A DNA stretch of 64,000 nucleotides from positions 620,001-684,000 of the forward strand of contig JANQAD010000001.1 of the NCBI GenBank assembly GCA_024707205.1, given 5' to 3'. The notes beneath the pieces are model-generated. The model saw only the letters and a list, made by a program, of their open reading frames with translations. It was not told the origin of the DNA and ran no database searches. Both the position numbers and the translations under genes were made by a program. The DNA comes from Demequina sp. (lineage in GTDB: Bacteria > Actinomycetota > Actinomycetes > Actinomycetales > Demequinaceae). How positions within the stretch are numbered: the first letter of the stretch is position 1; each line of letters opens with the position of its first letter. Below, piece by piece: positions 1-64,000 of the stretch.

Positions 1-699
1 CCGCTTGCCGGTCTACCAGGCTCAACGCAATGGCGTCGTCGCGAGCCGCGGCCGCGAGCACCACCGGCGCGAGGCTGGACAGGTCCGAGAACTCCCGCTG
101 CCCAAAGTGCAACTGCTCGATGACCTCGTCGATGCTGTGCGCCCCCAGAGAGGTCAGCACTCCCTCCACGAGCGCCGTCTGCGGGCCGCGCCCGTCGACG
201 GCGCGCGCCGCGTGCCACAGCGCCGCCTGGCCCAGCCCATACCCGCCGCCCCAGTCGCCGGAGATCTCGCCGAGGGCGGGGAAGCGGACCGTGGCGCCGT
301 CCGCGCGGATGCCGACGGCGTTGATCCCCGTTCCGCAGATCACGGCTACCGCGTCGGTCGCCTCCGTGCCGGCGCGCAGCAGCGCGAACAAGTCGTTGTC
401 GACCACCAGCCCCGCGCCGCCCACGCGCATCCGGCCACGCCGGCGCGGTACCGCTCGATCTCGATCGGCAGATCCAGCCCGGAGAGGTACACGTCCGCCT
501 GGACCACCTCGGCGTCGCCGACCACGTCGCGCACGAGCGCGTCGATGACGGCCACCGATCCCTCGAGTCCCACGAGGTGCGGGCTGCTCTTTGGCCCCCG
601 CTTACGCGCGATCACGGTCCCGTCGAGCGCGAGCGCGACGACGTCGGTCTTGGAGCCACCGCCATCGACCGCGATCACGACCTTGTTCGCCGGCGTCAT
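1..699 (-). CDS. BadF/BadG-type sugar kinase (N-acetylglucosamine kinase-like), 3' partial, frameshifted
   Basis: The N-terminus has the actin-fold ATPase phosphate-1 signature (VVIAVDGGGSKTDV). After about 90 residues the frame breaks between roughly 408 and 425. The adjacent frame then continues with VVDNDLF, GTGINAVG and GDWGGGYGLGQ, all typical of the BadF/BadG/BcrA ATPase family, which includes N-acetylglucosamine kinases. The gene runs off the left edge, so its C-terminus is not seen. I chose the ATG at 699 because it overlaps the stop of the upstream GH4 gene as ATGA, which suggests translational coupling; an in-frame ATG lies at 708. From its operon it probably phosphorylates the sugar imported by the adjacent ABC system or released by GH4. 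The shift looks like a one-base error, since both halves are well conserved. Confidence 0.75.
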
Positions 700-1955
700 C
701 TCGCCCACTCCAGGTGTCGCTTGTTCGCCGCGAGCAGCAGGTCCGTGAGGCGCTCGGCGCGGTCGTACTGCAGCACCAAGGGGTTGGCCGCCATCGCTCG
801 CACCACACGCTCCCGGCCGCCGTGAACGGCGGCTTCGAGCGCGAGCCTCTCGTATCCGGCGACGGCGCCGATCAACCCGGCCACGTCGTCGGGCAGGGGC
901 GCGACCGGCTCGGCGACGAAGGTGCCGTTCCGGAAGGTGGCGGGCACCTCAACGACGTGGTCGTCAGGGAGGAAGGGAAGGAGGCCGTCGTTGCGGAGGT
1001 TGACCACGCGAGGCGGGTGGGCGGCGCCCATGATCGCCGCGAGCAGCTCCACCGCGGCCTCGGAGTAGAAAGCGCCGCCGCGGCGCTCTAGCGCCTCGGG
1101 CTTGGTGTCCGCACTGGGATCCGCGTAGATCGCGAGCAGCTCTTCCTCGATGGCGCGAACGGCCTCCGCGCGCGAAGGCTCGGCGAGCTGCTCGGCGAGC
1201 ACCTCGTCGTGCGCGTAGAAGTACCGCAGGTAGTACGACGGCACCATGCCCAGCCCAGCAAGCAGCGCAGGGGCGAGGTGAACGTCGTCGCTGAGCTCAC
1301 CCAACTGATCCCGCAGCAGGCCCGGCAGGCGGTCGACGCCGGCAACGGTCACGCTGCGCTCCCACGTGAGGTGGTTGAGGCCAACGTGACCGAGCCGCAC
1401 GTCGTCGGGCTCCGCGCCCAGCATGCCTGCAAAGCGCCGCTGGAAGCCGATGGCCACGTTGCACAGCCCGACGGCGCGGTGCCCGTGCTCGAGCAGCGCG
1501 CGGGTGACTATGCCAACGGGATTGGTGAAGTCGACGATCCACGCGTCCGGCTTGGCGTGCGCGCGGACCGCGTCGGCGATGCGCAGCACCACGGGAACCG
1601 TGCGCAGGGCTTTGGCGAGCCCGCCCGGCCCGGTTGTCTCCTGGCCGATGCAGTGCACCTCGTGCGGCCACGTCTCGTCCTCGTGGCGCGCCTCCTGGCC
1701 GCCGACGCGCAGCTGCAACAGCACCGCGTCGGCGCCCGAAACGCCTGTTACAAGGTCAGTTGTGGTCACGACGCGCGCGGGGTGACCGGCGCGCGCGAGC
1801 ATCCTTCGCGCCATCCCGCCAACGAACTCGAGCCGGCGCTCGTCGGGGTCCACGAGCGCAACCTCGTCGAGCGGCAGTTCCGCGCGCAGGCGCGCGAAAC
1901 CGTCGATCAACTCCGGCGTGTAGGTGGAGCCGCCGCCAACGATTGCGAGCTTCAT
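696..1955 (-). CDS. GH4 family glycosidase (6-phospho-beta-glucosidase type)
   Basis: This 419-residue protein has the family 4 architecture. An N-terminal Rossmann NAD site (GGGSTYTPEL, residues 8-17) is followed by the VDFTNPVGIVT segment, the metal-site CNVAIG near residue 172 and GLNHLTW. GH4 enzymes need NAD and a divalent metal and hydrolyse glycosides by a redox mechanism. The family mixes alpha- and beta-, phosphorylated and free substrates, so the exact substrate cannot be read here; similarity is to the CelF/LicH 6-phospho-beta-glucosidase branch. No PTS gene is nearby. The neighbours are an oligopeptide-type ABC importer and a sugar kinase, which suggests hydrolysis or phosphorylation of an imported disaccharide. 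It starts 15 bp after the ROK regulator gene and ends in an ATGA overlap with the kinase. Confidence 0.88.
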   Translation of the reverse strand: MKLAIVGGGSTYTPELIDGFARLRAELPLDEVALVDPDERRLEFVGGMARRMLARAGHPARVVTTTDLVTGVSGADAVLLQLRVGGQEARHEDETWPHEVHCIGQETTGPGGLAKALRTVPVVLRIADAVRAHAKPDAWIVDFTNPVGIVTRALLEHGHRAVGLCNVAIGFQRRFAGMLGAEPDDVRLGHVGLNHLTWERSVTVAGVDRLPGLLRDQLGELSDDVHLAPALLAGLGMVPSYYLRYFYAHDEVLAEQLAEPSRAEAVRAIEEELLAIYADPSADTKPEALERRGGAFYSEAAVELLAAIMGAAHPPRVVNLRNDGLLPFLPDDHVVEVPATFRNGTFVAEPVAPLPDDVAGLIGAVAGYERLALEAAVHGGRERVVRAMAANPLVLQYDRAERLTDLLLAANKRHLEWAR

Positions 1956-1970
1956 CGTGCCCTTCCTTGC

Positions 1971-3173
1971 TCAGCCGATCGCAGGAGCGTCGACGACGAT
2001 GGCCGCCTCGAGGCGGTCCCGAATCTCGGTGACAAGCAGCCGGCGCGCGCCGCGCAGCACGGGCGAGCCTCCCGCGAGGCTCTGATGCACGGACACTCGG
2101 TGGTGCGTGCGGACCTGCGACGGCTTGGCCTTTGGCGGCGGCTCGTCGGCGATGCGCTCCTGGACCAGCGCGGCCAGCCCGTCTCCCGCGGCAAGGCCGG
2201 TGGGCCCGCCGATGACGATCGCCGAGGGGTCCAGCACCGCGAGCACGGGAGAGGCGAGCAGCGCTACGCGGTCGGCGAGGGCGGCGAGGGCGGCCTCGTT
2301 GGTGTCGAGGCCCGCGAGTGCGTCCGGCAGCCGCGCGTCCTCGGCGGCGCCCACCAGTCGCCGGACGGCGGGGCCGCCGAGCAGGTCCGTGAAGTCCATC
2401 GCGTCCGGATCGAGGGAAGCCGCCGAGCGCGGCACCTCCACGTAGCCCACCTCGCCCGCGCCGCCGAACGCCCCGCGCTGCACCTCGCCATCGATGTCGA
2501 TGCCGACGCCGAGGCCCTCGCCGAGCCACAGGTAGACGAAGCTGGACAGCTCCCGCGTGCTGCGCACAGAGCGCTCGGCTATCGCCGCGAGGTTGACGTC
2601 GTTCTCGAGGATCGCGGAGACCCCGGTGCGAGACTCGATGCGCTCGCGCGCGCCGACGCGCGGCCATCCGGGAAGCGTGTCGGTGAAGGACACCGAGTCC
2701 TCGCCGCTGTCCACCGCCGCCTGCACGCCAACGGCCACGATCCGCACCGCGGACTCGGCGACATTGGCAGCCTCGCACGCGGCGGCGATGGCCGCGGCGA
2801 CGTCCGACTCCGGCGAGCGCTTCGAGCCCGGCCGCTCCGTTGGCACCTCGACAACCGGATGCTCGGCGTCCGTAGGGTCGACGACGACCGCCTCGATCGC
2901 GTCCGCGAGCACGCTGATGGCCACGCCGGACATGCTCGCCTGGCGAACGCCGTAGGACACGGCATTGGGGCCGCGGGAGCCCGCGGTCTCGCCGACGGGC
3001 TCGATGAGCCCGATGCGCTCGAGCCGCGAGATCATCTGGCTCGCCGTTGGCTTGGACAGGCCGGAGAGCTCCCCCAACTGGGACCGGCTCAGCGCGCCGT
3101 GCTCAAGGAAGAGGCGGAACGCCGCGCGGTCGTTGTGGGTGCGCAGGAACGTCGGGGTGCCGGGGGTTGTCAT
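1971..3173 (-). CDS. ROK family transcriptional regulator
   Basis: The 400-residue protein has an N-terminal winged helix-turn-helix (about residues 12-60, LSRSQLGELSGLSKPTASQMISRL) fused to a ROK sugar-binding domain. GLGVGIDIDGEV and GAFGGAGEVGYVEV match the ROK signature. The CxCGxxGCxE zinc motif of NagC/Mlc relatives is not present. It probably senses the substrate, or its phosphate, of the surrounding uptake and hydrolysis operon, and the inverted repeats upstream of the binding-protein gene are candidate targets. Its start codon overlaps the stop of the upstream ATPase gene (ATGA), so it is co-expressed with the transporter. Confidence 0.9.
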   Translation of the reverse strand: MTTPGTPTFLRTHNDRAAFRLFLEHGALSRSQLGELSGLSKPTASQMISRLERIGLIEPVGETAGSRGPNAVSYGVRQASMSGVAISVLADAIEAVVVDPTDAEHPVVEVPTERPGSKRSPESDVAAAIAAACEAANVAESAVRIVAVGVQAAVDSGEDSVSFTDTLPGWPRVGARERIESRTGVSAILENDVNLAAIAERSVRSTRELSSFVYLWLGEGLGVGIDIDGEVQRGAFGGAGEVGYVEVPRSAASLDPDAMDFTDLLGGPAVRRLVGAAEDARLPDALAGLDTNEAALAALADRVALLASPVLAVLDPSAIVIGGPTGLAAGDGLAALVQERIADEPPPKAKPSQVRTHHRVSVHQSLAGGSPVLRGARRLLVTEIRDRLEAAIVVDAPAIG

Positions 3174-4038
3174 GACGCTCCCTGCCCTGATGAACTGCCG
3201 AGCGCACTCGCGTGGCGCACCTCGTCGCGCAGCTGGCCAAGGCGATCCGGGTCGGCGGCGGCCTCTCGCAGCGCCTTCGTGTATTCGTGCTGCGGGTTGA
3301 GGATGACCTCGTCCGCGGGCCCGCGCTCCACCACCTGGCCATAGCGCATCACGAGGATCTCGTCTGAGAAGTGCCGCGCGGTTGCGAGGTCGTGCGTGAT
3401 GTACAGCACCCCGATGCCGTCCTGCCGCTGCAGGTCGGCGAGCAGGTTGAGCACGCCGAGGCGGATGGAGACGTCGAGCATCGACACGGGCTCGTCGGCG
3501 ACGATGAACCGCGATCCTGGCGCGAGGGCACGGGCGATCGCCGCGCGCTGCCGCTGACCGCCCGAGAGCTCGTGCGGCCGCCGCAGCATGAACTTCTCCC
3601 CCGGCGTGAGCCGCACGCGCTCAAGCAGCTCAACCGCGCGGGCGTGCGCCTCATCGGCGGACAGGCCCGGATTGTGCAGCCGCAAGGGGCGCTCGATGTG
3701 GTGGGCGATCGTGTGGAACGGGTTCAGTGAGGCGAACGGGTCCTGGAAGACCATCTGCACCTGACGGCGATAGTCGGTGAGCGCCTTGCCGCGCACAGGA
3801 CTGGGCGAGCCGTCGAGCAGAACCTGCCCCGCCGTCGGGCTCTCAAGCTTGGCGATCATGCGCGCGACCGTTGACTTGCCCGAGCCGCTCTCGCCCACCA
3901 CGGCCACCGTCTTACCTGGTACCAGCGTGAATGAGACGTCCTGCACGGCGTGGAGCGTGGTGACGTGGAAGCCGCTGCGCAGGCGGAAGTCCTTCACGAG
4001 GCCGCGCGCCTCGAGCGAGCCCTCGGGCTTGGTTTCGC

Positions 4039-4042
<4 letters not shown>
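3170..4042 (-). CDS. ABC transporter ATP-binding protein, OppF/DppF type
   Basis: The 290 residues hold a complete ABC ATPase: Walker A GESGSGKST, Q-loop MVFQDPFASLNP, signature LSGGQRQR, Walker B and D-loop IVADEPVSMLD and the switch His in ITHDLA. It is followed by the C-terminal extension usual in peptide/opine/nickel-type ATPases. It pairs with the OppD-like ATPase just upstream to energise the two permeases of this operon. Transporters of this family import oligosaccharides as well as peptides in actinomycetes, and the GH4, kinase and ROK genes favour a sugar here. Both ends overlap neighbours by 4 nt. Confidence 0.92.
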
Positions 4043-4877
<835 letters not shown>

Positions 4878-4881
<4 letters not shown>

Positions 4882-5975
4882 GCCGTCACCCCCTCTTGGG
4901 CTGAGCGCGCCGTGCGTTTCGCTGCCCGACGCTCCGCTTGCCTTTGGCTGCGAGCGGCCTTTGGCGCGAGGCGGAGCTTGGGGTCGATGACCTCGTCGAT
5001 GGCGAAGTTGATGAGCGACAGGCCGGCCCCGAGGAGGGCGATGATCGCGCCCGGCGGAACGAACCACCACCAGGCGCCGGTGCCGACTGCCTGGCCGGTC
5101 TGTGCATCGTTGAGCATCGTGCCCAAGGTTATCGACCCCGTCGGGCCCAGACCTAGGTACGAGAGTCCGGCCTCGCCAAGGACCGCGAAGATGATGCCGA
5201 AGATGAACTGCGCGGCGATGAGCGGCACCAGGTTGGGCAGGATCTCCACGAAGATGACGCGCATGGGCCGCTCGCCGGCGACCTTGGCGGCGGCCACGTA
5301 TTCCCTGGTACGGAGGGACTTGGCCTGGGCCCGCAGCACCACGGCGGAGCCGGCCCAGCTCGTGACGCCGAGGATGAGCGCGATCAGCAAAGAGCTGCGC
5401 GCGAGCGGGCCCAGGCCGGGCGTGTTCTGGAAGTAGGCGGCGATCACCATGACCAGGGGGAGGCCGGGGATGACGAGCATGATGTTGGTGCCGAGCGTCA
5501 GCAGCTCGTCGAGCATGCCGCCGAAGTACCCGGCGAGGATGCCGAACAGGATCGCGAGGATGAGCGTGACGACGCCGGCGACGATGCCGATGAAGAGCGA
5601 GCCGCGCGTGCCCCACGCCAGTTGGGCGAGCACGTCGTAGCCGAGCTTGGTGGTGCCGAGCGGGTGGCCCGGGCCTGGCGGCAGGAGCGCGGGGTTGTCG
5701 GAGTCGTGCGGGTCCTGAACAAAGTACGGCCCGATCAGGCCGAATGCCGTGATGAGGCCAACGATCACGACGCCCCAAACCAGCTTGGCGGACCAGCGCG
5801 GCATGAGGTGGCGAACAGCGTCGAACCTGAGGCGGCGCTGCGCCGCGAAGGAGACGGTCTCGGCGACGCGCTCCTGCTCGGCCTCGTCGCGCCGGGTGAT
5901 GCGCTCGGCCTCGAGGGCGGCGGGGCTCGCGTTGGGGGTGTACCTGCTGTCCTCAGCCGCTGTCTTGTCAACCAC
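4878..5975 (-). CDS. ABC transporter permease, DppC/OppC type
   Basis: This 365-residue membrane protein has a long charged N-terminus (about 80 residues) and then about six membrane segments. The first is LVWGVVIVGLITAFGLIGPYF. The cytoplasmic EAA loop (EYVAAAKVAGERPMRVIFVE followed by ILPN) is the contact with the ATPases. It is the second permease of the import complex. Its start overlaps the DppB-type gene by 8 nt. The octamer CCGACGCT occurs in its 3' end (4926-4933). Confidence 0.9.
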
Positions 5976-6969
5976 TGTGCCTCACCCTCGGGTCGATGAA
6001 GCCGTAGACGAGGTCCATGCTGAAGTTCGCGGCGAGCACCGCGAGGGTGATGACCAGGAATACGCCCTGCATGAGCGCGTAGTCGAGCCCCTGGACCGCC
6101 TGGATCATGAGCTTGCCGAGGCCCGGGTAGCTGAAGACCTGCTCCATCACGATCGAGCCGGCCACCACAAAGCCGAGCGCGATGCCGAAGCCTGCGAGGC
6201 TGGGGATGGCCGCGTTGCGGGCGGCGTAGCGGCCGCGGATGTGCTTGGGACGCAGGCCCTTGGCCTCGGCCGTGGTCACGTAGTCCTCTGACAGTGTGGA
6301 GACCATCATGTTGCGCATGCCGAGCAGCCAGCCGCCGATGGATGACAGCACGATGGTGATGATGGGGAGTATCGCGTGCTGGACCGCGCTGACAAAGAAC
6401 GGCCAACTCAGCTCGGGGCCGTCGGGGAACTCGAAGACGTCGTACCCCCCAACGATGGGGAACCACCCAAGGTGCACGGCGAACACCGCGACCAGCACGA
6501 GCGCGAGCCAGAAGTACGGGATGGACTGCACCAGGGTGGTCGCTGGGATGAGGTGGTCGAGCCACGTGCCGCGCTTCCAGCCCACCCAGGCGCCGATGCC
6601 GACGCCGAGCACGAACGAGATGATCGTGGCGGTGCCGACCAGGGCGAGCGTCCACGGGAGCGCGGAGCCGATGAGGCTCGAGACTGTCTCGGGATAGCGC
6701 GTGGAGGAGACGCCGAGGTCTCCGTGGAGGATCCGGCCCCAGTACGCGATGTACTGGTCCCACATGGAGCCGGTGCCCGTGCCGAGGATCGCGTGAATGG
6801 ACTTGATGGTCTCTTCGCTGAGCGGCCGCCCGCCGTTTGCACGGCGCAGCTTGCCGATCATGATCGCGGCGGGGTCACCAGGGAGCAACCGAGGGAGGAG
6901 GAAGTTGAGCGAAATCGTGGCCCACAGCGTGATCAGGTAGAACACGATGCGGCGCGCGTAGAACGGCAT
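5968..6969 (-). CDS. ABC transporter permease, DppB/OppB type
   Basis: The 333-residue integral membrane protein begins with the usual DppB-type first helix (IVFYLITLWATISLNFLLPRLLPGDP). It carries a BPD_transp_1 domain with an EAA loop near EDYVTTAEAKGLRPKHIRGR. It is the first permease after the binding-protein gene, which lies 28 bp upstream, and forms the channel with the DppC-type protein. In this family the long loop after helix 1 is extracytoplasmic. Confidence 0.9.
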   Translation of the reverse strand: MPFYARRIVFYLITLWATISLNFLLPRLLPGDPAAIMIGKLRRANGGRPLSEETIKSIHAILGTGTGSMWDQYIAYWGRILHGDLGVSSTRYPETVSSLIGSALPWTLALVGTATIISFVLGVGIGAWVGWKRGTWLDHLIPATTLVQSIPYFWLALVLVAVFAVHLGWFPIVGGYDVFEFPDGPELSWPFFVSAVQHAILPIITIVLSSIGGWLLGMRNMMVSTLSEDYVTTAEAKGLRPKHIRGRYAARNAAIPSLAGFGIALGFVVAGSIVMEQVFSYPGLGKLMIQAVQGLDYALMQGVFLVITLAVLAANFSMDLVYGFIDPRVRHSG

Positions 6970-6997
6970 ACCTCCTCCTCCCTCAGTTGTGCGCGGG

Positions 6998-8662
6998 TCA
7001 GTTACTGACGGGCTTGAGGTGCGTGAGCACCACGGCGGATGCCACCGAGAGGTACGGCAGCGGGTTTGCGTACAGGTTGTCGTCCGTTGGCCAGCCCTCG
7101 AACTTCTTCACGTTGAAGAAGGCCTGCGACGCGTTGAGCACAACCGGAATGTACGGCAAGTCGTTCGCGATTTCCGTCTGAATCTGCGCGTACGCGGCCT
7201 GCTTGGTCGCCGTGTCCTGGGTGGCGCCGGCTGTTGCCACCGCCTGGTCCACTACGTCGTTCTTGTAGCGCGAGTAGTTCTGACCGGTGACGGGGCTCTC
7301 CCCTACCTTCACGGTGCCGTTGGACGCGAAGTACTGGCTGTAGTTCGAGTACGGGTCTGCTACGAGCGACTGGGTGAGGCCGTACAGCGCCATCTGGAAG
7401 TCGCCGTTGGAGATTGGCGTCCAGTACTCGGCGTCGGAGACGGTGCGGGCGTTGATGCGAATACCGGCCGACGCCGCCTCCTCGGCGATGAGCTTGGCCG
7501 CGTCGTTGTAGTCGGTCCAGCCGTCCGGCGAGAACAGGTCAAGCTCGATGGCCTTGCCGTTCTTGCCGTAGAAGCCATCGGAACCCTTGGTGTAGCCGGC
7601 GGCCTCGAGGATCTGACCGGCCTTTGCGGCGTCTGGCGACTGCGGGCTCTCGCCGTTCGCCTTGTCCCCGAGCCACTGCTCGTCGCGGGGCAGCAGCACG
7701 AATGCTGGGTTGCTCGTAGCCGGCAGCCCGGCGAAGGCCTTGGAGGCGATGGCCGTGCGGTCGATCGCCGCGTTGATCGCCTGGCGAACTGCGGGATCCG
7801 TCTGGTCGCCCTTGCAGCCGAGGTCGGCGTTGGAGCACGTGATGATGACCGTTGGATCCTGCTGGTTGTTCATGGTGGCGATCTCGCCGCTTGCCGTCAC
7901 CGAGTCAGGGTTGGCGATGAACTGACCCACCCAGTCGAGCTTGCCCGTGGTGAGCAGGTCCTGCGAGGACTGGTTGGAGTCGAGGCCCACGTACTGGACC
8001 TCCTTCACGGCCGGCTCGCCGTCGCGGTAGTTGGGGTTGGCCACCACGGTGTAGGACGCGTCGGAGAACGACTGCACCATGTAGGGCCCAGAGCCGACCG
8101 GCTTGGGGTTCGTCTCCGCCATGTAGTCGGTGATCGACTCCCAGACGTGCTTGGGGATGATCCACGTGGAGCCCAGCGTGAGGGACGCCTCCGTGAACTG
8201 CGGGGTCGAATAGGTGAACACCACCGTGGTGTCGTCCGTGACCTCGGTGTTCACGAGCTTGTCGCTCTTGTTGGAGCCGTAGCCGAAGGTGAAGGCGACG
8301 TCGTCCGCCGTGAGGGGCTTGCCGTCGTTCCACTTGAGGCCCGGCTTGATCTTCACGGTGAGCGTCTTGCCGTCTTCGCTGTAGGTAAACGAGTCTCCGA
8401 TGAGGCCGGTTGGCGGGTCGCTCGACAGTTGGTTGAAGAAGAACAGCGGCTCATAGATGGCGCCGAAGGTCGCGTGGACTGCGGTGTCCACGGCGAAGGG
8501 GTTGAAGTTCTCGCTGATGGGGGTGGCGCTGCCCGCCCACACTCGCAGAACGGCGCCGTCGGAGTTTGAGGCTGAGTCGTTGGTGCAGCCGCCAAGCAGC
8601 AGTGAGAGGGCGGCGGCCCCCGCGGCTACCTGGAGCGCCACCCTTGAGGTGAATCTGCTCAT
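6998..8662 (-). CDS. Extracellular solute-binding lipoprotein, family 5 (peptide/oligosaccharide type)
   Basis: I chose the ATG at 8662, giving 554 residues, because it is preceded by an AGGAAA ribosome-binding site and followed directly by a lipoprotein signal peptide (MSRFTSRVALQ, lipobox LLLGGC). The open frame extends 20 codons further upstream without a signal-like sequence. The body is an SBP_bac_5 domain (LKIKPGLKWNDGKPLTADDV-like core). It should be anchored on the outside of the membrane and deliver substrate to the permeases. It is the first gene of an eight-gene minus-strand operon reaching the left edge of the window. Confidence 0.9.
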   Translation of the reverse strand: MSRFTSRVALQVAAGAAALSLLLGGCTNDSASNSDGAVLRVWAGSATPISENFNPFAVDTAVHATFGAIYEPLFFFNQLSSDPPTGLIGDSFTYSEDGKTLTVKIKPGLKWNDGKPLTADDVAFTFGYGSNKSDKLVNTEVTDDTTVVFTYSTPQFTEASLTLGSTWIIPKHVWESITDYMAETNPKPVGSGPYMVQSFSDASYTVVANPNYRDGEPAVKEVQYVGLDSNQSSQDLLTTGKLDWVGQFIANPDSVTASGEIATMNNQQDPTVIITCSNADLGCKGDQTDPAVRQAINAAIDRTAIASKAFAGLPATSNPAFVLLPRDEQWLGDKANGESPQSPDAAKAGQILEAAGYTKGSDGFYGKNGKAIELDLFSPDGWTDYNDAAKLIAEEAASAGIRINARTVSDAEYWTPISNGDFQMALYGLTQSLVADPYSNYSQYFASNGTVKVGESPVTGQNYSRYKNDVVDQAVATAGATQDTATKQAAYAQIQTEIANDLPYIPVVLNASQAFFNVKKFEGWPTDDNLYANPLPYLSVASAVVLTHLKPVSN

Positions 8663-8730
8663 CGGGGTTTCCTTTCGAGTCCGTGATGTGCCGCAAGCCG
8701 ACGTGCATGGCTGCGTGGTCACGAAGATAT

Positions 8731-8778
8731 AGGAAAGAACGTTTCTAGTAATAGAGTTTGTTGTTACGTTTGGGTAAC
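8731..8778 (-). promoter_or_regulatory. Putative promoter/operator region of the ABC-GH4-ROK operon
   Basis: Directly upstream of the binding-protein gene the sequence is clearly AT-richer than its surroundings. It holds two short inverted repeats: AGAACGTTTCT at 8736-8746 (AGAA-N3-TTCT read on the minus strand) and GTTAC-N6-GTAAC at 8763-8778. Minus-strand candidates for a -10 box are TATTACT and TATATCT. Either repeat could be the ROK regulator's operator; this is inference from position only. Confidence 0.45.
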
Positions 8779-9111
8779 GAAGAGACGACGAAGGCCCAGC
8801 CTCCTCGTGGGGAAGCGAGGCTTCTACTCTGGGCGTGTCTCGAAGAATCGGTCACCCCTGTTACGGCCTGCCGCAGAAGCGGACACTCCCCCGGCTAAGG
8901 CCGTCAACGCACCTCAAGGTCAGCACCGTCTCGCCGCCGAGGCACAACTGAGGGTGGTGAAGCGTGGCTGGGTACCCTTTGGCTCCATCCGCGCGCAGCG
9001 CCCAAAGCGCACTCTTGAGGTGGGCGCTGAAGCAGTCGCTCCCAACTTTGAGAAAGACCGACTGCGTCTATGCGCTTGCGACCGAAGGAGTCTAGGCCTA
9101 AGTTCAGGCCC
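8779..9111. other. Non-coding stretch with one weak hairpin
   Basis: No convincing gene is seen between the operon promoter and the first exported-protein gene. A nested hairpin lies at 8795-8833 (outer CCCAG/CTGGG, inner AGCCTC/GAGGCT), without a following T-run on either strand. Open frames here have no recognisable protein character. Confidence 0.4.
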
Positions 9112-9633
9112 ATGGAGATATCGCCTCGACACGGCACGTCCGCGTCAGGGATTGCGAAGCAGCGAAGGCGTCTCATTGCGGTTCTCTTGGCAAGCGCTCT
9201 TGTCGCCGCGGCTGGCATTACGGCCGCGCAGGCCTCAACTGAATACGGCGCGTGGTACACGGTCGATGTGAACGGGGTCGGGTCGGCGCTGGCGCGCAAC
9301 TACGTTTATTCCAACACAACTAATCACTCGTTCCGTGCTTATACGTTGGTGGAGCGCTATCCGTACACTTCGCACACAATCCCCGCATATGCAGTGGGAG
9401 CACGTGCACTCCTGTACAAAGGTGACACCACGCTCCTCGCCTCAACCACCTATTCCTATAACGTGGCACCAGTACCTGGCAGTACGACCACAGTGGTTCT
9501 CTCCGCGACTCCAACCAAGACCTATACGGACCCTATGGCCGCCTATTCCAATGGCCGAATAAAGGGCACCAACTCCTCGGGAACTTCCTACGAAGCCTAT
9601 ATACCCAGGTCCGCCCAGGTATTCAACTACTAG
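9112..9633 (+). CDS. Unrecognised exported protein
   Basis: From the ATG at 9112 this is 173 residues; an in-frame ATG at 9070 is also possible, and neither has a well-spaced ribosome-binding site. A basic stretch (KQRRR) is followed by a hydrophobic signal sequence (LIAVLLASALVAAAGITAAQA) that predicts export with cleavage after AQA. The mature part is rich in Tyr, Thr and Ser and has no Cys. I do not recognise the family. GC content and codon choice (more A/T third positions) differ from the flanking operons. It lies 24 bp before another exported-protein gene, and the two probably form one unit. Confidence 0.55.
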   Translation: MEISPRHGTSASGIAKQRRRLIAVLLASALVAAAGITAAQASTEYGAWYTVDVNGVGSALARNYVYSNTTNHSFRAYTLVERYPYTSHTIPAYAVGARALLYKGDTTLLASTTYSYNVAPVPGSTTTVVLSATPTKTYTDPMAAYSNGRIKGTNSSGTSYEAYIPRSAQVFNY

Positions 9634-9657
9634 CGACCAGATCAGGAGGACCGCGCT

Positions 9658-10158
9658 ATGAGTCGCATCAAGCTGAGTTTCGGCACCGTCGCAATGGCTG
9701 CTTCGGGCGCCGTCGCAGGCGTCGTGTTCGCTACCGCGGGGGCGCACAACGATGAGCCGAGTCTTGCCACTGACCCCGACGTCGTCACGGAAACCAAAGA
9801 TCTGGTAATCGACTCCGCCAGACTGACCGCCGAGACACACAAACTGGTCCCTGTCTTGACGACCAAGAACTCGCAGGGCTACGTATGGCAGGACGAACTT
9901 GATCTCGCCTCCGGCGGCGCGGTCTCAAACCCAGAGGAAGCAAAGGCCTGGATGGACCATCTTGACGAACTCCGAGAGCAGGGTGTCACGGAGATACTCA
10001 TTCCCGCCTACCAAGCGGACGGCTCCACGGCGATGGGTCAGTATGCGATCAGTATTTCGCCATCCGAACCAACCGCTGGAATACCCGAGGATGAGCTCCG
10101 CGAGGTGTTCGCCGACGACCCCGAAGTCCTCAAGGAACTCCTGGGCAGAGACGGGTAA
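9658..10158 (+). CDS. Unrecognised exported or membrane-anchored protein
   Basis: The 166-residue protein has a strong ribosome-binding site (AGGAGG, about 8 nt before the ATG). An N-terminal hydrophobic segment (FGTVAMAASGAVAGVVFATAGA) acts as a signal peptide or anchor. The remainder is acidic and soluble-looking, ending in a charged helix (PEDELREVFADDPEVLKELL). I know no family for it. It follows another unknown exported protein in the same lower-GC patch and may work with it. Confidence 0.65.
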   Translation: MSRIKLSFGTVAMAASGAVAGVVFATAGAHNDEPSLATDPDVVTETKDLVIDSARLTAETHKLVPVLTTKNSQGYVWQDELDLASGGAVSNPEEAKAWMDHLDELREQGVTEILIPAYQADGSTAMGQYAISISPSEPTAGIPEDELREVFADDPEVLKELLGRDG

Positions 10159-10543
10159 GTGGCTTGGGTGCGAAACACGTTTCAACGTGAGGGCCGGTTC
10201 GTCTAGACGTCCCACGCAACATCGTCGCAAAGCATGGAACAAGGTCGCTTCCACCCCATAGATCTCTATGAGCGGCCGGGAGCTATATTGGCGGTGGCTT
10301 GAGCGCGGACTCGCAGACCCGCAGCAGTCGCGGCCCGTGACCCCCAGTCAACCAACGTCGTCGCGGATACCCCCCAGGCGGCCTTGTTCCCCTGCAAGCC
10401 ACGCGAGCGATACCACCGCTCACCGCCCGCGACCTGAACTTCGCGGGAGTTGCCGACGCCTTCGCCATCAGGACTCCAATCCTCGGGCAGCAGCGAATCC
10501 TGCGCTCCACCCAAGGGGACACGTCGACTGGTGCACCACACAA
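10159..10543. other. Non-coding stretch, possibly a remnant
   Basis: This stretch between the second exported-protein gene and the terminator by tRNA-Ala has no frame with clear protein character, signal sequence or ribosome-binding site. Its place beside a tRNA gene and its composition fit a decayed end of an acquired segment, but no integrase or direct repeat of the tRNA end was found by eye. Confidence 0.35.
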
Positions 10544-10575
10544 AGAGAGCCCGACCGATGGCCGGGCTCTCTTTC
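10544..10575 (-). terminator. Hairpin terminator downstream of tRNA-Ala
   Basis: A perfect 10-bp stem (AGAGAGCCCG with CGGGCTCTCT, 9-nt loop) is followed by a short T-run on both strands. It sits 56 bp after the 3' end of tRNA-Ala on the minus strand and could also end transcription from the exported-protein pair on the plus strand. Confidence 0.75.
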
Positions 10576-10629
10576 GTGACTGTCACCCATGTCGCGACTC
10601 ATGTGTCACACATGTCCCGACTCATCACA

Positions 10630-10706
<77 letters not shown>

Positions 10707-10751
10707 AAAGTGCTCGGACAGATTACCACCGCCCCAGCGTCGGGAAGAAAC

Positions 10752-11099
10752 TCACATGGCCGCGCGCAGCAGCTCAACCGCGGTCGCCGGCGCCATGCCG
10801 AGGCCCGCCGCGCGCCTGCCGAGGTCGGCGATGTCGCGCTCGAGCTGCGCCACGGCGTGCGCCGCGTCGGTCACCACGGCGCCGCGTCCGCGCCGCAGGT
10901 CAACGAGGCCCTCCTCGCGAAGTGCCTGGTACGCATGGAGCACCGTGTGCAGGTTCACGCCAAGGCCCGACGCTACGTCCCTGGCGGGCGGCAGACGGTC
11001 GCCTTCGCGCAGCTCGCCTTTCGCGATCTGTCCCCGCACGGACGCCGCCAGCTGGGCGAAGAGCGGCTCGGTGGACTCGGCGTCGATGCGCAGGAGCAT
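10752..11099 (-). CDS. GntR family regulator, YtrA type
   Basis: The 115-residue protein has an N-terminal GntR winged helix (LFAQLAASVRGQIAKGELREGDRLPPARDVASGLGVN and onward) and only a short helical C-terminal region, as in the YtrA subfamily. It starts 2 bp after the stop of the membrane-protein gene. YtrA-type regulators usually repress their own operon, and the TTGTT-N13-AACAA repeat at the operon start is the likely site. The octamer CCGACGCT lies inside the gene (10967-10974). Confidence 0.88.
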   Translation of the reverse strand: MLLRIDAESTEPLFAQLAASVRGQIAKGELREGDRLPPARDVASGLGVNLHTVLHAYQALREEGLVDLRRGRGAVVTDAAHAVAQLERDIADLGRRAAGLGMAPATAVELLRAAM

Positions 11100-11101
11100 G
11101 C

Positions 11102-12085
11102 TCAGGCCCCTTGGCGGGCGGCGAGCGCGTTCACGAGCGCCGCGGCGGTGCCGGCGTCATCCACTGTCACGACGAGCGAGTGTCCCTGCTTGCGGTCCAC
11201 CTTGAGCGCCTCGCCGTTGCGCAGGATCACCCCGAGCGCTCCCGGCACGCGCCGCCAGCCCCATCCGCCGAACGAGCCGAGCGCCTCGGCCCTGATCGCC
11301 TGCGCGCCGCCGATGTCCGCGAGTGCGATCCGGCTCTTTGGCCACCCGGCAGGGCCGCGGACCTCCACGCCGGTGGCGTCGACGCGCACGTCTGCCTCGA
11401 GCATCGTGAGGCCGAGCGCGCCGATCAGCACCGCGAGGCCGACGAGCAGCCACATGACCGCGTACTCCTGCGCGGCCCAGCACACGATTGCGCCGACGAC
11501 GAGGGCGGCCACGCCGATGCTCACCGCGATCACCGACCCCTTGCCGGCCTTCGCGACGCCCACCCACATCACGCGCTCGCCGCTCGCGACGTCGAGGTGG
11601 GCCACGGGGAGCTCCTCGAATACCGTCACGGACTTCGGCTGAACGGCGTAGCCGATGAGTCCCGCCGCGATGCCGAGCACCGCGCCCACGATGAGCGAAG
11701 GCACCACGCTCGGCGCGTCCTGCCACGAGTCCAGGCCCATCTGCATCAGCAGCGCCCACGTCCAGCTCACGGCGCCGAACACCGCGAAGCCGAGCGAGAA
11801 CGCGCCGAGGAAGCGGAAGGACCATCCGCGCGATCCGGCCCGCACTCGCGGGAGCGCGCTCAGCGCCAGCCACAGCGGGAAGCCGGCACCGAAGAGCAGC
11901 GTGAGGACGAGGTAGGACCAGGCGGGACCGGAGCCATCGGGGCCGCCGCTGAAGCCCCAGTGCACCGCGACGGGGTCGGGAACGTGGGGCAGCGCGAGCA
12001 CCTGGATCACGACACCGAGCACGGTCACGATGGCGGGGATGACGACTCCCACCACGGCGAACCTGCGGGCGATCGATCGGTCCAT
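11102..12085 (-). CDS. DUF1648-type multi-pass membrane protein
   Basis: From the ATG at 12085 (GGAGG six bases upstream) this is 327 residues. About seven hydrophobic segments alternate with short loops. The N-terminal segment followed by PDPVAVHWGFSGGPDG matches DUF1648. The C-terminal 100 residues are soluble and resemble a PH-like domain (MLEADVRVDATGVEVRGPAGWP, then a basic VLRNGEALKV stretch). It is encoded directly before, and probably controlled by, the YtrA-type regulator. Such pairs often concern envelope stress, but the function is not known. Confidence 0.75.
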   Translation of the reverse strand: MDRSIARRFAVVGVVIPAIVTVLGVVIQVLALPHVPDPVAVHWGFSGGPDGSGPAWSYLVLTLLFGAGFPLWLALSALPRVRAGSRGWSFRFLGAFSLGFAVFGAVSWTWALLMQMGLDSWQDAPSVVPSLIVGAVLGIAAGLIGYAVQPKSVTVFEELPVAHLDVASGERVMWVGVAKAGKGSVIAVSIGVAALVVGAIVCWAAQEYAVMWLLVGLAVLIGALGLTMLEADVRVDATGVEVRGPAGWPKSRIALADIGGAQAIRAEALGSFGGWGWRRVPGALGVILRNGEALKVDRKQGHSLVVTVDDAGTAAALVNALAARQGA

Positions 12086-12099
12086 GTGGGCCTCCTTCA

Positions 12100-12122
12100 T
12101 TGTTCTACTACTACTATAACAA
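12100..12122 (-). promoter_or_regulatory. Operator-like inverted repeat (TTGTT-N13-AACAA) at the membrane-protein/GntR operon
   Basis: A symmetrical TTGTT/AACAA repeat with a 13-nt spacer lies 15 bp before the ATG at 12085. The minus strand reads TATAGT inside it, a reasonable -10 box. An operator overlapping the promoter is usual for YtrA-type autorepression. This is inferred from position and symmetry. Confidence 0.6.
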
Positions 12123-12160
12123 GGCGACGTCGCGAACGGGCCCGCTGTAGCGTCGGGCCT

Positions 12161-13039
12161 ATGGCACGCACCCTGCGCCCCGGGCAACGCGCCCAGCTGT
12201 TCATCGCCGATGCGGACACCGGAGCGACCACCCTCGTCGCAGAGTCACGCGACCTGCTGTTAGAGGCGCCCAACTGGACACCGGACGGGCGGCACCTCAT
12301 CGTCAACGGCGACGGGCGGCTGTTTCGCGTTCCCGTTGAGGGCGGCGAGTTCGAGGAGATCCCGCTGGGTCACGTCACCGAGCTCAACAACGACCACGTC
12401 CTCTCCCCCGATGGCTCGATCGTGTACGTGAGCAGCGACGACGGGCACCTGTACGCGGTCTCGCTGGCGGGCGAGCCCGCGCCTCGGCGCGTCTCGAATG
12501 ATCGCGGCCCCGACTTCCGCTACTACCTGCACGGCATCAGTCCGGACGGGACGCAACTCGCGTACATCGGGCTCGAGATCCGGCCCGACGGCGTGCGCAC
12601 CAACGTCTTCACCATCCCCGCGGCGGGCGGGCCGGACATGCAGCTCACCGACGAGGACGCGCCGCACGACGGCAGCGAGTTCTCGCCCGATGGGCAGTGG
12701 ATCTACTTCAACTCCGAGCGAGGCTCCTCCACGCCGGGGCATGCACAACTGTTCCGCATGAGCCCCGACGGCGAGGACGTCACCCAGCTCACCTTCGACG
12801 AGCGGGTCAACTGGTTCCCGCACCTGTCGCGCTCTGGCTCGCGACTGTCGTTCATCTCCTACCCGCCCGGGACCCTGGGGCACCCGGCGGACCTCGACGT
12901 GATCGTCCGGGTCGCCGATGCAGAGGGTGCCGAGGTGCGCGATCTGGTGCACCTGTTCGGCGGGCAGGGAACGCTCAACGTCAACTCGTGGGATCCGTCG
13001 GGCCAGCGCCTGGCCTACGTGGCGTACCCGCTGGACTGA
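12161..13039 (+). CDS. TolB-like beta-propeller protein
   Basis: The 292-residue protein has repeated WD40/TolB-type blades (SPDGSIVYVSSDDG, SPDGTQLAYIGLE, SPDGQWIYFNSERG, DPSGQRLAYVAYP) and lacks a signal peptide, so it is probably cytoplasmic. In several bacteria such proteins are annotated as TolB-related or as protease-associated propellers; no enzyme motif is seen. It is transcribed divergently from the GntR-controlled operon, with 75 bp between starts. The open frame extends upstream but is then only an antisense shadow. Confidence 0.8.
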   Translation: MARTLRPGQRAQLFIADADTGATTLVAESRDLLLEAPNWTPDGRHLIVNGDGRLFRVPVEGGEFEEIPLGHVTELNNDHVLSPDGSIVYVSSDDGHLYAVSLAGEPAPRRVSNDRGPDFRYYLHGISPDGTQLAYIGLEIRPDGVRTNVFTIPAAGGPDMQLTDEDAPHDGSEFSPDGQWIYFNSERGSSTPGHAQLFRMSPDGEDVTQLTFDERVNWFPHLSRSGSRLSFISYPPGTLGHPADLDVIVRVADAEGAEVRDLVHLFGGQGTLNVNSWDPSGQRLAYVAYPLD

Positions 13040-13150
13040 CCCCCTCCGCCGCACCGCGGCTGACGACCGGATTTCGGCCCGAATTGGGTCACTACGGTGA
13101 AGAAATGCCACGCATGCGGTTCAGAACCGCGGAGCGGGGGCGCCCCTGGG

Positions 13151-14185
13151 CTACGCCGAGGCGCGGCGGCGACGGGCGAGGATCGAGTCCAGGTTGTCCG
13201 ACGCTGCGGTCGCCTCGGAGACGACCTCGGCGGTGCTTGGTGAAGGAACGGCCTCGTCACGCGCGACCGTGTATGACGCCGCGGCAAGGTCCGACTCCTC
13301 GAGCGGCCGCGCGTACTGCGGCCGCACGGTCGGCTTGAGCGTGTAGGCGGGGGCCGGCAGCTCGCGTGGCGACCAGTCCGCCTCTTCCTCGGCCCAGGCC
13401 GGGTGGACAACCGGGGTCGCGGACGTGTGCGGCGCCTCCTCGACCGAGGGCAGCACCGGCGCCGGGATGGGCGCGGGCACCGCGAGCGGAGCGAGGTCCG
13501 CGGCCGTCACCACGCGAATCGCCTGGGTCTCAAGGTCAGAGGGCTCGGCATCCACAACACCCAAGGCCCGCTCCGCCGTGACGCGGCGCAGCGCCTGAGT
13601 GGCGGTGGCGGCGGCCTCGACCTCACGGCCAACAAGATTCATGTGCGCGTCGGCGGCGCGCTGCGCGGCGGCCGCACGGGCCCCAGCCACAACCACTCCA
13701 CCGAACAGCGCCGTGAACACCGCGGCGAGAACAGTGGGGAAGGACGTGAACGCAACAAGCGCCCAACCCAGCACCGCAACAAGGCCTGCGGACGAGGCCA
13801 CCCGAGCACGGCGTCGGGCCGTGGCACGACGCTCCGCGAGCACAACCGCACGGTCGCCGCGAAGCGCAATGGCCTCGCGCTGGGCGGACACGGCCGCGCG
13901 GTCAAGCGGCCCTGCGGGACGCGACATCCGCGCATCGCCGAGCGACGCGATCTGCGCGCGCGCAGACCCCGTCACGAGCAGCGGCACCTCGCCGGAGTCG
14001 GAGGACGGGCGCCCGTGAGCGCCCTCGACGCGACGCGCGGTGGCCTTCACCACTCGCATCTGCGCGGAGTAGCGGTCCTCGGTGCGGACCAGCGCGTAAT
14101 CGGACCTCTCCTTGATTCGCTGCGGGATGACGTAGGCGAGAACCAAGCCGAGGCCGACGATCGCGAGGAGCGCTGCGGGGGCCAT
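13151..14185 (-). CDS. Membrane protein, GlpR/SepX-like by gene order
   Basis: The 344-residue protein has an N-terminal membrane helix (PAALLAIVGLGLVLAYVIPQR), two further helices in the middle (SAGLVAVLGWALVAFTSFP and VLAAVFTALFGGVVVAGA) and a long Pro/Ala-rich cytoplasmic tail. Its place after an acetyltransferase gene and a moeA-like gene is the arrangement of Corynebacterium GlpR and Streptomyces SepX, membrane proteins of cell division. The assignment rests on layout and topology, not on a motif. The ATG at 14185 is preferred to one ten codons upstream because the helix follows at once. Confidence 0.6.
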   Translation of the reverse strand: MAPAALLAIVGLGLVLAYVIPQRIKERSDYALVRTEDRYSAQMRVVKATARRVEGAHGRPSSDSGEVPLLVTGSARAQIASLGDARMSRPAGPLDRAAVSAQREAIALRGDRAVVLAERRATARRRARVASSAGLVAVLGWALVAFTSFPTVLAAVFTALFGGVVVAGARAAAAQRAADAHMNLVGREVEAAATATQALRRVTAERALGVVDAEPSDLETQAIRVVTAADLAPLAVPAPIPAPVLPSVEEAPHTSATPVVHPAWAEEEADWSPRELPAPAYTLKPTVRPQYARPLEESDLAAASYTVARDEAVPSPSTAEVVSEATAASDNLDSILARRRRASA

Positions 14186-14236
14186 GACACGACGGTACGG
14201 GGGCGGCGCCCGCAAGCCGCGGATATTCGCGGCGTG

Positions 14237-14782
14237 TCAGTCAGCGGTGCGCGCAAAGACGCGATGATCGCGCCACTCGCCGTCAATATAGAGGTACGAG
14301 CGGCGCAACCCCTCCTCGCGCCAGCCGAGCTTGCGGATCACCGCGAGGCTCGCCTCATTCTCCGGCCGGATCGCGATCTCGAGGCGATGCAGACCTTGCG
14401 CGAAGCCGTAGTCCGCGAGCAGCTTCACGGCCCGCGGGGTGATGCCTCGACCCGCGTGTGACTGCGAGATCCAGTAGCCGATCGACCCGCCGCGCTCCGC
14501 CCCCCACCGGATCGAACCGATCGAGACGCGGCCAACCAGTTCGCCATCCAAGAGGATCACTCCCGCGTACGCCTCGCCGCGTGACCAGGCCCGACGCTCC
14601 TGCCGCACAAAGGCGCCGAACGTCACGGGCTCTTGGGGAACGTCGGGAGGCGTGGTCGCCTCCCAAGGCTTGAGCCAGTCGCGGTTCTGGGACCGCAGGC
14701 GCAGCCACGCCTCCTCGTCGCCACGACGGAGCGGGCGCACGACCACCTCACCGTCGCGGAGCACGGGGAGCCTGGTGCGCAC
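14237..14782 (-). CDS. GNAT acetyltransferase, RimJ/RimL type
   Basis: From the GTG at 14782 this is 181 residues. The frame stays open upstream within the moeA shadow, but a GTG 2 bp after the moeA stop is the natural start. RPLRRGDEEAWLRLR, VGRVSIGSIRWG, IGYWISQSHAGRGI (acetyl-CoA P-loop) and NEASLAVIRKLGWREEG are the usual RimJ-type N-acetyltransferase blocks. It lies between the Glp/MoeA-like and GlpR-like genes, an order conserved in actinomycetes. The target protein is unknown. Confidence 0.88.
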   Translation of the reverse strand: MRTRLPVLRDGEVVVRPLRRGDEEAWLRLRSQNRDWLKPWEATTPPDVPQEPVTFGAFVRQERRAWSRGEAYAGVILLDGELVGRVSIGSIRWGAERGGSIGYWISQSHAGRGITPRAVKLLADYGFAQGLHRLEIAIRPENEASLAVIRKLGWREEGLRRSYLYIDGEWRDHRVFARTAD

Positions 14783-14784
14783 GG

Positions 14785-15984
14785 CTACCGATCCCACACC
14801 GTGCACCGCACCTCGTCGCCCTGGCGCGCGGTGGTGACGTCGGTGTCGACCCAGGCAATGCCGTCGGACCGTGCGAGGGCGCCGAGCGAGACGCCGCCGC
14901 GGCCGTCGCCGATGGGGGTGGCGCGAACCACGCCGTCCTCGCCGAGGTCGAGCGTCACGGGCACGGCCTCCATGACGCCGTGCGTCGAGGGCCACTGGGA
15001 GGACAGTTCGGCGCGGATCGTCACGCGCTGCACCTCGGCGAAGCCGGCCATGGCGCGCAGCGCGGGGCGCGCGTACGCCTCGAACGCGATGAGAGCGCTC
15101 GCCGGGTGGCCCGGGAGCGCGATCACCGGGGTCTCGCCCTCCGCGATGCGGCCGATGCCGTGGCGCGACCGCGGGGCCAGCGCCACGTCAACGAGGTCCC
15201 CAGTGCCGATGGCCTTGAGCACCTCGACGAGCGCGTCGCTGCCCCCGGCAGACAGGCCTCCCGTGGTGATGATGACGTCCGCCCGCACCACCTGGTCCTC
15301 GAGGGCGGCGGCGATGGCGCCGGGATCGTCCGGAAGGGCGCCCACCCGGTACGCGCGGGCGCCTGCGTCCTGGACCAGCGCACTCAGCATGTGGGTGTTC
15401 GCCTCGTGCACGCCTTCGGCGCCGGACTTCGCGTCCACCAGCTCGGAGCCGATCGCGGCGATCACCACGCGCGGCACGGGGCGCACGAGAACTCGCGCGC
15501 GCCCGATCGCGGCGATCAGCCCAAGCTCCCTGGGCCCGATGCGGCGCCCGGCCGGCACGATGACCTCGCCCTCGGCGGCGTCGAAGCCGGTGCGCCGCAC
15601 GTTCTCGCCGCGGAGGATGGACCGCGCGAGCACCACCCGCTCCACCCCGCCGTCCGTGTCCGCGAGAGCCGCCACAGCGTCGGCCCCCCTGGGCATGGGG
15701 GCGCCGGAGGCGATCCTCACCGCCGTGCCGCGAACCAGCACGCGGGGCGTGCGGTCGCGCGAATCCACGTCGAAGGCGACGGGGAGGCTCACCGGGTGGA
15801 GGGCGTCGTTCGAGGCGATCGCGTAGCCATCAGCGGCGGCCTGCGGAGTGGCCGGGTAGGCGTGCGGAGCGGTGACGTCCTCCTCCGTGACGGCGCCGAG
15901 CGCGTCGCTGAGGGCGAGGTCGATCGGCTCTACGGTGCCGAGCAATTCGGTGAGGGCTGCCCGATGCTCCGCCACCGTCGTCAT
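14785..15984 (-). CDS. Molybdopterin molybdenumtransferase MoeA, or Glp-type paralogue
   Basis: The 399 residues cover the full MoeA/gephyrin E-domain fold, with AADGYAIAS near the start, GSELVDAKSG, the TTGGLSAGGSD motif, ALPGHPASALIAFE and a C-terminal MoeA_C barrel. Classical MoeA inserts molybdate into adenylylated molybdopterin. No other molybdenum-cofactor gene is in the window. The neighbourhood (5-formyl-THF cyclo-ligase, this gene, RimJ-type GNAT, GlpR/SepX-like membrane protein) is that of Glp, a MoeA homologue that binds FtsZ in corynebacteria. I cannot decide between the roles from sequence alone. Confidence 0.85.
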   Translation of the reverse strand: MTTVAEHRAALTELLGTVEPIDLALSDALGAVTEEDVTAPHAYPATPQAAADGYAIASNDALHPVSLPVAFDVDSRDRTPRVLVRGTAVRIASGAPMPRGADAVAALADTDGGVERVVLARSILRGENVRRTGFDAAEGEVIVPAGRRIGPRELGLIAAIGRARVLVRPVPRVVIAAIGSELVDAKSGAEGVHEANTHMLSALVQDAGARAYRVGALPDDPGAIAAALEDQVVRADVIITTGGLSAGGSDALVEVLKAIGTGDLVDVALAPRSRHGIGRIAEGETPVIALPGHPASALIAFEAYARPALRAMAGFAEVQRVTIRAELSSQWPSTHGVMEAVPVTLDLGEDGVVRATPIGDGRGGVSLGALARSDGIAWVDTDVTTARQGDEVRCTVWDR

Positions 15985-16052
15985 GCCGCCGAGCCTACGC
16001 GACTCACCGGACAGGAAACGAAGGATTTACCTGTCTTTGGCACAATGGCGGC

Positions 16053-16670
16053 ATGACCGTCCACACGGCCCCCATGCAGCCAGACGAGGCGAAGGTGGAA
16101 CTCAGGGCCACCATCCGTCGTCAACGTCAGCAAAGGGCGGAGCGGCGGCTCGCCGAGCATGCGGAGGCGCTGCGCGACAACGTGCTCGCTCTCGAGGCCG
16201 TCAGGGACGCCGACTGCGTCTCCGTGTACGCCTCCAGACCCCACGAGCCCGGCACGCTGCCACTGATCGAGGCCCTGCACGAGCGCGGCGTGCGGGTGCT
16301 GATTCCCCTGCTAGGTGACGGTTTGCAGCGCGGGTGGGGCGTCTATGCGGGGGCCGCGGACCTCATCGAGCGCGCGCCGGGCCGTCCCCCCGAGCCGTCC
16401 ACCGAGTTCCTCCCGGCGGACACCGTGGTCGAGGCCGATGTGGTGATCGTTCCCGCGCTCGCGGTTGACACGTCCGGCACCCGGCTGGGTCAGGGCGGCG
16501 GCTGGTACGACCGCGCCCTAGCGTCCGTGAGGGACGGCGTGCCGATCGTTGCGCTCACCTTCGCCGGGGAGCTACACGACGCCGACGTCGAGCCGCTCCC
16601 GCGCGAGGAGCATGACGTCCGCGTCAACGGCGTGATCACGCCGGAGGGCTACACGCCGCTGCCCAGGTAG
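16053..16670 (+). CDS. 5-formyltetrahydrofolate cyclo-ligase
   Basis: The 205-residue protein converts 5-formyl-THF to 5,10-methenyl-THF with ATP. The N-terminal basic helix (KVELRATIRRQRQQR) and the C-terminal GTRLGQGGGWYDRAL signature, which binds ATP and substrate, are present. Length fits the family. It is divergent from the moeA-like gene and is followed 9 bp later by an FmdB-type gene, an order common in actinomycetes. Confidence 0.93.
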   Translation: MTVHTAPMQPDEAKVELRATIRRQRQQRAERRLAEHAEALRDNVLALEAVRDADCVSVYASRPHEPGTLPLIEALHERGVRVLIPLLGDGLQRGWGVYAGAADLIERAPGRPPEPSTEFLPADTVVEADVVIVPALAVDTSGTRLGQGGGWYDRALASVRDGVPIVALTFAGELHDADVEPLPREEHDVRVNGVITPEGYTPLPR

Positions 16671-16679
16671 AATTCTGCG

Positions 16680-16904
16680 GTGCCCACGTACGCCTTCGCC
16701 TGCACCAACTGCGGCCACCGCTTCGACGAGGTGATGTCCATTCATCACCACTCGACGCCAGCGTGCCCCGAGTGCGGCGGCGTGGTGCGCAAGGTGTTCG
16801 GCTCGGTGGGCGTCACGTTCAAGGGCTCCGGCTTCTACCGCACGGACTCGCGCGAGAAGCCTGCCTCGTCTTCCAGCACATCGAGCTCGTCAAGCTCGGA
16901 ATAG
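16680..16904 (+). CDS. FmdB-type zinc-ribbon protein
   Basis: The 74-residue protein starts with GTG. It has the FmdB CxxC zinc ribbon: YAFACTNCGHRFD and PACPECGGVVRKVF supply four Cys. A Ser-rich tail (about 15 Ser) follows. FmdB family members are small putative regulators with no settled function. It probably forms an operon with the cyclo-ligase gene. Confidence 0.88.
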   Translation: MPTYAFACTNCGHRFDEVMSIHHHSTPACPECGGVVRKVFGSVGVTFKGSGFYRTDSREKPASSSSTSSSSSSE

Positions 16905-16918
16905 GCGCGGCGCCTCCC

Positions 16919-16972
16919 GAATGGGTTCTGAGTGTCGCGAAACTCACGTTTGGCGACACTCAGAACCCATTC
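16919..16972. repeat. 54-bp palindromic intergenic element, copy 1 (most symmetrical)
   Basis: Two perfect 20-bp arms (GAATGGGTTCTGAGTGTCGC and its complement) flank a 14-nt centre that itself pairs (AAAC/GTTT). It fills the space between the convergent ends of the FmdB gene and the large helicase-like gene. Copies of the same length lie at 41189-41242 and 55032-55085. It could act as a two-way terminator or be a non-autonomous mobile palindrome. Confidence 0.85.
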
Positions 16973-16985
16973 CAAAAGGTGTGAA

Positions 16986-19900
16986 CTAGCCCCAGTGCGG
17001 GGGCTTGTCGCGCTTGAGCTCTTCGTCGCGGCCGCCGGACTCGCCGCCGCCCCAGCTCACGTCCTCGTCCTCCCGCGCGCGCGTGGGGATCAGCGGTCGG
17101 TCAACCCCCTTGTGCGGAGTAGGCGGCACGGCCCGACGCTGTGGCTGAGCGAGTTTCGGCACGCCGAATCCCATGGTGGGCGGCTTGGGCTTGACGGGTT
17201 CGGGTTCGGGTTCGGGCTCTCGTTCTGGTGCGGCTCTGGCTCGGGTTCCGGTTCCGGTTCGGGTTCCGGCTCGGTCTCCGGCTCGGGCTCGGGCTCGTCC
17301 TCGACCACCATCGGCTCCTCGGCAGGCTCCTCGATGTCGAACACCGGCTCCGCGTCGACCTCCGCCTCTGACTCCTTCACCAGCGGGATGGCGATCGTTG
17401 GCAGCGCGGCGGTGAGCGCGGCGATCTCCGCGTCGAGCGCGTTGCGAATCGAGGCGAGCGCCGCGTCGGGATCCGTGAACACATCGAGGGTCCACAGCGG
17501 CACCACGATCCAGCCGAGACGCTCGAGCCGCGACACCTGCCAGCGCAGCCGGTCGCGCAGGCTGACGGCGGTACCGGGCTGACTCTCGTCGGTGACGACG
17601 GCCACGCGGTAGCCGCGGTCTCGCGGCCCGCCGACCGCGAGCGCGATCGTGTCGGCGCCGGAGCCGTAGCGCAGCCGCACCCCATACCCTTCGGCGCGCA
17701 GCCTCGCCGCGATGTCGCTGAGCAGCCAGTCGCTCGGCCCTGGCTCCGGCCGCTCGGGCGGGACAGGGTTGACCTCGCCCTTGGCGACGAGCTCTCGTAG
17801 CGCCTCGATCGCCTCCGGGTCGGCAACCGTGTCCGCGATGTCGCTGAGGTGCTCAGCGTCGAGCGCGGTGATGATCGTGACGCGCGCGTGGGACGCTACG
17901 AGCGCCTGGGCGAGCGCCTGGCGTGCCCAGTCGGACTGCAGCACCCCAAGGTCCGGGGGCAGGGTGCCTCGCTGATCGCGCGCGTACCCGAGCGAGATGA
18001 TGACCTCGTCCACGTCGATGCCGCCAGCCTCGCCCATGGCGACCACCGCCACCCGGTCGGCCACAGCGTCGTCCCTCTCCCTGATCGCGGAGCGCAGACG
18101 GTTCGCGTGCACCTCGTTGCCGGCGACGACCGCGAGCGAGCGGCGGGGCACGGTGCGCGCGTTCGCGTCGACGAGGGCCAGCACGGCATTCACCTCGGCC
18201 CGCGTCGACTCGACGGCGCTGTGGCCGGCGGCGGGAGAGCTGACGGCGTCGAGCACCTGCACCTCAAGGCGCGAGCCCGAGCCCGCGGTGGGGAGCGGCT
18301 GCAGGACGCGCCCGTACGCCATCGCCCCAAGGACCATGGTGACGCGCGGGTCGCGGGGTTGGGGCGCCACCGGCATGGTGACGCGCGGTAGCAGCGCGGC
18401 GAGCACGGAGACGGCGGAACGGGTGGCAGCCTCGGCATCTCCTATCACCACCACTTGGCGCGCACGGGCGATCGCGGGGATCGTCTCCGCGAGGGCGAGT
18501 GACTCCGCACCGGCGATGATCACGGTGTCGATGACACGGTGAGCGGGGACGATGCGCGCCACCTGCTCGGCGGTTGCCAGGACCACGGGCCGCAGTGCGC
18601 CAACCACCGCGCCGAAGGACGTCCACAACGAGCGGTACGACGCCGTCGCCCCCTCCATGAGCGCAGCGAAAAGGTCGCGCGCGTCGTCGGGGTGGCGGGC
18701 GATCGCGCCGCGGCGACGCTCGGCCACGGCGCGCATGAGCGGACCCACGCGCAGCTCGGCGAAGCCCTCATCGGCGTCGATGAACTCGGCGACTGCACGG
18801 CCGAGCGCGCCGTGCGCGGTGAGCCGGTCGTCGGCCGCGAGAATCGCCTCGTATGCGGACGCCCACCATGCGAACTCGAGGTCGCGTCGCACCTGCTCCG
18901 GGCGGCTTCGCGAGCGCGCAGGTCCTCGAGAAGGCCGCCAAGGCCAACGTCCTCGATCTCGCGGTCGAGCGGCCGCGAGCGCGCGGCCTCGAGCGTGCCG
19001 GGGATGCCCTCTGCAAGTTCGGTGAGGATGCGCGTCATGTCATCCCAAGGCAGGTCCGGAAGGTCGTCGCGACCGGTGACCCGCGCAACGGGCTCGCCGA
19101 TGCGCGCCCACAGACGAAGCACCTGCTCCACGCGGTCGCCGAAGATGTCGAAGTCATCCGGCACCACAGGCCAGCCTCCGGACGACGCCATCGCGCGCCA
19201 GCGCAGCGCCTGGTCGTTCGCGGCCACGAGCTCCTGGTGGAGGTTCGCCTTCGACCGCCCCGGCCGGAGCAGCTCCACGGCGCGGCGCACCAGCGCGCGC
19301 CGGTCGCGCCTCGCGATGGCGTTCTCGCGCTCGCCCGCCGGGGCCGTCGCCTCGACGATGTCGTGCAGCGATCGGTGGAACACCGCGGGCGAGAAGATCT
19401 CGAGCGTGGACCGCAGGTCGGTGAAGAGCTGCACCTGGTCCGACCAGTGCGCGAGCGACGTCGCCTCGTCCACCCCGGTCTCATGCGCGGCGAGCGCCGA
19501 CTCCGTGCGCATCTTGGGGATGTGGCGCACCAGCAGCGTCGCGAGCGCCTCGTCGAGCGCGGCGCCCTCCTCGGGGTTGTCGGTGATCGGCGACCACCAC
19601 GGCACCAGTTCTACGCCCGACGTTGTGATCGGCGCGGTCTCCGTCGTCACCTCGTCTCGCTCGCCAAGGCGCTTCACGAGGGCGTCGGCGACGGAGGCGA
19701 AGCCGTGCTCCGAGATGACCGCCCCCCGCGTGCGGCTCGAGCCGCACCATCGTCTGCGGCGCGGGCTCGGTCGATGTCAGGCGGACTATCGCCTGCACCG
19801 CGTCGAACACGCTCACGTCCCATGGCCGATGCGTGCGGTGCAGAGCGTCGAAGCGGGACTGCGCCACCCGTCGGGCCTGCAAGAGCCGCTCGCCGGCGAA

Positions 19901-21022
19901 GCGGATGCTCGCGTCGTCGACGTCGACCCCGCCCATCGTTATGGAGTTGAGCAGGCGCGAGCGCGCCGTGGCGTCCGCGGCACCGTCCACCGCGATGTCC
20001 CCGGCGCCCGCGTGCTCGAGGCGAGTGGTGATCTGCTTGAGCAGCGACTGCTTGCCCGCGACCACGAGGATGCAGCGGCCGGACGCCGCGCCGTCCGCGG
20101 CGATCGCCGAGAGCATGCCGGCGGTGTCGAAGCCGGGACCGCCCTGAATGAACATCGAGCGACCGGTCGCGACGGCGTCGAGCGCCGCGAACTGGGCGTC
20201 GTCGAGATCGCCGATGCCGCGCTCCGCGAAGGGGTCGCGGTCACCCGTGGCGAAGGCGGGGATGGGCACGGCGAGGCGCGTGACTGCGTCGTGGTCGCCT
20301 GCCACCGCGGCGACGATGTCCGACTTTCGCAGCTCACCGCCGAGGTCGTCGAGGTCGTCGACGAGGCGCTGCTCCGGGTCGTCGAACGCGCCGAGCAGGA
20401 GGCGCTCGCGCACCTCGAAGCCGGGGCCGAACGCGTCGCCGATGGCGCGCACCGCGTTCCACACGGGCCGCGGGTCGAAAGACGAGCCCCCGGCGCGCTC
20501 GGGCACGAGGGCGACCACAGCGTCGGCCCTCTGGGGTGCACGCTCCCGCAACTCGGCGACGAAGACCGGGTTGAGCGCGACCTCGTCGAGCATCGTCACG
20601 AAGGCGTCCGCGCCGCGCGCGTCATCCCACAGCACGGGGCGCATGACGAGCGGCAGTTCGCGCGCGTGGCCGTTCTCGCTCCACACGACGGTGCCGACAA
20701 CGAGCGCGGCGGTCCAGACGCCGGTGGACGCGCGGACCTCGTCGGCGCTCGCGCGGATGACCTTGGCGCGGTGCTCGGCGGCGAGGCGGGCCTCGTCGTC
20801 CCGTATGAGAGAGCTCAGGAGGGTGGGGCGGTTGGCGAAGAACGGCGCCAGGCCGCCAGGGTGGGCGCCCGCGAGGTCGATGAGGTCGGCGCTCGAGTAG
20901 CTGAGGTCACGCAGGGCGGAGATCGATGCGTTCGCGCGCAACTGATCGCGCCACTCCTGGAGCGCCTCTGCCACGAGGGCGCGACCGATGTAGTCCACCA
21001 CTCCCCTACGGTATCCAGCCAC
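16986..21022 (-). CDS. Large SF1-helicase-like protein with C-terminal nuclease-like domain, three frameshifts
   Basis: Three consecutive frames together encode one protein of about 1,340 residues. Single-base shifts lie at about 19722-19727 (run of C), 18900-18903 and 17226-17233. Near residue 280 GRSMFIQGGPGFDTAGM sits where a helicase Walker A should be, but without GKT/S. The Walker B region reads VIIAGAESLAL and motif III VVVIGDAEA, again without key acidic or Lys residues. VIISLGYARDQRGTLPPDLG matches the C-terminal helicase block, and LRWQVSRLERLGWIVVPLW resembles the MTES_1575-type nuclease domain. An EP-rich linker lies near the C-terminus. I infer an ATPase-dead relative of SF1 helicase/nuclease proteins. 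The start may be the GTG at 21022 or 21001. Confidence 0.7.
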
Positions 21023-21171
21023 GTGCTCGCCGCACGGTCACCACGCCGCCGGGCAGTGCGAGCGGGCCTCCGCGGGGCGGCGCTCCGCGGCTCCGGACCG
21101 CATTTCAACTGGTTGAGCGTTCACGCCACCGACTTAGCCCTCAAGTCCGGTTGGGAGCCGTGGCGCAAAAG

Positions 21172-21210
21172 CAAACAGTGCGCGCCAACTTGAACAGACG
21201 ACGCGCACTG
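21172..21210 (-). terminator. Terminator of the MFS gene
   Basis: A perfect 9-bp stem (CAGTGCGCG/CGCGCACTG, 17-nt loop) is followed on the minus strand by the T-rich TTTGCTTTTGCG. It lies 34 bp after the MFS stop codon. Confidence 0.65.
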
Positions 21211-21243
21211 CTGGACTGATTCTCACGCCGCCGGGGACGCGCG

Positions 21244-22555
21244 TCAATTCCGGTGGTCTCGCCGCCTCAGCACGTCGCGCAACGGCGGCACGAACACCCC
21301 GTCCGACGCCATGACGACCCTGGTCCGACGCCGGTTTCGCAAGACGCCGAACAGGCCGATGAGCCACACGATGATGAGCGACGCGAAGGCGACCCGATAC
21401 TCGTTCAAGGAGTACGTGGTGGAGCCGGGCGGTGAAATCACCTGCAGCACGACGCCAACGAGCAGCACCCCGGCGATGGTCGACGCGAAGCCTCCAATGT
21501 TGACGAAGCCCGTCGCGGTGCCGAGGCGCTCCGCGGACGAATACGAGCGCGCGAAGTCGATGCCGACAAGGGAGATCGGTCCGCCCATGCCGATCACCGC
21601 GCAGAACACCGCGAGCTGCCACCAGGGACGCGGGCTGTCGAAGCTCAGCAGGATGACCCACGCCACCAGGGTCGCCACGGCGGAGCCCAGCACGATCCAG
21701 GTTCGCCGCAGCGGATGTCGCGCCGTGAGGACGCCCGCGATGGGGCCCGTCACCATCGCGGCGATCGTCAGGACGATCAGGAGCGAACTCGCCTGCCGGG
21801 GCGAGGAGGCCCTGCGCGGTGATGAAGAACGGCACGCCCCATAGCAGCGCGACGACGTTCGCGGAAAACGGCGGGAGAAAGTGGCTCCAGAACCCGAGGC
21901 GGGTGCCGACGTGATCGGTCGCGGCGCGAATCGAGGCCCAGAATCGGTCACGCTCCTGCTCGACCGAGCCAGCGTCGGGCCGCGGCATGCGCACCCACGT
22001 GAACGCGATGGCCGCGGCGCCGACGCCGACGACCGCGAGCGACGCGAACGTCGCCGTCCACCCTCGGCCGTGCAGCAGCATCGCCACGGGAATTGCGGTG
22101 GCCAGCTGCCCCGCCTGGCCAATGAGGCCGGTGACCTGCATGAGCACCGGCACGCGCCGCGCGGGGAACCAGTGCGCGATGAGCCGCCCGGCGCTGATGA
22201 AGATGGGCGCATCGCCCGCACCGATCATGATGCGCGCCGCGATCGCGAGGCCGTAGTGGTCGCTGAACGCGAGCAGCAACTGGCCCGCCGCCATGACGAG
22301 CGACCCCACGGTCATCATCACACGCGGGCCAAACCGGTCCAGCAGGTGGCCGGACGGGATCTGCATAAGAGCGTACGTGCCAATCTGAGTCACCGACAGC
22401 AGGGCGAGGCCCGTAGCCTCCACGTTGAAGCGGTCGAGCGCCTCGACGCCCGCCACGCCGAGCGCGGTGCGGTGAACCACCGCAACGAAGTAGACGGCGA
22501 CGGCCGCGATGTAGATGCCCCACACCCTGCGCTGGGTGGCGGGGGCGGCGGTCAC
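21244..22555 (-). CDS. Major facilitator superfamily transporter, frameshifted
   Basis: About 437 residues with 12 predicted helices. Helix 1 is GIYIAAVAVYFVAVVHRTALG, and the MFS loop 2-3 motif region (GHLLDRFGPRVMM) is present. The first frame covers helices 1-7. At about 21792-21802 it shifts by one base, and the next frame (SSLLIVLTIAAMVTGPIAGV onward) completes helices 8-12. Both parts are intact, so the shift is probably an error. The substrate is unknown; it resembles nitrate/sialate-type MFS permeases of actinomycetes only in a general way. A gap of 32 bp holding one CCGACGCT copy separates it from the upstream regulator gene on the same strand. Confidence 0.8.
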
Positions 22556-22587
22556 GCTTTCAAGGGTATGCCCGACGCTGGTTCGCC

Positions 22588-24056
22588 TCAGTCGCTGGCG
22601 TCGCCGGGGCGCCTATCGACAGGGCTGGTATTCGCGGAGTGTGCCTCCAGGAACGCGTACAGCTCGCGGTCATCGACCCCGGGATACGTCCCCTGCGGAA
22701 GCGGCGAGAAGATGTGCGCGTGAACTCGGGGGCTCGCCCAGGCCTTGCCCTCCCAGCGAGAGGCGACCGCAGCGTCGGGCCGGCGGCAGCATGAGGCGTC
22801 AGGGCAGCGGGACACCGCCCGCTCGCGCGACTCGCGCCCGCGGAACCACTTGGACTCGTCGAAGGGCACCCCAAGAGTGATCGAGAACTCCTCGGATCCC
22901 GTGGAGCCCGTCTGGGTTGACTCGAAGAACGTCCCGGCCGGCGTGTCCGTGTACTGGTAGTACTCCGTGGCGCGCGCGTGCAGCGCGAAGGCGCGGCGTG
23001 CGGCCCAGTGGCGGCACGCGAGCTGGCCCTCCGTGGAACCGGTGACGTCAACCGGCAGCGGCAGCCCGTCGTTCTCGTAGGCCTTGACCACGGCACCCGC
23101 GCCGTCCACGCGCAGCACGTGCAGCCGAATCCCCAGGTGCGCGGTCGCGAGGTTGCTGAAGCGCAGTGCGGCGGCCTCGTGCGTCACGCCGAAGGCATCG
23201 CGGAGGTCCTCGACCGCGATGTCGCGCTCGTCGCGAGCGCGAGTGAGGAAGGCGACCGCCGCCTCTCGCGGCATTAGGCACGCCGCCGCGTAGTAGCTCG
23301 CCTCCTGACGCTGGCGCAGAAAGTCCTCGTAGTCGGCAGGCGCCTCGTGGCCCAGCCGCACGTGCGCCATCGCCTGCAGCGCAAGCGACCGCAGGCCGTG
23401 GCCGCCAGGGATCGAGGCGGGCGGGGTGTAGATACGGCCCGCTGCCAGGTCCAGCACGCATCGCGCCGAGTGGGGGAGGTCGTCCACGTGCACGATCTCG
23501 AGGCCCAGTCGCTCCGCCATCACGCCGACGGTGCGGTGCGTGAGCGCGCCGCTCACGTGCCCAGCCGCGGCCACGTCCTCAGACCCGATCTCCTCGATGT
23601 CCGGCAGGTAGTCGTTGAGCTCTTGCATGCGAAGGCGCTGGCTCGTGTTGGCTCGCCGTGCCTCCTCCGGCGTGGCGATCGCCTCCCGCGACCGCCGGTC
23701 CAGCTCGCGGTGAAGGCCCACGAGTGCCGTGAGCGCGTCGTCCGGGAGCGACCTACTCGGCCTGAGGGCGGCAGGCCCAGTTCGCGGTAGGTGGTGCCGC
23801 GCTGGGCGCGTTCCAGTTCGACCTCCAGCGCGTCCCTGCCCGACGGCGGGGTCGCCTCGATCAGATCCGTCACCGTGACGCCAAGAGCCTCCGCGATGGC
23901 GGAGAGGAGGGTGAGGCGCGGCTCTCGCCTGCCGTTCTCGATCAGGGAGAGCTGGCTGGGAACGACGCCGACTTTTTCGCCGAGATCCGCAAGGGTGAGG
24001 CCCCTCGCTGTGCGGAAGTGGCGAATCCGGCGGCCAACGTAGGTCAAGTCCTCCAT
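22588..24056 (-). CDS. RamB-like XRE regulator with ScfR/DUF2083 domain, frameshifted
   Basis: The N-terminal XRE helix-turn-helix is VGRRIRHFRTARGLTLADLG followed by PSQLSLIENGRREP. After a one-base shift near 23760-23770 the second frame gives an ImmA/IrrE-like segment (ALQAMAHVRLGHE) and the C-terminal Cys-containing domain (DASCC) of short-chain fatty-acyl-type regulators. The layout and length (about 488 residues) match Corynebacterium RamB and mycobacterial RamB/PrpR, regulators of acetate and propionate metabolism. It is divergent from pckG, so control of gluconeogenesis is a reasonable inference. Confidence 0.82.
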
Positions 24057-24068
24057 GGATTCACAGTA

Positions 24069-24086
24069 TCGAAACTTTGGGCGAAA
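24069..24086. promoter_or_regulatory. Candidate RamB-type box between the regulator and pckG
   Basis: The sequence GAAACTTTGGGCGAAA lies in the divergent promoter region. RamB boxes of Corynebacterium contain AACTTTGCAAA, so the match is partial (AAACTTTG followed by G instead of C). It is placed to control both genes. Confidence 0.4.
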
Positions 24087-24172
24087 TTCTCCCGCGATTT
24101 GGCCCTGTTTAGCGCTAAGGTCCGCCTACGGTGGAATCGAGCCAGAAAATTCGCACCGCATCGGAGCAGAAC

Positions 24173-25990
24173 ATGACCGCCATTGCCGAGTCGTTCACCT
24201 CGACGATCGCCGCGCCCACTGACGTAGCCGCCTGGGTAGACGGGATCGCCGAACTCACCCGCCCCGAGTCGGTGGTGTGGTGCTCTGGCTCGGCAGCCGA
24301 GCGCGCCAGGCTGATCGACGAGATGGTCGCCGCCGGCACGCTCATCCCCCTCAACCCCGCACTGCGCCCCAACAGCTACCTCACGCGCTCCAACCCAGAT
24401 GATGTCGCTCGCGTAGAGACTCGCACCTTCATCTGCACGCCAGACCCGGCCGACGCTGGGCCTACCAACAACTGGCGCGAACCCTCCGCGATGCACGCCG
24501 AGTTGCTTGAGCTCTTCGACGGCTCGATGCGCGGCCGCACCATGTACGTGGTGCCGTTCGCGATGGGGCCCGTTGGCGGTCCGCTCACGCGCTACGGGGT
24601 GCAGATCACGGACTCGCCCTACGTGGTGGTGAGCATGGGCACCATGACGCGCATGGGCTCAGCCGCCTTGGCGCGCATCGCGGAAGGCGCGACGTGGGTT
24701 CCCGCCGCCCACACCGTCGGCGCGCCGCTCGAGCCCGGCCAGGCCGATGTCCCGTGGCCCTGCAACCCCAACAAGTACATCGTGCAGTTCCCGCAGTCTC
24801 GCGAGATCTGGTCCTTTGGCTCCGCGTACGGCGGCAACGCGATCCTCGCGAAGAAGGCGTTCGCGCTCCGCATCGCGAGCGCGCTTGGGCATGACGAGGG
24901 GTGGCTCGCGGCCCACATGCTGCTGCTCAAGGTCACCGACCCGTCGGGGCACGCGCGGCACATTGCGGCTGCCTTCCCCAGCGCGTGCGGCAAGACGAAC
25001 TTCGCGATGTTGCGCCCTTCGCTCCCGGGCTGGAAGGTGGAGACCCTGGGGGACGACATCGCGTGGATCGCGCCGGGTGCCGATGGTCGCCTCCGCGCGA
25101 TCAACCCGGAGGCCGGGTTCTTCGGCGTGGCCCCAGGCACGTCTCCAGAGACGAACCCCGTGGCGATCGAGATGCTTGCGAAGGACACGATCTTCACCAA
25201 TGTGGCGCTCACCGATGACGGCGACGTGTGGTGGGAAGGTCTCACCAAGGAGCCGCCCGCGCATCTCACCGACTGGAGGGGCCGCGACTGGACCCCGGCC
25301 TCCGATACCCCGGCGGCACACCCCAACTCGCGCTTCACGGTCGCCGCGGCCAACTGCCCCACCATCGCCGACGACTGGGACGCGCCCGAGGGAGTGGCCC
25401 TTGACGCGATCGTCTTCGGCGGGCGTCGCGCCACCAACATCCCGCTCGTCACCCAGGCGCGCAACTGGGCGGAGGGCATGCTCATGGGCGCGACCCTCTC
25501 GAGCGAGCAGACCGCGGCAGCCGAGGGCACGGTCGGCGACTTGCGCCGCGACCCGTTCGCGATGCTCCCCTTCTGCGGCGTGCACATGGCGGACCACTGG
25601 GCCGACTGGCTCAAGGTGGGCGCGCGCGTTGCCAACCCTCCTGCCGTGTTCCAGGTCAACTGGTTCCGCAAGGGAAGCAATGGGAAGTTCCTCTGGCCGG
25701 GCTTCGGCGAGAACATCCGGGTTCTCGCGTGGATGCTCGGCCGCCTGGACGGCACCGCCGTCGGAGTCGACTCGCCCCTCGGCACCCTTCCGGCCGAGGG
25801 CGAGATCGACTACCGAGCGGCTGGCGTCACCCCCGACTCGTGGGGAGAGCTCATGGAAGCGGACTCCCGAGCGTTGTTCGCCGAGTCCGACGACACCGAG
25901 CGATACCTCGCGCAGTTCTCTCCTCGCGTGCCCGCCGCGATCTCAAGCCAGCTGCGGCAGCTCAGGGTGCGCCTGGCGTCGGGCGAATAG
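24173..25990 (+). CDS. pckG: Phosphoenolpyruvate carboxykinase (GTP)
   Basis: The start at 24173 (GGAG eight bases upstream) gives 605 residues, the family's usual length; a GTG at 24131 would add 14. The enzyme converts oxaloacetate and GTP to PEP, CO2 and GDP. The GTP-type P-loop [13 protein letters not shown] (with active-site Cys), the metal and substrate residues in [13 protein letters not shown], and the [16 protein letters not shown] region are present. It is divergent from the RamB-like regulator, which fits control by carbon source. Confidence 0.96.
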
Positions 25991-26047
25991 CCAGGACGGC
26001 GCCGCGCGGGGTTGGGCATCGCGCGGATGGTCGTCATCGAGTGCGTA

Positions 26048-28178
26048 TCAGAGATTGAGCGCATCGGTCAGCAGGCGCATCAAAGCCTCGAGTTGGATGT
26101 CCGTCGACGAGTCCAGATCCTCGTCTTGCGCACCATCGAGCGCGCGCGCTGCCAGCGCGGACTTGCTGTCGATGAGCTCCGCGATCGCCGAGTCGATCGT
26201 CTGCGACGCGATGATGCGCCACGCCGTCACCGGATCAGCTTGGCCGATGCGGTGGATTCGGTCGATCGCCTGGGTCTGCTCCGCGGCGGTCCAGGACAGC
26301 TCGGCGAGAACGAGGTTGGACGCCACCTGGAGGTTGAGACCCACGCCCGCTGTCAGGAGCGAGCACACCGCGATCGAGACGTTGGGGTCCTCGGTGAATG
26401 CGGCGATGTTCTTCTCGCGCACCTTGTTCGTCTGATCGCCCCTGATCGAGGCGAACTCGATGCCTCGCGCCGCAAAGGTCTCCTCCGCCTGATCGAGCAC
26501 GTCAATGTGCTTCGCGAAGAACACCACCTTCCCGACGTTGTGGGCAAGTTGGGCGGCATAGTCCGCCGCGAGTCCAGCCTTGGCCTGGCCGATTCGGCGG
26601 ACCATCGTGAAGACGTTGTCGCCCTTCGTCTTCGAGCTCGTGTCCTTGAGCTCCGACGCGGCCACCCGGCGAACCAGGTCCATATCGATCTCGTGCGCGA
26701 CCGCGACCTCACCCCGCGTCTCGAGAACCGACTCGTATTGAGTGACCATCCGCCTGGTGAGCGCCTCTTCGGCCGCCCTGATCGAGCGGGCGGCCGCGTC
26801 GTCCAATTCCACGGGAAGGTCGGCGACGCGGCGCGCGGGGATGTCGGCCACAACGTCGGCCTTGCGGCGACGCACGATTCCCATGTCGATCACGCTGGCC
26901 CGCGCGGCCGCGTAGAACCCTGGATCGGCCGGAGTCAGTCCGGTCTCCTCTAGCGCGGCCATCAGCGCGCCGAGCGGCTTCTTGTCGTCGATCCAGCCCA
27001 GGAACTGCCAGATGGCGCGGAAGTCCTCGATGTCGTTGATGAGCGGCGTGCCCGTGAGCGCCATCAGGAGGGGCCGGGCGGTGCGCTGGCGCACCTGCTC
27101 GGACAGCGCGAGGACGTGTCGCGAGCGCTGCGAGCGCTTGTTCTTGATGAGGTGCGCCTCGTCAACGACCATGCCGCGGAAGCCAAGCCCGCCGAGCCAG
27201 CCGACGTGCCGATCGAGGAGTTCATAGTTCACGATCACCACATCGGCGAACGCGTCGACCTCTTCGCCATCGCCGTGGACAACGGTGGCGCGCCGCGACG
27301 GGGTCCACAGACCCACCTCGTGCGCCCAGTTGGCCTTCACCACGTTCGGCACCACCACCAGCAACGGATACGCGTTCGCCGCCTGAGCGGCGAGGAGCGC
27401 CTGGGCCGTCTTGCCAAGGCCCGGCTCGTCGGCGAGCAGGTAGGTGCGGTGCCCGCGCGTCGTTGCCGCGATCACTCGCGCCTGGTGCGGCATGAGTTCG
27501 CGGCCGCCCGGGGCCGCGGTGAGGCCGGGCTCGGGCAGGGCCATGCAGGCCGGAGCGCCCGTGGCGGCGCGCTCAAAGGACTCGAACAGCGGCTCAAGCA
27601 GCTCCCAACCCGCGAGCCGGTTGGTCCGCGACGCCTTCCGCGCGGCGGCGCCAGAGAAGTCGGGAGCAAGGAACGGGTTCGACATCTGGCGCGAGATGAC
27701 CGATTGTGGGACCACCTGGTTGGCGGCCGGGGCGGCGGGCGGGGGGCGGCGGCGGGGGCGCCTCTTCCGGCACATCCATCCCTGCCGCTCGCATCAGCGC
27801 GGCCTTGTACTCGCGCGCGGCGTCGGAGACGCTGGCGTCCTCGGCAAGCAGCGCGAGCAGCGAGGTGTCCCTCGCTGCGGTGGTGGCGAGAATGGTGGCG
27901 AGCCCGTCGAGTCGCTTCAGCTGCTCGGCTCGCGACGCGCTGAGGCTCGTGTCCGCCAGGACCCGGGCCCGCTCCTCACGCACCAGCAGCGCCACCACCT
28001 GGAACTTGGTTCGCACCCCGCCGGCCGTCGAGGATCGTTGCACCGCTCGCTCAACGTCACGGGCCACCTGGGCGAGAATCGGGATGAGTCCCTTCTCCGC
28101 CGGGCGCTGCGTGCGGCCGCGCTGCGCGCCCGAAGAGCCGCGCCCACGGGCGTTACCGCGGTGACCTGCTTGTGGCAC
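26048..28178 (-). CDS. SNF2-family DEAD/DEAH helicase, frameshifted
   Basis: A GTG at 28178 with an AGGAGG site opens an N-terminal region of about 140 residues of unknown fold. A one-base shift lies in a run of six G (27741-27746) inside a Pro-rich linker. The second frame has the SNF2 core: ADEPGLGKTAQ (Walker A), VVDEAHLIKNK (DEAH box), ALTGTPLIND, and the helicase C motif CSLLTAGVGLNLQVAS with QAIDRIHRIGQ. It should be an ATP-dependent DNA translocase. No restriction or methylase gene is adjacent, so its pathway is unclear. It is convergent with pckG. Confidence 0.85.
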
Positions 28179-28301
28179 CTAACCTCCTCTAGAGCGCGCG
28201 TCCGCGACACAATGCGCAACCCCTGGCCTGGGTCGCGCACGGCCCGACGCCCCCGCACGCGCGATGGGCCCACGCCAGACCACAACCGCGCGTACACGGC
28301 G

Positions 28302-28374
28302 TGCGCCTGGGCAGATTCGAACTGCCGACACCCGCTTTAGGAGAGCGGTGCTCTATCCCCTGAGCTACAGGCGC
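28302..28374 (-). tRNA. tRNA-Arg (anticodon CCT)
   Basis: On the minus strand the acceptor GCGCCTG pairs with CAGGCGC. The anticodon stem CCGCT/AGCGG encloses CTCCTAA, giving anticodon CCT (codon AGG). The T-loop GTTCGAATC is standard. The 3' CCA is not encoded. Confidence 0.95.
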
Positions 28375-28396
28375 TGGGACCCGTCAAGGGTACCGG

Positions 28397-29376
28397 CTAC
28401 CAGCGGTTGTGGACGTGCGCCCTGATATCGCGGTCATAGATCCCCTCAAGTTCACTAAGGGTGCCCGACGCTATGGCGGCAATTCTGCCGCCGCGGCATT
28501 CGCGCGGGCCTGGTCTGGCGTGCGCGCGCCGGGGATCACCGTGGAGATTCCCGCCTGCTGCGTGAGCCAGCCGAGCGCGAACTGGGCCGTTGTCCACCCG
28601 GAAGGCGTGAGCGCGGCCACCTCGCGTGCGGCCGCGACCCCAACGTCGTACGGCACGCCGCTGAACGTCTCGCCCACCGAGAACGCCGAGCCGTCCCTGT
28701 TAAAGTTCCGGTGATCGTTCGCCGCAAACTCCGTGTGCTCGTCGTACGTGCCGCTCAGCAGGCCAGAGGCCAACGGAACGCGCGCGATGATGGCAACCCC
28801 AGCGTCGGCCGCCGCCTTGGTGACCGCCTCCAAAGGCTTGCGACGGAAGAGGTTGACGATGATCTGGATCGATGCCAACCCGGGGTGGCGAAGCGCCTCC
28901 AGCGCCTCATCGCACGTCTCCACCGAGACGCCCCAGTTCGCGACGCGCCCCTCGTCAACGAGCGTGCCAAGCGCCTCGTACGTCCCGGGGTCCGCAAGCA
29001 CGGCCGACGGCGGGCAGTGCAGCTGCACCAGGTCAAGCGTGTCCACGCCCAGATTGGCGCGGGACCGGTCCGTCCACGCGCGGAACGCGTCGAGCGTGTA
29101 CTCGGCCGCGACATGGGGCGACGCTCGCCGGCCCATCTTGGTGGCCACGAACACCTCGGGGTGCCGCGCGCGGAACTCGCCCACGGCCCGCTCGGAGCGG
29201 CCGTCGCCGTAGACGTCGGCCGTGTCAAAGAAGGTGACGCCGGCGTCATAGGCCGCGTCGAGGATCGCGGTCGCCGTGTCATCGGAGACGTCTCCCCAGT
29301 CGGCGCCAAGCTGCCAGCAGCCAAGACCGATCGCGGAAACGTCGCGGCCCAGCCGCGGAACGTGGTTGGTTCGCAT
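28397..29376 (-). CDS. Aldo/keto reductase, 3' frameshift
   Basis: The main frame (301 residues, stop at 28471) is an aldo/keto reductase: GLGCWQLG, FFDTADVYGDGRSERAVGE (catalytic Asp and Tyr), VATKMG (Lys), LVQLHCPP (His) and the NADPH-binding VIPGARTPDQARANAAAA. The family's usual C-terminal tail is missing there but appears directly downstream in another frame as GTLSELEGIYDRDIRAHVHNRW split by the shift, ending at 28397. One missing base near 28471 would restore a normal 325-residue protein. The CCGACGCT octamer (28465-28472) lies exactly on this premature stop. The substrate is unknown. Confidence 0.85.
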
Positions 29377-29396
29377 GGAACCAGCCTAAACGTGCA

Positions 29397-29430
29397 GCGA
29401 GGGGCCCGACGCTGTGGTCGGGCCCCTCGC
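29397..29430 (-). terminator. 14-bp perfect hairpin built on the CCGACGCT motif
   Basis: GCGAGGGGCCCGAC pairs with GTCGGGCCCCTCGC around the loop GCTGTG. It lies 18 bp after the NlpC/P60 stop on the minus strand and before the aldo/keto reductase gene. No T-run follows, but the stem is very stable. It contains the consensus form of the dispersed repeat described elsewhere. Confidence 0.65.
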
Positions 29431-29447
29431 TTGCCGTGCGTCTGGAA

Positions 29448-30106
29448 CTAGTCCGTGACGCGAACGTAGGTGGGGTTGACCTGCCAGATGGCGCGGAACT
29501 GGATCGTCTTGCCGGGAACCGGCGAGTCGATCTGCAGGTTGCTTCCCGCGTACAGGCCAACGTGGCCGGAGGTCACGATGATGTCGCCTGGCTTGGGCGA
29601 GGACACCGGGTGCCGACGTTCCAATAGGCGGAGGACGAGCGCGGCAGGTCGATGCCGAAGTGCGCGTACACGTAACTCACGAAGCCCGAGCAGTCGAAGC
29701 CCGCGGGCGTGCTGCCACCGGACCTGTACGGGGTGCCGACGAACTTGGCCGCGTAGGCGATGACCTTGGAGCCGGCGATGGCCTGCTCAACCTTCGCGGA
29801 AGGCACCACGGTGCGGTAGTGGCTCGTGGCCGTTGCTCCACTCGCGACCTTCTTGACCACGATGGGGTTCTTCTTCACCTTGACGGTGGGCGCATCCACG
29901 GCGAACTCGGCATTTGCATCTGCCGCGATCTGCGTGGGCGCGTCCGCGAGGTCTTGGGCGTGGTCGATATTCGCCGCCATGACGCTTGCCGCGTCGGGGG
30001 TGACCGGTTCAGTTGTGACGAGAGCCGCCGCCGCTGCCCCAGTCAGAGGTACCACAATCAGTGCGGCGGAGGCTGCTGCCGCCACCGCGCGCGTCCTGGC
30101 GCGCAT
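29448..30106 (-). CDS. Secreted NlpC/P60 peptidoglycan hydrolase, frameshifted
   Basis: A signal peptide (ARTRAVAAAASAALIVVPLTGAAAA) precedes a linker and a C-terminal NlpC/P60 domain with the catalytic Cys in PAGFDCSGFVSYVYAHFG. At about 29600-29606 the frame shifts by one base. The next frame supplies the remaining active-site part, PKPGDIIVTSGHVGLY (catalytic His), and ends at 29448. With the shift repaired the protein has about 219 residues. It likely cleaves peptide stems of peptidoglycan outside the cell. The start may be the ATG at 30106 or a TTG at 30121, which has a better-placed AAGGAAC site. Confidence 0.82.
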
Positions 30107-30273
30107 ATATCCGTAAGTCAAATTTCCGTTCCTTCCGCGCCCTGTGCGCGTCGATGTTTCCGGAGCCTCAACGTGTTGCCGCCGCAACTCGTTCCCTCTT
30201 GTTTGGGCTCCCTAAGAGGATCATCCTCAAGTTGTCACTAGTCGTCGATGGTACCCAAGATTCGCCAGAAAGT

Positions 30274-30960
30274 TCATTCGAGACGGATGAACAGGTGCCG
30301 CGCATCGTCTTCGGTGATGGTCATCGCACCGTGGGGACCGGTCAGTTCTATGCCTCGCTCCGCCTTCCGCACGCTCACCGTATTGCCTGGTAAAAACCCT
30401 AAAGCGGCCAAGTCGCCGAGGAACTCGGGCTCCGCCTGCGGCGTCTCCCCAATCCGGGTGACCGACCCCTCAACACTGGTCCCAGAAAAAACTTCTGCGA
30501 TAGGCACTTCGTCCCGGTTCCGAGCGGATTCGCGGCTCACCCCCAGCTCATCCAGACCGGGCACCGGGTTGCCGTAAGGCGACACCAGGGGCCCGTCGAT
30601 GAGCTCGACAACGCGCATCTCGACGCGCTCGCTCATCACGTGCTCCCACCGGCACGCCTCTTCGTGGACGAAGGCCAGCTCGAGGCCGATGACGTCGGTG
30701 AGGAGCCGCTCCGCGAGGCGGTGCTTGCGCATCACCCGGGTGGCGATGAGCTCTCCCTCCTGGGTGAGCTCAAGGTGCCTGTCGGTGGGGTCGACGATCA
30801 CGAGCCCGTCGCGTTCCATGCGCGCCACCGTCTGGGACACCGTGGGTCCCGCGTGACCAAGGTGCTCCGAGATGCGCGCCCGCATCGGCACGACCCCGTC
30901 CTCTCGCAGCTCGTAGATGGTGCGCAGGTACATCTCAGTCGTGTCGATGAGGTCGGTCAT
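30274..30960 (-). CDS. DtxR/IdeR-family metal-dependent repressor
   Basis: The 228 residues show the DtxR plan: a winged helix (LIDTTEMYLRTIYELREDG, with recognition helix GPTVSQTVARMERDGL), a metal-binding/dimer domain (HRLAERLL, and HEEACRWEHVMSE with Cys-Glu-His ligands) and a C-terminal SH3-like FeoA domain. The Cys at the primary site points to iron (IdeR/DtxR) rather than manganese (MntR, which has Glu). Its ATG overlaps the stop of the UDP-glucose dehydrogenase gene (ATGA), so the two are co-transcribed. Confidence 0.92.
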   Translation of the reverse strand: MTDLIDTTEMYLRTIYELREDGVVPMRARISEHLGHAGPTVSQTVARMERDGLVIVDPTDRHLELTQEGELIATRVMRKHRLAERLLTDVIGLELAFVHEEACRWEHVMSERVEMRVVELIDGPLVSPYGNPVPGLDELGVSRESARNRDEVPIAEVFSGTSVEGSVTRIGETPQAEPEFLGDLAALGFLPGNTVSVRKAERGIELTGPHGAMTITEDDARHLFIRLE

Positions 30961-32287
30961 CCCGCGTGACGTCCCATGCCGATGTAGGTCCAGCCTGCCG
31001 CGATCCAGTCGTCCGCCGGCAGGCAGTTCCTGCCGTCGATCACCCTGCGCGCAGCGACGAGGGCGCCGAGCGCCTCAGGGTCCGCGGTGCGGAACTGGCT
31101 CCACTCGGTCGCCACGACCACGACATCCGCGTCCGTGACTGCGTCCTCGATGGACGTCGCGTAGGCGAGCGTTGGCCAGTGCGCGGCCGCGTTCTCCATG
31201 GCCTGGGGGTCGAACACGCGCACGGCGGCGCCGCCAAGGTGGAGCTGCCCCGCAACGTCGAGCGCGGGCGAATCGCGCACATCGTCCGAGTTGGGCTTGA
31301 AGGCGGCCCCGAGCACGGCCACGCGCGCGCCGCGCAGCGAGCCGCCGACCAGGGCGGTTGCCCGCTCAACGACGTGCGCCCGGCGTCGAAGGTTGACCGC
31401 GTCGACCTCGCGCAGGAACGTCAGCGCTTGGTCCACGCCAAGCTCGCCCGCGCGCGCCATGAACGCGCGAATGTCCTTGGGCAGGCAGCCGCCGCCGAAG
31501 CCCAGCCCGGCGCCAAGGAACTTGCGGCCGATGCGCTCGTCGTGGCCGATGGCGTCGGCGAGCTGCACCACATCGGCTCCAGTCGCATCGCAGACCTCCG
31601 CGATGGCGTTGATGAACGAGATCTTGGTGGCGAGGAACGCGTTCGCACTGACCTTCACGAGTTCCGCGGTGGCGAGGTCCGTCACGATGAACGGCGTGCC
31701 TCTATCCAGGATCGTCGCGTACACCTCGCGGGCGACCGCCTCCGCGCGACCCGGCCGCTGCGGGTCCACGCCGAGCACCAGCCGGTCAGGGCGCAGCGTG
31801 TCCGCGACGGCGAAACCCTCGCGCAGGAACTCGGGGTTCCAGGCGAGTTCAGCGTCGTCCCCAGCCGGCGAGAGCTCGCGCACCCTTGCGGCGAGCCTTG
31901 CCGCGGTTCCCACCGGCACCGTCGACTTCCCGAAGATCACAGACGGCCTGGTAATCAGCGGTGCGAGAGTGTCGATGACCGAGTCTACGAACCGCAGGTC
32001 CGCGGCATACTCGCCCTTCTTCTGGGGCGTGCCGACCCCGATGAAGTGAATATCGGCGAACTCAGCGGCTTCGCTCGCGTCGGTGGTGAAGCGGAGCCGC
32101 CGGATTCCACGTGCGTGCGCAACAGCTCGGGAAGCTCGGGCTCGAAGAAGGGCACTTCACCGCGGGCGAGACGCTCGATCTTCGCCGCATCGATGTCCAC
32201 GCCGACCACCTCGTGGCCGAGTTCGGCCATGCCGGCCGCGTGCGTTGCTCCAAGGTATCCAGTGCCAAAAACAGAAATGCGGGCCAT
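30957..32287 (-). CDS. UDP-glucose 6-dehydrogenase, frameshifted
   Basis: The N-terminal Rossmann site is VFGTGYLGATHAAGMAELGH. At about 32099-32103 a base is missing (adding one C restores RLRFTTDASEAAEF). The following frame carries the NAD/UDP domains with the catalytic Cys in GFGGGCLPKDIRAFM and the FGKSTVPVGT motif. The complete protein would be about 443 residues, as usual. It oxidises UDP-glucose to UDP-glucuronate for envelope polysaccharide. It lies between manA and the IdeR-type gene on the same strand. Confidence 0.88.
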
Positions 32288-32296
32288 GGCATGAGC

Positions 32297-33417
32297 CTAT
32301 CGTTCGGCGCCGGTCCCCTCACCGCCTGGACGGGCGATGAAGGCGACGCCATCCGTCCTCACTGTTGCCTCGCCGTCGGCCATCGACACGAACGCCGCCT
32401 CGCCGGGGGCAAGGGTGAGCATGCCCGACGCTGTGGTCACCTCTGCGCCCCCAAGGGCGAGGACGATACGGGGCTGGGGGGCAGGGTCACCGCCCCGCGC
32501 TCGACGCGCACCAGCGCGAACTCTTGAGCTGGAACGGTGTACGTGGTCGCGGCCCCCTCACGGGTGACCGAGGGGACAAGCGGCGCCGCGGGTTGCGCGT
32601 CGAGGATGGCCTCGAGCCTCTCCACGTCGATGGCCTTGGGCGTCAGCCCTCCGCGCACCACGTTGTCCGAGTTCGCCATGATCTCCACGCCGATGCCCGA
32701 CTGATAGGAGTGGATCACTCGCGGCGGCACGTAGCACCCTTGGCCGGGCTGCAGCAGGACCGGGTTCATCGCGAGCGCAACGAGCGCGCCGGGGTCGCCG
32801 GGGAAGGCGCGCGCCGCGCGTCCCGCGAGCGCCTTCGCGCTGTCGCCTTCCGGCAGCAGGGCGAGACGGTCGACGGTCGCCGGATTCGCGTCACCGCCCA
32901 GCACCGCCATCACATAGGTAAGGAGAGACTCCTTGCCTTCGGTGAACTGCACCAGGTCGTCGGCACCGAGCGCCCGCAGGTCGCTCGTGAGCTCGCGCGG
33001 ATCCCGGAGCCCCACGAGAAGGCGCATCGGCGTGAGCGCGACGATAAGTTCCGGCTTGTGACGTGGATCCTTGAAGGTCCGTTCCGGAGCGGAGGAGGAC
33101 AAGCCCGACTCCTGCTCGGCATCGAAGCCCACGCGGGCCTGGTCGGAGGTCGGGTGCACCTGAAGGGACAAGGGAGACGCGATCGCGAGGATCTTCAGCA
33201 GATACGGGAGGCGATCGCCGCCCACCATGGCCTGGGGGTCCGAGGCGATGTACGCGGCGAGGTCGGAGCCGTCGTCGAGCGTGGAGGGATCCGTCTCGTG
33301 GGCGCCGAACCACGCCTCCGCGACAGGTCCGTCATGGCCGTCGACCTTGAGCATCTGGGGCAGAGCGTCGCGCTGGCCCCAAGCGAACGCTTTGAGTCGC
33401 GGGCCGATGCGGATCAC
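32297..33417 (-). CDS. manA: Mannose-6-phosphate isomerase, class I, 3' frameshift
   Basis: From the GTG at 33417 the protein runs through the type I isomerase landmarks: AWG near the start, LPYLLKILAIASPLSLQVHP (zinc His), FKDPRHKPEL and VPPRVIHSY. A one-base shift occurs in a run of six G on the plus strand (32477-32482). The corrected frame gives a regular cupin end (RIVLALGGAEVTTASGMLTL onward) and stop at 32297. It interconverts mannose-6-P and fructose-6-P for GDP-mannose or glycolysis. It is divergent from serC with about 40 bp between starts. Confidence 0.88.
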
Positions 33418-33457
33418 CCAGCAATCATGCCAGGGCCGCGCCCGTACGATGTCAGCC

Positions 33458-34582
33458 ATGACCGACGAGATCATGATCCCCCAGCACCTGCTGCCCAAGG
33501 ATGGACGCTTCGGCTCCGGCCCGTCGAAGGTCTCCGACGCGCAGCTCGCAGCCCTCGTCGCGGCGCAGCCCGGGATCCTCGGCACATCGCACCGCCAGGC
33601 GCCCGTCAAGAACGTCGTCGGTGACATTCGCGCGATGCTCGCGGACTTCTTCTCGATACCGGAGGGGTACGAGGTGATCCTCGGCAACGGCGGGTCGACG
33701 CTGTTCTGGGACGCCGCAGCGTTCTCCCTCGTCGACGAGCGCGCTCAGCACTGCGCGTTCGGCGAGTTCGGCAACAAGTTCGCGCTGGCCACCGACAGGG
33801 CGCCGCACCTTGGGCCGTCAAGCATCCTCACCGCCGAGCCCGGTTCGGTGGTGACGCCAAAGGCCGAGGACGGCATCGACACGTACGCATGGCCTCACAA
33901 CGAGACGTCCACCGGAGCCATCGCGGACGTGAGCCGTCCGGAGGGCATCGGCGACGCACTCGCCGTGGTCGACGGGACCTCCGCGGCGGGAGGCACTCAC
34001 GTCGATGTCAGCCAGATCGACGCCTATTACTTTGCGCCGCAGAAGAACTTCGCCTCGGACGGCGGCCTGTACTTCGCGATCCTGTCGCCCGCCGCGATCG
34101 AGCGCATCGAGCGCGTCAACGCCAGCGGTCGCTACATCCCGGACACCCTGTCCTTGGCGCTCGCGCTCGAGAACTCGCGCGCCAACCAGACCCTCAACAC
34201 CCCGGCCGTGGCCACTTTGGTGCTCATGAAAGCGCAGTTGGAGTGGCTTCTCAGCCAGGGTGGAATGGCGTTCGCCGCGGCCAGAACAGCCGACTCATCA
34301 GGGCGTCTTTACGCATGGGCGAGTGAATTTCGTCACATTGAGGCATACATCACAAACCCTATAAATCGGTCACCTGTCGTCGCTACCTTGGACCTGCCTT
34401 CAGGGGTCGACGCAGCTGAGATGCGCCGACACCTGAGGGCAAATGGGATCGTGGACATCGACCCGTACCGGAAGCTCGGCAGGAACCAGATTCGCGTTGG
34501 CGTATTTCCCGCTGTAGATCCCGACGATGTCTCCGCTCTCATCAATTGCCTGGAATTCATTGTGGAGAGATTGGTGACATGA
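33458..34582 (+). CDS. serC: Phosphoserine aminotransferase
   Basis: The 374-residue PLP enzyme makes 3-phosphoserine in serine synthesis. It matches the actinobacterial SerC type: DGRFGSGPSKV, GTSHRQAPVK, GNGGSTLFWDAA, the PLP Lys in YYFAPQKNFASDGG, and ANGIVDIDPYRKLGRNQIRV. An in-frame ATG nine bases upstream is an alternative start. The last 300 bp are noticeably lower in GC than the rest. The stop overlaps the next start (ATGA). Confidence 0.94.
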   Translation: MTDEIMIPQHLLPKDGRFGSGPSKVSDAQLAALVAAQPGILGTSHRQAPVKNVVGDIRAMLADFFSIPEGYEVILGNGGSTLFWDAAAFSLVDERAQHCAFGEFGNKFALATDRAPHLGPSSILTAEPGSVVTPKAEDGIDTYAWPHNETSTGAIADVSRPEGIGDALAVVDGTSAAGGTHVDVSQIDAYYFAPQKNFASDGGLYFAILSPAAIERIERVNASGRYIPDTLSLALALENSRANQTLNTPAVATLVLMKAQLEWLLSQGGMAFAAARTADSSGRLYAWASEFRHIEAYITNPINRSPVVATLDLPSGVDAAEMRRHLRANGIVDIDPYRKLGRNQIRVGVFPAVDPDDVSALINCLEFIVERLVT

Positions 34583-35415
34583 CCGAACAGCAGGATGTCC
34601 TGGACCCGCGCCGACCCCGCCGTCGCCGCATCCCGATCATCCTGCTGGGAACCCTCCCCGCGGCGATCGCCGCAACCCTGCTCGTCGCCGGTCCCAACTA
34701 CGTGGACCCGATTCACGCTTCGACGAGCGCGAGCGGCGCCGGTGACGTGTCATCGACGGCCCTCGTCACTCATGGCGTGATCGCCCCCAAGACTTCCGTG
34801 AGCCTCGCGGCCGCGACGCAGCAGATCACCGTCACCATGCCGAAGCCCAAGGAAGCGGCGAAGGTCGCGAAGACCGCGGCGGTCAAGAAGACCACCGCGA
34901 AGAGCACGGCCAAGAAGACCACTACGACGGTCAAGAAGACCACCGTCAAGAAGACGGTGAAGAAGACGGTCAAGAAGTCCACCGGAAGCTACAAGAGCTT
35001 CTGCGCGAACCCATCCAACCCTGTGAGCACCTCCGGCTCCACCGGCAAGGCCCTGCTCGCCGCCGTGAACAAGGAGCGCGCAAAGCTGGGAATCGGTGCG
35101 CTTTCGTGGTCGTCGTCTATGGCGAGCACCGCAACGTCCTGGTCAAAGCACATGGTTGCCGTGGACAAGAAGACCAGCAAGCTCATCGACGGCCTCGCAC
35201 ACAACCCCAACCGCCCCGGCGCGGAGAACGTCGCGGTGGTCTACAGCTCGGGCGGCTACTCCGCGTCCAGCGCGGTCAACAAGATGCACAAGAACCTCGT
35301 GTATTCGCAGGGCCACTGCCTCAACCTCATGAACCCCAACTACTCGTCCATGGGTGCAGGCATCGCGAGCTCGAGCGACGGAAACACCTGGTACGCGACG
35401 GAGAACTTCCGCTAA
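34579..35415 (+). CDS. Secreted CAP (SCP/PR1) domain protein with Lys/Thr-rich linker
   Basis: From the ATG at 34579, which overlaps the serC stop, this is 278 residues. A basic N-terminus and a hydrophobic helix (IPIILLGTLPAAIAATLLVAG) give an anchor or signal. A low-complexity linker of KKTT/VKKT repeats (about residues 95-140) follows. The C-terminal CAP domain has LLAAVNKERAKLGIGALSW, HNPNRPGAENVAVV and the final NPNYSSMGAGIA. CAP proteins are extracytoplasmic with varied roles; the basic linker suggests binding to anionic wall polymers. Coupling to serC is unusual. Confidence 0.85.
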   Translation: MTEQQDVLDPRRPRRRRIPIILLGTLPAAIAATLLVAGPNYVDPIHASTSASGAGDVSSTALVTHGVIAPKTSVSLAAATQQITVTMPKPKEAAKVAKTAAVKKTTAKSTAKKTTTTVKKTTVKKTVKKTVKKSTGSYKSFCANPSNPVSTSGSTGKALLAAVNKERAKLGIGALSWSSSMASTATSWSKHMVAVDKKTSKLIDGLAHNPNRPGAENVAVVYSSGGYSASSAVNKMHKNLVYSQGHCLNLMNPNYSSMGAGIASSSDGNTWYATENFR

Positions 35416-36287
35416 GCGGTCGGCTCCTGCGCTTCGGCGACAGGCTCGAGCTCCGGCTCTGGCTCAACCGCAGCTTCTGGCTCAACCGCAGCTTCTGGCT
35501 CAACCACGGCTTCTGGCTCAACCGCAGCTTCTGGCTCAACCACAGCGTCGGACCCACCCAGCTCAAAGGCGACCACAGCGTCGGACGTGAAGACGGGATC
35601 AGCGGAGGGCCACTGAGTGGGGCCGTGCTCCACGCTCGTCTGCGAGTGAGCCCCGCACCCGTGGTCCACGCTCACGACCTTGCCGTCTGACGGCGACCAC
35701 TCGTTGGTGCACGCCCCGAAGATGAGGCGCAGCGATCCGGAAAGCGGCACGTAGAAGGCGCAGGTCTGGCACGGCTCTGCCGACGCGATGGCCGCGGCAG
35801 CCGTGGGGCCGTGCGAGCCGCGGTACCAGCGCGTGGCGACGTCCTCGCGCCCCTCGGCGCCGAGCACCCGCTCGCGTCCAAGGCCCAGCTCCCAGATCTG
35901 CATCGCGTCCTCGTCCTTGCTCACCTCATAGGTGGGCACGAGCCGAGGGTCGTTCTCGATGAGCGGCAGCACCATGGACGGCTCGAGGTCGCCCGGCTGG
36001 ATGCGCTCCGCCCACGGAATCCACGCGGGCGCGAGCAGGGCGTCGTCGGCAGGCATGAGGGCCGCCTCGTCGACGCCGACGTCCTTGCCTCGCGGCGCGC
36101 GCGAGAGCGTAACGGTCCACACCCAGCCGCGGTAGCCCGGAAGCAGACACGCGAAGGTGTGCGTGACGCTGCGGTCGCCGTCCTCGACGGCACCCAGGTG
36201 CTCGCCAACGGCGGCCGCGTCTTCCGCGAGCTCAATCGCCGCGTCCCGGGCGACGTCGATCGCCTCGGCGAGAACGGCGTCGGGCAT
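35412..36287 (-). CDS. DUF3027 family protein
   Basis: The start at 36287 overlaps the stop of the cold-shock gene (TGATG) and gives 291 residues. The N-terminal 220 residues match the actinobacterial DUF3027 family (LLPGYRGWVWTVTLSR, EPCQTCAFYVPLSGSLRLIF, FGACTNEWSPSDGKVV, DHGCGAHSQT), with Cys residues placed as in a zinc site. The C-terminal 60 residues are acidic repeats (EPEAAV). The function is unknown. The pairing with a cold-shock gene is conserved in actinomycetes. It ends with a 3-nt convergent overlap with the CAP gene. Confidence 0.88.
   Translation of the reverse strand: MPDAVLAEAIDVARDAAIELAEDAAAVGEHLGAVEDGDRSVTHTFACLLPGYRGWVWTVTLSRAPRGKDVGVDEAALMPADDALLAPAWIPWAERIQPGDLEPSMVLPLIENDPRLVPTYEVSKDEDAMQIWELGLGRERVLGAEGREDVATRWYRGSHGPTAAAAIASAEPCQTCAFYVPLSGSLRLIFGACTNEWSPSDGKVVSVDHGCGAHSQTSVEHGPTQWPSADPVFTSDAVVAFELGGSDAVVEPEAAVEPEAVVEPEAAVEPEAAVEPEPELEPVAEAQEPTA
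35458..35547. repeat. Five tandem 18-bp units in the DUF3027 gene
   Basis: The unit TCTGGCTCAACCGCAGCT, with small variants, repeats five times and encodes the EPEAAV-type acidic tail. The last unit carries a CCGACGCT octamer (reverse orientation, 35544-35551) and another follows at 35577. Copy number probably varies between strains. Confidence 0.85.
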
Positions 36288-36667
36288 CACGCCTCCAGCT
36301 GCTCGGCGACCGCGCGCAGAACGGCGGCGACCTTCTTGCCCTTGTCGCCCTCGGGGTAGCGGCCCTTGCGGAGCGAGTTCGAGACGCCGTCGAGCATCTT
36401 GATGAGGTCCTCGACGATGACCGTCATGTCGTCGGTGGGCTTGCGCATGGTCTGCGAGAGGGTCGTCACGGGCTCGAGGATCGTCACCGTGAGCGCGGAC
36501 GGGCCGCGCTTGCCATCGGCGACGGAGTACTCCACCTTGGCGCCGGGGCGAACGGTCTCGCCCGCCGGCAGCGCGCTGGCGTGGAGGAACACCTCGCCGC
36601 CGTCGTCGCCTGCGATGAAGCCGAACCCCTTGTCGGAGTCGAACCACTTCACTTTTCCGGTGGGCAC
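36287..36667 (-). CDS. Cold-shock domain protein with C-terminal extension
   Basis: Residues 1-65 form a CspA-type cold-shock domain (GKVKWFDSDKGFGFIAGDDGGEVFLHAS; RNP1 and RNP2 present). About 60 residues of extension (DDMTVIVEDLIKMLDGVSNS) follow, absent from short Csp proteins. It should bind single-stranded RNA or DNA. The stop overlaps the DUF3027 start. Confidence 0.92.
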   Translation of the reverse strand: MPTGKVKWFDSDKGFGFIAGDDGGEVFLHASALPAGETVRPGAKVEYSVADGKRGPSALTVTILEPVTTLSQTMRKPTDDMTVIVEDLIKMLDGVSNSLRKGRYPEGDKGKKVAAVLRAVAEQLEA

Positions 36668-36846
36668 ATCAACCTCGTTAACTCGCTGCGCCGCGTGTTC
36701 GGCGCGTCCACAGTCTACCCGGAGCGCGACCCGCGTCCCCAGGACCCCACTGGTCGCCAGTTGTCCACAGCAGGCACAGCGTGCCCGACGCTGTGCTCGG
36801 CTTCCCGCGTAGCGTCGCCAGCACTCACTACAGACAGGAGAAGGCG

Positions 36847-37134
36847 ATGCTGTATCACGTTGATTCGGACGAGGTCGCGACAGCGGCGGCGCGGGCCGCG
36901 CATTCGGGCGAGACGATCCGCACGGAGGTCGCGGCGCTCGTGGGCAGCCTGCAGGCGCTCGACGGCACCTGGCAAGGTCAGGCGTCTGCCGCGTTCGCGG
37001 GCGTCCTCACTCAGTGGCGGTCCGCGCAGGCACAGGTGGAGGCGGCGCTGACGTCCCTCACTCAGGCGCTCTCTGCCGCGGCCACCGGCTATGCGGACGC
37101 GGAGGCTACCGCGGCGCGCATGTTTGCGCAGTAG
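36847..37134 (+). CDS. WXG100 (ESAT-6-like) protein
   Basis: The 95-residue helical-hairpin protein has an AGGAG site before its ATG. GTWQGQA at the turn is the W-x-G motif, and the length is standard. These proteins are exported by type VII secretion; no Ess/Esx secretion gene is in the window. It is followed 38 bp later by a DUF4031 gene. Confidence 0.9.
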   Translation: MLYHVDSDEVATAAARAAHSGETIRTEVAALVGSLQALDGTWQGQASAAFAGVLTQWRSAQAQVEAALTSLTQALSAAATGYADAEATAARMFAQ

Positions 37135-37172
37135 TCGCCGCGGCGCCCGCTCGCGTGGGGTTTGATGGGACC

Positions 37173-37442
37173 GTGACGGTCCTCCTCGATCCCCCGCTGT
37201 GGCCCGCGCACGGGCGTGTGTGGGGCCATCTCGTGTCCGACTCGTCCTTGGAGGAACTGCACGAGTTCGCGGCGGCGGCCGGAATCCCAGAGCGCGGCTT
37301 CGACCGCGACCACTACGACGTGCCCGCCGAGCGCTACGAGGAACTCGTGGCGCTCGGCGTGACCCTCGTGGACTCGCGGGAGCTGGTCCGGCGACTGCGG
37401 GCGTCCGGCTTGCGGGTCACCGGCGCGCAGCGCCGCGCCTAA
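37173..37442 (+). CDS. DUF4031 domain protein
   Basis: The 89-residue protein starts with GTG. LLDPPLWPAHGRVWGHLVSD and FDRDHYDVPAERYEELVALG are the DUF4031 blocks. It is a small cytoplasmic protein of unknown function, common in actinomycetes and often close to WXG100 or metal-dependent phosphohydrolase genes. Confidence 0.85.
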   Translation: MTVLLDPPLWPAHGRVWGHLVSDSSLEELHEFAAAAGIPERGFDRDHYDVPAERYEELVALGVTLVDSRELVRRLRASGLRVTGAQRRA

Positions 37443-37481
37443 TCCTCAGCGCCAGCCCCACGGAACGCGCCCAGTGGAGCC

Positions 37482-37582
37482 TCAGTTCCGGATCTTCGTG
37501 GTTGGCGGGCCCTGGCGGCACGTGAGTTCCAACCTCGTTCCCCGTGCTGCCGGACCGCCCACAACGGAACTCATCCGCCACT
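37482..37582. repeat. Long imperfect inverted repeat
   Basis: CAGTTCCG and GTTGGCGGGCCCTGGCGGCACG on the left pair with CGTGCTGCCGGACCGCCCAC and AACGGAACTC on the right, around about 18 nt. The resulting hairpin is about 30 bp with a bulge. It lies between the DUF4031 stop and the groEL terminator and encodes nothing recognisable. Confidence 0.6.
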
Positions 37583-37634
37583 GGGGGTCGAGGATCCTCG
37601 AGGGACGGAACCCACGCGCCACTAGAAAAGCAGA

Positions 37635-37664
37635 AGGCCCCCTCCCCGTACGGGGAGGGGGCCT
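37635..37664 (-). terminator. groEL terminator
   Basis: An uninterrupted 14-bp stem (AGGCCCCCTCCCCG and its complement) is followed on the minus strand by TTCTGCTTTTCT. It lies 13 bp after the groEL stop. Confidence 0.85.
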
Positions 37665-37677
37665 CAAGTTGCGGGGC

Positions 37678-39372
<1,695 letters not shown>

Positions 39373-39419
39373 TCACGTCACGCCGATGCCCGCACCTCAC
39401 CCATGAAGCCGAGGTCTGG

Positions 39420-39446
39420 TTAGCACTCTCGGGTCGAGAGTGCTAA
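39420..39446 (-). promoter_or_regulatory. CIRCE element, perfect
   Basis: TTAGCACTC-N9-GAGTGCTAA matches the HrcA operator exactly and lies about 117 bp upstream of groEL. Confidence 0.95.
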
Positions 39447-39453
39447 TGCGATT

Positions 39454-39480
39454 CTGGCACTCTCACCCGGAGAGTGCAAA
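39454..39480 (-). promoter_or_regulatory. Second, degenerate CIRCE-like element
   Basis: CTGGCACTC-N9-GAGTGCAAA keeps the spacing and the core GCACTC/GAGTGC of CIRCE and lies 7 bp beyond the perfect copy. It could be a second HrcA site. Confidence 0.7.
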
Positions 39481-39515
39481 CGGGCATCGGCCGCGTTCGC
39501 GCGGCGCGGACACAC

Positions 39516-40103
39516 TTACTTCGAGGGATCCGTGACGAGGTGAACCTCGACGTCGACCTTCTTCTCTGGCGTGCCTTGCTCGATCTTGGAGATGCCCAGC
39601 TGCTTCGCCACCTCTTGCGCCGTCGCCTTGAGGTCGTCGCTCACATAGACGACGACGTTCGCCGAGGGCTTGGTGCCCGTGAGGTTGTCCGCGCCGACGC
39701 TCGTGAAGCCGCCGTTCTTGAGGACCGTCTGGCTCTTGGCCGCGAGGCCGGAGATGCCGGACCCGTTGAGCACCGTCACCTTCGCGTCGAAGTTGACCTC
39801 TTGAGTGGGGTCGGGGGACGGCGTCGAAGTCGGCGTCGCGGACGGCACCGCGCTCGAGGTCGGGGACGGCGTCACCGTCGCCTCGAAGCTCTCGGTGATG
39901 GTCGGCGTCGGCTCGTCAGGCGTCTTGACGTCGCGGCTCCACAGGTAGCTCGCGATGAAGAAGGCCGCGCCTCCGGCGATGAGGAAGACGATGACGGGAG
40001 CCACGAGCCGCGACCACCAAGGGCGCGGCGCGCGGTGGACGCCGACGGGTCCCCCGTGCTTGGCGATCTCGTCGAATTCGTCCGGCGGGTACTGGTCGCT
40101 CAC
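39516..40103 (-). CDS. LytR C-terminal domain membrane protein
   Basis: The 195-residue protein has a cytoplasmic N-terminus, one membrane helix (LVAPVIVFLIAGGAAFFIASYLW), a Pro/Thr/Ser-rich linker and a LytR_C domain (KVTVLNGSGISGLAAKSQTVL). The domain alone, without the LytR-CpsA-Psr catalytic part, is common in actinomycetes and probably binds wall polymers outside the membrane. It is followed 20 bp upstream on the same strand by the DUF3263 gene. Confidence 0.87.
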   Translation of the reverse strand: MSDQYPPDEFDEIAKHGGPVGVHRAPRPWWSRLVAPVIVFLIAGGAAFFIASYLWSRDVKTPDEPTPTITESFEATVTPSPTSSAVPSATPTSTPSPDPTQEVNFDAKVTVLNGSGISGLAAKSQTVLKNGGFTSVGADNLTGTKPSANVVVYVSDDLKATAQEVAKQLGISKIEQGTPEKKVDVEVHLVTDPSK

Positions 40104-40122
40104 GGGTGAAGCGTACCTTGGG

Positions 40123-40416
40123 TCAGTCGGACCACTGCCGCGCGCGCCCGTGTGTGCGAGCAGCGCGCATGCGGCGCAGGCGCTTCACGAGCATCGGATC
40201 GTGGGCCAGCGCGGCCTCGGTGTCGATGAGTCCGTTGAGCAATTGGTAGTACTGCGTGGCACTCATGGAGAACAGCTCACGGATCGAGTCCTCCTTGGCG
40301 CCCGCATAGCGCCACCACTGCCGTTCGAAGGTGAGGATGTCGGCGTCGCGCTCGGTCAGCGGTGCGACGTGCGGCGCGGGCGCCTGGGGCGCGATTGCGC
40401 GTGCCGTGTTGTCCAT
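40123..40416 (-). CDS. DUF3263 family protein
   Basis: The 97-residue protein matches the actinobacterial DUF3263 family (LTFERQWWRYAGAKEDSIRELF, YYQLLNGLIDTEAAL, KRLRRMRAAR). It is helical, small and probably DNA-binding from its helix-turn-helix-like layout; function unknown. It forms a pair with the LytR_C gene, as in many relatives. Confidence 0.87.
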   Translation of the reverse strand: MDNTARAIAPQAPAPHVAPLTERDADILTFERQWWRYAGAKEDSIRELFSMSATQYYQLLNGLIDTEAALAHDPMLVKRLRRMRAARTHGRARQWSD

Positions 40417-40510
40417 GATCCTCCCTTTGAAAGGCCAGCGTACTCGCGAATCACATTGGTGTCATTTAGGCGGCCCGACGCTGTGGCCGGCTCACTATTA
40501 GGGTGGCGGC

Positions 40511-41176
40511 ATGGCGTCGTGGCGCGAGCAGGTGGCCCCTGATTGGGCCGACGCGCTTGCGTCCCAAGAGCCGACGCTCACCCAGCTAGGGGTCTTCCTC
40601 CGCGAGGAGATCTCGGCAGGCCGGGGGTACCTTCCGGCAGGGGACGCGATACTCCGCGCGTTCACGACCCCGCTCGCGGACGTGCGGGTGCTCATCGTCG
40701 GCCAGGACCCCTACCCCACACCGGGCGACCCCGTGGGCCTCAGCTTCTCGGTGCCGCCGGGGCACCCGATGCCTCGGTCGCTCCTCAACATGGCGCAGGA
40801 GCTCCGCAATGACACGGGCGAGGTCCTCGCGAACGGTGACCTCACCGCGTGGCAGTCCCAAGGCGTCATGCTGCTCAACAGGGTCCTCACCGTCAGTCCT
40901 GGAGTCGCGGCGAGCCACCGCGGGAAGGGCTGGGAGGGCTTCACCGAGCACGCGATCAGGGCGCTCGTGGCGCGCGGCGGGCCGCTGGTCGCGATCCTGT
41001 GGGGGCGCGACGCGCAGTCGCTCGCGCCCATGCTCGCCGACGTTCCGCGCATCGAGAGCGCGCACCCGTCGCCCCTGAGCGCTAGCCGCGGATTCTTCGG
41101 CTCACGGCCGTTCAGCAGGGCGAATGCCGCACTCGAAACCCAGGGAGCGGCGCCTATCCGCTGGGCCATCCCCTAG
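40511..41176 (+). CDS. ung: Uracil-DNA glycosylase, family 1
   Basis: The 221-residue enzyme removes uracil from DNA. The catalytic Asp motif [18 protein letters not shown], the uracil-binding VLLLN-like [10 protein letters not shown] and the [17 protein letters not shown] leucine-loop motif are intact. It is followed by a 54-bp palindrome. Confidence 0.95.
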
Positions 41177-41188
41177 CCATAGTTCCCC

Positions 41189-41242
41189 GAATGGGCACTG
41201 AGTGTCGCGAAACTTGAGTTTGGCGTACCTAGAAGCCCATTC
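41189..41242. repeat. 54-bp palindromic intergenic element, copy 2
   Basis: It has the same length and ends as the 16919 copy (GAATGGG to CCCATTC) and an identical left-centre (CTGAGTGTCGCGAAAC); the right arm has several changes. It begins 12 bp after the ung stop. A degenerate relative of the CCGACGCT motif (GCCCAACGCTGGGGTCGGG) lies just downstream near 41252. Confidence 0.8.
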
Positions 41243-41290
41243 GAGAGCAGTGAAGGGCCCAACGCTGGGGTCGGGATCAACACCCAGTGC

Positions 41291-41320
41291 TTGCAATTCC
41301 TACCTATCCGATGGTATTAG
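41291..41320 (+). promoter_or_regulatory. Putative promoter of the leader/symporter operon
   Basis: TTGCAA, 18 nt, TATTAG forms a reasonable sigma-70 type promoter, with TACC-N8-GGTA symmetry between the boxes that may be a regulator site. It lies about 60 nt before the leader-peptide start, in a locally AT-rich stretch. Confidence 0.5.
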
Positions 41321-41380
41321 TATGTCATTGGTGATCGGAGCGCGCCCAGCGCCCCGCGCCGCGACCTAGGGAGAGCAGAG

Positions 41381-41452
41381 ATGGCGATCTACGCCAGCAC
41401 CTCGATGTGCCGCTCCTCGTGTTGCGCCGCGAACCGCCGAATGTCGGCCTGA
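41381..41452 (+). CDS. Cysteine-containing leader peptide (23 residues)
   Basis: A short frame starts with ATG at 41381 behind a GGGAGAGCAG site and stops at TGA 41450-41452. It encodes Cys at positions 10, 14 and 15, a high density for so short a peptide. It stands 82 nt before a cystine-type symporter gene. In mycobacteria, small Cys-containing frames control downstream sulfur genes through ribosome stalling when cysteine is short (cysteine-responsive attenuation). The arrangement here fits that scheme. Translation is inferred, not shown. Confidence 0.6.
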   Translation: MAIYASTSMCRSSCCAANRRMSA

Positions 41453-41527
41453 AGCCGCACCAGCGTCGGGCAGCGACGCGCCCCAGCAGCACCACGCAAG
41501 CCCCACCAGCCCCACACCCTCTAGGAG
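41413..41527 (+). promoter_or_regulatory. Candidate translational attenuator: anti-SD in the leader pairs with the symporter SD
   Basis: CTCCT at 41413-41417, between the Cys10 and Cys14-15 codons, is complementary to AGGAG at 41523-41527, the ribosome-binding site of the symporter gene (GTG start 41535). A ribosome paused on the Cys codons would cover CTCCT and free the site. The pairing is only 5 bp as read by eye, so folding must confirm it. The spacer also contains a CCGACGCT copy (41462-41469). Confidence 0.45.
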
Positions 41528-41534
41528 AAAACCA

Positions 41535-42996
41535 GTGAACTGGCCTGCCCTTGCCATGCTCGGCGCCGTAGCGGCGTCGTATGTCGGCATCTTCTTCCTG
41601 GCGCGCAGGCGCTTCAATTTCAGCCTGCTGACGCTCAGCGCGCTCGGCGTCGGGATCGTGATCGGCCTCGCCGGTCGCGGCCACTCGGAGTGGATAGAGC
41701 CCATCGGCCGCATCTACATCAACCTCCTGCTCGCCTCGGTGGCGCCGCTCGTGGTCGTGTCGATCATCGCGTCCATCACGAGCCTCGGCAGCCTCGAGAA
41801 GCTCAAGACCGTGGGGCTGCGCAGCTTCGGCTGGCTCATGGTCACCAATGTCATTGCAGTGATCCTGACGCTCGGCGTCGCGATCTCGCTCGGCATCGGC
41901 AAGGGCGTCAACGAGACCCTTGGCGGCCAGGAGCTCAACGTGCTCGAGAACTCCGTGCAGAGCTTCACGGACGTGGTCGTGAACTTCTTCCCCGTCAACG
42001 TGGTGGGCGATCTCGGCTCCAACCACATCATCCCCATCATCGTGATCTCGATCGCGCTCGCGATCGCCTACCTCGCGGTGGCCCGCAAGGACCCCAAGGG
42101 CGTGCGCCCGTTCCGCACCGGCATCGAGGCCCTGCGCCTCGTCATCTACAAGGCGGTCGGTTACGTCATCAAGCTCACGCCGTACGCGGTGCTGGCCCTA
42201 ACCGCGACGGTGGTGGCCGACTCGGTCAACCTCACGAACAAGTTCTGGTCGCTGATCGGCCTGCTCGTGGTCGCGTGGGTCGTGTGCTTCGCGGACCTCT
42301 ACATCGTCAACGGGCTGCTGCTGCGGACCGTGGCCAACGTCTCCCCTGTCGCGTTCTTCCGCAAGATCTTCCCCGCGCAGGTGACCGCTTTCACCACGCA
42401 GAGCTCGGTGGGCACCCTGCCCGTGACCACAAGCGTGCTGACGACGCGCGTGGGCGTGCACCCGGAGGTGGCCCACTTCACGGCACCCCTGGGCACCACC
42501 ATCGGGATGCCAGGGGTGCTCGGGCATCTGGCCCGTCCTCATCGCCGTGTGGGGCATCAACGCGTACAACATCCCCTACACCGCGCAGGACTACCTGGTG
42601 CTCGCGCTGCTCGCGACAGTGGTCTCGATCGGCGTGGCAGGCGTGCCGGGAACCGCGACGGTCGCGGCCGCAACGGTCCTGGCAGCAGCCGGATTGCCGC
42701 TCGAGTTCATCGCGGTCACCCTGCCGATCTCGATGATTGCGGATATGGCCCGCACGGCCACCAACGTCACCGCGGCCGCAACGAGCGCCACGATCGTCGC
42801 CCGCCAAGTCGGCCTGCTGAATGAAGACATCTTCAACGGCAGGGCCACTTTCGATGAAGAGACGGGCCAGGTCACCCCTCTGCCCGACGCTTCCCCCACC
42901 CAAGGCGACGACGTCGCCGAAGCCCCGGCGAGCGTCGGGCAAGAAGAACTCAACCCCACTACTGAGCCCGCGCTCGCGGGCGCGAACAGGAGCTGA
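41535..42996 (+). CDS. Cation symporter of the DAACS family, cystine (TcyP)-like, frameshifted
   Basis: About 486 residues with eight or more membrane segments and the dicarboxylate/amino-acid:cation symporter motifs (AFTTQSSVGTLPVTTS for hairpin 1, TAPLGTTIGMPG, then WPVLIAVWGINAYN). An extra G in GGGG at about 42512-42515 breaks the frame; removing it restores GMPGCSGIWPVL. N-terminal features (NWPALAMLGAVAA onward) resemble the TcyP/YdjN cystine-uptake branch. The Cys-rich leader upstream supports cystine as substrate. The C-terminal 40 residues are an acidic tail. The next gene starts 2 bp after its stop. Confidence 0.8.
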
Positions 42997-42998
42997 TC

Positions 42999-43823
42999 AT
43001 GAAGCGCACCGCAAGCCTCGCCATCGGGACCGTTGGCCTCGCCGTTCTGGTGCTCGGCATCGCGCCCGCCGCGAGTGCCGACGTCACCAATCCCGCCGAC
43101 AACCCGCACAAGATCACGGTCACAGGCGACGACGGCCAGACGTATACGGACGGCCAGGACACGCTGCCCGGCTACGACGACTACGAGTGCACCTACATCC
43201 CCGGCGCGTGGTTCGACTTCGCGAAGAACCGTGTGTACTACGCGGACGGCCAGTGGATTCCGTGGACCGAGTGGGACAGGGCCACCGGATACAAGGAGTG
43301 GCTCGCCAAACAGGACTCGGGTTCGTCCGGCGGATCCTCTTCCGGCGGCTCCTCTTCTGGCGGCTCGAGCTCCGGATCCACGTCCGGAAGCACCAAGTCC
43401 GGCAGCACCAAGTCCACGAGCACAAAGTCCACGAGCACAAAGTCCACGAGCACAAAGTCCACGAGCACAAAGTCGACGAGCACCACGTCCGGCAGCACCA
43501 AGTCCACGACCAGCACGACGACCAAGGCGACCGAATCGGACACCGCCACCAGCCCGTCCGCGTCCCCGAGCCCGATCCTCGGCGGCGAGTCGGCGACGCC
43601 GAGCGCATCGCCGGTGGCGACCGAGTCGCCGTCCGCCACGCCCACCGTGGACGCTTCTCCGGTGGCGGCCGTCGCGGCCGGCACGGACTCCGGCTCCAGC
43701 GCGGGCCCAGGAGCGGGCATCGCGATCCTGGGTGGCCTCGCGGCCGCGGGAGGCGTCGCCTACGGGGCCACCTGGTTCGTGCGCCGCGGCCGCGAACGCA
43801 AGGCGATTGGAGGGTTGGCGTGA
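42999..43823 (+). CDS. Secreted, membrane-anchored protein with Ser/Thr-rich stalk
   Basis: The 274 residues comprise a signal peptide (ASLAIGTVGLAVLVLGIAPAASA), a folded part of about 80 residues with paired Tyr/Trp and one Cys (YDDYECTYIPG), a long STKST and GSSSGG low-complexity stalk (about residues 105-190), and a C-terminal helix (AGIAILGGLAAAGGVAYGATWFV) ending in RRGRERK. The layout is that of a wall-spanning surface protein, though no LPXTG sortase motif is seen. It is coupled to the symporter gene. Function unknown. Confidence 0.75.
   Translation: MKRTASLAIGTVGLAVLVLGIAPAASADVTNPADNPHKITVTGDDGQTYTDGQDTLPGYDDYECTYIPGAWFDFAKNRVYYADGQWIPWTEWDRATGYKEWLAKQDSGSSGGSSSGGSSSGGSSSGSTSGSTKSGSTKSTSTKSTSTKSTSTKSTSTKSTSTTSGSTKSTTSTTTKATESDTATSPSASPSPILGGESATPSASPVATESPSATPTVDASPVAAVAAGTDSGSSAGPGAGIAILGGLAAAGGVAYGATWFVRRGRERKAIGGLA
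43410..43484. repeat. Five tandem 15-bp units coding KSTST
   Basis: AAGTCCACGAGCACA repeats five times (last copy with two changes) within the stalk of the surface protein. Slippage is expected to change stalk length. Confidence 0.85.
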
Positions 43824-43960
43824 TGTGTAGCGCCCGCAGCATGCGCTGACCCGCAGCCCTCGACCCTCAGTCCCCACCTCGCCCGGGAGCGAGCCGCCTC
43901 AACGGCACGGCACCCAGGGTGAGCGAAGCACACCCAAAATCCAACAAAGGGAAGACTCTC
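43824..43960 (+). other. Intercistronic stretch with an eight-codon frame containing Cys
   Basis: Between the surface-protein stop and the next secreted-protein gene, a small frame (ATG TGT at 43823-43849, eight codons, Cys second) overlaps the upstream stop as TGATG. The rest contains short complementary stretches (CGCCCGGGAGCG) but no known riboswitch was recognised. It may be a second regulatory step or simply chance. Confidence 0.3.
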
Positions 43961-46423
43961 ATGCAAGCAACAACAGTGCGGCGCCTGGCGGCCGCATCGG
44001 CAGGACTCGCGGTAGCTGTCACGCCGTTTATCGGGGCCGCCGCGTACGCGACCCCGGACAGGACGGCGTCGACCTCCGTCGACACCACGTACCTCGCGGA
44101 CGCCCTCGGGCTGCCCGCGGAGACGGTCGTCGAGACCGCAACCTACGACCGGTTCCAGTGGCTTCTGCAGCAGCCGGGCCAGTTCGCGTTCATCGTGGGC
44201 TCCACGAACGACGCTGGCTTCAAGGCCAAGGTGCAGCAGGCCGACGCTGCGGCGAGGGCCGCCGGCGTCACCAAGATCTACTGGTTCGACCCCAACCTCA
44301 CGGGCTACACGGACGCCAACCGCAAGCTTGACGTCCGCAACCCCTCCACGATCAACCTCGCCGCGTCGTCGCAGACGATCTTCGGCAACGTGTGGAACAA
44401 CGTGATCGGCCAGTACCTGGGCAACGGCGTCAAGTCAGTGCCGAACTCGTCGGCCAACTCGGTGACGGTCACGCTCGACGACACCGTGGTGAACGACTCG
44501 GTCAACCCCGCGTGGGACCTGCGGACCGGTGAGACCCCCGCGGTGTCCTCCACCGACGACGTGTTCTTCGTCTACGACAAGGACCACAAGGTCGCGGACG
44601 TCGCGGACAAGGTCGTCGACTTCGTGAACCTCTCGACCACGGAGGACCCCACTGCCGGCGTGACGGCCGCGGTCGCGGCAATCGGCGGCGGCGCGGCGAT
44701 CGACCAGATCAGCCAGTTCTACGGGTGGAAGGCGTCGAACAACTTCATCCAGTCGCAGCAGAACGGCGGCACCGAGGCGGGAATCGCTCGCTATGGCGGG
44801 GACATCCTCAAGGACGCCGACAACGCGAACGGGTGGAACGTCAAGCAGGTCACCTACCCCGAACTAGTGCACCTGCTCAACCTCAACGCCGCGGGCGCGA
44901 ACTTCGCGATCCTCTTTGGCGGCACGTGGTGCCCCAACACGAGGGCCGTCATCAAGTTCGTCAACCAGAACGCGGTGGCGAATGACGTGACGGTGTACAA
45001 CTTCGACCTCGTTCTCGACGGCGGCAAGACCAACGGGACCAACCAGGGCGCCAACCCCATCCACGTTCGCGACAACGCGAACAGCGGCACGACGTTCAAC
45101 TTCCGTCCGTCGTACGTCTACGGCGACCTGGTGCGCACGTACTTCAGGAACCTCGTCACCGAGTACGACCCCAACACGGGAACTCGCGTCTCGTACTACC
45201 CCAGCGGCAACCTCACCTCGTTCCCGGACGTGGTGCGCAAGCTGCAGGTGCCCTTCCTGATCAACTACGAACGCGGCACGGGTGGAAGCCCGTCGAGCTC
45301 GAGCGTCAAGCGCCAGTGGATTAAGCAGAACACCGACGCCTCCACGGGCCTGCCGACGTTCAAGGAGTACATGACGAACTGGTGGTTCACGCAGCCGTCC
45401 GACCAGATCGGGCTCAACTTCGCGATCCCGGCGGACACGAGCACCCTGGTGGACCCGCAGAAGAGCCAGTATGAGCAGGCGCTCGCCAACGTGTCCTTCG
45501 CCCAGGAGGCGCTCGACAAGCTGGACGTGTTCTTCGGCGGTCTGCCGGGTGCGGTGAAGTCCACGCGGACCGTCACGGCCCCCGATGTCGCCTACGGCAC
45601 GGACGCCACGATTAACCTCGCTATCGCCAACAAGTACGGCCGCGTGCCGGCTGGCACCGCGACGCTGAACATCGGCGGCACCGACTACCCGGTGACGGTG
45701 GCGCAGAGTGCGGCGCAGTTCACGGTTCACGGCCTCTCGGCTGGAGACCACCCGTTCACGATCACCTACCCGGGCGACGGCCAGCTGCTCCCCTTCACCG
45801 AGAGCGGCACACTCACCGTCACCAAGACCCACGTCGCCTCCGCGGCGGGAGCCGTGGTGACCAAGCCGACGCCGCAGAAGGCCGGAAGCTACAAGGTCAC
45901 GGTGACCCACCCGTCGGGCCTTGGCCAGGCGACGGGCAATGTCACGGTGACGTTCACGCACGGTTCGACGGTGAAGACCGTGACCGGGGCGCTCGCCTCG
46001 GGCGTGGCGACGCTCACCGTTCCGAAGCTGCCTGCGGGCACGTGGACGGCGTCGGTGCAGTACGCGGGCAACGCCGACTACCAGGCGAAGACGGTCGCGG
46101 GAGCGTCCGTTGTGTCCTCGAAGTCTGCCGTGTCCAAGGTGGCGGGGGCCGTCTCCAAGACGCCCAAGTCCACCGCCACCGGAACCTACAAGGTGACGGT
46201 GACCGCGCCGTCGGGCCTCGCGAAGGCAACCGGCAAGGTCACGGTGACCCTCAAGAAGGGTTCAAGCAAGAAGACCGTGACCGGCACGCTGAAGTCGGGC
46301 GTTGTCACCATCTCGGTGCCGAAGCTGGCGAAGGGCACGTGGACTGCCTCGGTCGCGTATGCCGGTGACGCCAACTACGCGGCGAAGACCGCTGCTGGGG
46401 CCTCCATCAAGGTCACCAAGTAG
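43961..46423 (+). CDS. Secreted protein with tandem thioredoxin-like domains and C-terminal Ig-like repeats
   Basis: The 820 residues begin with a signal peptide (RRLAAASAGLAVAVTPFIGAAAYA). A first thioredoxin-like block near residues 60-100 (QFAFIVGSTNDAGFKAKVQQ then KIYWFDPNL) lacks Cys. A second near residues 305-350 has FAILFGGTWCPNTRAVIKF then VTVYNFDLVL, with WCPNT at the active-site position. This is the only Cys in the protein. From about residue 535 three bacterial Ig-like repeats follow (PAGTATLNIGG; ATGNVTVTFTHG; ATGKVTVTLKKG). It is the last gene of the leader/symporter group. A surface role in thiol or cystine handling is an inference from context. Confidence 0.7.
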   Translation: MQATTVRRLAAASAGLAVAVTPFIGAAAYATPDRTASTSVDTTYLADALGLPAETVVETATYDRFQWLLQQPGQFAFIVGSTNDAGFKAKVQQADAAARAAGVTKIYWFDPNLTGYTDANRKLDVRNPSTINLAASSQTIFGNVWNNVIGQYLGNGVKSVPNSSANSVTVTLDDTVVNDSVNPAWDLRTGETPAVSSTDDVFFVYDKDHKVADVADKVVDFVNLSTTEDPTAGVTAAVAAIGGGAAIDQISQFYGWKASNNFIQSQQNGGTEAGIARYGGDILKDADNANGWNVKQVTYPELVHLLNLNAAGANFAILFGGTWCPNTRAVIKFVNQNAVANDVTVYNFDLVLDGGKTNGTNQGANPIHVRDNANSGTTFNFRPSYVYGDLVRTYFRNLVTEYDPNTGTRVSYYPSGNLTSFPDVVRKLQVPFLINYERGTGGSPSSSSVKRQWIKQNTDASTGLPTFKEYMTNWWFTQPSDQIGLNFAIPADTSTLVDPQKSQYEQALANVSFAQEALDKLDVFFGGLPGAVKSTRTVTAPDVAYGTDATINLAIANKYGRVPAGTATLNIGGTDYPVTVAQSAAQFTVHGLSAGDHPFTITYPGDGQLLPFTESGTLTVTKTHVASAAGAVVTKPTPQKAGSYKVTVTHPSGLGQATGNVTVTFTHGSTVKTVTGALASGVATLTVPKLPAGTWTASVQYAGNADYQAKTVAGASVVSSKSAVSKVAGAVSKTPKSTATGTYKVTVTAPSGLAKATGKVTVTLKKGSSKKTVTGTLKSGVVTISVPKLAKGTWTASVAYAGDANYAAKTAAGASIKVTK

Positions 46424-46428
46424 CACAC

Positions 46429-46475
46429 ACAAGGGGCCGGTCGCGGAGCGTGGGGCGTCGCGGCCGGTCCCTTGT
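46429..46475. terminator. Bidirectional terminator between convergent genes
   Basis: ACAAGGGGCCGGTCGCG pairs with CGCGGCCGGTCCCTTGT (two mismatches). It lies between the stops of the Ig-like protein gene (+) and the exported-protein gene (-), ending both units. Confidence 0.75.
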
Positions 46476-46478
46476 GCT

Positions 46479-47252
46479 TCACCCGCACAGCTTGTTTCCG
46501 CCATACGAGGGATCGTTGGTGATGATGAGGTCACCGTTTGCCGAGCCCCAACCGGGGTTGGCCTCGACGCCCTGGAAGATCGGCAGGCTCGAGCACGAGT
46601 AGCCGCTCGCGAGCGCAACGTTCTGGTTGTTGACCACGACGGTTGGCGTGAAGCCTGCCCACTTGGCGGTGTCGGCAAAGTTGAACGTCACCTTCCACAG
46701 CGCCGCGGACGTGACCGCGCTGAACTGGAACTGCGAATACTGGTGGCCGTTCGCGGTCCACGTGGCCACGGTGCCGATCGTCAAGGTGCAGGACTGCGAC
46801 GTCGCGTTGCCGCTCGCGTCGAGGCCAACACACCCTGGCGTTACGGGGGCAGCGCCGTTCCAGCTCGTGGGGAAGATCCAGCCGCCGATGGTCGCGATGG
46901 CGGCGGAGACGTTCGCGCTCGCGTACGTGCCGACCGTCACCGTCTGCGTGGCGGCGGCCGACGCTGTGGTTCCGGTGGCGATGACCGTTCCGGAGTCATT
47001 GTGCAAGTTGATCTTGAGGCTCAGCCCGGCGCAGGCAGCGGGCAGCGCGCTCACCGTGATCGTGGTGCCGCTCGCGGGGGTCGTCTTGACCACCGGGGTT
47101 GTCCCGTTCATGGAGGCGGCGCAACGCTGCAACTTGGTGAGCGTGACTTCCTTCTTGGTAGTGACTCCGAGGGTCGCGGCGTTGGCCGCGGTGGCGCCCA
47201 CGATGAGCGCGGCGAGGAGTGCGACGGCGGCGACGATCCAGCGCTTGCGCAT
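46479..47252 (-). CDS. Exported protein, partner of the SipW-type peptidase
   Basis: The ATG at 47252 overlaps the peptidase stop and gives 257 residues. A basic start and hydrophobic segment (RWIVAAVALLAALIVGATAANA) precede LGVTTKKEVTL. This strongly resembles LAVTTSKEVAI at the same place in the protein encoded at 47779. The mature part is Thr/Ala/Val-rich, beta-like, with six Cys. It has no C-terminal anchor. The grouping with a SipW-type peptidase recalls TasA-like fibre proteins, but identity with TasA cannot be shown. Confidence 0.65.
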   Translation of the reverse strand: MRKRWIVAAVALLAALIVGATAANAATLGVTTKKEVTLTKLQRCAASMNGTTPVVKTTPASGTTITVSALPAACAGLSLKINLHNDSGTVIATGTTASAAATQTVTVGTYASANVSAAIATIGGWIFPTSWNGAAPVTPGCVGLDASGNATSQSCTLTIGTVATWTANGHQYSQFQFSAVTSAALWKVTFNFADTAKWAGFTPTVVVNNQNVALASGYSCSSLPIFQGVEANPGWGSANGDLIITNDPSYGGNKLCG

Positions 47253-47770
47253 CACTCGTCTCCTTCCTTCGCGGGCCAGACGAGGACAGCGGCGGCGAGC
47301 AGGAACAGCGCTATCCACAGGAATGGGCTCAACAGCACGCCCATGACGGCGCCCACGTGCGGGATGTGCACCTGCACTACCCCGCGGACCTCATCGCCCT
47401 TCGGCGTGAACGGGTCCACGAAGGTGTTGTGGTCTCCCTGAACTGACCAGCCCGATTCGGCGTCGCCGCCGATGACGCGGTGGACGATTTGGGCGCCTCC
47501 GAAGCCATCGGGCGCGTAGACGATCACGTCGCCGACCGTCGGCTCCGTCTGCCACGCGATGAGGAGGTCACCGGGTTGGTAGCCGGGGGTCATCGACTCG
47601 CCGGAGACGAACACGAAGGACGCATGCCCGCCGAACTTCGCGGGCCAGACGAGGAAGGCGAGGACCGCAAGCGTCGCCCACAAGGCGATGGATCCGAGCA
47701 GGCGCCAGCCCCGGCGCGTACGGTCCTCCGTGAGGCCCGCGCCGGAGCTGGCGACTGACTGCTCGGTCAT
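47252..47770 (-). CDS. Type I signal peptidase, SipW (archaeal/ER) type
   Basis: The 172-residue protein has an N-terminal helix (LLGSIALWATLAVLAFLVWPA), catalytic Ser in FVSGESMTPGYQPGDL, and a His in QIVHRVIGGD at the place where ordinary bacterial signal peptidases have Lys. GDHNTFVDPF and a C-terminal helix follow. Ser/His enzymes of this class mature the neighbouring exported proteins in Bacillus (SipW-TasA). Here it is sandwiched between two exported-protein genes with overlapping or close ends, so it most likely processes them. Confidence 0.88.
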   Translation of the reverse strand: MTEQSVASSGAGLTEDRTRRGWRLLGSIALWATLAVLAFLVWPAKFGGHASFVFVSGESMTPGYQPGDLLIAWQTEPTVGDVIVYAPDGFGGAQIVHRVIGGDAESGWSVQGDHNTFVDPFTPKGDEVRGVVQVHIPHVGAVMGVLLSPFLWIALFLLAAAVLVWPAKEGDE

Positions 47771-47778
47771 CAGCCGGC

Positions 47779-48177
47779 TCAGCCGCTGATGATCACCGTG
47801 GCGTCGCCGATGTCGGTGGACAGGGGGATCGCCTTGGAGGTGGCGTCGTAGGTGAACGACGTTCCGGACACGGTGGAGGTGGTGGTCGCGAGCTCGGTGC
47901 CCGCAGCGCTCGCGAGCGTCAGCGCGATCTTCTCGTCCTTGCACGCCGCGTCGATGCCGCTCACGGTCACGTCCTTGATGATGTACGCGGTGCCGGACTT
48001 CTGGTACGTGTAGCCGACGTTGACGCCGTCGGCGTCGCACGGGGCGAAGGTTCCGGAGCCGATCGCGACCTCTTTGCTGGTCGTCACGGCGAGAGTCGAG
48101 GCTGCTGCGAGGGACAGTCCCGCCGCACCGACGATGACGAGTCCAGCGGCCAGGTACTTACGAGTGGCCTTCTTCAT
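47779..48177 (-). CDS. Small exported protein, partner of the SipW-type peptidase
   Basis: From the ATG at 48177 (AGGAG eight bases upstream) this is 132 residues. The signal region (YLAAGLVIVGAAGLSLAAAS) leads into LAVTTSKEVAIGSGTFAPCD; the mature part is beta-like and Thr/Ser-rich with two Cys. The shared VTT(S/K)KEV segment with the product of 46479-47252 marks the two as related. It is the first gene of the three-gene unit. Confidence 0.68.
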   Translation of the reverse strand: MKKATRKYLAAGLVIVGAAGLSLAAASTLAVTTSKEVAIGSGTFAPCDADGVNVGYTYQKSGTAYIIKDVTVSGIDAACKDEKIALTLASAAGTELATTTSTVSGTSFTYDATSKAIPLSTDIGDATVIISG

Positions 48178-48483
48178 GGGGTACTCCTGGTTCGGGTGGT
48201 GCTGCGGCATCGGCCCGTGAGTACTGCTACATCAACGATCCTCGCCGCAACGGTGAGGCCGTCCCGCTGGCGCGCTGTGAGCACGATCCTCTTGCGACGG
48301 GTGCTGGTCTTTCAACACGTGTCGATTTTCTCATTCATGCCAAGCCTCGGCCTAGGCAGTTGGTCCCAGGATTCGTCGCGGTTGTAGCGCCCGAGAGCAT
48401 CCTTGAACTAGCATCTTGTGTATCACAGGGTAAGGGATTAGCCTTGAATAAGCGCGCATGCTGTTCCAGGATGGGAGGCGACG
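48178..48483. other. Divergent intergenic region, promoters only
   Basis: About 300 bp separate the small exported-protein gene (-) from the Fic gene (+). The middle (48300-48345) is locally AT-rich (TTTCAACACGTGTCGATTTT), and TTGAAC followed by TATCAC near 48412-48440 may serve the Fic gene. No gene is seen. Confidence 0.4.
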
Positions 48484-49689
48484 ATGCCAAGTCAACCGCG
48501 GACCACCGCCGTGTCCTATGAGCCGGTGACGTGGCGACTGCCGGAGCGTCTCGAAGGTCGCGTTGACATCGTGACGGTCACTCGCCTGGAACGTACGCCC
48601 TACCAAGCTGCGGTCCCCGCGCAGATCTCGGACCTGGAGCCACTGGAGCTGCTCGACGTCCGTACCGTGCGTGAAGCGACCACTGCTGAGGGTGCGATCG
48701 CTGCGTTCAACGCCGAGGTGGCACGCTTGCCCGTCCCCATGCCTGCGGTACTGCTCAGGACCGAGTCGGCGTCCAGCTCGCAGATCGAGCACCTGACCTC
48801 CAATGCCCGCAACCTTGCCGTCGCCACCTTGGGGCTCAAGGCCAGCCAGAACGCGTCGCTCGTCGCCCGCAACGTCACCGCGATGCGTGAATCCCTAGCC
48901 GTAGAGGGTCCCGTCACCCCCAATTCGATCCTCGCCATCCACAACGCTCTGCTATCCGAGTCAGACCCGGAGATTGCCGGCGTGTGGCGCGACGGCCCCG
49001 TGTGGATCGGCCGGCCCGACATCAGTCCCCATGGCGCCGACTTCATCCCACCCACGTACCAGCGTGTGCCCGGCTGTATCGAAGACCTGGTGCGGTTCAG
49101 CTCGAAGCCCCACGAATCGCCCCTGGTGGCCGCAGTCGTGGCGCACGCACAGTTCGAGACCATCCACCCGTTCTCAGACGGCAACGGTCGCACCGGGCGC
49201 GCTCTCGTCCACGTGATGCTTCGCGAAGCGCGCCTCACCCCAGACACCACGGTGCCGATTTCCGCGGGGCTCTTGGGCGACACCGATTCGTACTTCGCTG
49301 CGCTCGGCGCCTACCGCGACGGCGACGTGAACCAGCTGGTGTCCGTGTTCGCGGCAGCCACTGAGAGAGCGGTCGTCAACGGGCGCACCCTCGCCTCCGA
49401 TACCGTCACGCTGCGTGACGAGTGGTTGGGCACCATCAAGGCCCGCTCCGACTCGATCGCGTGGCGTCTTGCAGACCACCTCTTCGCACAGCCCGTCGTG
49501 TCCTCTGACTACGTGGAGACCGCGCTCGGAGTGTCCCGACAAGGCGCCTACAACGCCATTGAAGTGCTCCAGCGCGCAGGCGTGCTGCACCAGTACAGCG
49601 CGGACAAGCGCAACCGGTTGTGGCAGGCCGACGGTGTGTTGAAGATCATGGACTCGTTTGCGGAACGAGCCACGCGACGCCGACTTTAG
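48484..49689 (+). CDS. Fic family protein (AMPylase-like) with N-terminal inhibitory helix
   Basis: The 401-residue protein has the complete Fic motif HPFSDGNGRTGR near residue 225, preceded by a helix SSSQIEHL near residue 100 that matches the class II inhibitory motif (S/T)xxxE, here followed by His where Gly or Asn is usual. The C-terminal 100 residues form a winged-helix domain (ALGVSRQGAYNAIEVLQRAG). A GGGAGG site precedes the ATG. Fic proteins transfer AMP to target side chains. No separate antitoxin gene is next to it, consistent with an intramolecular inhibitor. Confidence 0.92.
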   Translation: MPSQPRTTAVSYEPVTWRLPERLEGRVDIVTVTRLERTPYQAAVPAQISDLEPLELLDVRTVREATTAEGAIAAFNAEVARLPVPMPAVLLRTESASSSQIEHLTSNARNLAVATLGLKASQNASLVARNVTAMRESLAVEGPVTPNSILAIHNALLSESDPEIAGVWRDGPVWIGRPDISPHGADFIPPTYQRVPGCIEDLVRFSSKPHESPLVAAVVAHAQFETIHPFSDGNGRTGRALVHVMLREARLTPDTTVPISAGLLGDTDSYFAALGAYRDGDVNQLVSVFAAATERAVVNGRTLASDTVTLRDEWLGTIKARSDSIAWRLADHLFAQPVVSSDYVETALGVSRQGAYNAIEVLQRAGVLHQYSADKRNRLWQADGVLKIMDSFAERATRRRL

Positions 49690-49743
49690 CTCCGGTTCGG
49701 CAGCCATCCGGGCGGCCGCGCTGCTTGGCCGACGCGATCAGAG

Positions 49744-49816
49744 AGCTGGCAGCGGGACTTGAACCCGCAACCGCCCGATTACAAGTCGGGTGCGCTACCA
49801 ATTGCGCCATGCCAGC
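49744..49816 (-). tRNA. tRNA-Thr (anticodon TGT)
   Basis: On the minus strand the acceptor GCTGGCA pairs with TGCCAGC. The anticodon stem CCCGA/TCGGG encloses CTTGTAA, giving TGT (codon ACA). The T-loop GGTTCAAGTCC is normal. CCA is not encoded. Confidence 0.95.
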
Positions 49817-49861
49817 GTTGCGGCATCAAGGATACCGGCGGCAGCGTCGGGCCTGTTCCCG

Positions 49862-50626
49862 CTAGTTGGCGAAGAGCTGCGTGAGGTACTGCTCGAGCAC
49901 GCCTTCTTGCATGTAGGGAACCTGAGTTTGCTCCACGATGACGCGATCCATCATGAACGTGGGCGTGCCGCTTACGCCGTCGATGGACGCCTGCTGCGTT
50001 GCGGCGAGCACCCAGTCGTTGAACTTGCCGTCCTTGAACGTGTCCGCAACTTCCTGCGGGACGCCAACGCCGACGGCGATGTCCGCGATCTGCTCATCCG
50101 TGAGCCCGGGCGTGTTCTCGTCCGGCTGGTCGGCGAACATGGCCTCGAAGAACGCGGAGAAGTGCTCGGGGGACTGGTCGGCGACGACAGCCGCCGCATT
50201 CGCCGAGCGCGTGGAGAAGTTCGTGCCTGCGGAGTAGCGGTCAAGGAACGCGAGCGGGTGGTAGTAGACGGTGAGGTCGCCGGAAGCGCTGAACGAGTCG
50301 AGAACCGGGCCGTTGATCTCCTCGAAGTGGCCGCAGTACGGGCACATGAAGTCGAGGTAGACGTCCGCGCGGTGCGTGCCCTCGGCGGAGCCGACGAGGA
50401 TGCCGCCGGTCTCGTCCGCGCCCGCCGGCGTGACGACGTCGCCGATGCCAGGGGCCTTCGAGGAATCGACGATGAAGTAGATGACGCCCGCGAGAGCGGC
50501 GATGACCACGAGAGCCACCGCGACGATGGTCACGGTGGTCCGACGCTCTTTCGCCTTGAGCTCGGCCTGCGCCTTGGCCTTGGCTTCCGCTCGCGCCCTC
50601 GCAGCGTCGTCCTTCTTGCTTGCCAT
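49862..50626 (-). CDS. DsbA-like membrane-anchored thiol-disulfide oxidoreductase
   Basis: The 254 residues comprise a charged N-terminal helix (KAKAQAELKAKERRTT), a membrane anchor (VTIVAVALVVIAALAGVIYFIV) and an extracytoplasmic thioredoxin/DsbA domain with the active site FMCPYCGHFEEING and a cis-Pro loop (GVSGTPTFMM). It should form or isomerise disulfides in exported proteins. It is a paralogue of the next gene upstream and lies with a MauE-type gene in one operon. Confidence 0.9.
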   Translation of the reverse strand: MASKKDDAARARAEAKAKAQAELKAKERRTTVTIVAVALVVIAALAGVIYFIVDSSKAPGIGDVVTPAGADETGGILVGSAEGTHRADVYLDFMCPYCGHFEEINGPVLDSFSASGDLTVYYHPLAFLDRYSAGTNFSTRSANAAAVVADQSPEHFSAFFEAMFADQPDENTPGLTDEQIADIAVGVGVPQEVADTFKDGKFNDWVLAATQQASIDGVSGTPTFMMDRVIVEQTQVPYMQEGVLEQYLTQLFAN

Positions 50627-50643
50627 TCCGTACCCCCTAAGTG

Positions 50644-50687
50644 GGTGATGCCTCTCGCCACCCTAACGGGCGGCGAGAGGCATCACC
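50644..50687. terminator. Perfect 16-bp hairpin between the two DsbA-like genes
   Basis: GGTGATGCCTCTCGCC pairs with GGCGAGAGGCATCACC around 12 nt. It lies 17 bp after the upstream dsbA-like stop on the minus strand. No T-run follows, so it may reduce rather than stop read-through. Confidence 0.6.
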
Positions 50688-50704
50688 TGGGACTAAGGAC
50701 GGGG

Positions 50705-51493
50705 CTAGCCCGCGGCCAGCTGCTCGAGGTAGGCCTTGAGGGTTCCCGGCGTGAAGTAGTTGACCTGGTTGGGGTCGAGGATCTCGCGGTTGACCATGAC
50801 GGTTGGGGTTCCGCTCATGCCGTCCTGCGAGGCCTGATCCGTCGCCGCGGTCACCCACTTCTCGAACTCGCCGTTCTTGAGCTCGCTCGCGATGTCCGCA
50901 GGCACGCCGACGCCAATGGCGATGGCGGCAATCTCATCGTCAGAGAGGCCCGTGGTGTTCTCCTGCGGCTGGTTGTTGTACAGCGCGCCGACGAAGTCGA
51001 GGAAGTGAGCCGGGTCCTGATCGGCCACGACAGCTACGGCGCTTGCCGCACGTGTCGAGTACTTGGTGCCCGAGGACGCCCTGTCGAGGATCGAGATGGG
51101 GTGGTAGTACAGCGCGATGGTGCCGTCCTCGCGGAGGGTGTTGAGGTCCGCGCCGTTGATCTGCTCGAACTGGTTGCAGACGGGGCACATGAGGTCGATG
51201 TACAGGTCAACCCGCGTGACGTCCGTTGGCACGTCGACTCCCGCAACGCCGCCGGTGCCAACCGGAATGCCACCGGTCTCGTCGGCCACCGCTGGCGCAT
51301 GAGCGTCGGACAGCGCGGGGACCTTCGACGAGTTCACGATGAAGTACACGATGCCGGCGAAGGCCGCGATCACCACGAGCGAGACGGCGATGATGATCAC
51401 CGTGGTCCTGCGCTCCTTGGCCTTGACGGCCTGCTGAGCCTTGGCCTTGGCGGCCGCCCGTGCGTCGGTTGGGTCCTGCTTCTTGTTTGCCAT
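50705..51493 (-). CDS. DsbA-like membrane-anchored thiol-disulfide oxidoreductase, paralogue
   Basis: The 262-residue protein has the same plan as its neighbour: a charged start, anchor VVIIIAVSLVVIAAFAGIVYFIV, active site LMCPVCNQFEQING and cis-Pro MSGTPTVMV. The CPVC dipeptide differs from CPYC of the other copy, which suggests a different redox potential. It follows the MauE-type gene by 26 bp. Confidence 0.9.
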   Translation of the reverse strand: MANKKQDPTDARAAAKAKAQQAVKAKERRTTVIIIAVSLVVIAAFAGIVYFIVNSSKVPALSDAHAPAVADETGGIPVGTGGVAGVDVPTDVTRVDLYIDLMCPVCNQFEQINGADLNTLREDGTIALYYHPISILDRASSGTKYSTRAASAVAVVADQDPAHFLDFVGALYNNQPQENTTGLSDDEIAAIAIGVGVPADIASELKNGEFEKWVTAATDQASQDGMSGTPTVMVNREILDPNQVNYFTPGTLKAYLEQLAAG

Positions 51494-51519
51494 TCATCCC
51501 TCCAAGAATGAGTGCGAGT

Positions 51520-51996
51520 CTAGTTGCCGGCCCGCATCCAGCCGTCAAGGCTGAACTTGCTGCGGGGGAAGATCAGCAGCCACACGCCGAGGATCACAAA
51601 GCCGATCCGCTCGAGCATGTGCAGCGGGTAGTTGGTGGTGCCCTCCGCGACGTCTCCGCCGCCGCCAAAGCAGCCGCAGTCAATGGAGTAGCCCCTGATC
51701 CACGCCCACGCCACCCCGAACATGAACGCGGCCATCATCGCAAGCCACACCACGGATGCGATCCGCGTGAAGAGCCCCAGCAGCAGGAACACGGCGAGCG
51801 CGAGTTCAAGGAATGGCAGCATGGTGCCGACGAACGGCACCACGGCCTCAGGGAGCAGGCGGTACGCCCGCACGGCGATGATCGACTGCGGGATGTCCTG
51901 CATCTTGGGGATCGCGGCCGCGATAAGGATCCCGGCCATCCCCAGACGCACCAGGGTGGAGATCCACTCGAGGATCTCTGACTTCTTCACGGCCAT
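51520..51996 (-). CDS. MauE/DoxX-type membrane protein
   Basis: The ATG at 51996 (GGGAG site) gives 158 residues with four membrane helices (STLVRLGMAGILIAAAIPK, MLPFLELALAVFLLLGLF, IASVVWLAMMAAFMFGVAW, ERIGFVILGVWLLIF) and an extracytoplasmic CGCFGGGG loop. MauE-type proteins supply or recycle disulfides for partner thioredoxin-fold proteins. It heads the operon with two DsbA-like genes, so it is the probable membrane redox partner. Confidence 0.88.
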   Translation of the reverse strand: MAVKKSEILEWISTLVRLGMAGILIAAAIPKMQDIPQSIIAVRAYRLLPEAVVPFVGTMLPFLELALAVFLLLGLFTRIASVVWLAMMAAFMFGVAWAWIRGYSIDCGCFGGGGDVAEGTTNYPLHMLERIGFVILGVWLLIFPRSKFSLDGWMRAGN

Positions 51997-52079
51997 GTGA
52001 ACTCCCTGGTTGGTGACGCGGCTGTTTCCATGCGCGGCGCGTTGACGGCTCAACGAATCCTACCGGGGCGCGGTTCCCG

Positions 52080-53579
52080 TCAGTTTGGGCCGTTCTGCCT
52101 AATCGGCCACCACACCTGATCGATGCCGGCGAAGGAGATGCCGAACATGGCGATCGCGATGACCACTCCTGCGGCCGCCCATGCGATGCTCCAGAACCGG
52201 TCCGGCGCCACCCCGGCGGCCACGAGGTGCGCGCCCGTGCGCGCCTCCCGGCCGCGCGGGCCCCAGCCCAGCAGCAATACCGCCGCGGCTGCGGGCAGCG
52301 CGAGCGACACGCCCACACTGAGCGCGTCGCTCTCCAGTCCGCGCGTTAGGGAGTGGCCCGCATAGAAGAGGCCAAAGGCCGCGAGCGCCGCAAGCGCCGC
52401 CGACGGCAGCGTCAGCACCAGCGCCCTGCCCAGGTGCCATGGGCTCGCGAACGCCTGTGCCACGATGCCTCCCTGCTCCACCCCGCGCCGCTGGCGCGAG
52501 CGCCACACTGCCCGCGCGGCGGACTCAACGCCGCGCGCCACGACCGCCGCCGCGAGCATCAGCGCGGCCGCAATCAAGGGCGCCACGGTCGCGAGCGCCA
52601 CGAGCGCCACGCCCCACGCGAGCAGCACCGCGCGGCGCTTGGGGATCACGCGCTCCGGCAGTTCGTCGCCCTCCGGCAGCTCATCGTCCGCCGACAGTTC
52701 ATCGTCATCGGCCCAGTCCTCGAACGCCTCCGTCTGGTCGGCCGCGTCATCCCACGCGGCGGCGACGAGAGTCGGCTCAACCTCCGTCGCGTCGAGCACC
52801 GAAGTCTGGTCCGCCTCGGCGAGCATCCTCGCCAGCTCCTCCGGCCGCGGACGGAACTGCGGTGCCGCGGTGAGGGCGCGCGCCAAGGCGAGCGGAACGT
52901 CGGGCCGCACATCGCCGGCCAGGGTCGCGCTCAGCGCCCCCATGCCCGTGCCGAAGGGCGCGTGCCCGGTTGCGGCGAACGCGAGCGTCGCCGCGAGCCC
53001 CCAGTCGTCCGACGCTGCGGTTGGCTCTCCCCCATCGATCACCTCTGGCGCAACATAGCCCGCGGTGCCGCTCACGAGGCCCGTGCGCGTGAGGCGGTCG
53101 TCCTCGAACTGGTGCGAGATGCCGAAGTCGATCAGCACCGGGCCGGTGCGACCAAGCAGCACATTTGCAGGGGTGACGTCGCGGTGAACCACTCCCGCGG
53201 CGTGGACCGCAGCGAGCGCGCCGGCGAGAGCGGACGCCAGCTCCGCGACCTGGCCCGAGGGGAGCGGGCCGCGAGCGCGGACGTGCTGCGAAAGGCTCGG
53301 ACCGTCGATGAACTCGAAGACCACGAAGGCGTCCTCGTCGTCGAGCTCCGCGTCCAGCACCCGCGGAACCGCGGCATGGCGCAGGGCCTGCAGCGCCGCG
53401 ACCTCGCGAGCCAAGCGAACCCTGGCCCCAGCGTCGGACGTGTCCACGAGCTTGAGCGCGGCCTCGCCGCCCCCCTCATCCGTGACCAGGTATACGGCGC
53501 CGGAGCCGCCTCTTCCCAAGAGCCGGACGATGCGATACCCGCCTACCTGGTCGTCAGGCCGTCGCTCGGTCTTCGCCAC
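52080..53579 (-). CDS. Serine/threonine protein kinase with C-terminal membrane helices
   Basis: From the GTG at 53579 this is 499 residues. The kinase domain (about residues 10-250) has GRGGSGAVYLV, the VAIK-type Lys in AALKLVD, HRDVTPANVLLG, DFGIS and APEV. An acidic linker (about 290-325) is followed by several hydrophobic segments (VLLAWGVALVALATVAPLIAA and others) instead of PASTA repeats. Substrates are unknown. It is divergent from the MsmX-type gene. The open frame continues upstream, but only as the antisense of that gene. Confidence 0.88.
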   Translation of the reverse strand: MAKTERRPDDQVGGYRIVRLLGRGGSGAVYLVTDEGGGEAALKLVDTSDAGARVRLAREVAALQALRHAAVPRVLDAELDDEDAFVVFEFIDGPSLSQHVRARGPLPSGQVAELASALAGALAAVHAAGVVHRDVTPANVLLGRTGPVLIDFGISHQFEDDRLTRTGLVSGTAGYVAPEVIDGGEPTAASDDWGLAATLAFAATGHAPFGTGMGALSATLAGDVRPDVPLALARALTAAPQFRPRPEELARMLAEADQTSVLDATEVEPTLVAAAWDDAADQTEAFEDWADDDELSADDELPEGDELPERVIPKRRAVLLAWGVALVALATVAPLIAAALMLAAAVVARGVESAARAVWRSRQRRGVEQGGIVAQAFASPWHLGRALVLTLPSAALAALAAFGLFYAGHSLTRGLESDALSVGVSLALPAAAAVLLLGWGPRGREARTGAHLVAAGVAPDRFWSIAWAAAGVVIAIAMFGISFAGIDQVWWPIRQNGPN

Positions 53580-53744
53580 GAAAGCCCACGCTACCCGCGG
53601 TGCCCAAGCCTCCCCGGGATATGGCAAGATGGCCGTGTTCGTCGCAGCAGCGTCGGGCAGTGTCAATGTGGACACCAGAGACACCACAACGGCACTCTTC
53701 ACCACGGATCGTCTGGCACGTACCTGCCAGTGAAGGGACCAGAA

Positions 53745-54905
53745 ATGGCAACCGTTACCTTTGACAAGGCAACGCGTATTTACCCGGGCACCGAGCGCCC
53801 GGCGGTCGACTCTCTCGACCTCGACATCGCCGACGGCGAGTTCCTCGTCCTCGTCGGCCCCTCCGGATGTGGCAAGTCCACCTCGCTCCGCATGCTTGCG
53901 GGACTCGAGGACGTGGACCAGGGCTCCATCTGGGTTGGCGACCGCGACGTCACCAACGTGCAGCCCAAGGACCGCGACATCGCGATGGTGTTCCAGTCCT
54001 ACGCGCTGTACCCGCACATGACCGTTGCGGACAACATGGGCTTCGCGCTCAAGATCGCCAAGGTCGAGAAGGCGGAGATCCGCCAGCGCGTCGAGGCCGC
54101 AGCCAAGATCCTCGACCTCACCGAGTACCTGGACCGCAAGCCCAAGGCCCTCTCCGGTGGCCAGCGCCAGCGCGTCGCCATGGGCCGCGCCATCGTGCGT
54201 CAGCCCCAGGTGTTCCTCATGGACGAGCCGCTGTCCAACCTCGACGCCAAGCTCCGCGTGCAGACGCGCACGCAGATTGCCGCGCTCCAGCGCCGCCTCG
54301 GCACCACCACCGTCTACGTGACCCACGACCAGGTCGAGGCCCTCACGATGGGTGACCGCATCGCGGTCCTCAAGGACGGCGTGCTGCAGCAGGTGGGCAC
54401 CCCGCGCGACATGTACGACGCCCCGGCCAACGTGTTCGTCGCCGGCTTCATCGGCTCCCCCGCCATGAACCTGGGCACCTACCAGGTGTTCGACGGCTTC
54501 GCCCAGGTGGGCCGCGGCCGCGTTGCGCTGGCCCGCGAGGCCGTTGCCGCGCTCAAGGCGGAGGACAAGAACGCCGTGGTGCTCGGGTTCCGCCCCGAGT
54601 CGCTCGACCGCTCCACCCCCAACGCCGAGGGCGCCATCCCGATCGAGGTCGACATCGTCGAGGAGCTCGGCTCCGACGCCTACGTGTACGGCTCGGTGCC
54701 GAACGAGTTCGGCGAGTCCAAGGAGATTCACTTCTCCGCGGGCGAGTCGCAGATGGTGGTCCGCATCGACCCCCGCGATGTCCCCAAGAAGGGCGACACC
54801 ATCTGGGTCACGATTCGCGAGGGCGAGCAGCACACCTTCTCGTCCGCCACGGGCAAGCGTCTCACCAAGGACGCCGTCGTCACTGCGGCGTCGACGCACG
54901 TGTAA
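53745..54905 (+). CDS. MsmX/UgpC/MalK-type ABC transporter ATPase
   Basis: The 386-residue protein (AAGGGA site before the ATG) has [41 protein letters not shown] and THDQ, plus the C-terminal MalK regulatory/OB domain. No permease or binding protein is adjacent. This fits MsiK/MsmX, a shared ATPase serving several sugar transporters encoded elsewhere. A strong terminator follows. Confidence 0.92.
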   Translation: MATVTFDKATRIYPGTERPAVDSLDLDIADGEFLVLVGPSGCGKSTSLRMLAGLEDVDQGSIWVGDRDVTNVQPKDRDIAMVFQSYALYPHMTVADNMGFALKIAKVEKAEIRQRVEAAAKILDLTEYLDRKPKALSGGQRQRVAMGRAIVRQPQVFLMDEPLSNLDAKLRVQTRTQIAALQRRLGTTTVYVTHDQVEALTMGDRIAVLKDGVLQQVGTPRDMYDAPANVFVAGFIGSPAMNLGTYQVFDGFAQVGRGRVALAREAVAALKAEDKNAVVLGFRPESLDRSTPNAEGAIPIEVDIVEELGSDAYVYGSVPNEFGESKEIHFSAGESQMVVRIDPRDVPKKGDTIWVTIREGEQHTFSSATGKRLTKDAVVTAASTHV

Positions 54906-54923
54906 GTCTGATTGATTCACGCC

Positions 54924-54955
54924 TGAGGGCGGTCCGGCTGCGGCCGGGCCGCCCT
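54924..54955 (+). terminator. Terminator of the MsmX-type gene
   Basis: GAGGGCGG-T-CCGGC and GCCGG-G-CCGCCCTC form a long stem around TGCG, followed by TTGCTTTG. It lies 19 bp after the stop. Confidence 0.85.
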
Positions 54956-55031
54956 CTTGCTTTGCCTGGGCCGTGCCAGGTGGTGCTCGGGCGCCCAACC
55001 GGCCCCAGCGTCGGCCCGCTGCCCAGCTCCC

Positions 55032-55085
55032 GAATGGGCTCCTAGGGTCACCAAAACGGGATTTCGCGACACTCAGAGCCCATTC
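55032..55085. repeat. 54-bp palindromic intergenic element, copy 3
   Basis: The right arm (GCGACACTCAGAGCCCATTC) is nearly the same as in copy 1; the left arm has decayed (GAATGGGCTCCTAGGGTCAC). Total length is again 54 bp, and CCC precedes the left end as in the other copies. Confidence 0.8.
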
Positions 55086-55222
55086 CAGGCCGGCGCCAGG
55101 CCAGTGGTGGGCCGCCACGCCCGCGCGCCGGCGCGCCCAGCCCGGCCCCGGCGTCGGCTCGCGGAGGCATGCCCGACGCTGCGGCCACCTTGCCCCGTCC
55201 CGCGCCGGATACGCTTGGCACC

Positions 55223-56599
55223 ATGGCGCTCAGCATCAAGGGCAAGGCCAGCGTTGGCCTGATCGGACTGCCGTGGGAGATCCCGCTCGAGCATTGGCCG
55301 TCCGAGCACATCGCGGCGCTGCCGCGCGGCGTCTCGCGGCACGTGGTCCGCTTCGTGAAGCTCGAGGGCAAGGTGGTCGCCATCAAGGAGACGAACCCCG
55401 AGATCGCGCGGCGCGAGTTCAAGCTCCTGCGCCGCCTGCAGACGGCGGGCGCGCCGTGCGTGAAGCCGCTCGCCGTGGTGACCGGACGCGACAGCGTGGA
55501 CGGCAAGCCGCTTGAGGCGGCGCTCGTCACCGAGCACCTGCAGTTCTCGCTGCCGTATCGCGCGCTGTTCAAGCAGTCGCTGCGCGCGGAGACCGTTGAC
55601 CGCTTCCTCGACGCGCTCGCCGTGCTGCTTGTGCGGCTGCACCTGCTCGGCTTCTATTGGGGCGATGTGTCGCTCTCCAACGCGCTCTTCCGCCGCGATG
55701 CGGAGCAGTTCACCGCCTATCTCGTTGACGCCGAGACCGGCGACCTGCACGAGAAGCTCACGGACGGCCAGCGCGACTACGACCTCGAGCTGGCGCGCAC
55801 CAACATCATCGGCGAGATGTTCGACCTCGAGGCACAGGGCAGCCTCCACGAGTCCGTCGATCCCATCGCGGTCGCCGACCGGCTCGAGGAGCGCTACCGC
55901 GAGCTGTGGCGCGCCCTCACCAAGTCCGCGACGCTCACCTCCAACATCCCGCTCGAGATCGCCAACCGGGTCAAGCAGCTCAACGAGATGGGCTACGACG
56001 TCGCCGAGCTCGACATGCGCGAGACCGACGACGGTAACGCCCTCACGATCCGCCCCAAGGTCGTTGACGCTGGCCACCATTCGCGCCGACTCATGCGCCT
56101 CACGGGCCTCGATGTACAGGAGAACCAGGCACGACGCCTGCTCAACGACCTCGACGAGCACCGCGCCTACGTGAACCCGAACGACGAAGTCGGATACGCC
56201 GCACACCAGTGGCTGCTGAACATCTTCGAGCCCACGGTGCGCGCCGTGCCGCGCGAGTACCGCCAGAAGCTGGAGCCCGCGCAGGTGTTCCACGAGATCC
56301 TCGACCACCGCTGGTACCTGGCGCAGGAGGTGGGCCACGACGTGCCGATGTCGGTCGCCGCGGCGAGCTACGTCAAGAACATCCTGCCCAACCGCCCCGA
56401 CGAGCAGGCGATCCTCGGGACCTCGCTCGCGGAGATGACGGCCGAGCTTCCCGCGCTCACCGCGGAGGTCGAGGCACGCGCCGCCGCCGCCGAAGAGGAG
56501 AACGAGGACAACATGGGCGGCTGGGGTGGCATCGAGGAGCCCCCTGCCCCGGAGGTTGTCCGACGCTCCACTCGCGTGCCGCTCGACGGCGACAATTAG
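55223..56599 (+). CDS. DUF4032 protein with kinase-like N-terminal domain
   Basis: The 458-residue protein matches the actinobacterial DUF4032 family. The first 220 residues have a lipopolysaccharide-kinase-like plan: VVAIKETN (Lys), LHLLGFYWGDVSLSNALF in place of the catalytic HxD-N loop, and YLVDAETGDL in place of DFG. The remainder (about 230-400) is the DUF4032 domain proper; the C-terminus is acidic. It might be a kinase or pseudokinase. The start at 55223 is the first ATG beyond the repeat-rich intergenic DNA. It ends in a 4-nt convergent overlap with rlmB. Confidence 0.85.
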   Translation: MALSIKGKASVGLIGLPWEIPLEHWPSEHIAALPRGVSRHVVRFVKLEGKVVAIKETNPEIARREFKLLRRLQTAGAPCVKPLAVVTGRDSVDGKPLEAALVTEHLQFSLPYRALFKQSLRAETVDRFLDALAVLLVRLHLLGFYWGDVSLSNALFRRDAEQFTAYLVDAETGDLHEKLTDGQRDYDLELARTNIIGEMFDLEAQGSLHESVDPIAVADRLEERYRELWRALTKSATLTSNIPLEIANRVKQLNEMGYDVAELDMRETDDGNALTIRPKVVDAGHHSRRLMRLTGLDVQENQARRLLNDLDEHRAYVNPNDEVGYAAHQWLLNIFEPTVRAVPREYRQKLEPAQVFHEILDHRWYLAQEVGHDVPMSVAAASYVKNILPNRPDEQAILGTSLAEMTAELPALTAEVEARAAAAEEENEDNMGGWGGIEEPPAPEVVRRSTRVPLDGDN

Positions 56600-57567
56600 G
56601 AGCGGGTTGCGTTCGCAGCCGCGCGGCTGGCCTCGTACAGCGCGATCGACGCGGCGACGGACGCGTTGAGGCTCTCCGTAGTCGCGGCGATCGGGATGGA
56701 CGCGACCTCGTCGCACGCCTCGCGGACCAGGCGCGATAGCCCCTCGCCTTCGGCGCCGACCACGATCACGAGCGGCCCGTCAAGCAGCGTGGACTCGGGA
56801 AGCGACACGTCGCCGCCAGCGTCGAGGCCCAGCACGAACAGCCCGGCCCTCTTGTAGTCCTCGAGCGTCCTGGTGAGGTTGGTGGCGCGCGCCACGGGGA
56901 TGCGCGCGGCGGCCCCGGCCGAGACCTTCCAGGCCGCGACGGTCACGCCCGCGGCCCTGCGCTCGGGCACCACGATGCCGCTGGCCCCGAACGCGGCGGC
57001 GGACCGCATGATCGCGCCGAGGTTGCGCGGGTCCTGAATGTGGTCACACACCAGGATGCGCACGGGGCTCGGCGCCTCGAGCAGGTCCTCGGGGTCCTTG
57101 TACTGGTACGGCGGCACCTCGAGCGCGATGCCCTGGTGGGTCTGCCCGTCGGCAAGCTGATCGAGCCGCGCCTTGGTCGCGTCGCGAACCTCAACACCCT
57201 GCTCCACTGCCAGGGATACGAGGGACGTCACCCTGTCGTCGGCGTCGATGCGGTTGTAGACGTGCAGCACGTTGGCGGGGAGCTGAGTACGCAGCGCCTC
57301 GAGCACGCTGTTGCGACCCACGATGAGCTCGTGGTTGCCGGAGCTCCGCTCGCGCGGCCCCCGCTTAGGTGAGGCAGGCGCCTTGGCCGCGGCAGCGTCG
57401 GACCGCTGCTTGGCCTTATAGGCCTTGTGATTGGGGCGGTCCTCCGCCTTTGGCGTTGGGCCCTTGCCCTCGAGGGCCCTGCGGCCGTGGCCGCCAGTGC
57501 CGACGGTCGCGCCCTTTTTCGAGCCCGCGTTGCGTGTTGCGCCGCGGCGCTTCGAGTTTCCAGCCAT
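56596..57567 (-). CDS. rlmB: 23S rRNA (guanosine-2'-O-)-methyltransferase RlmB-like (SpoU/TrmH)
   Basis: The 323 residues consist of a basic, disordered N-terminus (about 75 residues), a substrate-binding domain beginning HELIVGRNSVLEAL, and the SPOUT methylase domain with the deep-knot motifs CDHIQDPRNLGAIMRSA, VVGAEGEGLSRLV and SLNASVAASIALYE. It methylates a guanosine ribose in 23S rRNA. The gene follows cysS, as is usual in actinomycetes. Confidence 0.92.
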   Translation of the reverse strand: MAGNSKRRGATRNAGSKKGATVGTGGHGRRALEGKGPTPKAEDRPNHKAYKAKQRSDAAAAKAPASPKRGPRERSSGNHELIVGRNSVLEALRTQLPANVLHVYNRIDADDRVTSLVSLAVEQGVEVRDATKARLDQLADGQTHQGIALEVPPYQYKDPEDLLEAPSPVRILVCDHIQDPRNLGAIMRSAAAFGASGIVVPERRAAGVTVAAWKVSAGAAARIPVARATNLTRTLEDYKRAGLFVLGLDAGGDVSLPESTLLDGPLVIVVGAEGEGLSRLVREACDEVASIPIAATTESLNASVAASIALYEASRAAANATRS

Positions 57568-57622
57568 GCGTCAAGGGTACCGGCGCAGCCCGACGCTGTT
57601 GCCGGGTGGGCGGCAACCCCAC

Positions 57623-59026
57623 CTAGGAGAGCGACCAGCGAGCGCCGTCCGGCGCGTCCTCGATGGCAATGCCGGCGGCCGCGAGCCGGTCGCGAATCGC
57701 ATCCGCCGCGGCCCAGTCGCGCGCAGCGCGCGCCGCCGCCCGCGCTTCGAGGTCCGCCTGTACCAGTGCGTCGAGGGCGGCCAGCGCGGCGGAGCCCTGC
57801 TCCGAGCCCGCCCACTCGGGGGCGAGCGGATCCAGCCCAAGCGCGTCGAGCATCGCCCGCGCCTCGAGCAGCGCGGTCGTGAGCGCCGCGTCGTCACCGG
57901 AGGCGAGCGCCGCGTTGCCCGCCCGCACGGTCTCGTGGATCACCGCCATGGCGCGCGGAACCGAGAGGTCATCGTCCATGGCCTCCACAAAGGCGACGGG
58001 CACGGCGGACCCGGCAACAGCGTCGGGCTGGCCCACCTTCTCCCCAGCCCGCGTCACGAATCCCACGAACCGCTCCCACTGGGCAAGCGCCTCGTCGAGC
58101 GTCGAATCTGTCCACTCGAGCATCGAGCGGTAGTGCACGGACGCGAGCGCGAGCCGCAGCGCGGCGGCGGGATACGCGGCGAGCACCTCGGACACCAAGA
58201 GCCCATTTCCCAGGGACTTCGACATCTTGGCCCCGGACTGCGTCACCCACGCCGAGTGCATCCACAGCTGCGCGAACCCGTACCCCGCGGCGCGCGACTG
58301 CGCCTGCTCGTTCTCGTGGTGCGGGAAGCGCAGGTCGAGGCCGCCGCCGTGGATATCGAACGTGTCGCCCAGATACCGCTGCGCCATCGCGGAGCACTCG
58401 ATGTGCCAGCCGGGCCGCCCAAGGCCCCACGGCGAGTCCCACGAGGCGGTCTCGGGCTCAGAATCCTTGCGCGCCTTCCAGAGCGCGAAGTCGCGGGGGT
58501 CGCGCTTGGCGACCTCAGGCGCGTCCTCGGCGGGCGCCAGGTCTTCGAGCGACTGGTTGGTCAGCGCGCCGTACTCCGCGAACGAGTGCACGTCGAAGTA
58601 AACGGACCCATCCTTTTCGTAGGCATGACCGTTGTCGATGAGCCGCGATACCAGGGCGACGATCTCCGGAATGTGCCCCGTGGCGCGCGGCTCGGCCGCG
58701 GGCTCGCGCACGCCAACCGCACGGTACGCGGCCTGGAACTCGCGCTCATAGCGCAGCGCCCACTCCCACCACGGCACGCCGGCCTCGGCGCCCTTGGCGA
58801 GGGTCTTGTCGTCGATGTCGGTCACGTTCCGCACCATCGTCACGTGATAGCCCGAACGCTCAAGCCACCGCTGCAGCACGTCGAACGCGACGGCCGCGCG
58901 CAGGTGCCCAACGTGCGGCGCGCTCTGCACGGTGGGCCCACACACGTACATGCCGACCTCACCTGGGGTCAGCGGCACAAAGGGCCGCTCCTCGCGGGTG
59001 GCGGTGTCGAACAGTCGCAGGCTCAC
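57623..59026 (-). CDS. cysS: Cysteinyl-tRNA synthetase
   Basis: The 467-residue class I synthetase has a HIGH-type motif (APHVGHLR), zinc ligands (CGPTVQS Cys and HIECSAMAQ), and KMSKSLGN. Length is normal and the frame intact. It lies in the conserved order carD-ispD-ispF-cysS-rlmB with an 11-bp gap after ispF. Confidence 0.96.
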
Positions 59027-59036
59027 GGGAGCCAGC

Positions 59037-59507
59037 CTAGGGCGTGCGCACCAGCGCCGACGCTATGGCGGCGATCCCCTCGCCGCGCCCCGTGAGCCCG
59101 AGCCCGTCCGTGGTGGTGCCGGCTACCGTGACCGGGGCGCCGACGGCCGCGCCAAGGGCCGCTTCCGCCTCGCCCCTGCGGGGGGCCAGTCTTGGTCGGT
59201 TGCCGATGACCTGGATCGACACGTTCTCAATTTCCCACCCGGCTTCGCGCACCAGTCGCGCGGTCTCGGCCAGCAGGGAGATGCCCGACGCTCCCGCAAG
59301 TTCCGGCCGATCCACGCCGAATACGTGGCCCACGTCCCCTAGTCCCACGGCGCCGAGGAGCGCGTCACAGGCGGCGTGGGCGGCGACGTCGCCGTCCGAA
59401 TGGCCGGCGAGCGCCGGCTCGTCTGGCCAGAAGAGCCCCGCGAGCGACAGCCCAAGGGACTCGCCGAACGCGTGAACGTCAGTGCCGATGCCGGTGCGGT
59501 AACTCAT
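59037..59507 (-). CDS. ispF: 2-C-methyl-D-erythritol 2,4-cyclodiphosphate synthase
   Basis: The 156-residue enzyme of the MEP isoprenoid pathway has the metal ligands [18 protein letters not shown] and the C-terminal [17 protein letters not shown]. Its start overlaps the ispD stop by 4 nt. Confidence 0.95.
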
Positions 59508-60181
59508 GAATTCTCCGCGATGAAGGTCGCGAGCGCGAGGTCGCCCGCATGCGTCACCTTAAGTCCCCACGGGTGCCCATCGGTGGCGACCACGCGGTAG
59601 CCGAGCTCGCGCACCAGCGCGGCATCGTCGGTGGCTTCGCGGCCAACGCTCGCCTCGTGCGCCGCGATCAACACCCGCGCACGGAACACCTGAGGGGTCT
59701 GCACCGCGCGCACGGTGTCGCGGTCAACGCCGTGGCCGTACTCCCCGAGGGCGCCGGGGGCGGAAACCAGCGTGTCGACGACGGGCACGACGGGAACGGC
59801 GGCGTCGGCGCCACCCTCCACGGCGGCGACCGCGTCTCGCATCACGCTCGTCGGCATGAACGCTCGCGCCGCGTCGTGGACCAGAACGATGTCGTCCGGA
59901 TCCAGGCCCCCGTGGGGAGGCCAACGCGGAAAGCCCTGCCCAGACGGAGGACTGCCGGGATTCTCCCCGGCCACAACGTCGGCCCTCCCCTCGACTGCCT
60001 CGGCGAAGGCGGACAGCTGCTCGGGCACGGCGGTCACGACGATCCGAGAGGTGAGGGGCGCGATGCGATCGAGCGCGTAGGCCAGCAGAGGCCTGCCGAC
60101 GACGGGAACGAGGGCTTTGGGGGTCGCGCTACCCAGGCGGGTACCGCGACCGGCGGCGGTGACGACCGCCGCGATCGTCAC
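59504..60181 (-). CDS. ispD: 2-C-methyl-D-erythritol 4-phosphate cytidylyltransferase, with paired compensating frameshifts
   Basis: The 225-residue frame has [12 protein letters not shown] (CTP loop), [10 protein letters not shown] and [12 protein letters not shown]. Between residues about 75 and 98 the sequence is unlike any IspD ([16 protein letters not shown]). The next frame over the same bases reads [16 protein letters not shown], which is the expected RQxSVxxGL segment. Two nearby indels (about 59962 and 59910) that cancel each other explain this. The true enzyme is almost certainly normal. Both ends overlap neighbours by 4 nt. Confidence 0.9.
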
Positions 60182-60660
60182 GAGGCGAGGACCTCGTCAA
60201 GGCGGACGCCAGCGGCGGCCTCGTCGCTCTTCTCGGCGAGCGCGAGCTCGCTCACGAGAATCTGACGGGCACGCAGGAGCATCCGCTTCTCACCGGCGCT
60301 GAGTCCCTTGTCGGTGTCGCGGCGGCTCAGATCGCGAACAACTTCTGCGACGCGAATAACGTCTCCGGACGCAATCTTTTCGCCATTTGCCTTGAAACGA
60401 CGCGACCAGTTGGTGGGCTCTTCAACGTAGGGCTCACGCAGCACGTTGAACACGCGCTCGAGACCCTTCTGGTCCACGACGTCACGCACGCCAACGAGGT
60501 CGACGTTCTCCGCCGGCACCTTGATGATGAGGTCACCCTGCGCCACACGGAGTTCGAGGTAGGTCTTCTCCTCCCCCTTGACCGTGCGCTTGAAGATGTC
60601 TTGAATGGTCGCCGCACCATGGTGCGGATAGACGACGGTCTCGCCGACGACGAAATTCAT
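60178..60660 (-). CDS. carD: CarD-family RNA polymerase-binding transcription regulator
   Basis: The 160-residue protein begins with the Tudor-like RNAP-interaction domain ([20 protein letters not shown]) and has the helical DNA-binding part with the conserved Trp ([16 protein letters not shown]). It stabilises open complexes at many promoters. It heads the carD-ispD-ispF unit. Confidence 0.94.
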
Positions 60661-60693
60661 CTGTAGTGCTCCCCATCTTTTGCGGATTCCATT

Positions 60694-60720
60694 CTACCAT
60701 CGCCGCACACACCAAAAACA
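60694..60720 (-). promoter_or_regulatory. carD promoter candidate
   Basis: On the minus strand TTTTTG, 16 nt, TAGAAT lies 35-60 nt before the carD ATG in a locally AT-rich stretch. The -10 box is good, the -35 box weak, as is common for genes needing CarD-type activation. Confidence 0.5.
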
Positions 60721-60735
60721 GCGGCAGTTATTTGG

Positions 60736-60763
60736 GCGGATACCGGGGGTATCGGGCCGCCCA
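60736..60763. terminator. Hairpin in the carD/lipoprotein divergent region
   Basis: GGGCGG-ATACC pairs with GGTAT-CCGCCC with small bulges. It lies between two divergent promoters, so it is either an insulator-like hairpin or unrelated to termination. Confidence 0.35.
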
Positions 60764-60830
60764 GTCCGTGTGGTCCGGACTCTCCGGGTGCCGGTATTCT
60801 TGACCCGACAAGCTCCCGGAAGGATCCGCG

Positions 60831-61361
60831 TTGAAGTCCACCGTTCTCGCTCGCGTTGCCGCCCTCGCGGCCGTCGCCATCGCCCTGAGCGCGTGCTCCG
60901 TGATCAACCCGATCACCACGCAGAAGGAGTACCAGGCGTCAGACGGCATCGACGTGACGCTCAGCGACAACGCCGAGGCGCTCAACCTGCTCGTGGTGAC
61001 CACCGCCAAGGACGCGCCGGCCGTGCTGACCGGCTCGATCCACAACGGCGGCACCGACGACATCACGGTCACACTCAGCATTGACGGCTCGAACGCGGCG
61101 AACGTCACGGTGGCAGCCGGCAGCACCGTCAAGCTCGGGACCGGCGACGGTGAGCAGCTGATTCAGGGCGCATCGCCCGCGGCCCCAGGCGGCCTCGCGT
61201 CCGTGTGGGTCGGCACCGAGGAGTTGGGCGCCATTCAGGTTCAGGTTCCCGTCGTCGATGGCACGCTGGCGCCGTACGACCAGATCGTCGACTCCATCCC
61301 GCCGCTGCCGATCGTCACGCCAACGCCGTCCCCGAGCCCCTCGGTGAGCCCCACCTCCTGA
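60831..61361 (+). CDS. Unrecognised lipoprotein
   Basis: The start is TTG at 60831 with GAAGGA nine bases upstream, giving 176 residues. The signal peptide (VLARVAALAAVAIALSAC) ends in a lipobox with Cys22. The mature part is beta-rich (copper-chaperone or DUF461-like appearance) and ends in a Pro/Ser tail (TPTPSPSPSVSPTS). It is divergent from carD and convergent with pstB. Function unknown. Confidence 0.75.
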   Translation: MKSTVLARVAALAAVAIALSACSVINPITTQKEYQASDGIDVTLSDNAEALNLLVVTTAKDAPAVLTGSIHNGGTDDITVTLSIDGSNAANVTVAAGSTVKLGTGDGEQLIQGASPAAPGGLASVWVGTEELGAIQVQVPVVDGTLAPYDQIVDSIPPLPIVTPTPSPSPSVSPTS

Positions 61362-61480
61362 CGGCGGGGCACCCGACCCGGCCCCAGCGTCGGGCCGCGA
61401 CAGAGCCCTCCTCCACACAATTTGCGCAACGCCCCAAAGCCGCAGGGCGTCTACCAGGAACGTCGCAAGACGGCCCGACG

Positions 61481-61503
61481 CTCCACACCCCCTTTGTGTG
61501 GAG
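61481..61503 (-). terminator. pstB terminator candidate
   Basis: CTCCACAC pairs perfectly with GTGTGGAG around seven nt. It lies 22 bp after the pstB stop on the minus strand and begins inside a CCGACGCT copy (61475-61482). Confidence 0.55.
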
Positions 61504-61524
61504 GAGGACCGTGGCGGGGGCTGG

Positions 61525-62304
61525 TTACCCGAAGCGACCGGAGATGTAGTCCTCCGTCGCCTTCTCCGAGGGCGATGAGAACATCGCACGCGTGTCGTTC
61601 ATCTCGATGAGCTTGCCCGGCTTGCCGGTGCCCGCGATGTTGAAGAACGCGGTGCGGTCGGCGACTCGCGCGGCCTGCTGCATGTTGTGCGTGACGATGA
61701 CGATCGTGTAGTCCTCCTTGAGCTCCTGCATGAGGTCCTCGATCGCCAGAGTGGAGATGGGGTCGAGGGCCGAGCAGGGCTCGTCCATGAGGAGGACGTC
61801 GGGGCGGATGGCGATCGCGCGCGCGATGCACAGGCGCTGCTGCTGGCCGCCGGAGAGAGAAGAGCCGGGCTTGTCGAGGCGATCCTTGACCTCTTCCCAG
61901 AGGTTGGCGCCGCGCAGCGAGGTCTCCACGAGCTCTTCGGACGCCGCCTTGGAGACGCGCTTGTTGCTCAGGCGGTAGCCGGCGAGCACGTTCTCCGAGA
62001 TGGACATCGTGGGGAATGGGTTGGGGCGCTGGAACACCATGCCGACGTGACGGCGGACCGCGACCGGGTCGATCCCCGGGGCGTAGAGGTTGACGCCGTC
62101 CATGAGCACCTCACCCTCGACGCGGGCGCCGGGGATGACCTCGTGCATGCGGTTCAGCGTGCGCAGGAAGGTGGACTTGCCGCAGCCGGACGGGCCGATG
62201 AACGCCGTGACGGATTTGGGCTCGATGGCGAGCGAGATGTCCTCAACGGCCAGGAAGTCCCCGTAGTAGACGTTGAGGTTGTTGACGTCGATGCGCTTGG
62301 ACAC
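61525..62304 (-). CDS. pstB: Phosphate ABC transporter ATP-binding protein
   Basis: The 259-residue ATPase has the PstB-type motifs [41 protein letters not shown] and [15 protein letters not shown]. It drives high-affinity phosphate import with PstA and PstC encoded upstream. Confidence 0.96.
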
Positions 62305-62313
62305 TGTGCTTCC

Positions 62314-63270
62314 TTACCGGCCCGTCTTGGGCGCGAAGATGCGGGAGATGAGACGCGCAATCAGGTTGAGCGTCATGACGATGAGGATGAGGACCAGGGC
62401 GGCGGCCCACGCGCGGTACTCGGTGATCTCGGGGATGCAGACGGCGCTTGGGTCGTTGCAGACCGCGTCGCCCTTGCGCCACTCGGAGACAATGTAGACC
62501 GGCAGGGTCATCATGCGGCCGTCGAAGAGGTTGAGGTTCATGGAATCCGCAAAGCCCACCGCAACGAGCAGCGGCGCGGTTTCGCCGATCACGCGCGCGA
62601 TGGCGAGGGTCACGCCGGTTGCGAGTCCCGCGATCGCCGTGCGCAGCACCACCTTGAGGACCGTGAGCCACTTGGGAACGCCAAGGGCGTACGAGGCCTC
62701 GCGCAGCTCGTTGGGGACCAGGCGCAGCATCTCCTCGGACGCCCTCACCACCACGGGGATCATGAGCACCGAGAGCGCAATGGCTCCCACGAAGCCCGTC
62801 TTTGTCCCTGGTCCCATGACGATTGCGGCGAGCGCGTAGGCGAACAGGCCCGCGACGATCGACGGAATGCCGGTCATGACGTCAACGAAGAACGTCACCG
62901 AGCGCTTGAGCCGGCCCTGGCCGTATTCCACGAGGTACACGGCGGTGAGGATGCCGATCGGCACCGAGATGACAGCCGTGGCGAGCGTGATGAGAACCGT
63001 GCCCCAAATGGCGTGCAGAGCGCCGCCCGCTGGAGCGCCGCCGACGACGCCGCGCATCGACTGCTGGAGGAAGTCGAGGTTGAAGTTGTGCTCGCCGTTC
63101 TCGTCGACGAAGAAGCGGTCGATGCCCTTGGAGACAACCGTCCACGAGAGCCACACCAGCGGGATCAGCGCGAGGCCGAAGGCCGAGTAGACCAGGCCGG
63201 TGGCCAGCCCATTCTTGAAGCGACGCGAGCCGCTCAGCTGCCCCAGCGTCGTGCTGTCAATGACTGCCAT
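62314..63270 (-). CDS. pstA: Phosphate ABC transporter permease PstA
   Basis: The 318-residue protein has six membrane segments and the PstA loop EASYALGVPKWLTVLKVVLRTA. The start at 63270 overlaps the pstC stop (TGATG). It is followed 9 bp later by pstB. Confidence 0.95.
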   Translation of the reverse strand: MAVIDSTTLGQLSGSRRFKNGLATGLVYSAFGLALIPLVWLSWTVVSKGIDRFFVDENGEHNFNLDFLQQSMRGVVGGAPAGGALHAIWGTVLITLATAVISVPIGILTAVYLVEYGQGRLKRSVTFFVDVMTGIPSIVAGLFAYALAAIVMGPGTKTGFVGAIALSVLMIPVVVRASEEMLRLVPNELREASYALGVPKWLTVLKVVLRTAIAGLATGVTLAIARVIGETAPLLVAVGFADSMNLNLFDGRMMTLPVYIVSEWRKGDAVCNDPSAVCIPEITEYRAWAAALVLILIVMTLNLIARLISRIFAPKTGR

Positions 63271-64000
63271 CAGTTGGCTCCTGAGAACTCAGCGCGGCGG
63301 GAGACGATCCAGCGGGCAAGCATGTTGACGAGAAGGGTGATGACGAACAGCGCGAGGCCCATCGTGATGAGCGCGCTCACTCCCCAGTTGTTGGCCTCCG
63401 GGAACTGCGACGCGATGTACGCGGCGATCGTGTCGTGCTTGCCGGACTGCAGGATGCCGAACGAGAAGCTGAGGCCGGAGGAGAGGATCATGTAGACGGC
63501 CATGGTCTCGCCAAGCGCGCGGCCAAGGCCGAGCATCGTGGCGCCGATGACGCCGGAGCGGCCGAACGGGAAGACGGCCATGCGGACCATCTCCCAGCGA
63601 GTGGCGCCCATGGCGAGCGCGGCTTCCTCGTGAAGCTTGGGCGTCTGCAGGAACACCTCGCGAGTGACCGCGGTGATGATGGGGATGATCATGATCGCGA
63701 GCACGATGCCCGCGGCGAGCGCCACGCGACCCGTTGGTGACGCCTGGCCCGTGTTGGGGTCCGGCGCGAACAGCGGGAACCAGCCAAAGGTGGTGGTCAG
63801 CCACGCAAAGAAGGGCCTGAGGAAGGGCACGAGGACGCCGGCGCCCCACAGGCCGTAGACCACGGATGGGATCGCCGCGAGCAGGTCGATGAGATAGCCG
63901 AGCCCGGCGGCGAGGCGGCGCGGCGCGTAGTGCGAGATGAACAGCGCGATGCCGATCGCGAGCGGGGTGGCGATCACGAGCGCGATCGCGGAGATCAGCA
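63270..64000 (-). CDS. pstC: Phosphate ABC transporter permease PstC (5' end outside the window)
   Basis: The frame is open to the right edge; the residues just before the first internal Met (LISAIALVIATPLAIGIALF) are the usual PstC transmembrane sequence, so the start lies beyond 64000. The EEAALAMGATRWEMVRMAVFP loop and GLGRALGETMAVYMI are typical. A PstS gene is expected upstream. Confidence 0.94.
   Translation of the reverse strand, partial: LISAIALVIATPLAIGIALFISHYAPRRLAAGLGYLIDLLAAIPSVVYGLWGAGVLVPFLRPFFAWLTTTFGWFPLFAPDPNTGQASPTGRVALAAGIVLAIMIIPIITAVTREVFLQTPKLHEEAALAMGATRWEMVRMAVFPFGRSGVIGATMLGLGRALGETMAVYMILSSGLSFSFGILQSGKHDTIAAYIASQFPEANNWGVSALITMGLALFVITLLVNMLARWIVSRRAEFSGAN

What the first reader, a model, noticed from the sequence alone, without database searches (positions are those of the whole stretch)
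46479..48177. SipW-type signal peptidase flanked by two exported partners sharing VTT(S/K)KEV
A Ser/His signal peptidase is placed between two genes whose products share a motif just after the signal sequence, with overlapping or very short gaps. In Bacillus SipW matures TasA fibre protein. The partners here are not obviously TasA, are Thr-rich and beta-like, and one has six Cys. They may form a surface fibre in an actinomycete.
Basis: partly seen in the sequence, partly recalled or inferred. Interest (0 to 1): 0.6.

Follow-up and report, generated by a model that had tools for sequence, protein, structure and literature searches.

The report
Actinobacterial peptidase cassette, possible surface fibre
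An actinobacterium of the Demequina group carries a conserved three-gene cassette, a signal peptidase between two related exported proteins that may build a surface fibre, and in some relatives the peptidase is fused to one of the proteins it probably cuts.

Summary
The three genes are real: P1 (132 aa), an S26B-type Ser/His signal peptidase (SIP, 172 aa) and P3 (257 aa), nearly overlapping on the minus strand. The literal motif VTT(S/K)KEV is not conserved, but it opens a homologous domain shared by P1 and the N-terminal half of P3 (hhalign 97.6%), and a reduced form, AxA|[AS]xLx[VL], is. The genome belongs to Demequina. P1 and strong SIP occur in the same 20 of 47 family genomes, P3 in 19. 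In a named scan 68 of 72 SIP loci have P1 directly upstream and 64 have a partner on both sides. In 7 of 20 family genomes, and in Actinotalea, SIP and P3 are one open frame; the tree needs four changes of state, one resting on a weak match. The window's P1 and P3 reach no Pfam or NCBIfam cut-off. The same genome has a separate canonical SipW-type locus, so this is a distinct cassette. P1 models as a six-stranded Ig/FN3-like domain behind a disordered, conserved extension, the layout of donor-strand fibre subunits such as TasA. A dedicated peptidase is well supported by linkage; cleavage and fibre are inferred. Filed as a new variant of the tapA-sipW-tasA kind.

The parts
47779..48177 (-). P1: 132-aa exported single-domain protein, proposed main fibre subunit
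   Evidence: ORF; homologues in 20 of 47 family genomes and directly upstream of 68 of 72 SIP loci
48100..48177 (-). P1 signal peptide, residues 1-26, predicted cleavage after A26 (AxA)
   Evidence: 62-sequence position counts: R at -21 60/62, K at -20 60/62, A at -17 62/62, G at -10 61/62, L at +3 62/62; columns -9 to -1 were partly fixed by my selection pattern. Cleavage site is inferred
48040..48099 (-). P1 mature residues 1-20: flexible N-terminal extension with invariant L3 and mostly hydrophobic 5, 11, 18; proposed donor strand
   Evidence: pLDDT means 47 and 52 for residues 1-10 and 11-20; column counts
47782..48039 (-). P1 Ig/FN3-like core, mature residues 21-106, six strands, Cys21 and Cys53 invariant
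   Evidence: AlphaFold2 model, pLDDT 88-96 per ten residues from residue 21; invariant columns in 62 sequences; VIA-align Z up to 7.2
47252..47770 (-). SIP: S26B-type signal peptidase, two membrane segments
   Evidence: TIGR02228 57.6 bits over 51.85 cut-off; 19 of 19 alignment members match TIGR02228 at E<=0.001; alignment A2
47594..47596 (-). predicted catalytic Ser59 of SIP
   Evidence: invariant in 19 of 19; catalytic role recalled
47480..47482 (-). predicted catalytic His97 of SIP
   Evidence: invariant in 19 of 19; catalytic role recalled
46479..47252 (-). P3: 257-aa two-domain exported protein, six conserved Cys; fused to SIP in some relatives
   Evidence: ORF; homologues in 19 of 47 family genomes; fusions
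47178..47252 (-). P3 signal peptide, residues 1-25, AxA site A23-N-A25
   Evidence: A23 and A25 invariant in 17 of 17
46881..47177 (-). P3 N-terminal domain, homologous to mature P1
   Evidence: hhalign probability 97.6, E 4.1e-12, 101 columns
46482..46850 (-). P3 C-terminal beta domain, four conserved Cys, possibly CBM2-like
   Evidence: AlphaFold2 model; profile hit to a xylan-binding module 1heh E 0.013; hhalign to CBM2 60.8%, 57 columns, 20.2% with whole P3; inconclusive

Best explanation
A dedicated secretion and assembly cassette. P1 and P3 leave the cell through the general secretion pathway with AxA-type signals; the co-encoded S26B peptidase SIP cuts both behind AxA, freeing the conserved N-terminal extension. 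P1, an Ig-like domain that seems to lack its last strand, then polymerises by lending its extension to a neighbour; P3, whose N-terminal domain and extension are homologous to P1 but which carries a second Cys-rich domain, starts, caps or anchors the polymer. Tight coupling of SIP and P3 (1-4 nt overlaps, repeated fusion) would keep peptidase and initiator together in the membrane. Supported here: the cassette, its co-inheritance, homology of P1 and P3, the signal/AxA conservation, the coupling and the fusions. Inferred: cleavage by SIP, the missing strand, strand donation, the fibre, the roles of P3.
For: The same 20 of 47 family genomes hold P1 and strong SIP (>=138 bits); 19 hold P3. P1 upstream in 68 of 72 named loci, partners on both sides in 64 of 72 (nearest downstream partner P3-like in 59, P1-like in 5). 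6 of 8 phylum-level genomes have SIP within about 1 kb of P1. Control: 9 other signal-peptidase loci of the genus show no P1 apart from one 17-bit partial hit (eight of them only about 3.4 kb long). P1 signal strongly conserved. P1/P3 homology. P1 model: disordered residues 1-20, six confident strands; three FN3-scaffold chains align from their first residues to about 75-78 of 92-99, leaving the end unmatched (4lpy 2..76, 5oc7 1..78, 3b83 0..75). DsbA-like and MauE genes upstream in most family loci, fitting the Cys. TasA joins by an N-terminal donor strand at the start of the mature protein, and TapA's N-terminus resembles it (PMC9674648, PMC10151520; passages).
Against: No sequence match and no confident fold match to any fibre subunit among the rows shown; best Foldseek E 0.021, and Z of 6-7 may be only a common sandwich. 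For the P3 N-domain the FN3 rows (such as 6xay 1452..1539) do not show a missing end, so the lacking strand rests on the P1 model alone. The extension may be a plain linker. AxA sites could be cut by the genome's LepB. The cassette is missing in 27 of 47 family genomes. One phylum-level genome has an extra P1-like gene without SIP within the 18 kb fetched (L232). Many Cellulomonas-type P3 have a different, longer C-terminus (13 of 51 rows of about 330 mature residues). No expression, secretion or microscopy data.
Confidence: 0.45

Rival explanations
1. P1 and P3 are separate secreted or wall-attached adhesins matured by SIP, with no polymer; P3's C-terminal domain binds polysaccharide.
For: P3 C-domain has a borderline profile hit to a xylan-binding module (E 0.013) and partial CBM2 profile similarity (60.8%); one relative's P1-like protein ends in an LPITG-type wall-sorting signal, recognised by eye (L236).
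Against: No Pfam CBM_2 match among the families listed for 33 P3 members; does not explain why P1 is a lone domain with a conserved free extension shared with P3.
Confidence: 0.25
2. P3 is not a substrate but a permanent outer subunit of SIP that presents P1 to it; the fusions show the true complex.
For: Fused state needs 4 changes on the tree; 1-4 nt overlaps in 9 of 10 tabulated split loci, window included; the fused L160 keeps only the C-terminal part of P3 and lacks [AS]xL behind AxA.
Against: AxA|[AS]xL is kept in 7 of 7 complete Demequina fusions and in L146 and is the same as in P1, which suggests cleavage; P3 is a P1 homologue.
Confidence: 0.15
3. LepB does the cutting; SIP has another role and the cassette is linked for regulation only.
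For: The genome has a full LepB (138.9 bits) and the sites are AxA.
Against: Near-constant linkage of P1 to this S26B subfamily and not to the other signal-peptidase loci looked at.
Confidence: 0.1

Closest known systems
Bacillus subtilis tapA-sipW-tasA
   Same: S26B peptidase between two exported substrates in one operon, tapA and sipW overlapping; substrates share N-terminal sequence just after the cleavage site; Ig/sandwich folds (PMC9674648, PMC10151520, passages)
   Different: No family-model match of P1/P3 to TasA-type proteins; signals are AxA|[AS]xL, not the SipW-dependent type; small one-domain protein upstream, larger two-domain protein downstream; peptidase fused to the downstream partner in some species
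Actinobacterial SipW / alternate-signal (TIGR04089) locus, here at C1:1467127-1471311 of this genome
   Same: S26B peptidase beside exported beta-type proteins
   Different: Its first substrate matches TIGR04089 and TIGR04088; the SIP profile scores only 37 bits there and no P1 or P3 was found in the 12 kb
Clostridium perfringens sipW-bsaA
   Same: Peptidase needed for export of a polymer-forming matrix protein (PMC7395162, passages)
   Different: Not compared by sequence here
Archaeal thread filament Saci_0406
   Same: Signal peptidase I-cut subunit with N-terminal donor strand (PMC9715654, passages)
   Different: No dedicated peptidase described in the passages read; no sequence comparison made

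Membership tests
Peptidase S26B (archaeal/ER-type signal peptidase I) | Match over TIGR02228 cut-off | tested here: met
   57.6 bits vs 51.85; 19 of 19 members match at E<=0.001. Nearest solved chain by sequence is human SEC11A, E 3.7e-4
Peptidase S26B (archaeal/ER-type signal peptidase I) | Ser/His rather than Ser/Lys active site | tested here: met
   S59 and H97 invariant in 19 of 19; catalytic assignment recalled, activity not tested
SipW equivalog (NF046067) | Score over cut-off 190 | tested here: not met
   Window SIP no match at E<=1. 8 of 19 members match at E<=0.001, best 7e-7; their bit scores were not shown
SipW-dependent / alternate signal substrates (TIGR04088, TIGR04089) | Signal model match | tested here: not met
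   Window P1 and P3 no match at E<=1; not among families matched by 19 P1 members at E<=0.1; genome-wide TIGR04088 finds one place over cut-off, C1:1467160, and one below it, C1:997727, E 0.47, neither in the cassette
TasA/camelysin | Pfam or NCBIfam family match | tested here: not met
   Window P1, P3; 62 mature P1 vs Pfam; 19 P1 vs NCBIfam; 33 P3 vs Pfam. No such family appeared. P3 members beyond the window were not scanned against NCBIfam; that Pfam holds a camelysin model is recalled
Donor-strand-exchange fibre subunits | Ig-like domain lacking one strand | tested here: inconclusive
   Six strands; some FN3 chains matched without their ends; P3 N-domain rows do not show this; that the unmatched end is strand G is recalled
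Donor-strand-exchange fibre subunits | Strand donation in a polymer | not testable with these tools
   No multimer prediction or experiment available
CBM2 | Profile match of P3 C-domain | tested here: inconclusive
   1heh E 0.013; hhalign 60.8% over 57 columns, 20.2% with whole P3, against 0.05% for the unrelated control P1; no CBM_2 among Pfam families of 33 members

The most novel reading that the evidence does not exclude
A signal peptidase that carries its own substrate: in several lineages SIP and P3 are one chain (peptidase, membrane segment, linker, P3 signal, P3), so the enzyme would cut P3 from itself or from a neighbour and hold the first subunit of a P1 fibre at the membrane, making the peptidase both processing enzyme and assembly platform of a previously undescribed actinobacterial donor-strand fibre.
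Probability: 0.3. Interest if true: 0.8.

Novelty: new variant of a known kind. Interest (0 to 1): 0.6.

Why it matters
It would extend protein-fibre secretion by dedicated signal peptidases beyond the TasA and archaeal cases to a protein family in actinobacteria that the libraries used do not name, and the natural peptidase-substrate fusions make a testable case of an enzyme bound to its own substrate.

Tried and rejected
Rejected: that the motif VTT(S/K)KEV is a conserved sorting motif. That P1/P3 belong to TasA, camelysin or another named family; isolated weak matches were taken as chance: CBM_6 0.023 for P1 and PASTA 0.033 for P3, malonate_delta 0.001 and MyfA/PsaA fimbrial adhesin 0.0036 in 1 of 19 P1 members each, DUF5979 0.00099 in 1 of 33 P3 members. 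PHROGs gave nothing for P1 and P3 at E<=0.1; a viral scan gave 2 weak SIP relatives; plasmids one. PDB sequence searches gave nothing convincing for the P1 profile or the single P3. The Foldseek list for P3 was mainly antibody fragments and lectin-like rows. No promoter-like site was found; two terminator-like sites against 1.2 expected. No TasA or pilin row appeared among the fold matches shown, which excludes nothing. A literature search for Demequina with pili or appendages gave no Demequina paper among the 12 listed of 5,266.

Rows dropped before counts: for the signal counts, of 68 upstream P1 hits I left out L138 (frameshifted), three under 50 bits (L159, L161, L163), L121 (failed the pattern) and two duplicates, giving 61 plus the window. 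For the tree six SIPs under 150 bits were left out, L039 and L041 added, and 4 rows left unlabelled. G011 (L045, L138) is frameshifted in all three genes and G034 (L036, L101) ends at a contig edge; neither was counted as fused. The overlap table left out L039. One search held rows on the wrong strand and was replaced. P3 alignment A5 has 31 of the 51 candidate rows plus L027 and L041; left out were the 13 rows of about 330 residues, two with a misplaced start, near-duplicates and a few others. The Demequina loci of the named scan are the same loci as those fetched from the unnamed family genomes, and are not independent counts.

Full report
What is there. Three minus-strand genes fill 48177-46479: P1, SIP and P3. 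SIP is an S26B-type signal peptidase (TIGR02228 over cut-off; Ser59 and His97 invariant in 19 aligned relatives). The window's P1 and P3 reach no Pfam or NCBIfam cut-off. Over wider sets, 0 of 62 mature P1 members matched Pfam at E<=0.01, and the few weak matches among 19 P1 (NCBIfam) and 33 P3 members (Pfam) point to no common family.

The shared motif. It is the visible tip of a larger relation. tblastn within the genus crosses P1 and P3, and profile comparison of mature P1 (62 rows) with mature P3 (33 rows) gives 97.6% and E 4.1e-12 over 101 columns starting at mature residue 1. The motif itself is not kept. Kept are AxA at the predicted cleavage site, then [AS]xLx[VL]: L3 in 62 of 62 P1 and 31 of 33 P3 rows, and a large hydrophobic residue 5 in 97% and 100%. 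The P1 signal is unusually uniform across genera: R at -21 and K at -20 in 60 of 62 each, A at -17 in 62 of 62, G at -10 in 61 of 62 (positions -9 to -1 were partly fixed by my selection pattern).

Where it occurs. The genus is Demequina: same-genus contigs match named Demequina records by length and position. Among 47 genomes of the family, P1 is in 20, SIP at 138 bits or more in the same 20, with three others only weakly matched, and P3 in 19, the missing one (G034) being cut off by a contig end. In the named scan of 72 SIP loci, 68 have P1 directly upstream and 64 have partners on both sides, the nearest downstream partner being P3-like in 59 and P1-like in 5 (hits at E<=0.01, some weak). 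Of the 8 without both, three end at a contig edge (L101, L147, L156) and five are distant SIPs (108 bits or less). Loci with both partners include Demequina, Cellulomonas, Actinotalea, Sanguibacter, Cellulosimicrobium, Arthrobacter, Diaminobutyricibacter and a Propionicimonas bin. In reverse, P1 occurs in 29 of 396 genomes drawn from the order; 15 lie outside the family, and all 15 have SIP beside P1, 12 with a P3-like gene. In the phylum sample of 396, 8 genomes beyond the window had P1 hits; 6 have SIP within about 1 kb, without a clear P3. Of the other two, one is on short contigs and one hit was not reproduced; one of the six also has a second P1-like gene with no SIP in 18 kb (L232). A broader profile gave 9 beyond the window, two of them new and weak. 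As a control, nine other signal-peptidase loci of the genus, including the canonical SipW locus and LepB, have no P1 beyond one 17-bit partial match; eight of the nine are only about 3.4 kb long.

Not the SipW/TasA locus. This genome has a LepB and a separate canonical locus at C1:1467127-1471311 whose first substrate matches TIGR04089 (100.9 bits) and TIGR04088. The window cassette is therefore a third, distinct signal-peptidase locus.

Gain and loss. The cassette sits between MauE/DsbA-like genes (Pfam) and groEL: of 19 cassette-bearing loci fetched, 16 show a DsbA-like gene, 14 MauE and 18 GroEL within the piece. Of 10 cassette-less Demequina genomes whose region I fetched (of 19 searched), none has P1, SIP or P3 hits in the piece, and 9 show the DsbA-like gene and groEL 2.2-2.4 kb apart; in the tenth groEL was not in the piece. 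The cassette is thus present or absent as a unit at one site. DsbA-like genes also lie in 20 of 62 further named loci, 5 of them Demequinaceae. The link to oxidative folding is plausible for Cys-bearing products but could be plain old gene order, as the DsbA-like genes remain where the cassette is missing.

Peptidase-substrate fusion. Of 20 family genomes with the cassette, 11 have separate SIP and P3, 7 have one open frame, one is cut by a contig end and one is frameshifted. In 9 of 10 tabulated split loci SIP and P3 overlap by 1-4 nt; the tenth has 178 nt; L039 was not tabulated. The 7 fused proteins show three hydrophobic segments, a linker of 39-94 residues, and AxA followed by [AS]xL. Two Actinotalea loci are in one frame too: L146, with AxA and ASL, and L160, where only the C-terminal part of P3 is matched (26 bits) and [AS]xL is lacking. 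On a tree of 69 SIP rows with 8 fused the label needs 4 changes, and well-supported branches force 4; L160 is a long branch, so three changes are firm and the fourth rests on a weak match. Changes may be gains or losses.

Structure and mechanism. Mature P1 models with mean pLDDT 85.5; residues 1-20 are disordered (47 and 52 per ten), residues 21-106 form six strands at 88-96. Foldseek gives no match under E 0.001, best 0.021. VIA-align gives Z up to 7.2, largely FN3 and glycosidase Ig-like domains, a level that may mean only a common arrangement; three FN3-scaffold chains numbered from about 1 are matched up to residue 75-78 of 92-99, so their last stretch has no counterpart in P1. That the missing piece is strand G is recalled knowledge, and the P3 N-domain does not show it clearly. 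The layout is that of subunits that complete each other with an N-terminal strand, as shown for TasA, whose donor strand starts at the first mature residues and whose partner TapA resembles it there (PMC9674648 and PMC10151520, passages read). P3 models as a similar N-domain, also behind a low-confidence start, plus a second beta domain. That domain gives a borderline profile match to a xylan-binding module (E 0.013) and partial similarity to CBM2, inconclusive; it is replaced by a longer, different end in 13 of 51 P3 rows. One relative carries a P1-like protein with an LPITG-type end, hinting at wall attachment.

Print. Searches for SipW/TasA with actinobacteria, SipW with Cellulomonas/Demequina/Arthrobacter, fused SipW-like peptidases, TasA donor strands, SipW with archaeal pili, ER-type peptidase with actinobacteria, and camelysin with actinobacteria listed no paper that describes this cassette (titles and abstract starts only, apart from four papers read in passages; open-licence PMC papers only).

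Verdict. The cassette, the homology of its two exported proteins and the fusions are solid sequence findings; processing by SIP is likely from linkage; the fibre is the best guess, not shown.

Noticed in passing
window 43919-46423 (+): Exported protein convergent with P3, with Big_3_5 Ig-like repeats and a Trp-Cys-Pro-Asn-Thr stretch like a thioredoxin site (by eye).
   Followed up: no
window 48484-49689 (+): Fic-domain gene sits between the DsbA-like genes and P1; tblastn at E<=1e-10 found it in none of the 19 other family pieces fetched.
   Followed up: partly
L046 2128-6312 (own genome C1:1467127-1471311): Canonical SipW/alternate-signal locus with a TIGR04089 substrate and a ricin-B-lectin protein.
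   Followed up: partly
L236, minus strand, open frame at 8175-9167: P1-like protein (20 bits) with an LPITG-type C-terminal end beside an S26B peptidase.
   Followed up: no
L224 6886-10339: Four P1-like genes in tandem near a distant S26B peptidase in another actinobacterial family.
   Followed up: no
L039 583-3886: Doubled cassette: P1, SIP, P1-like, SIP, P3.
   Followed up: no
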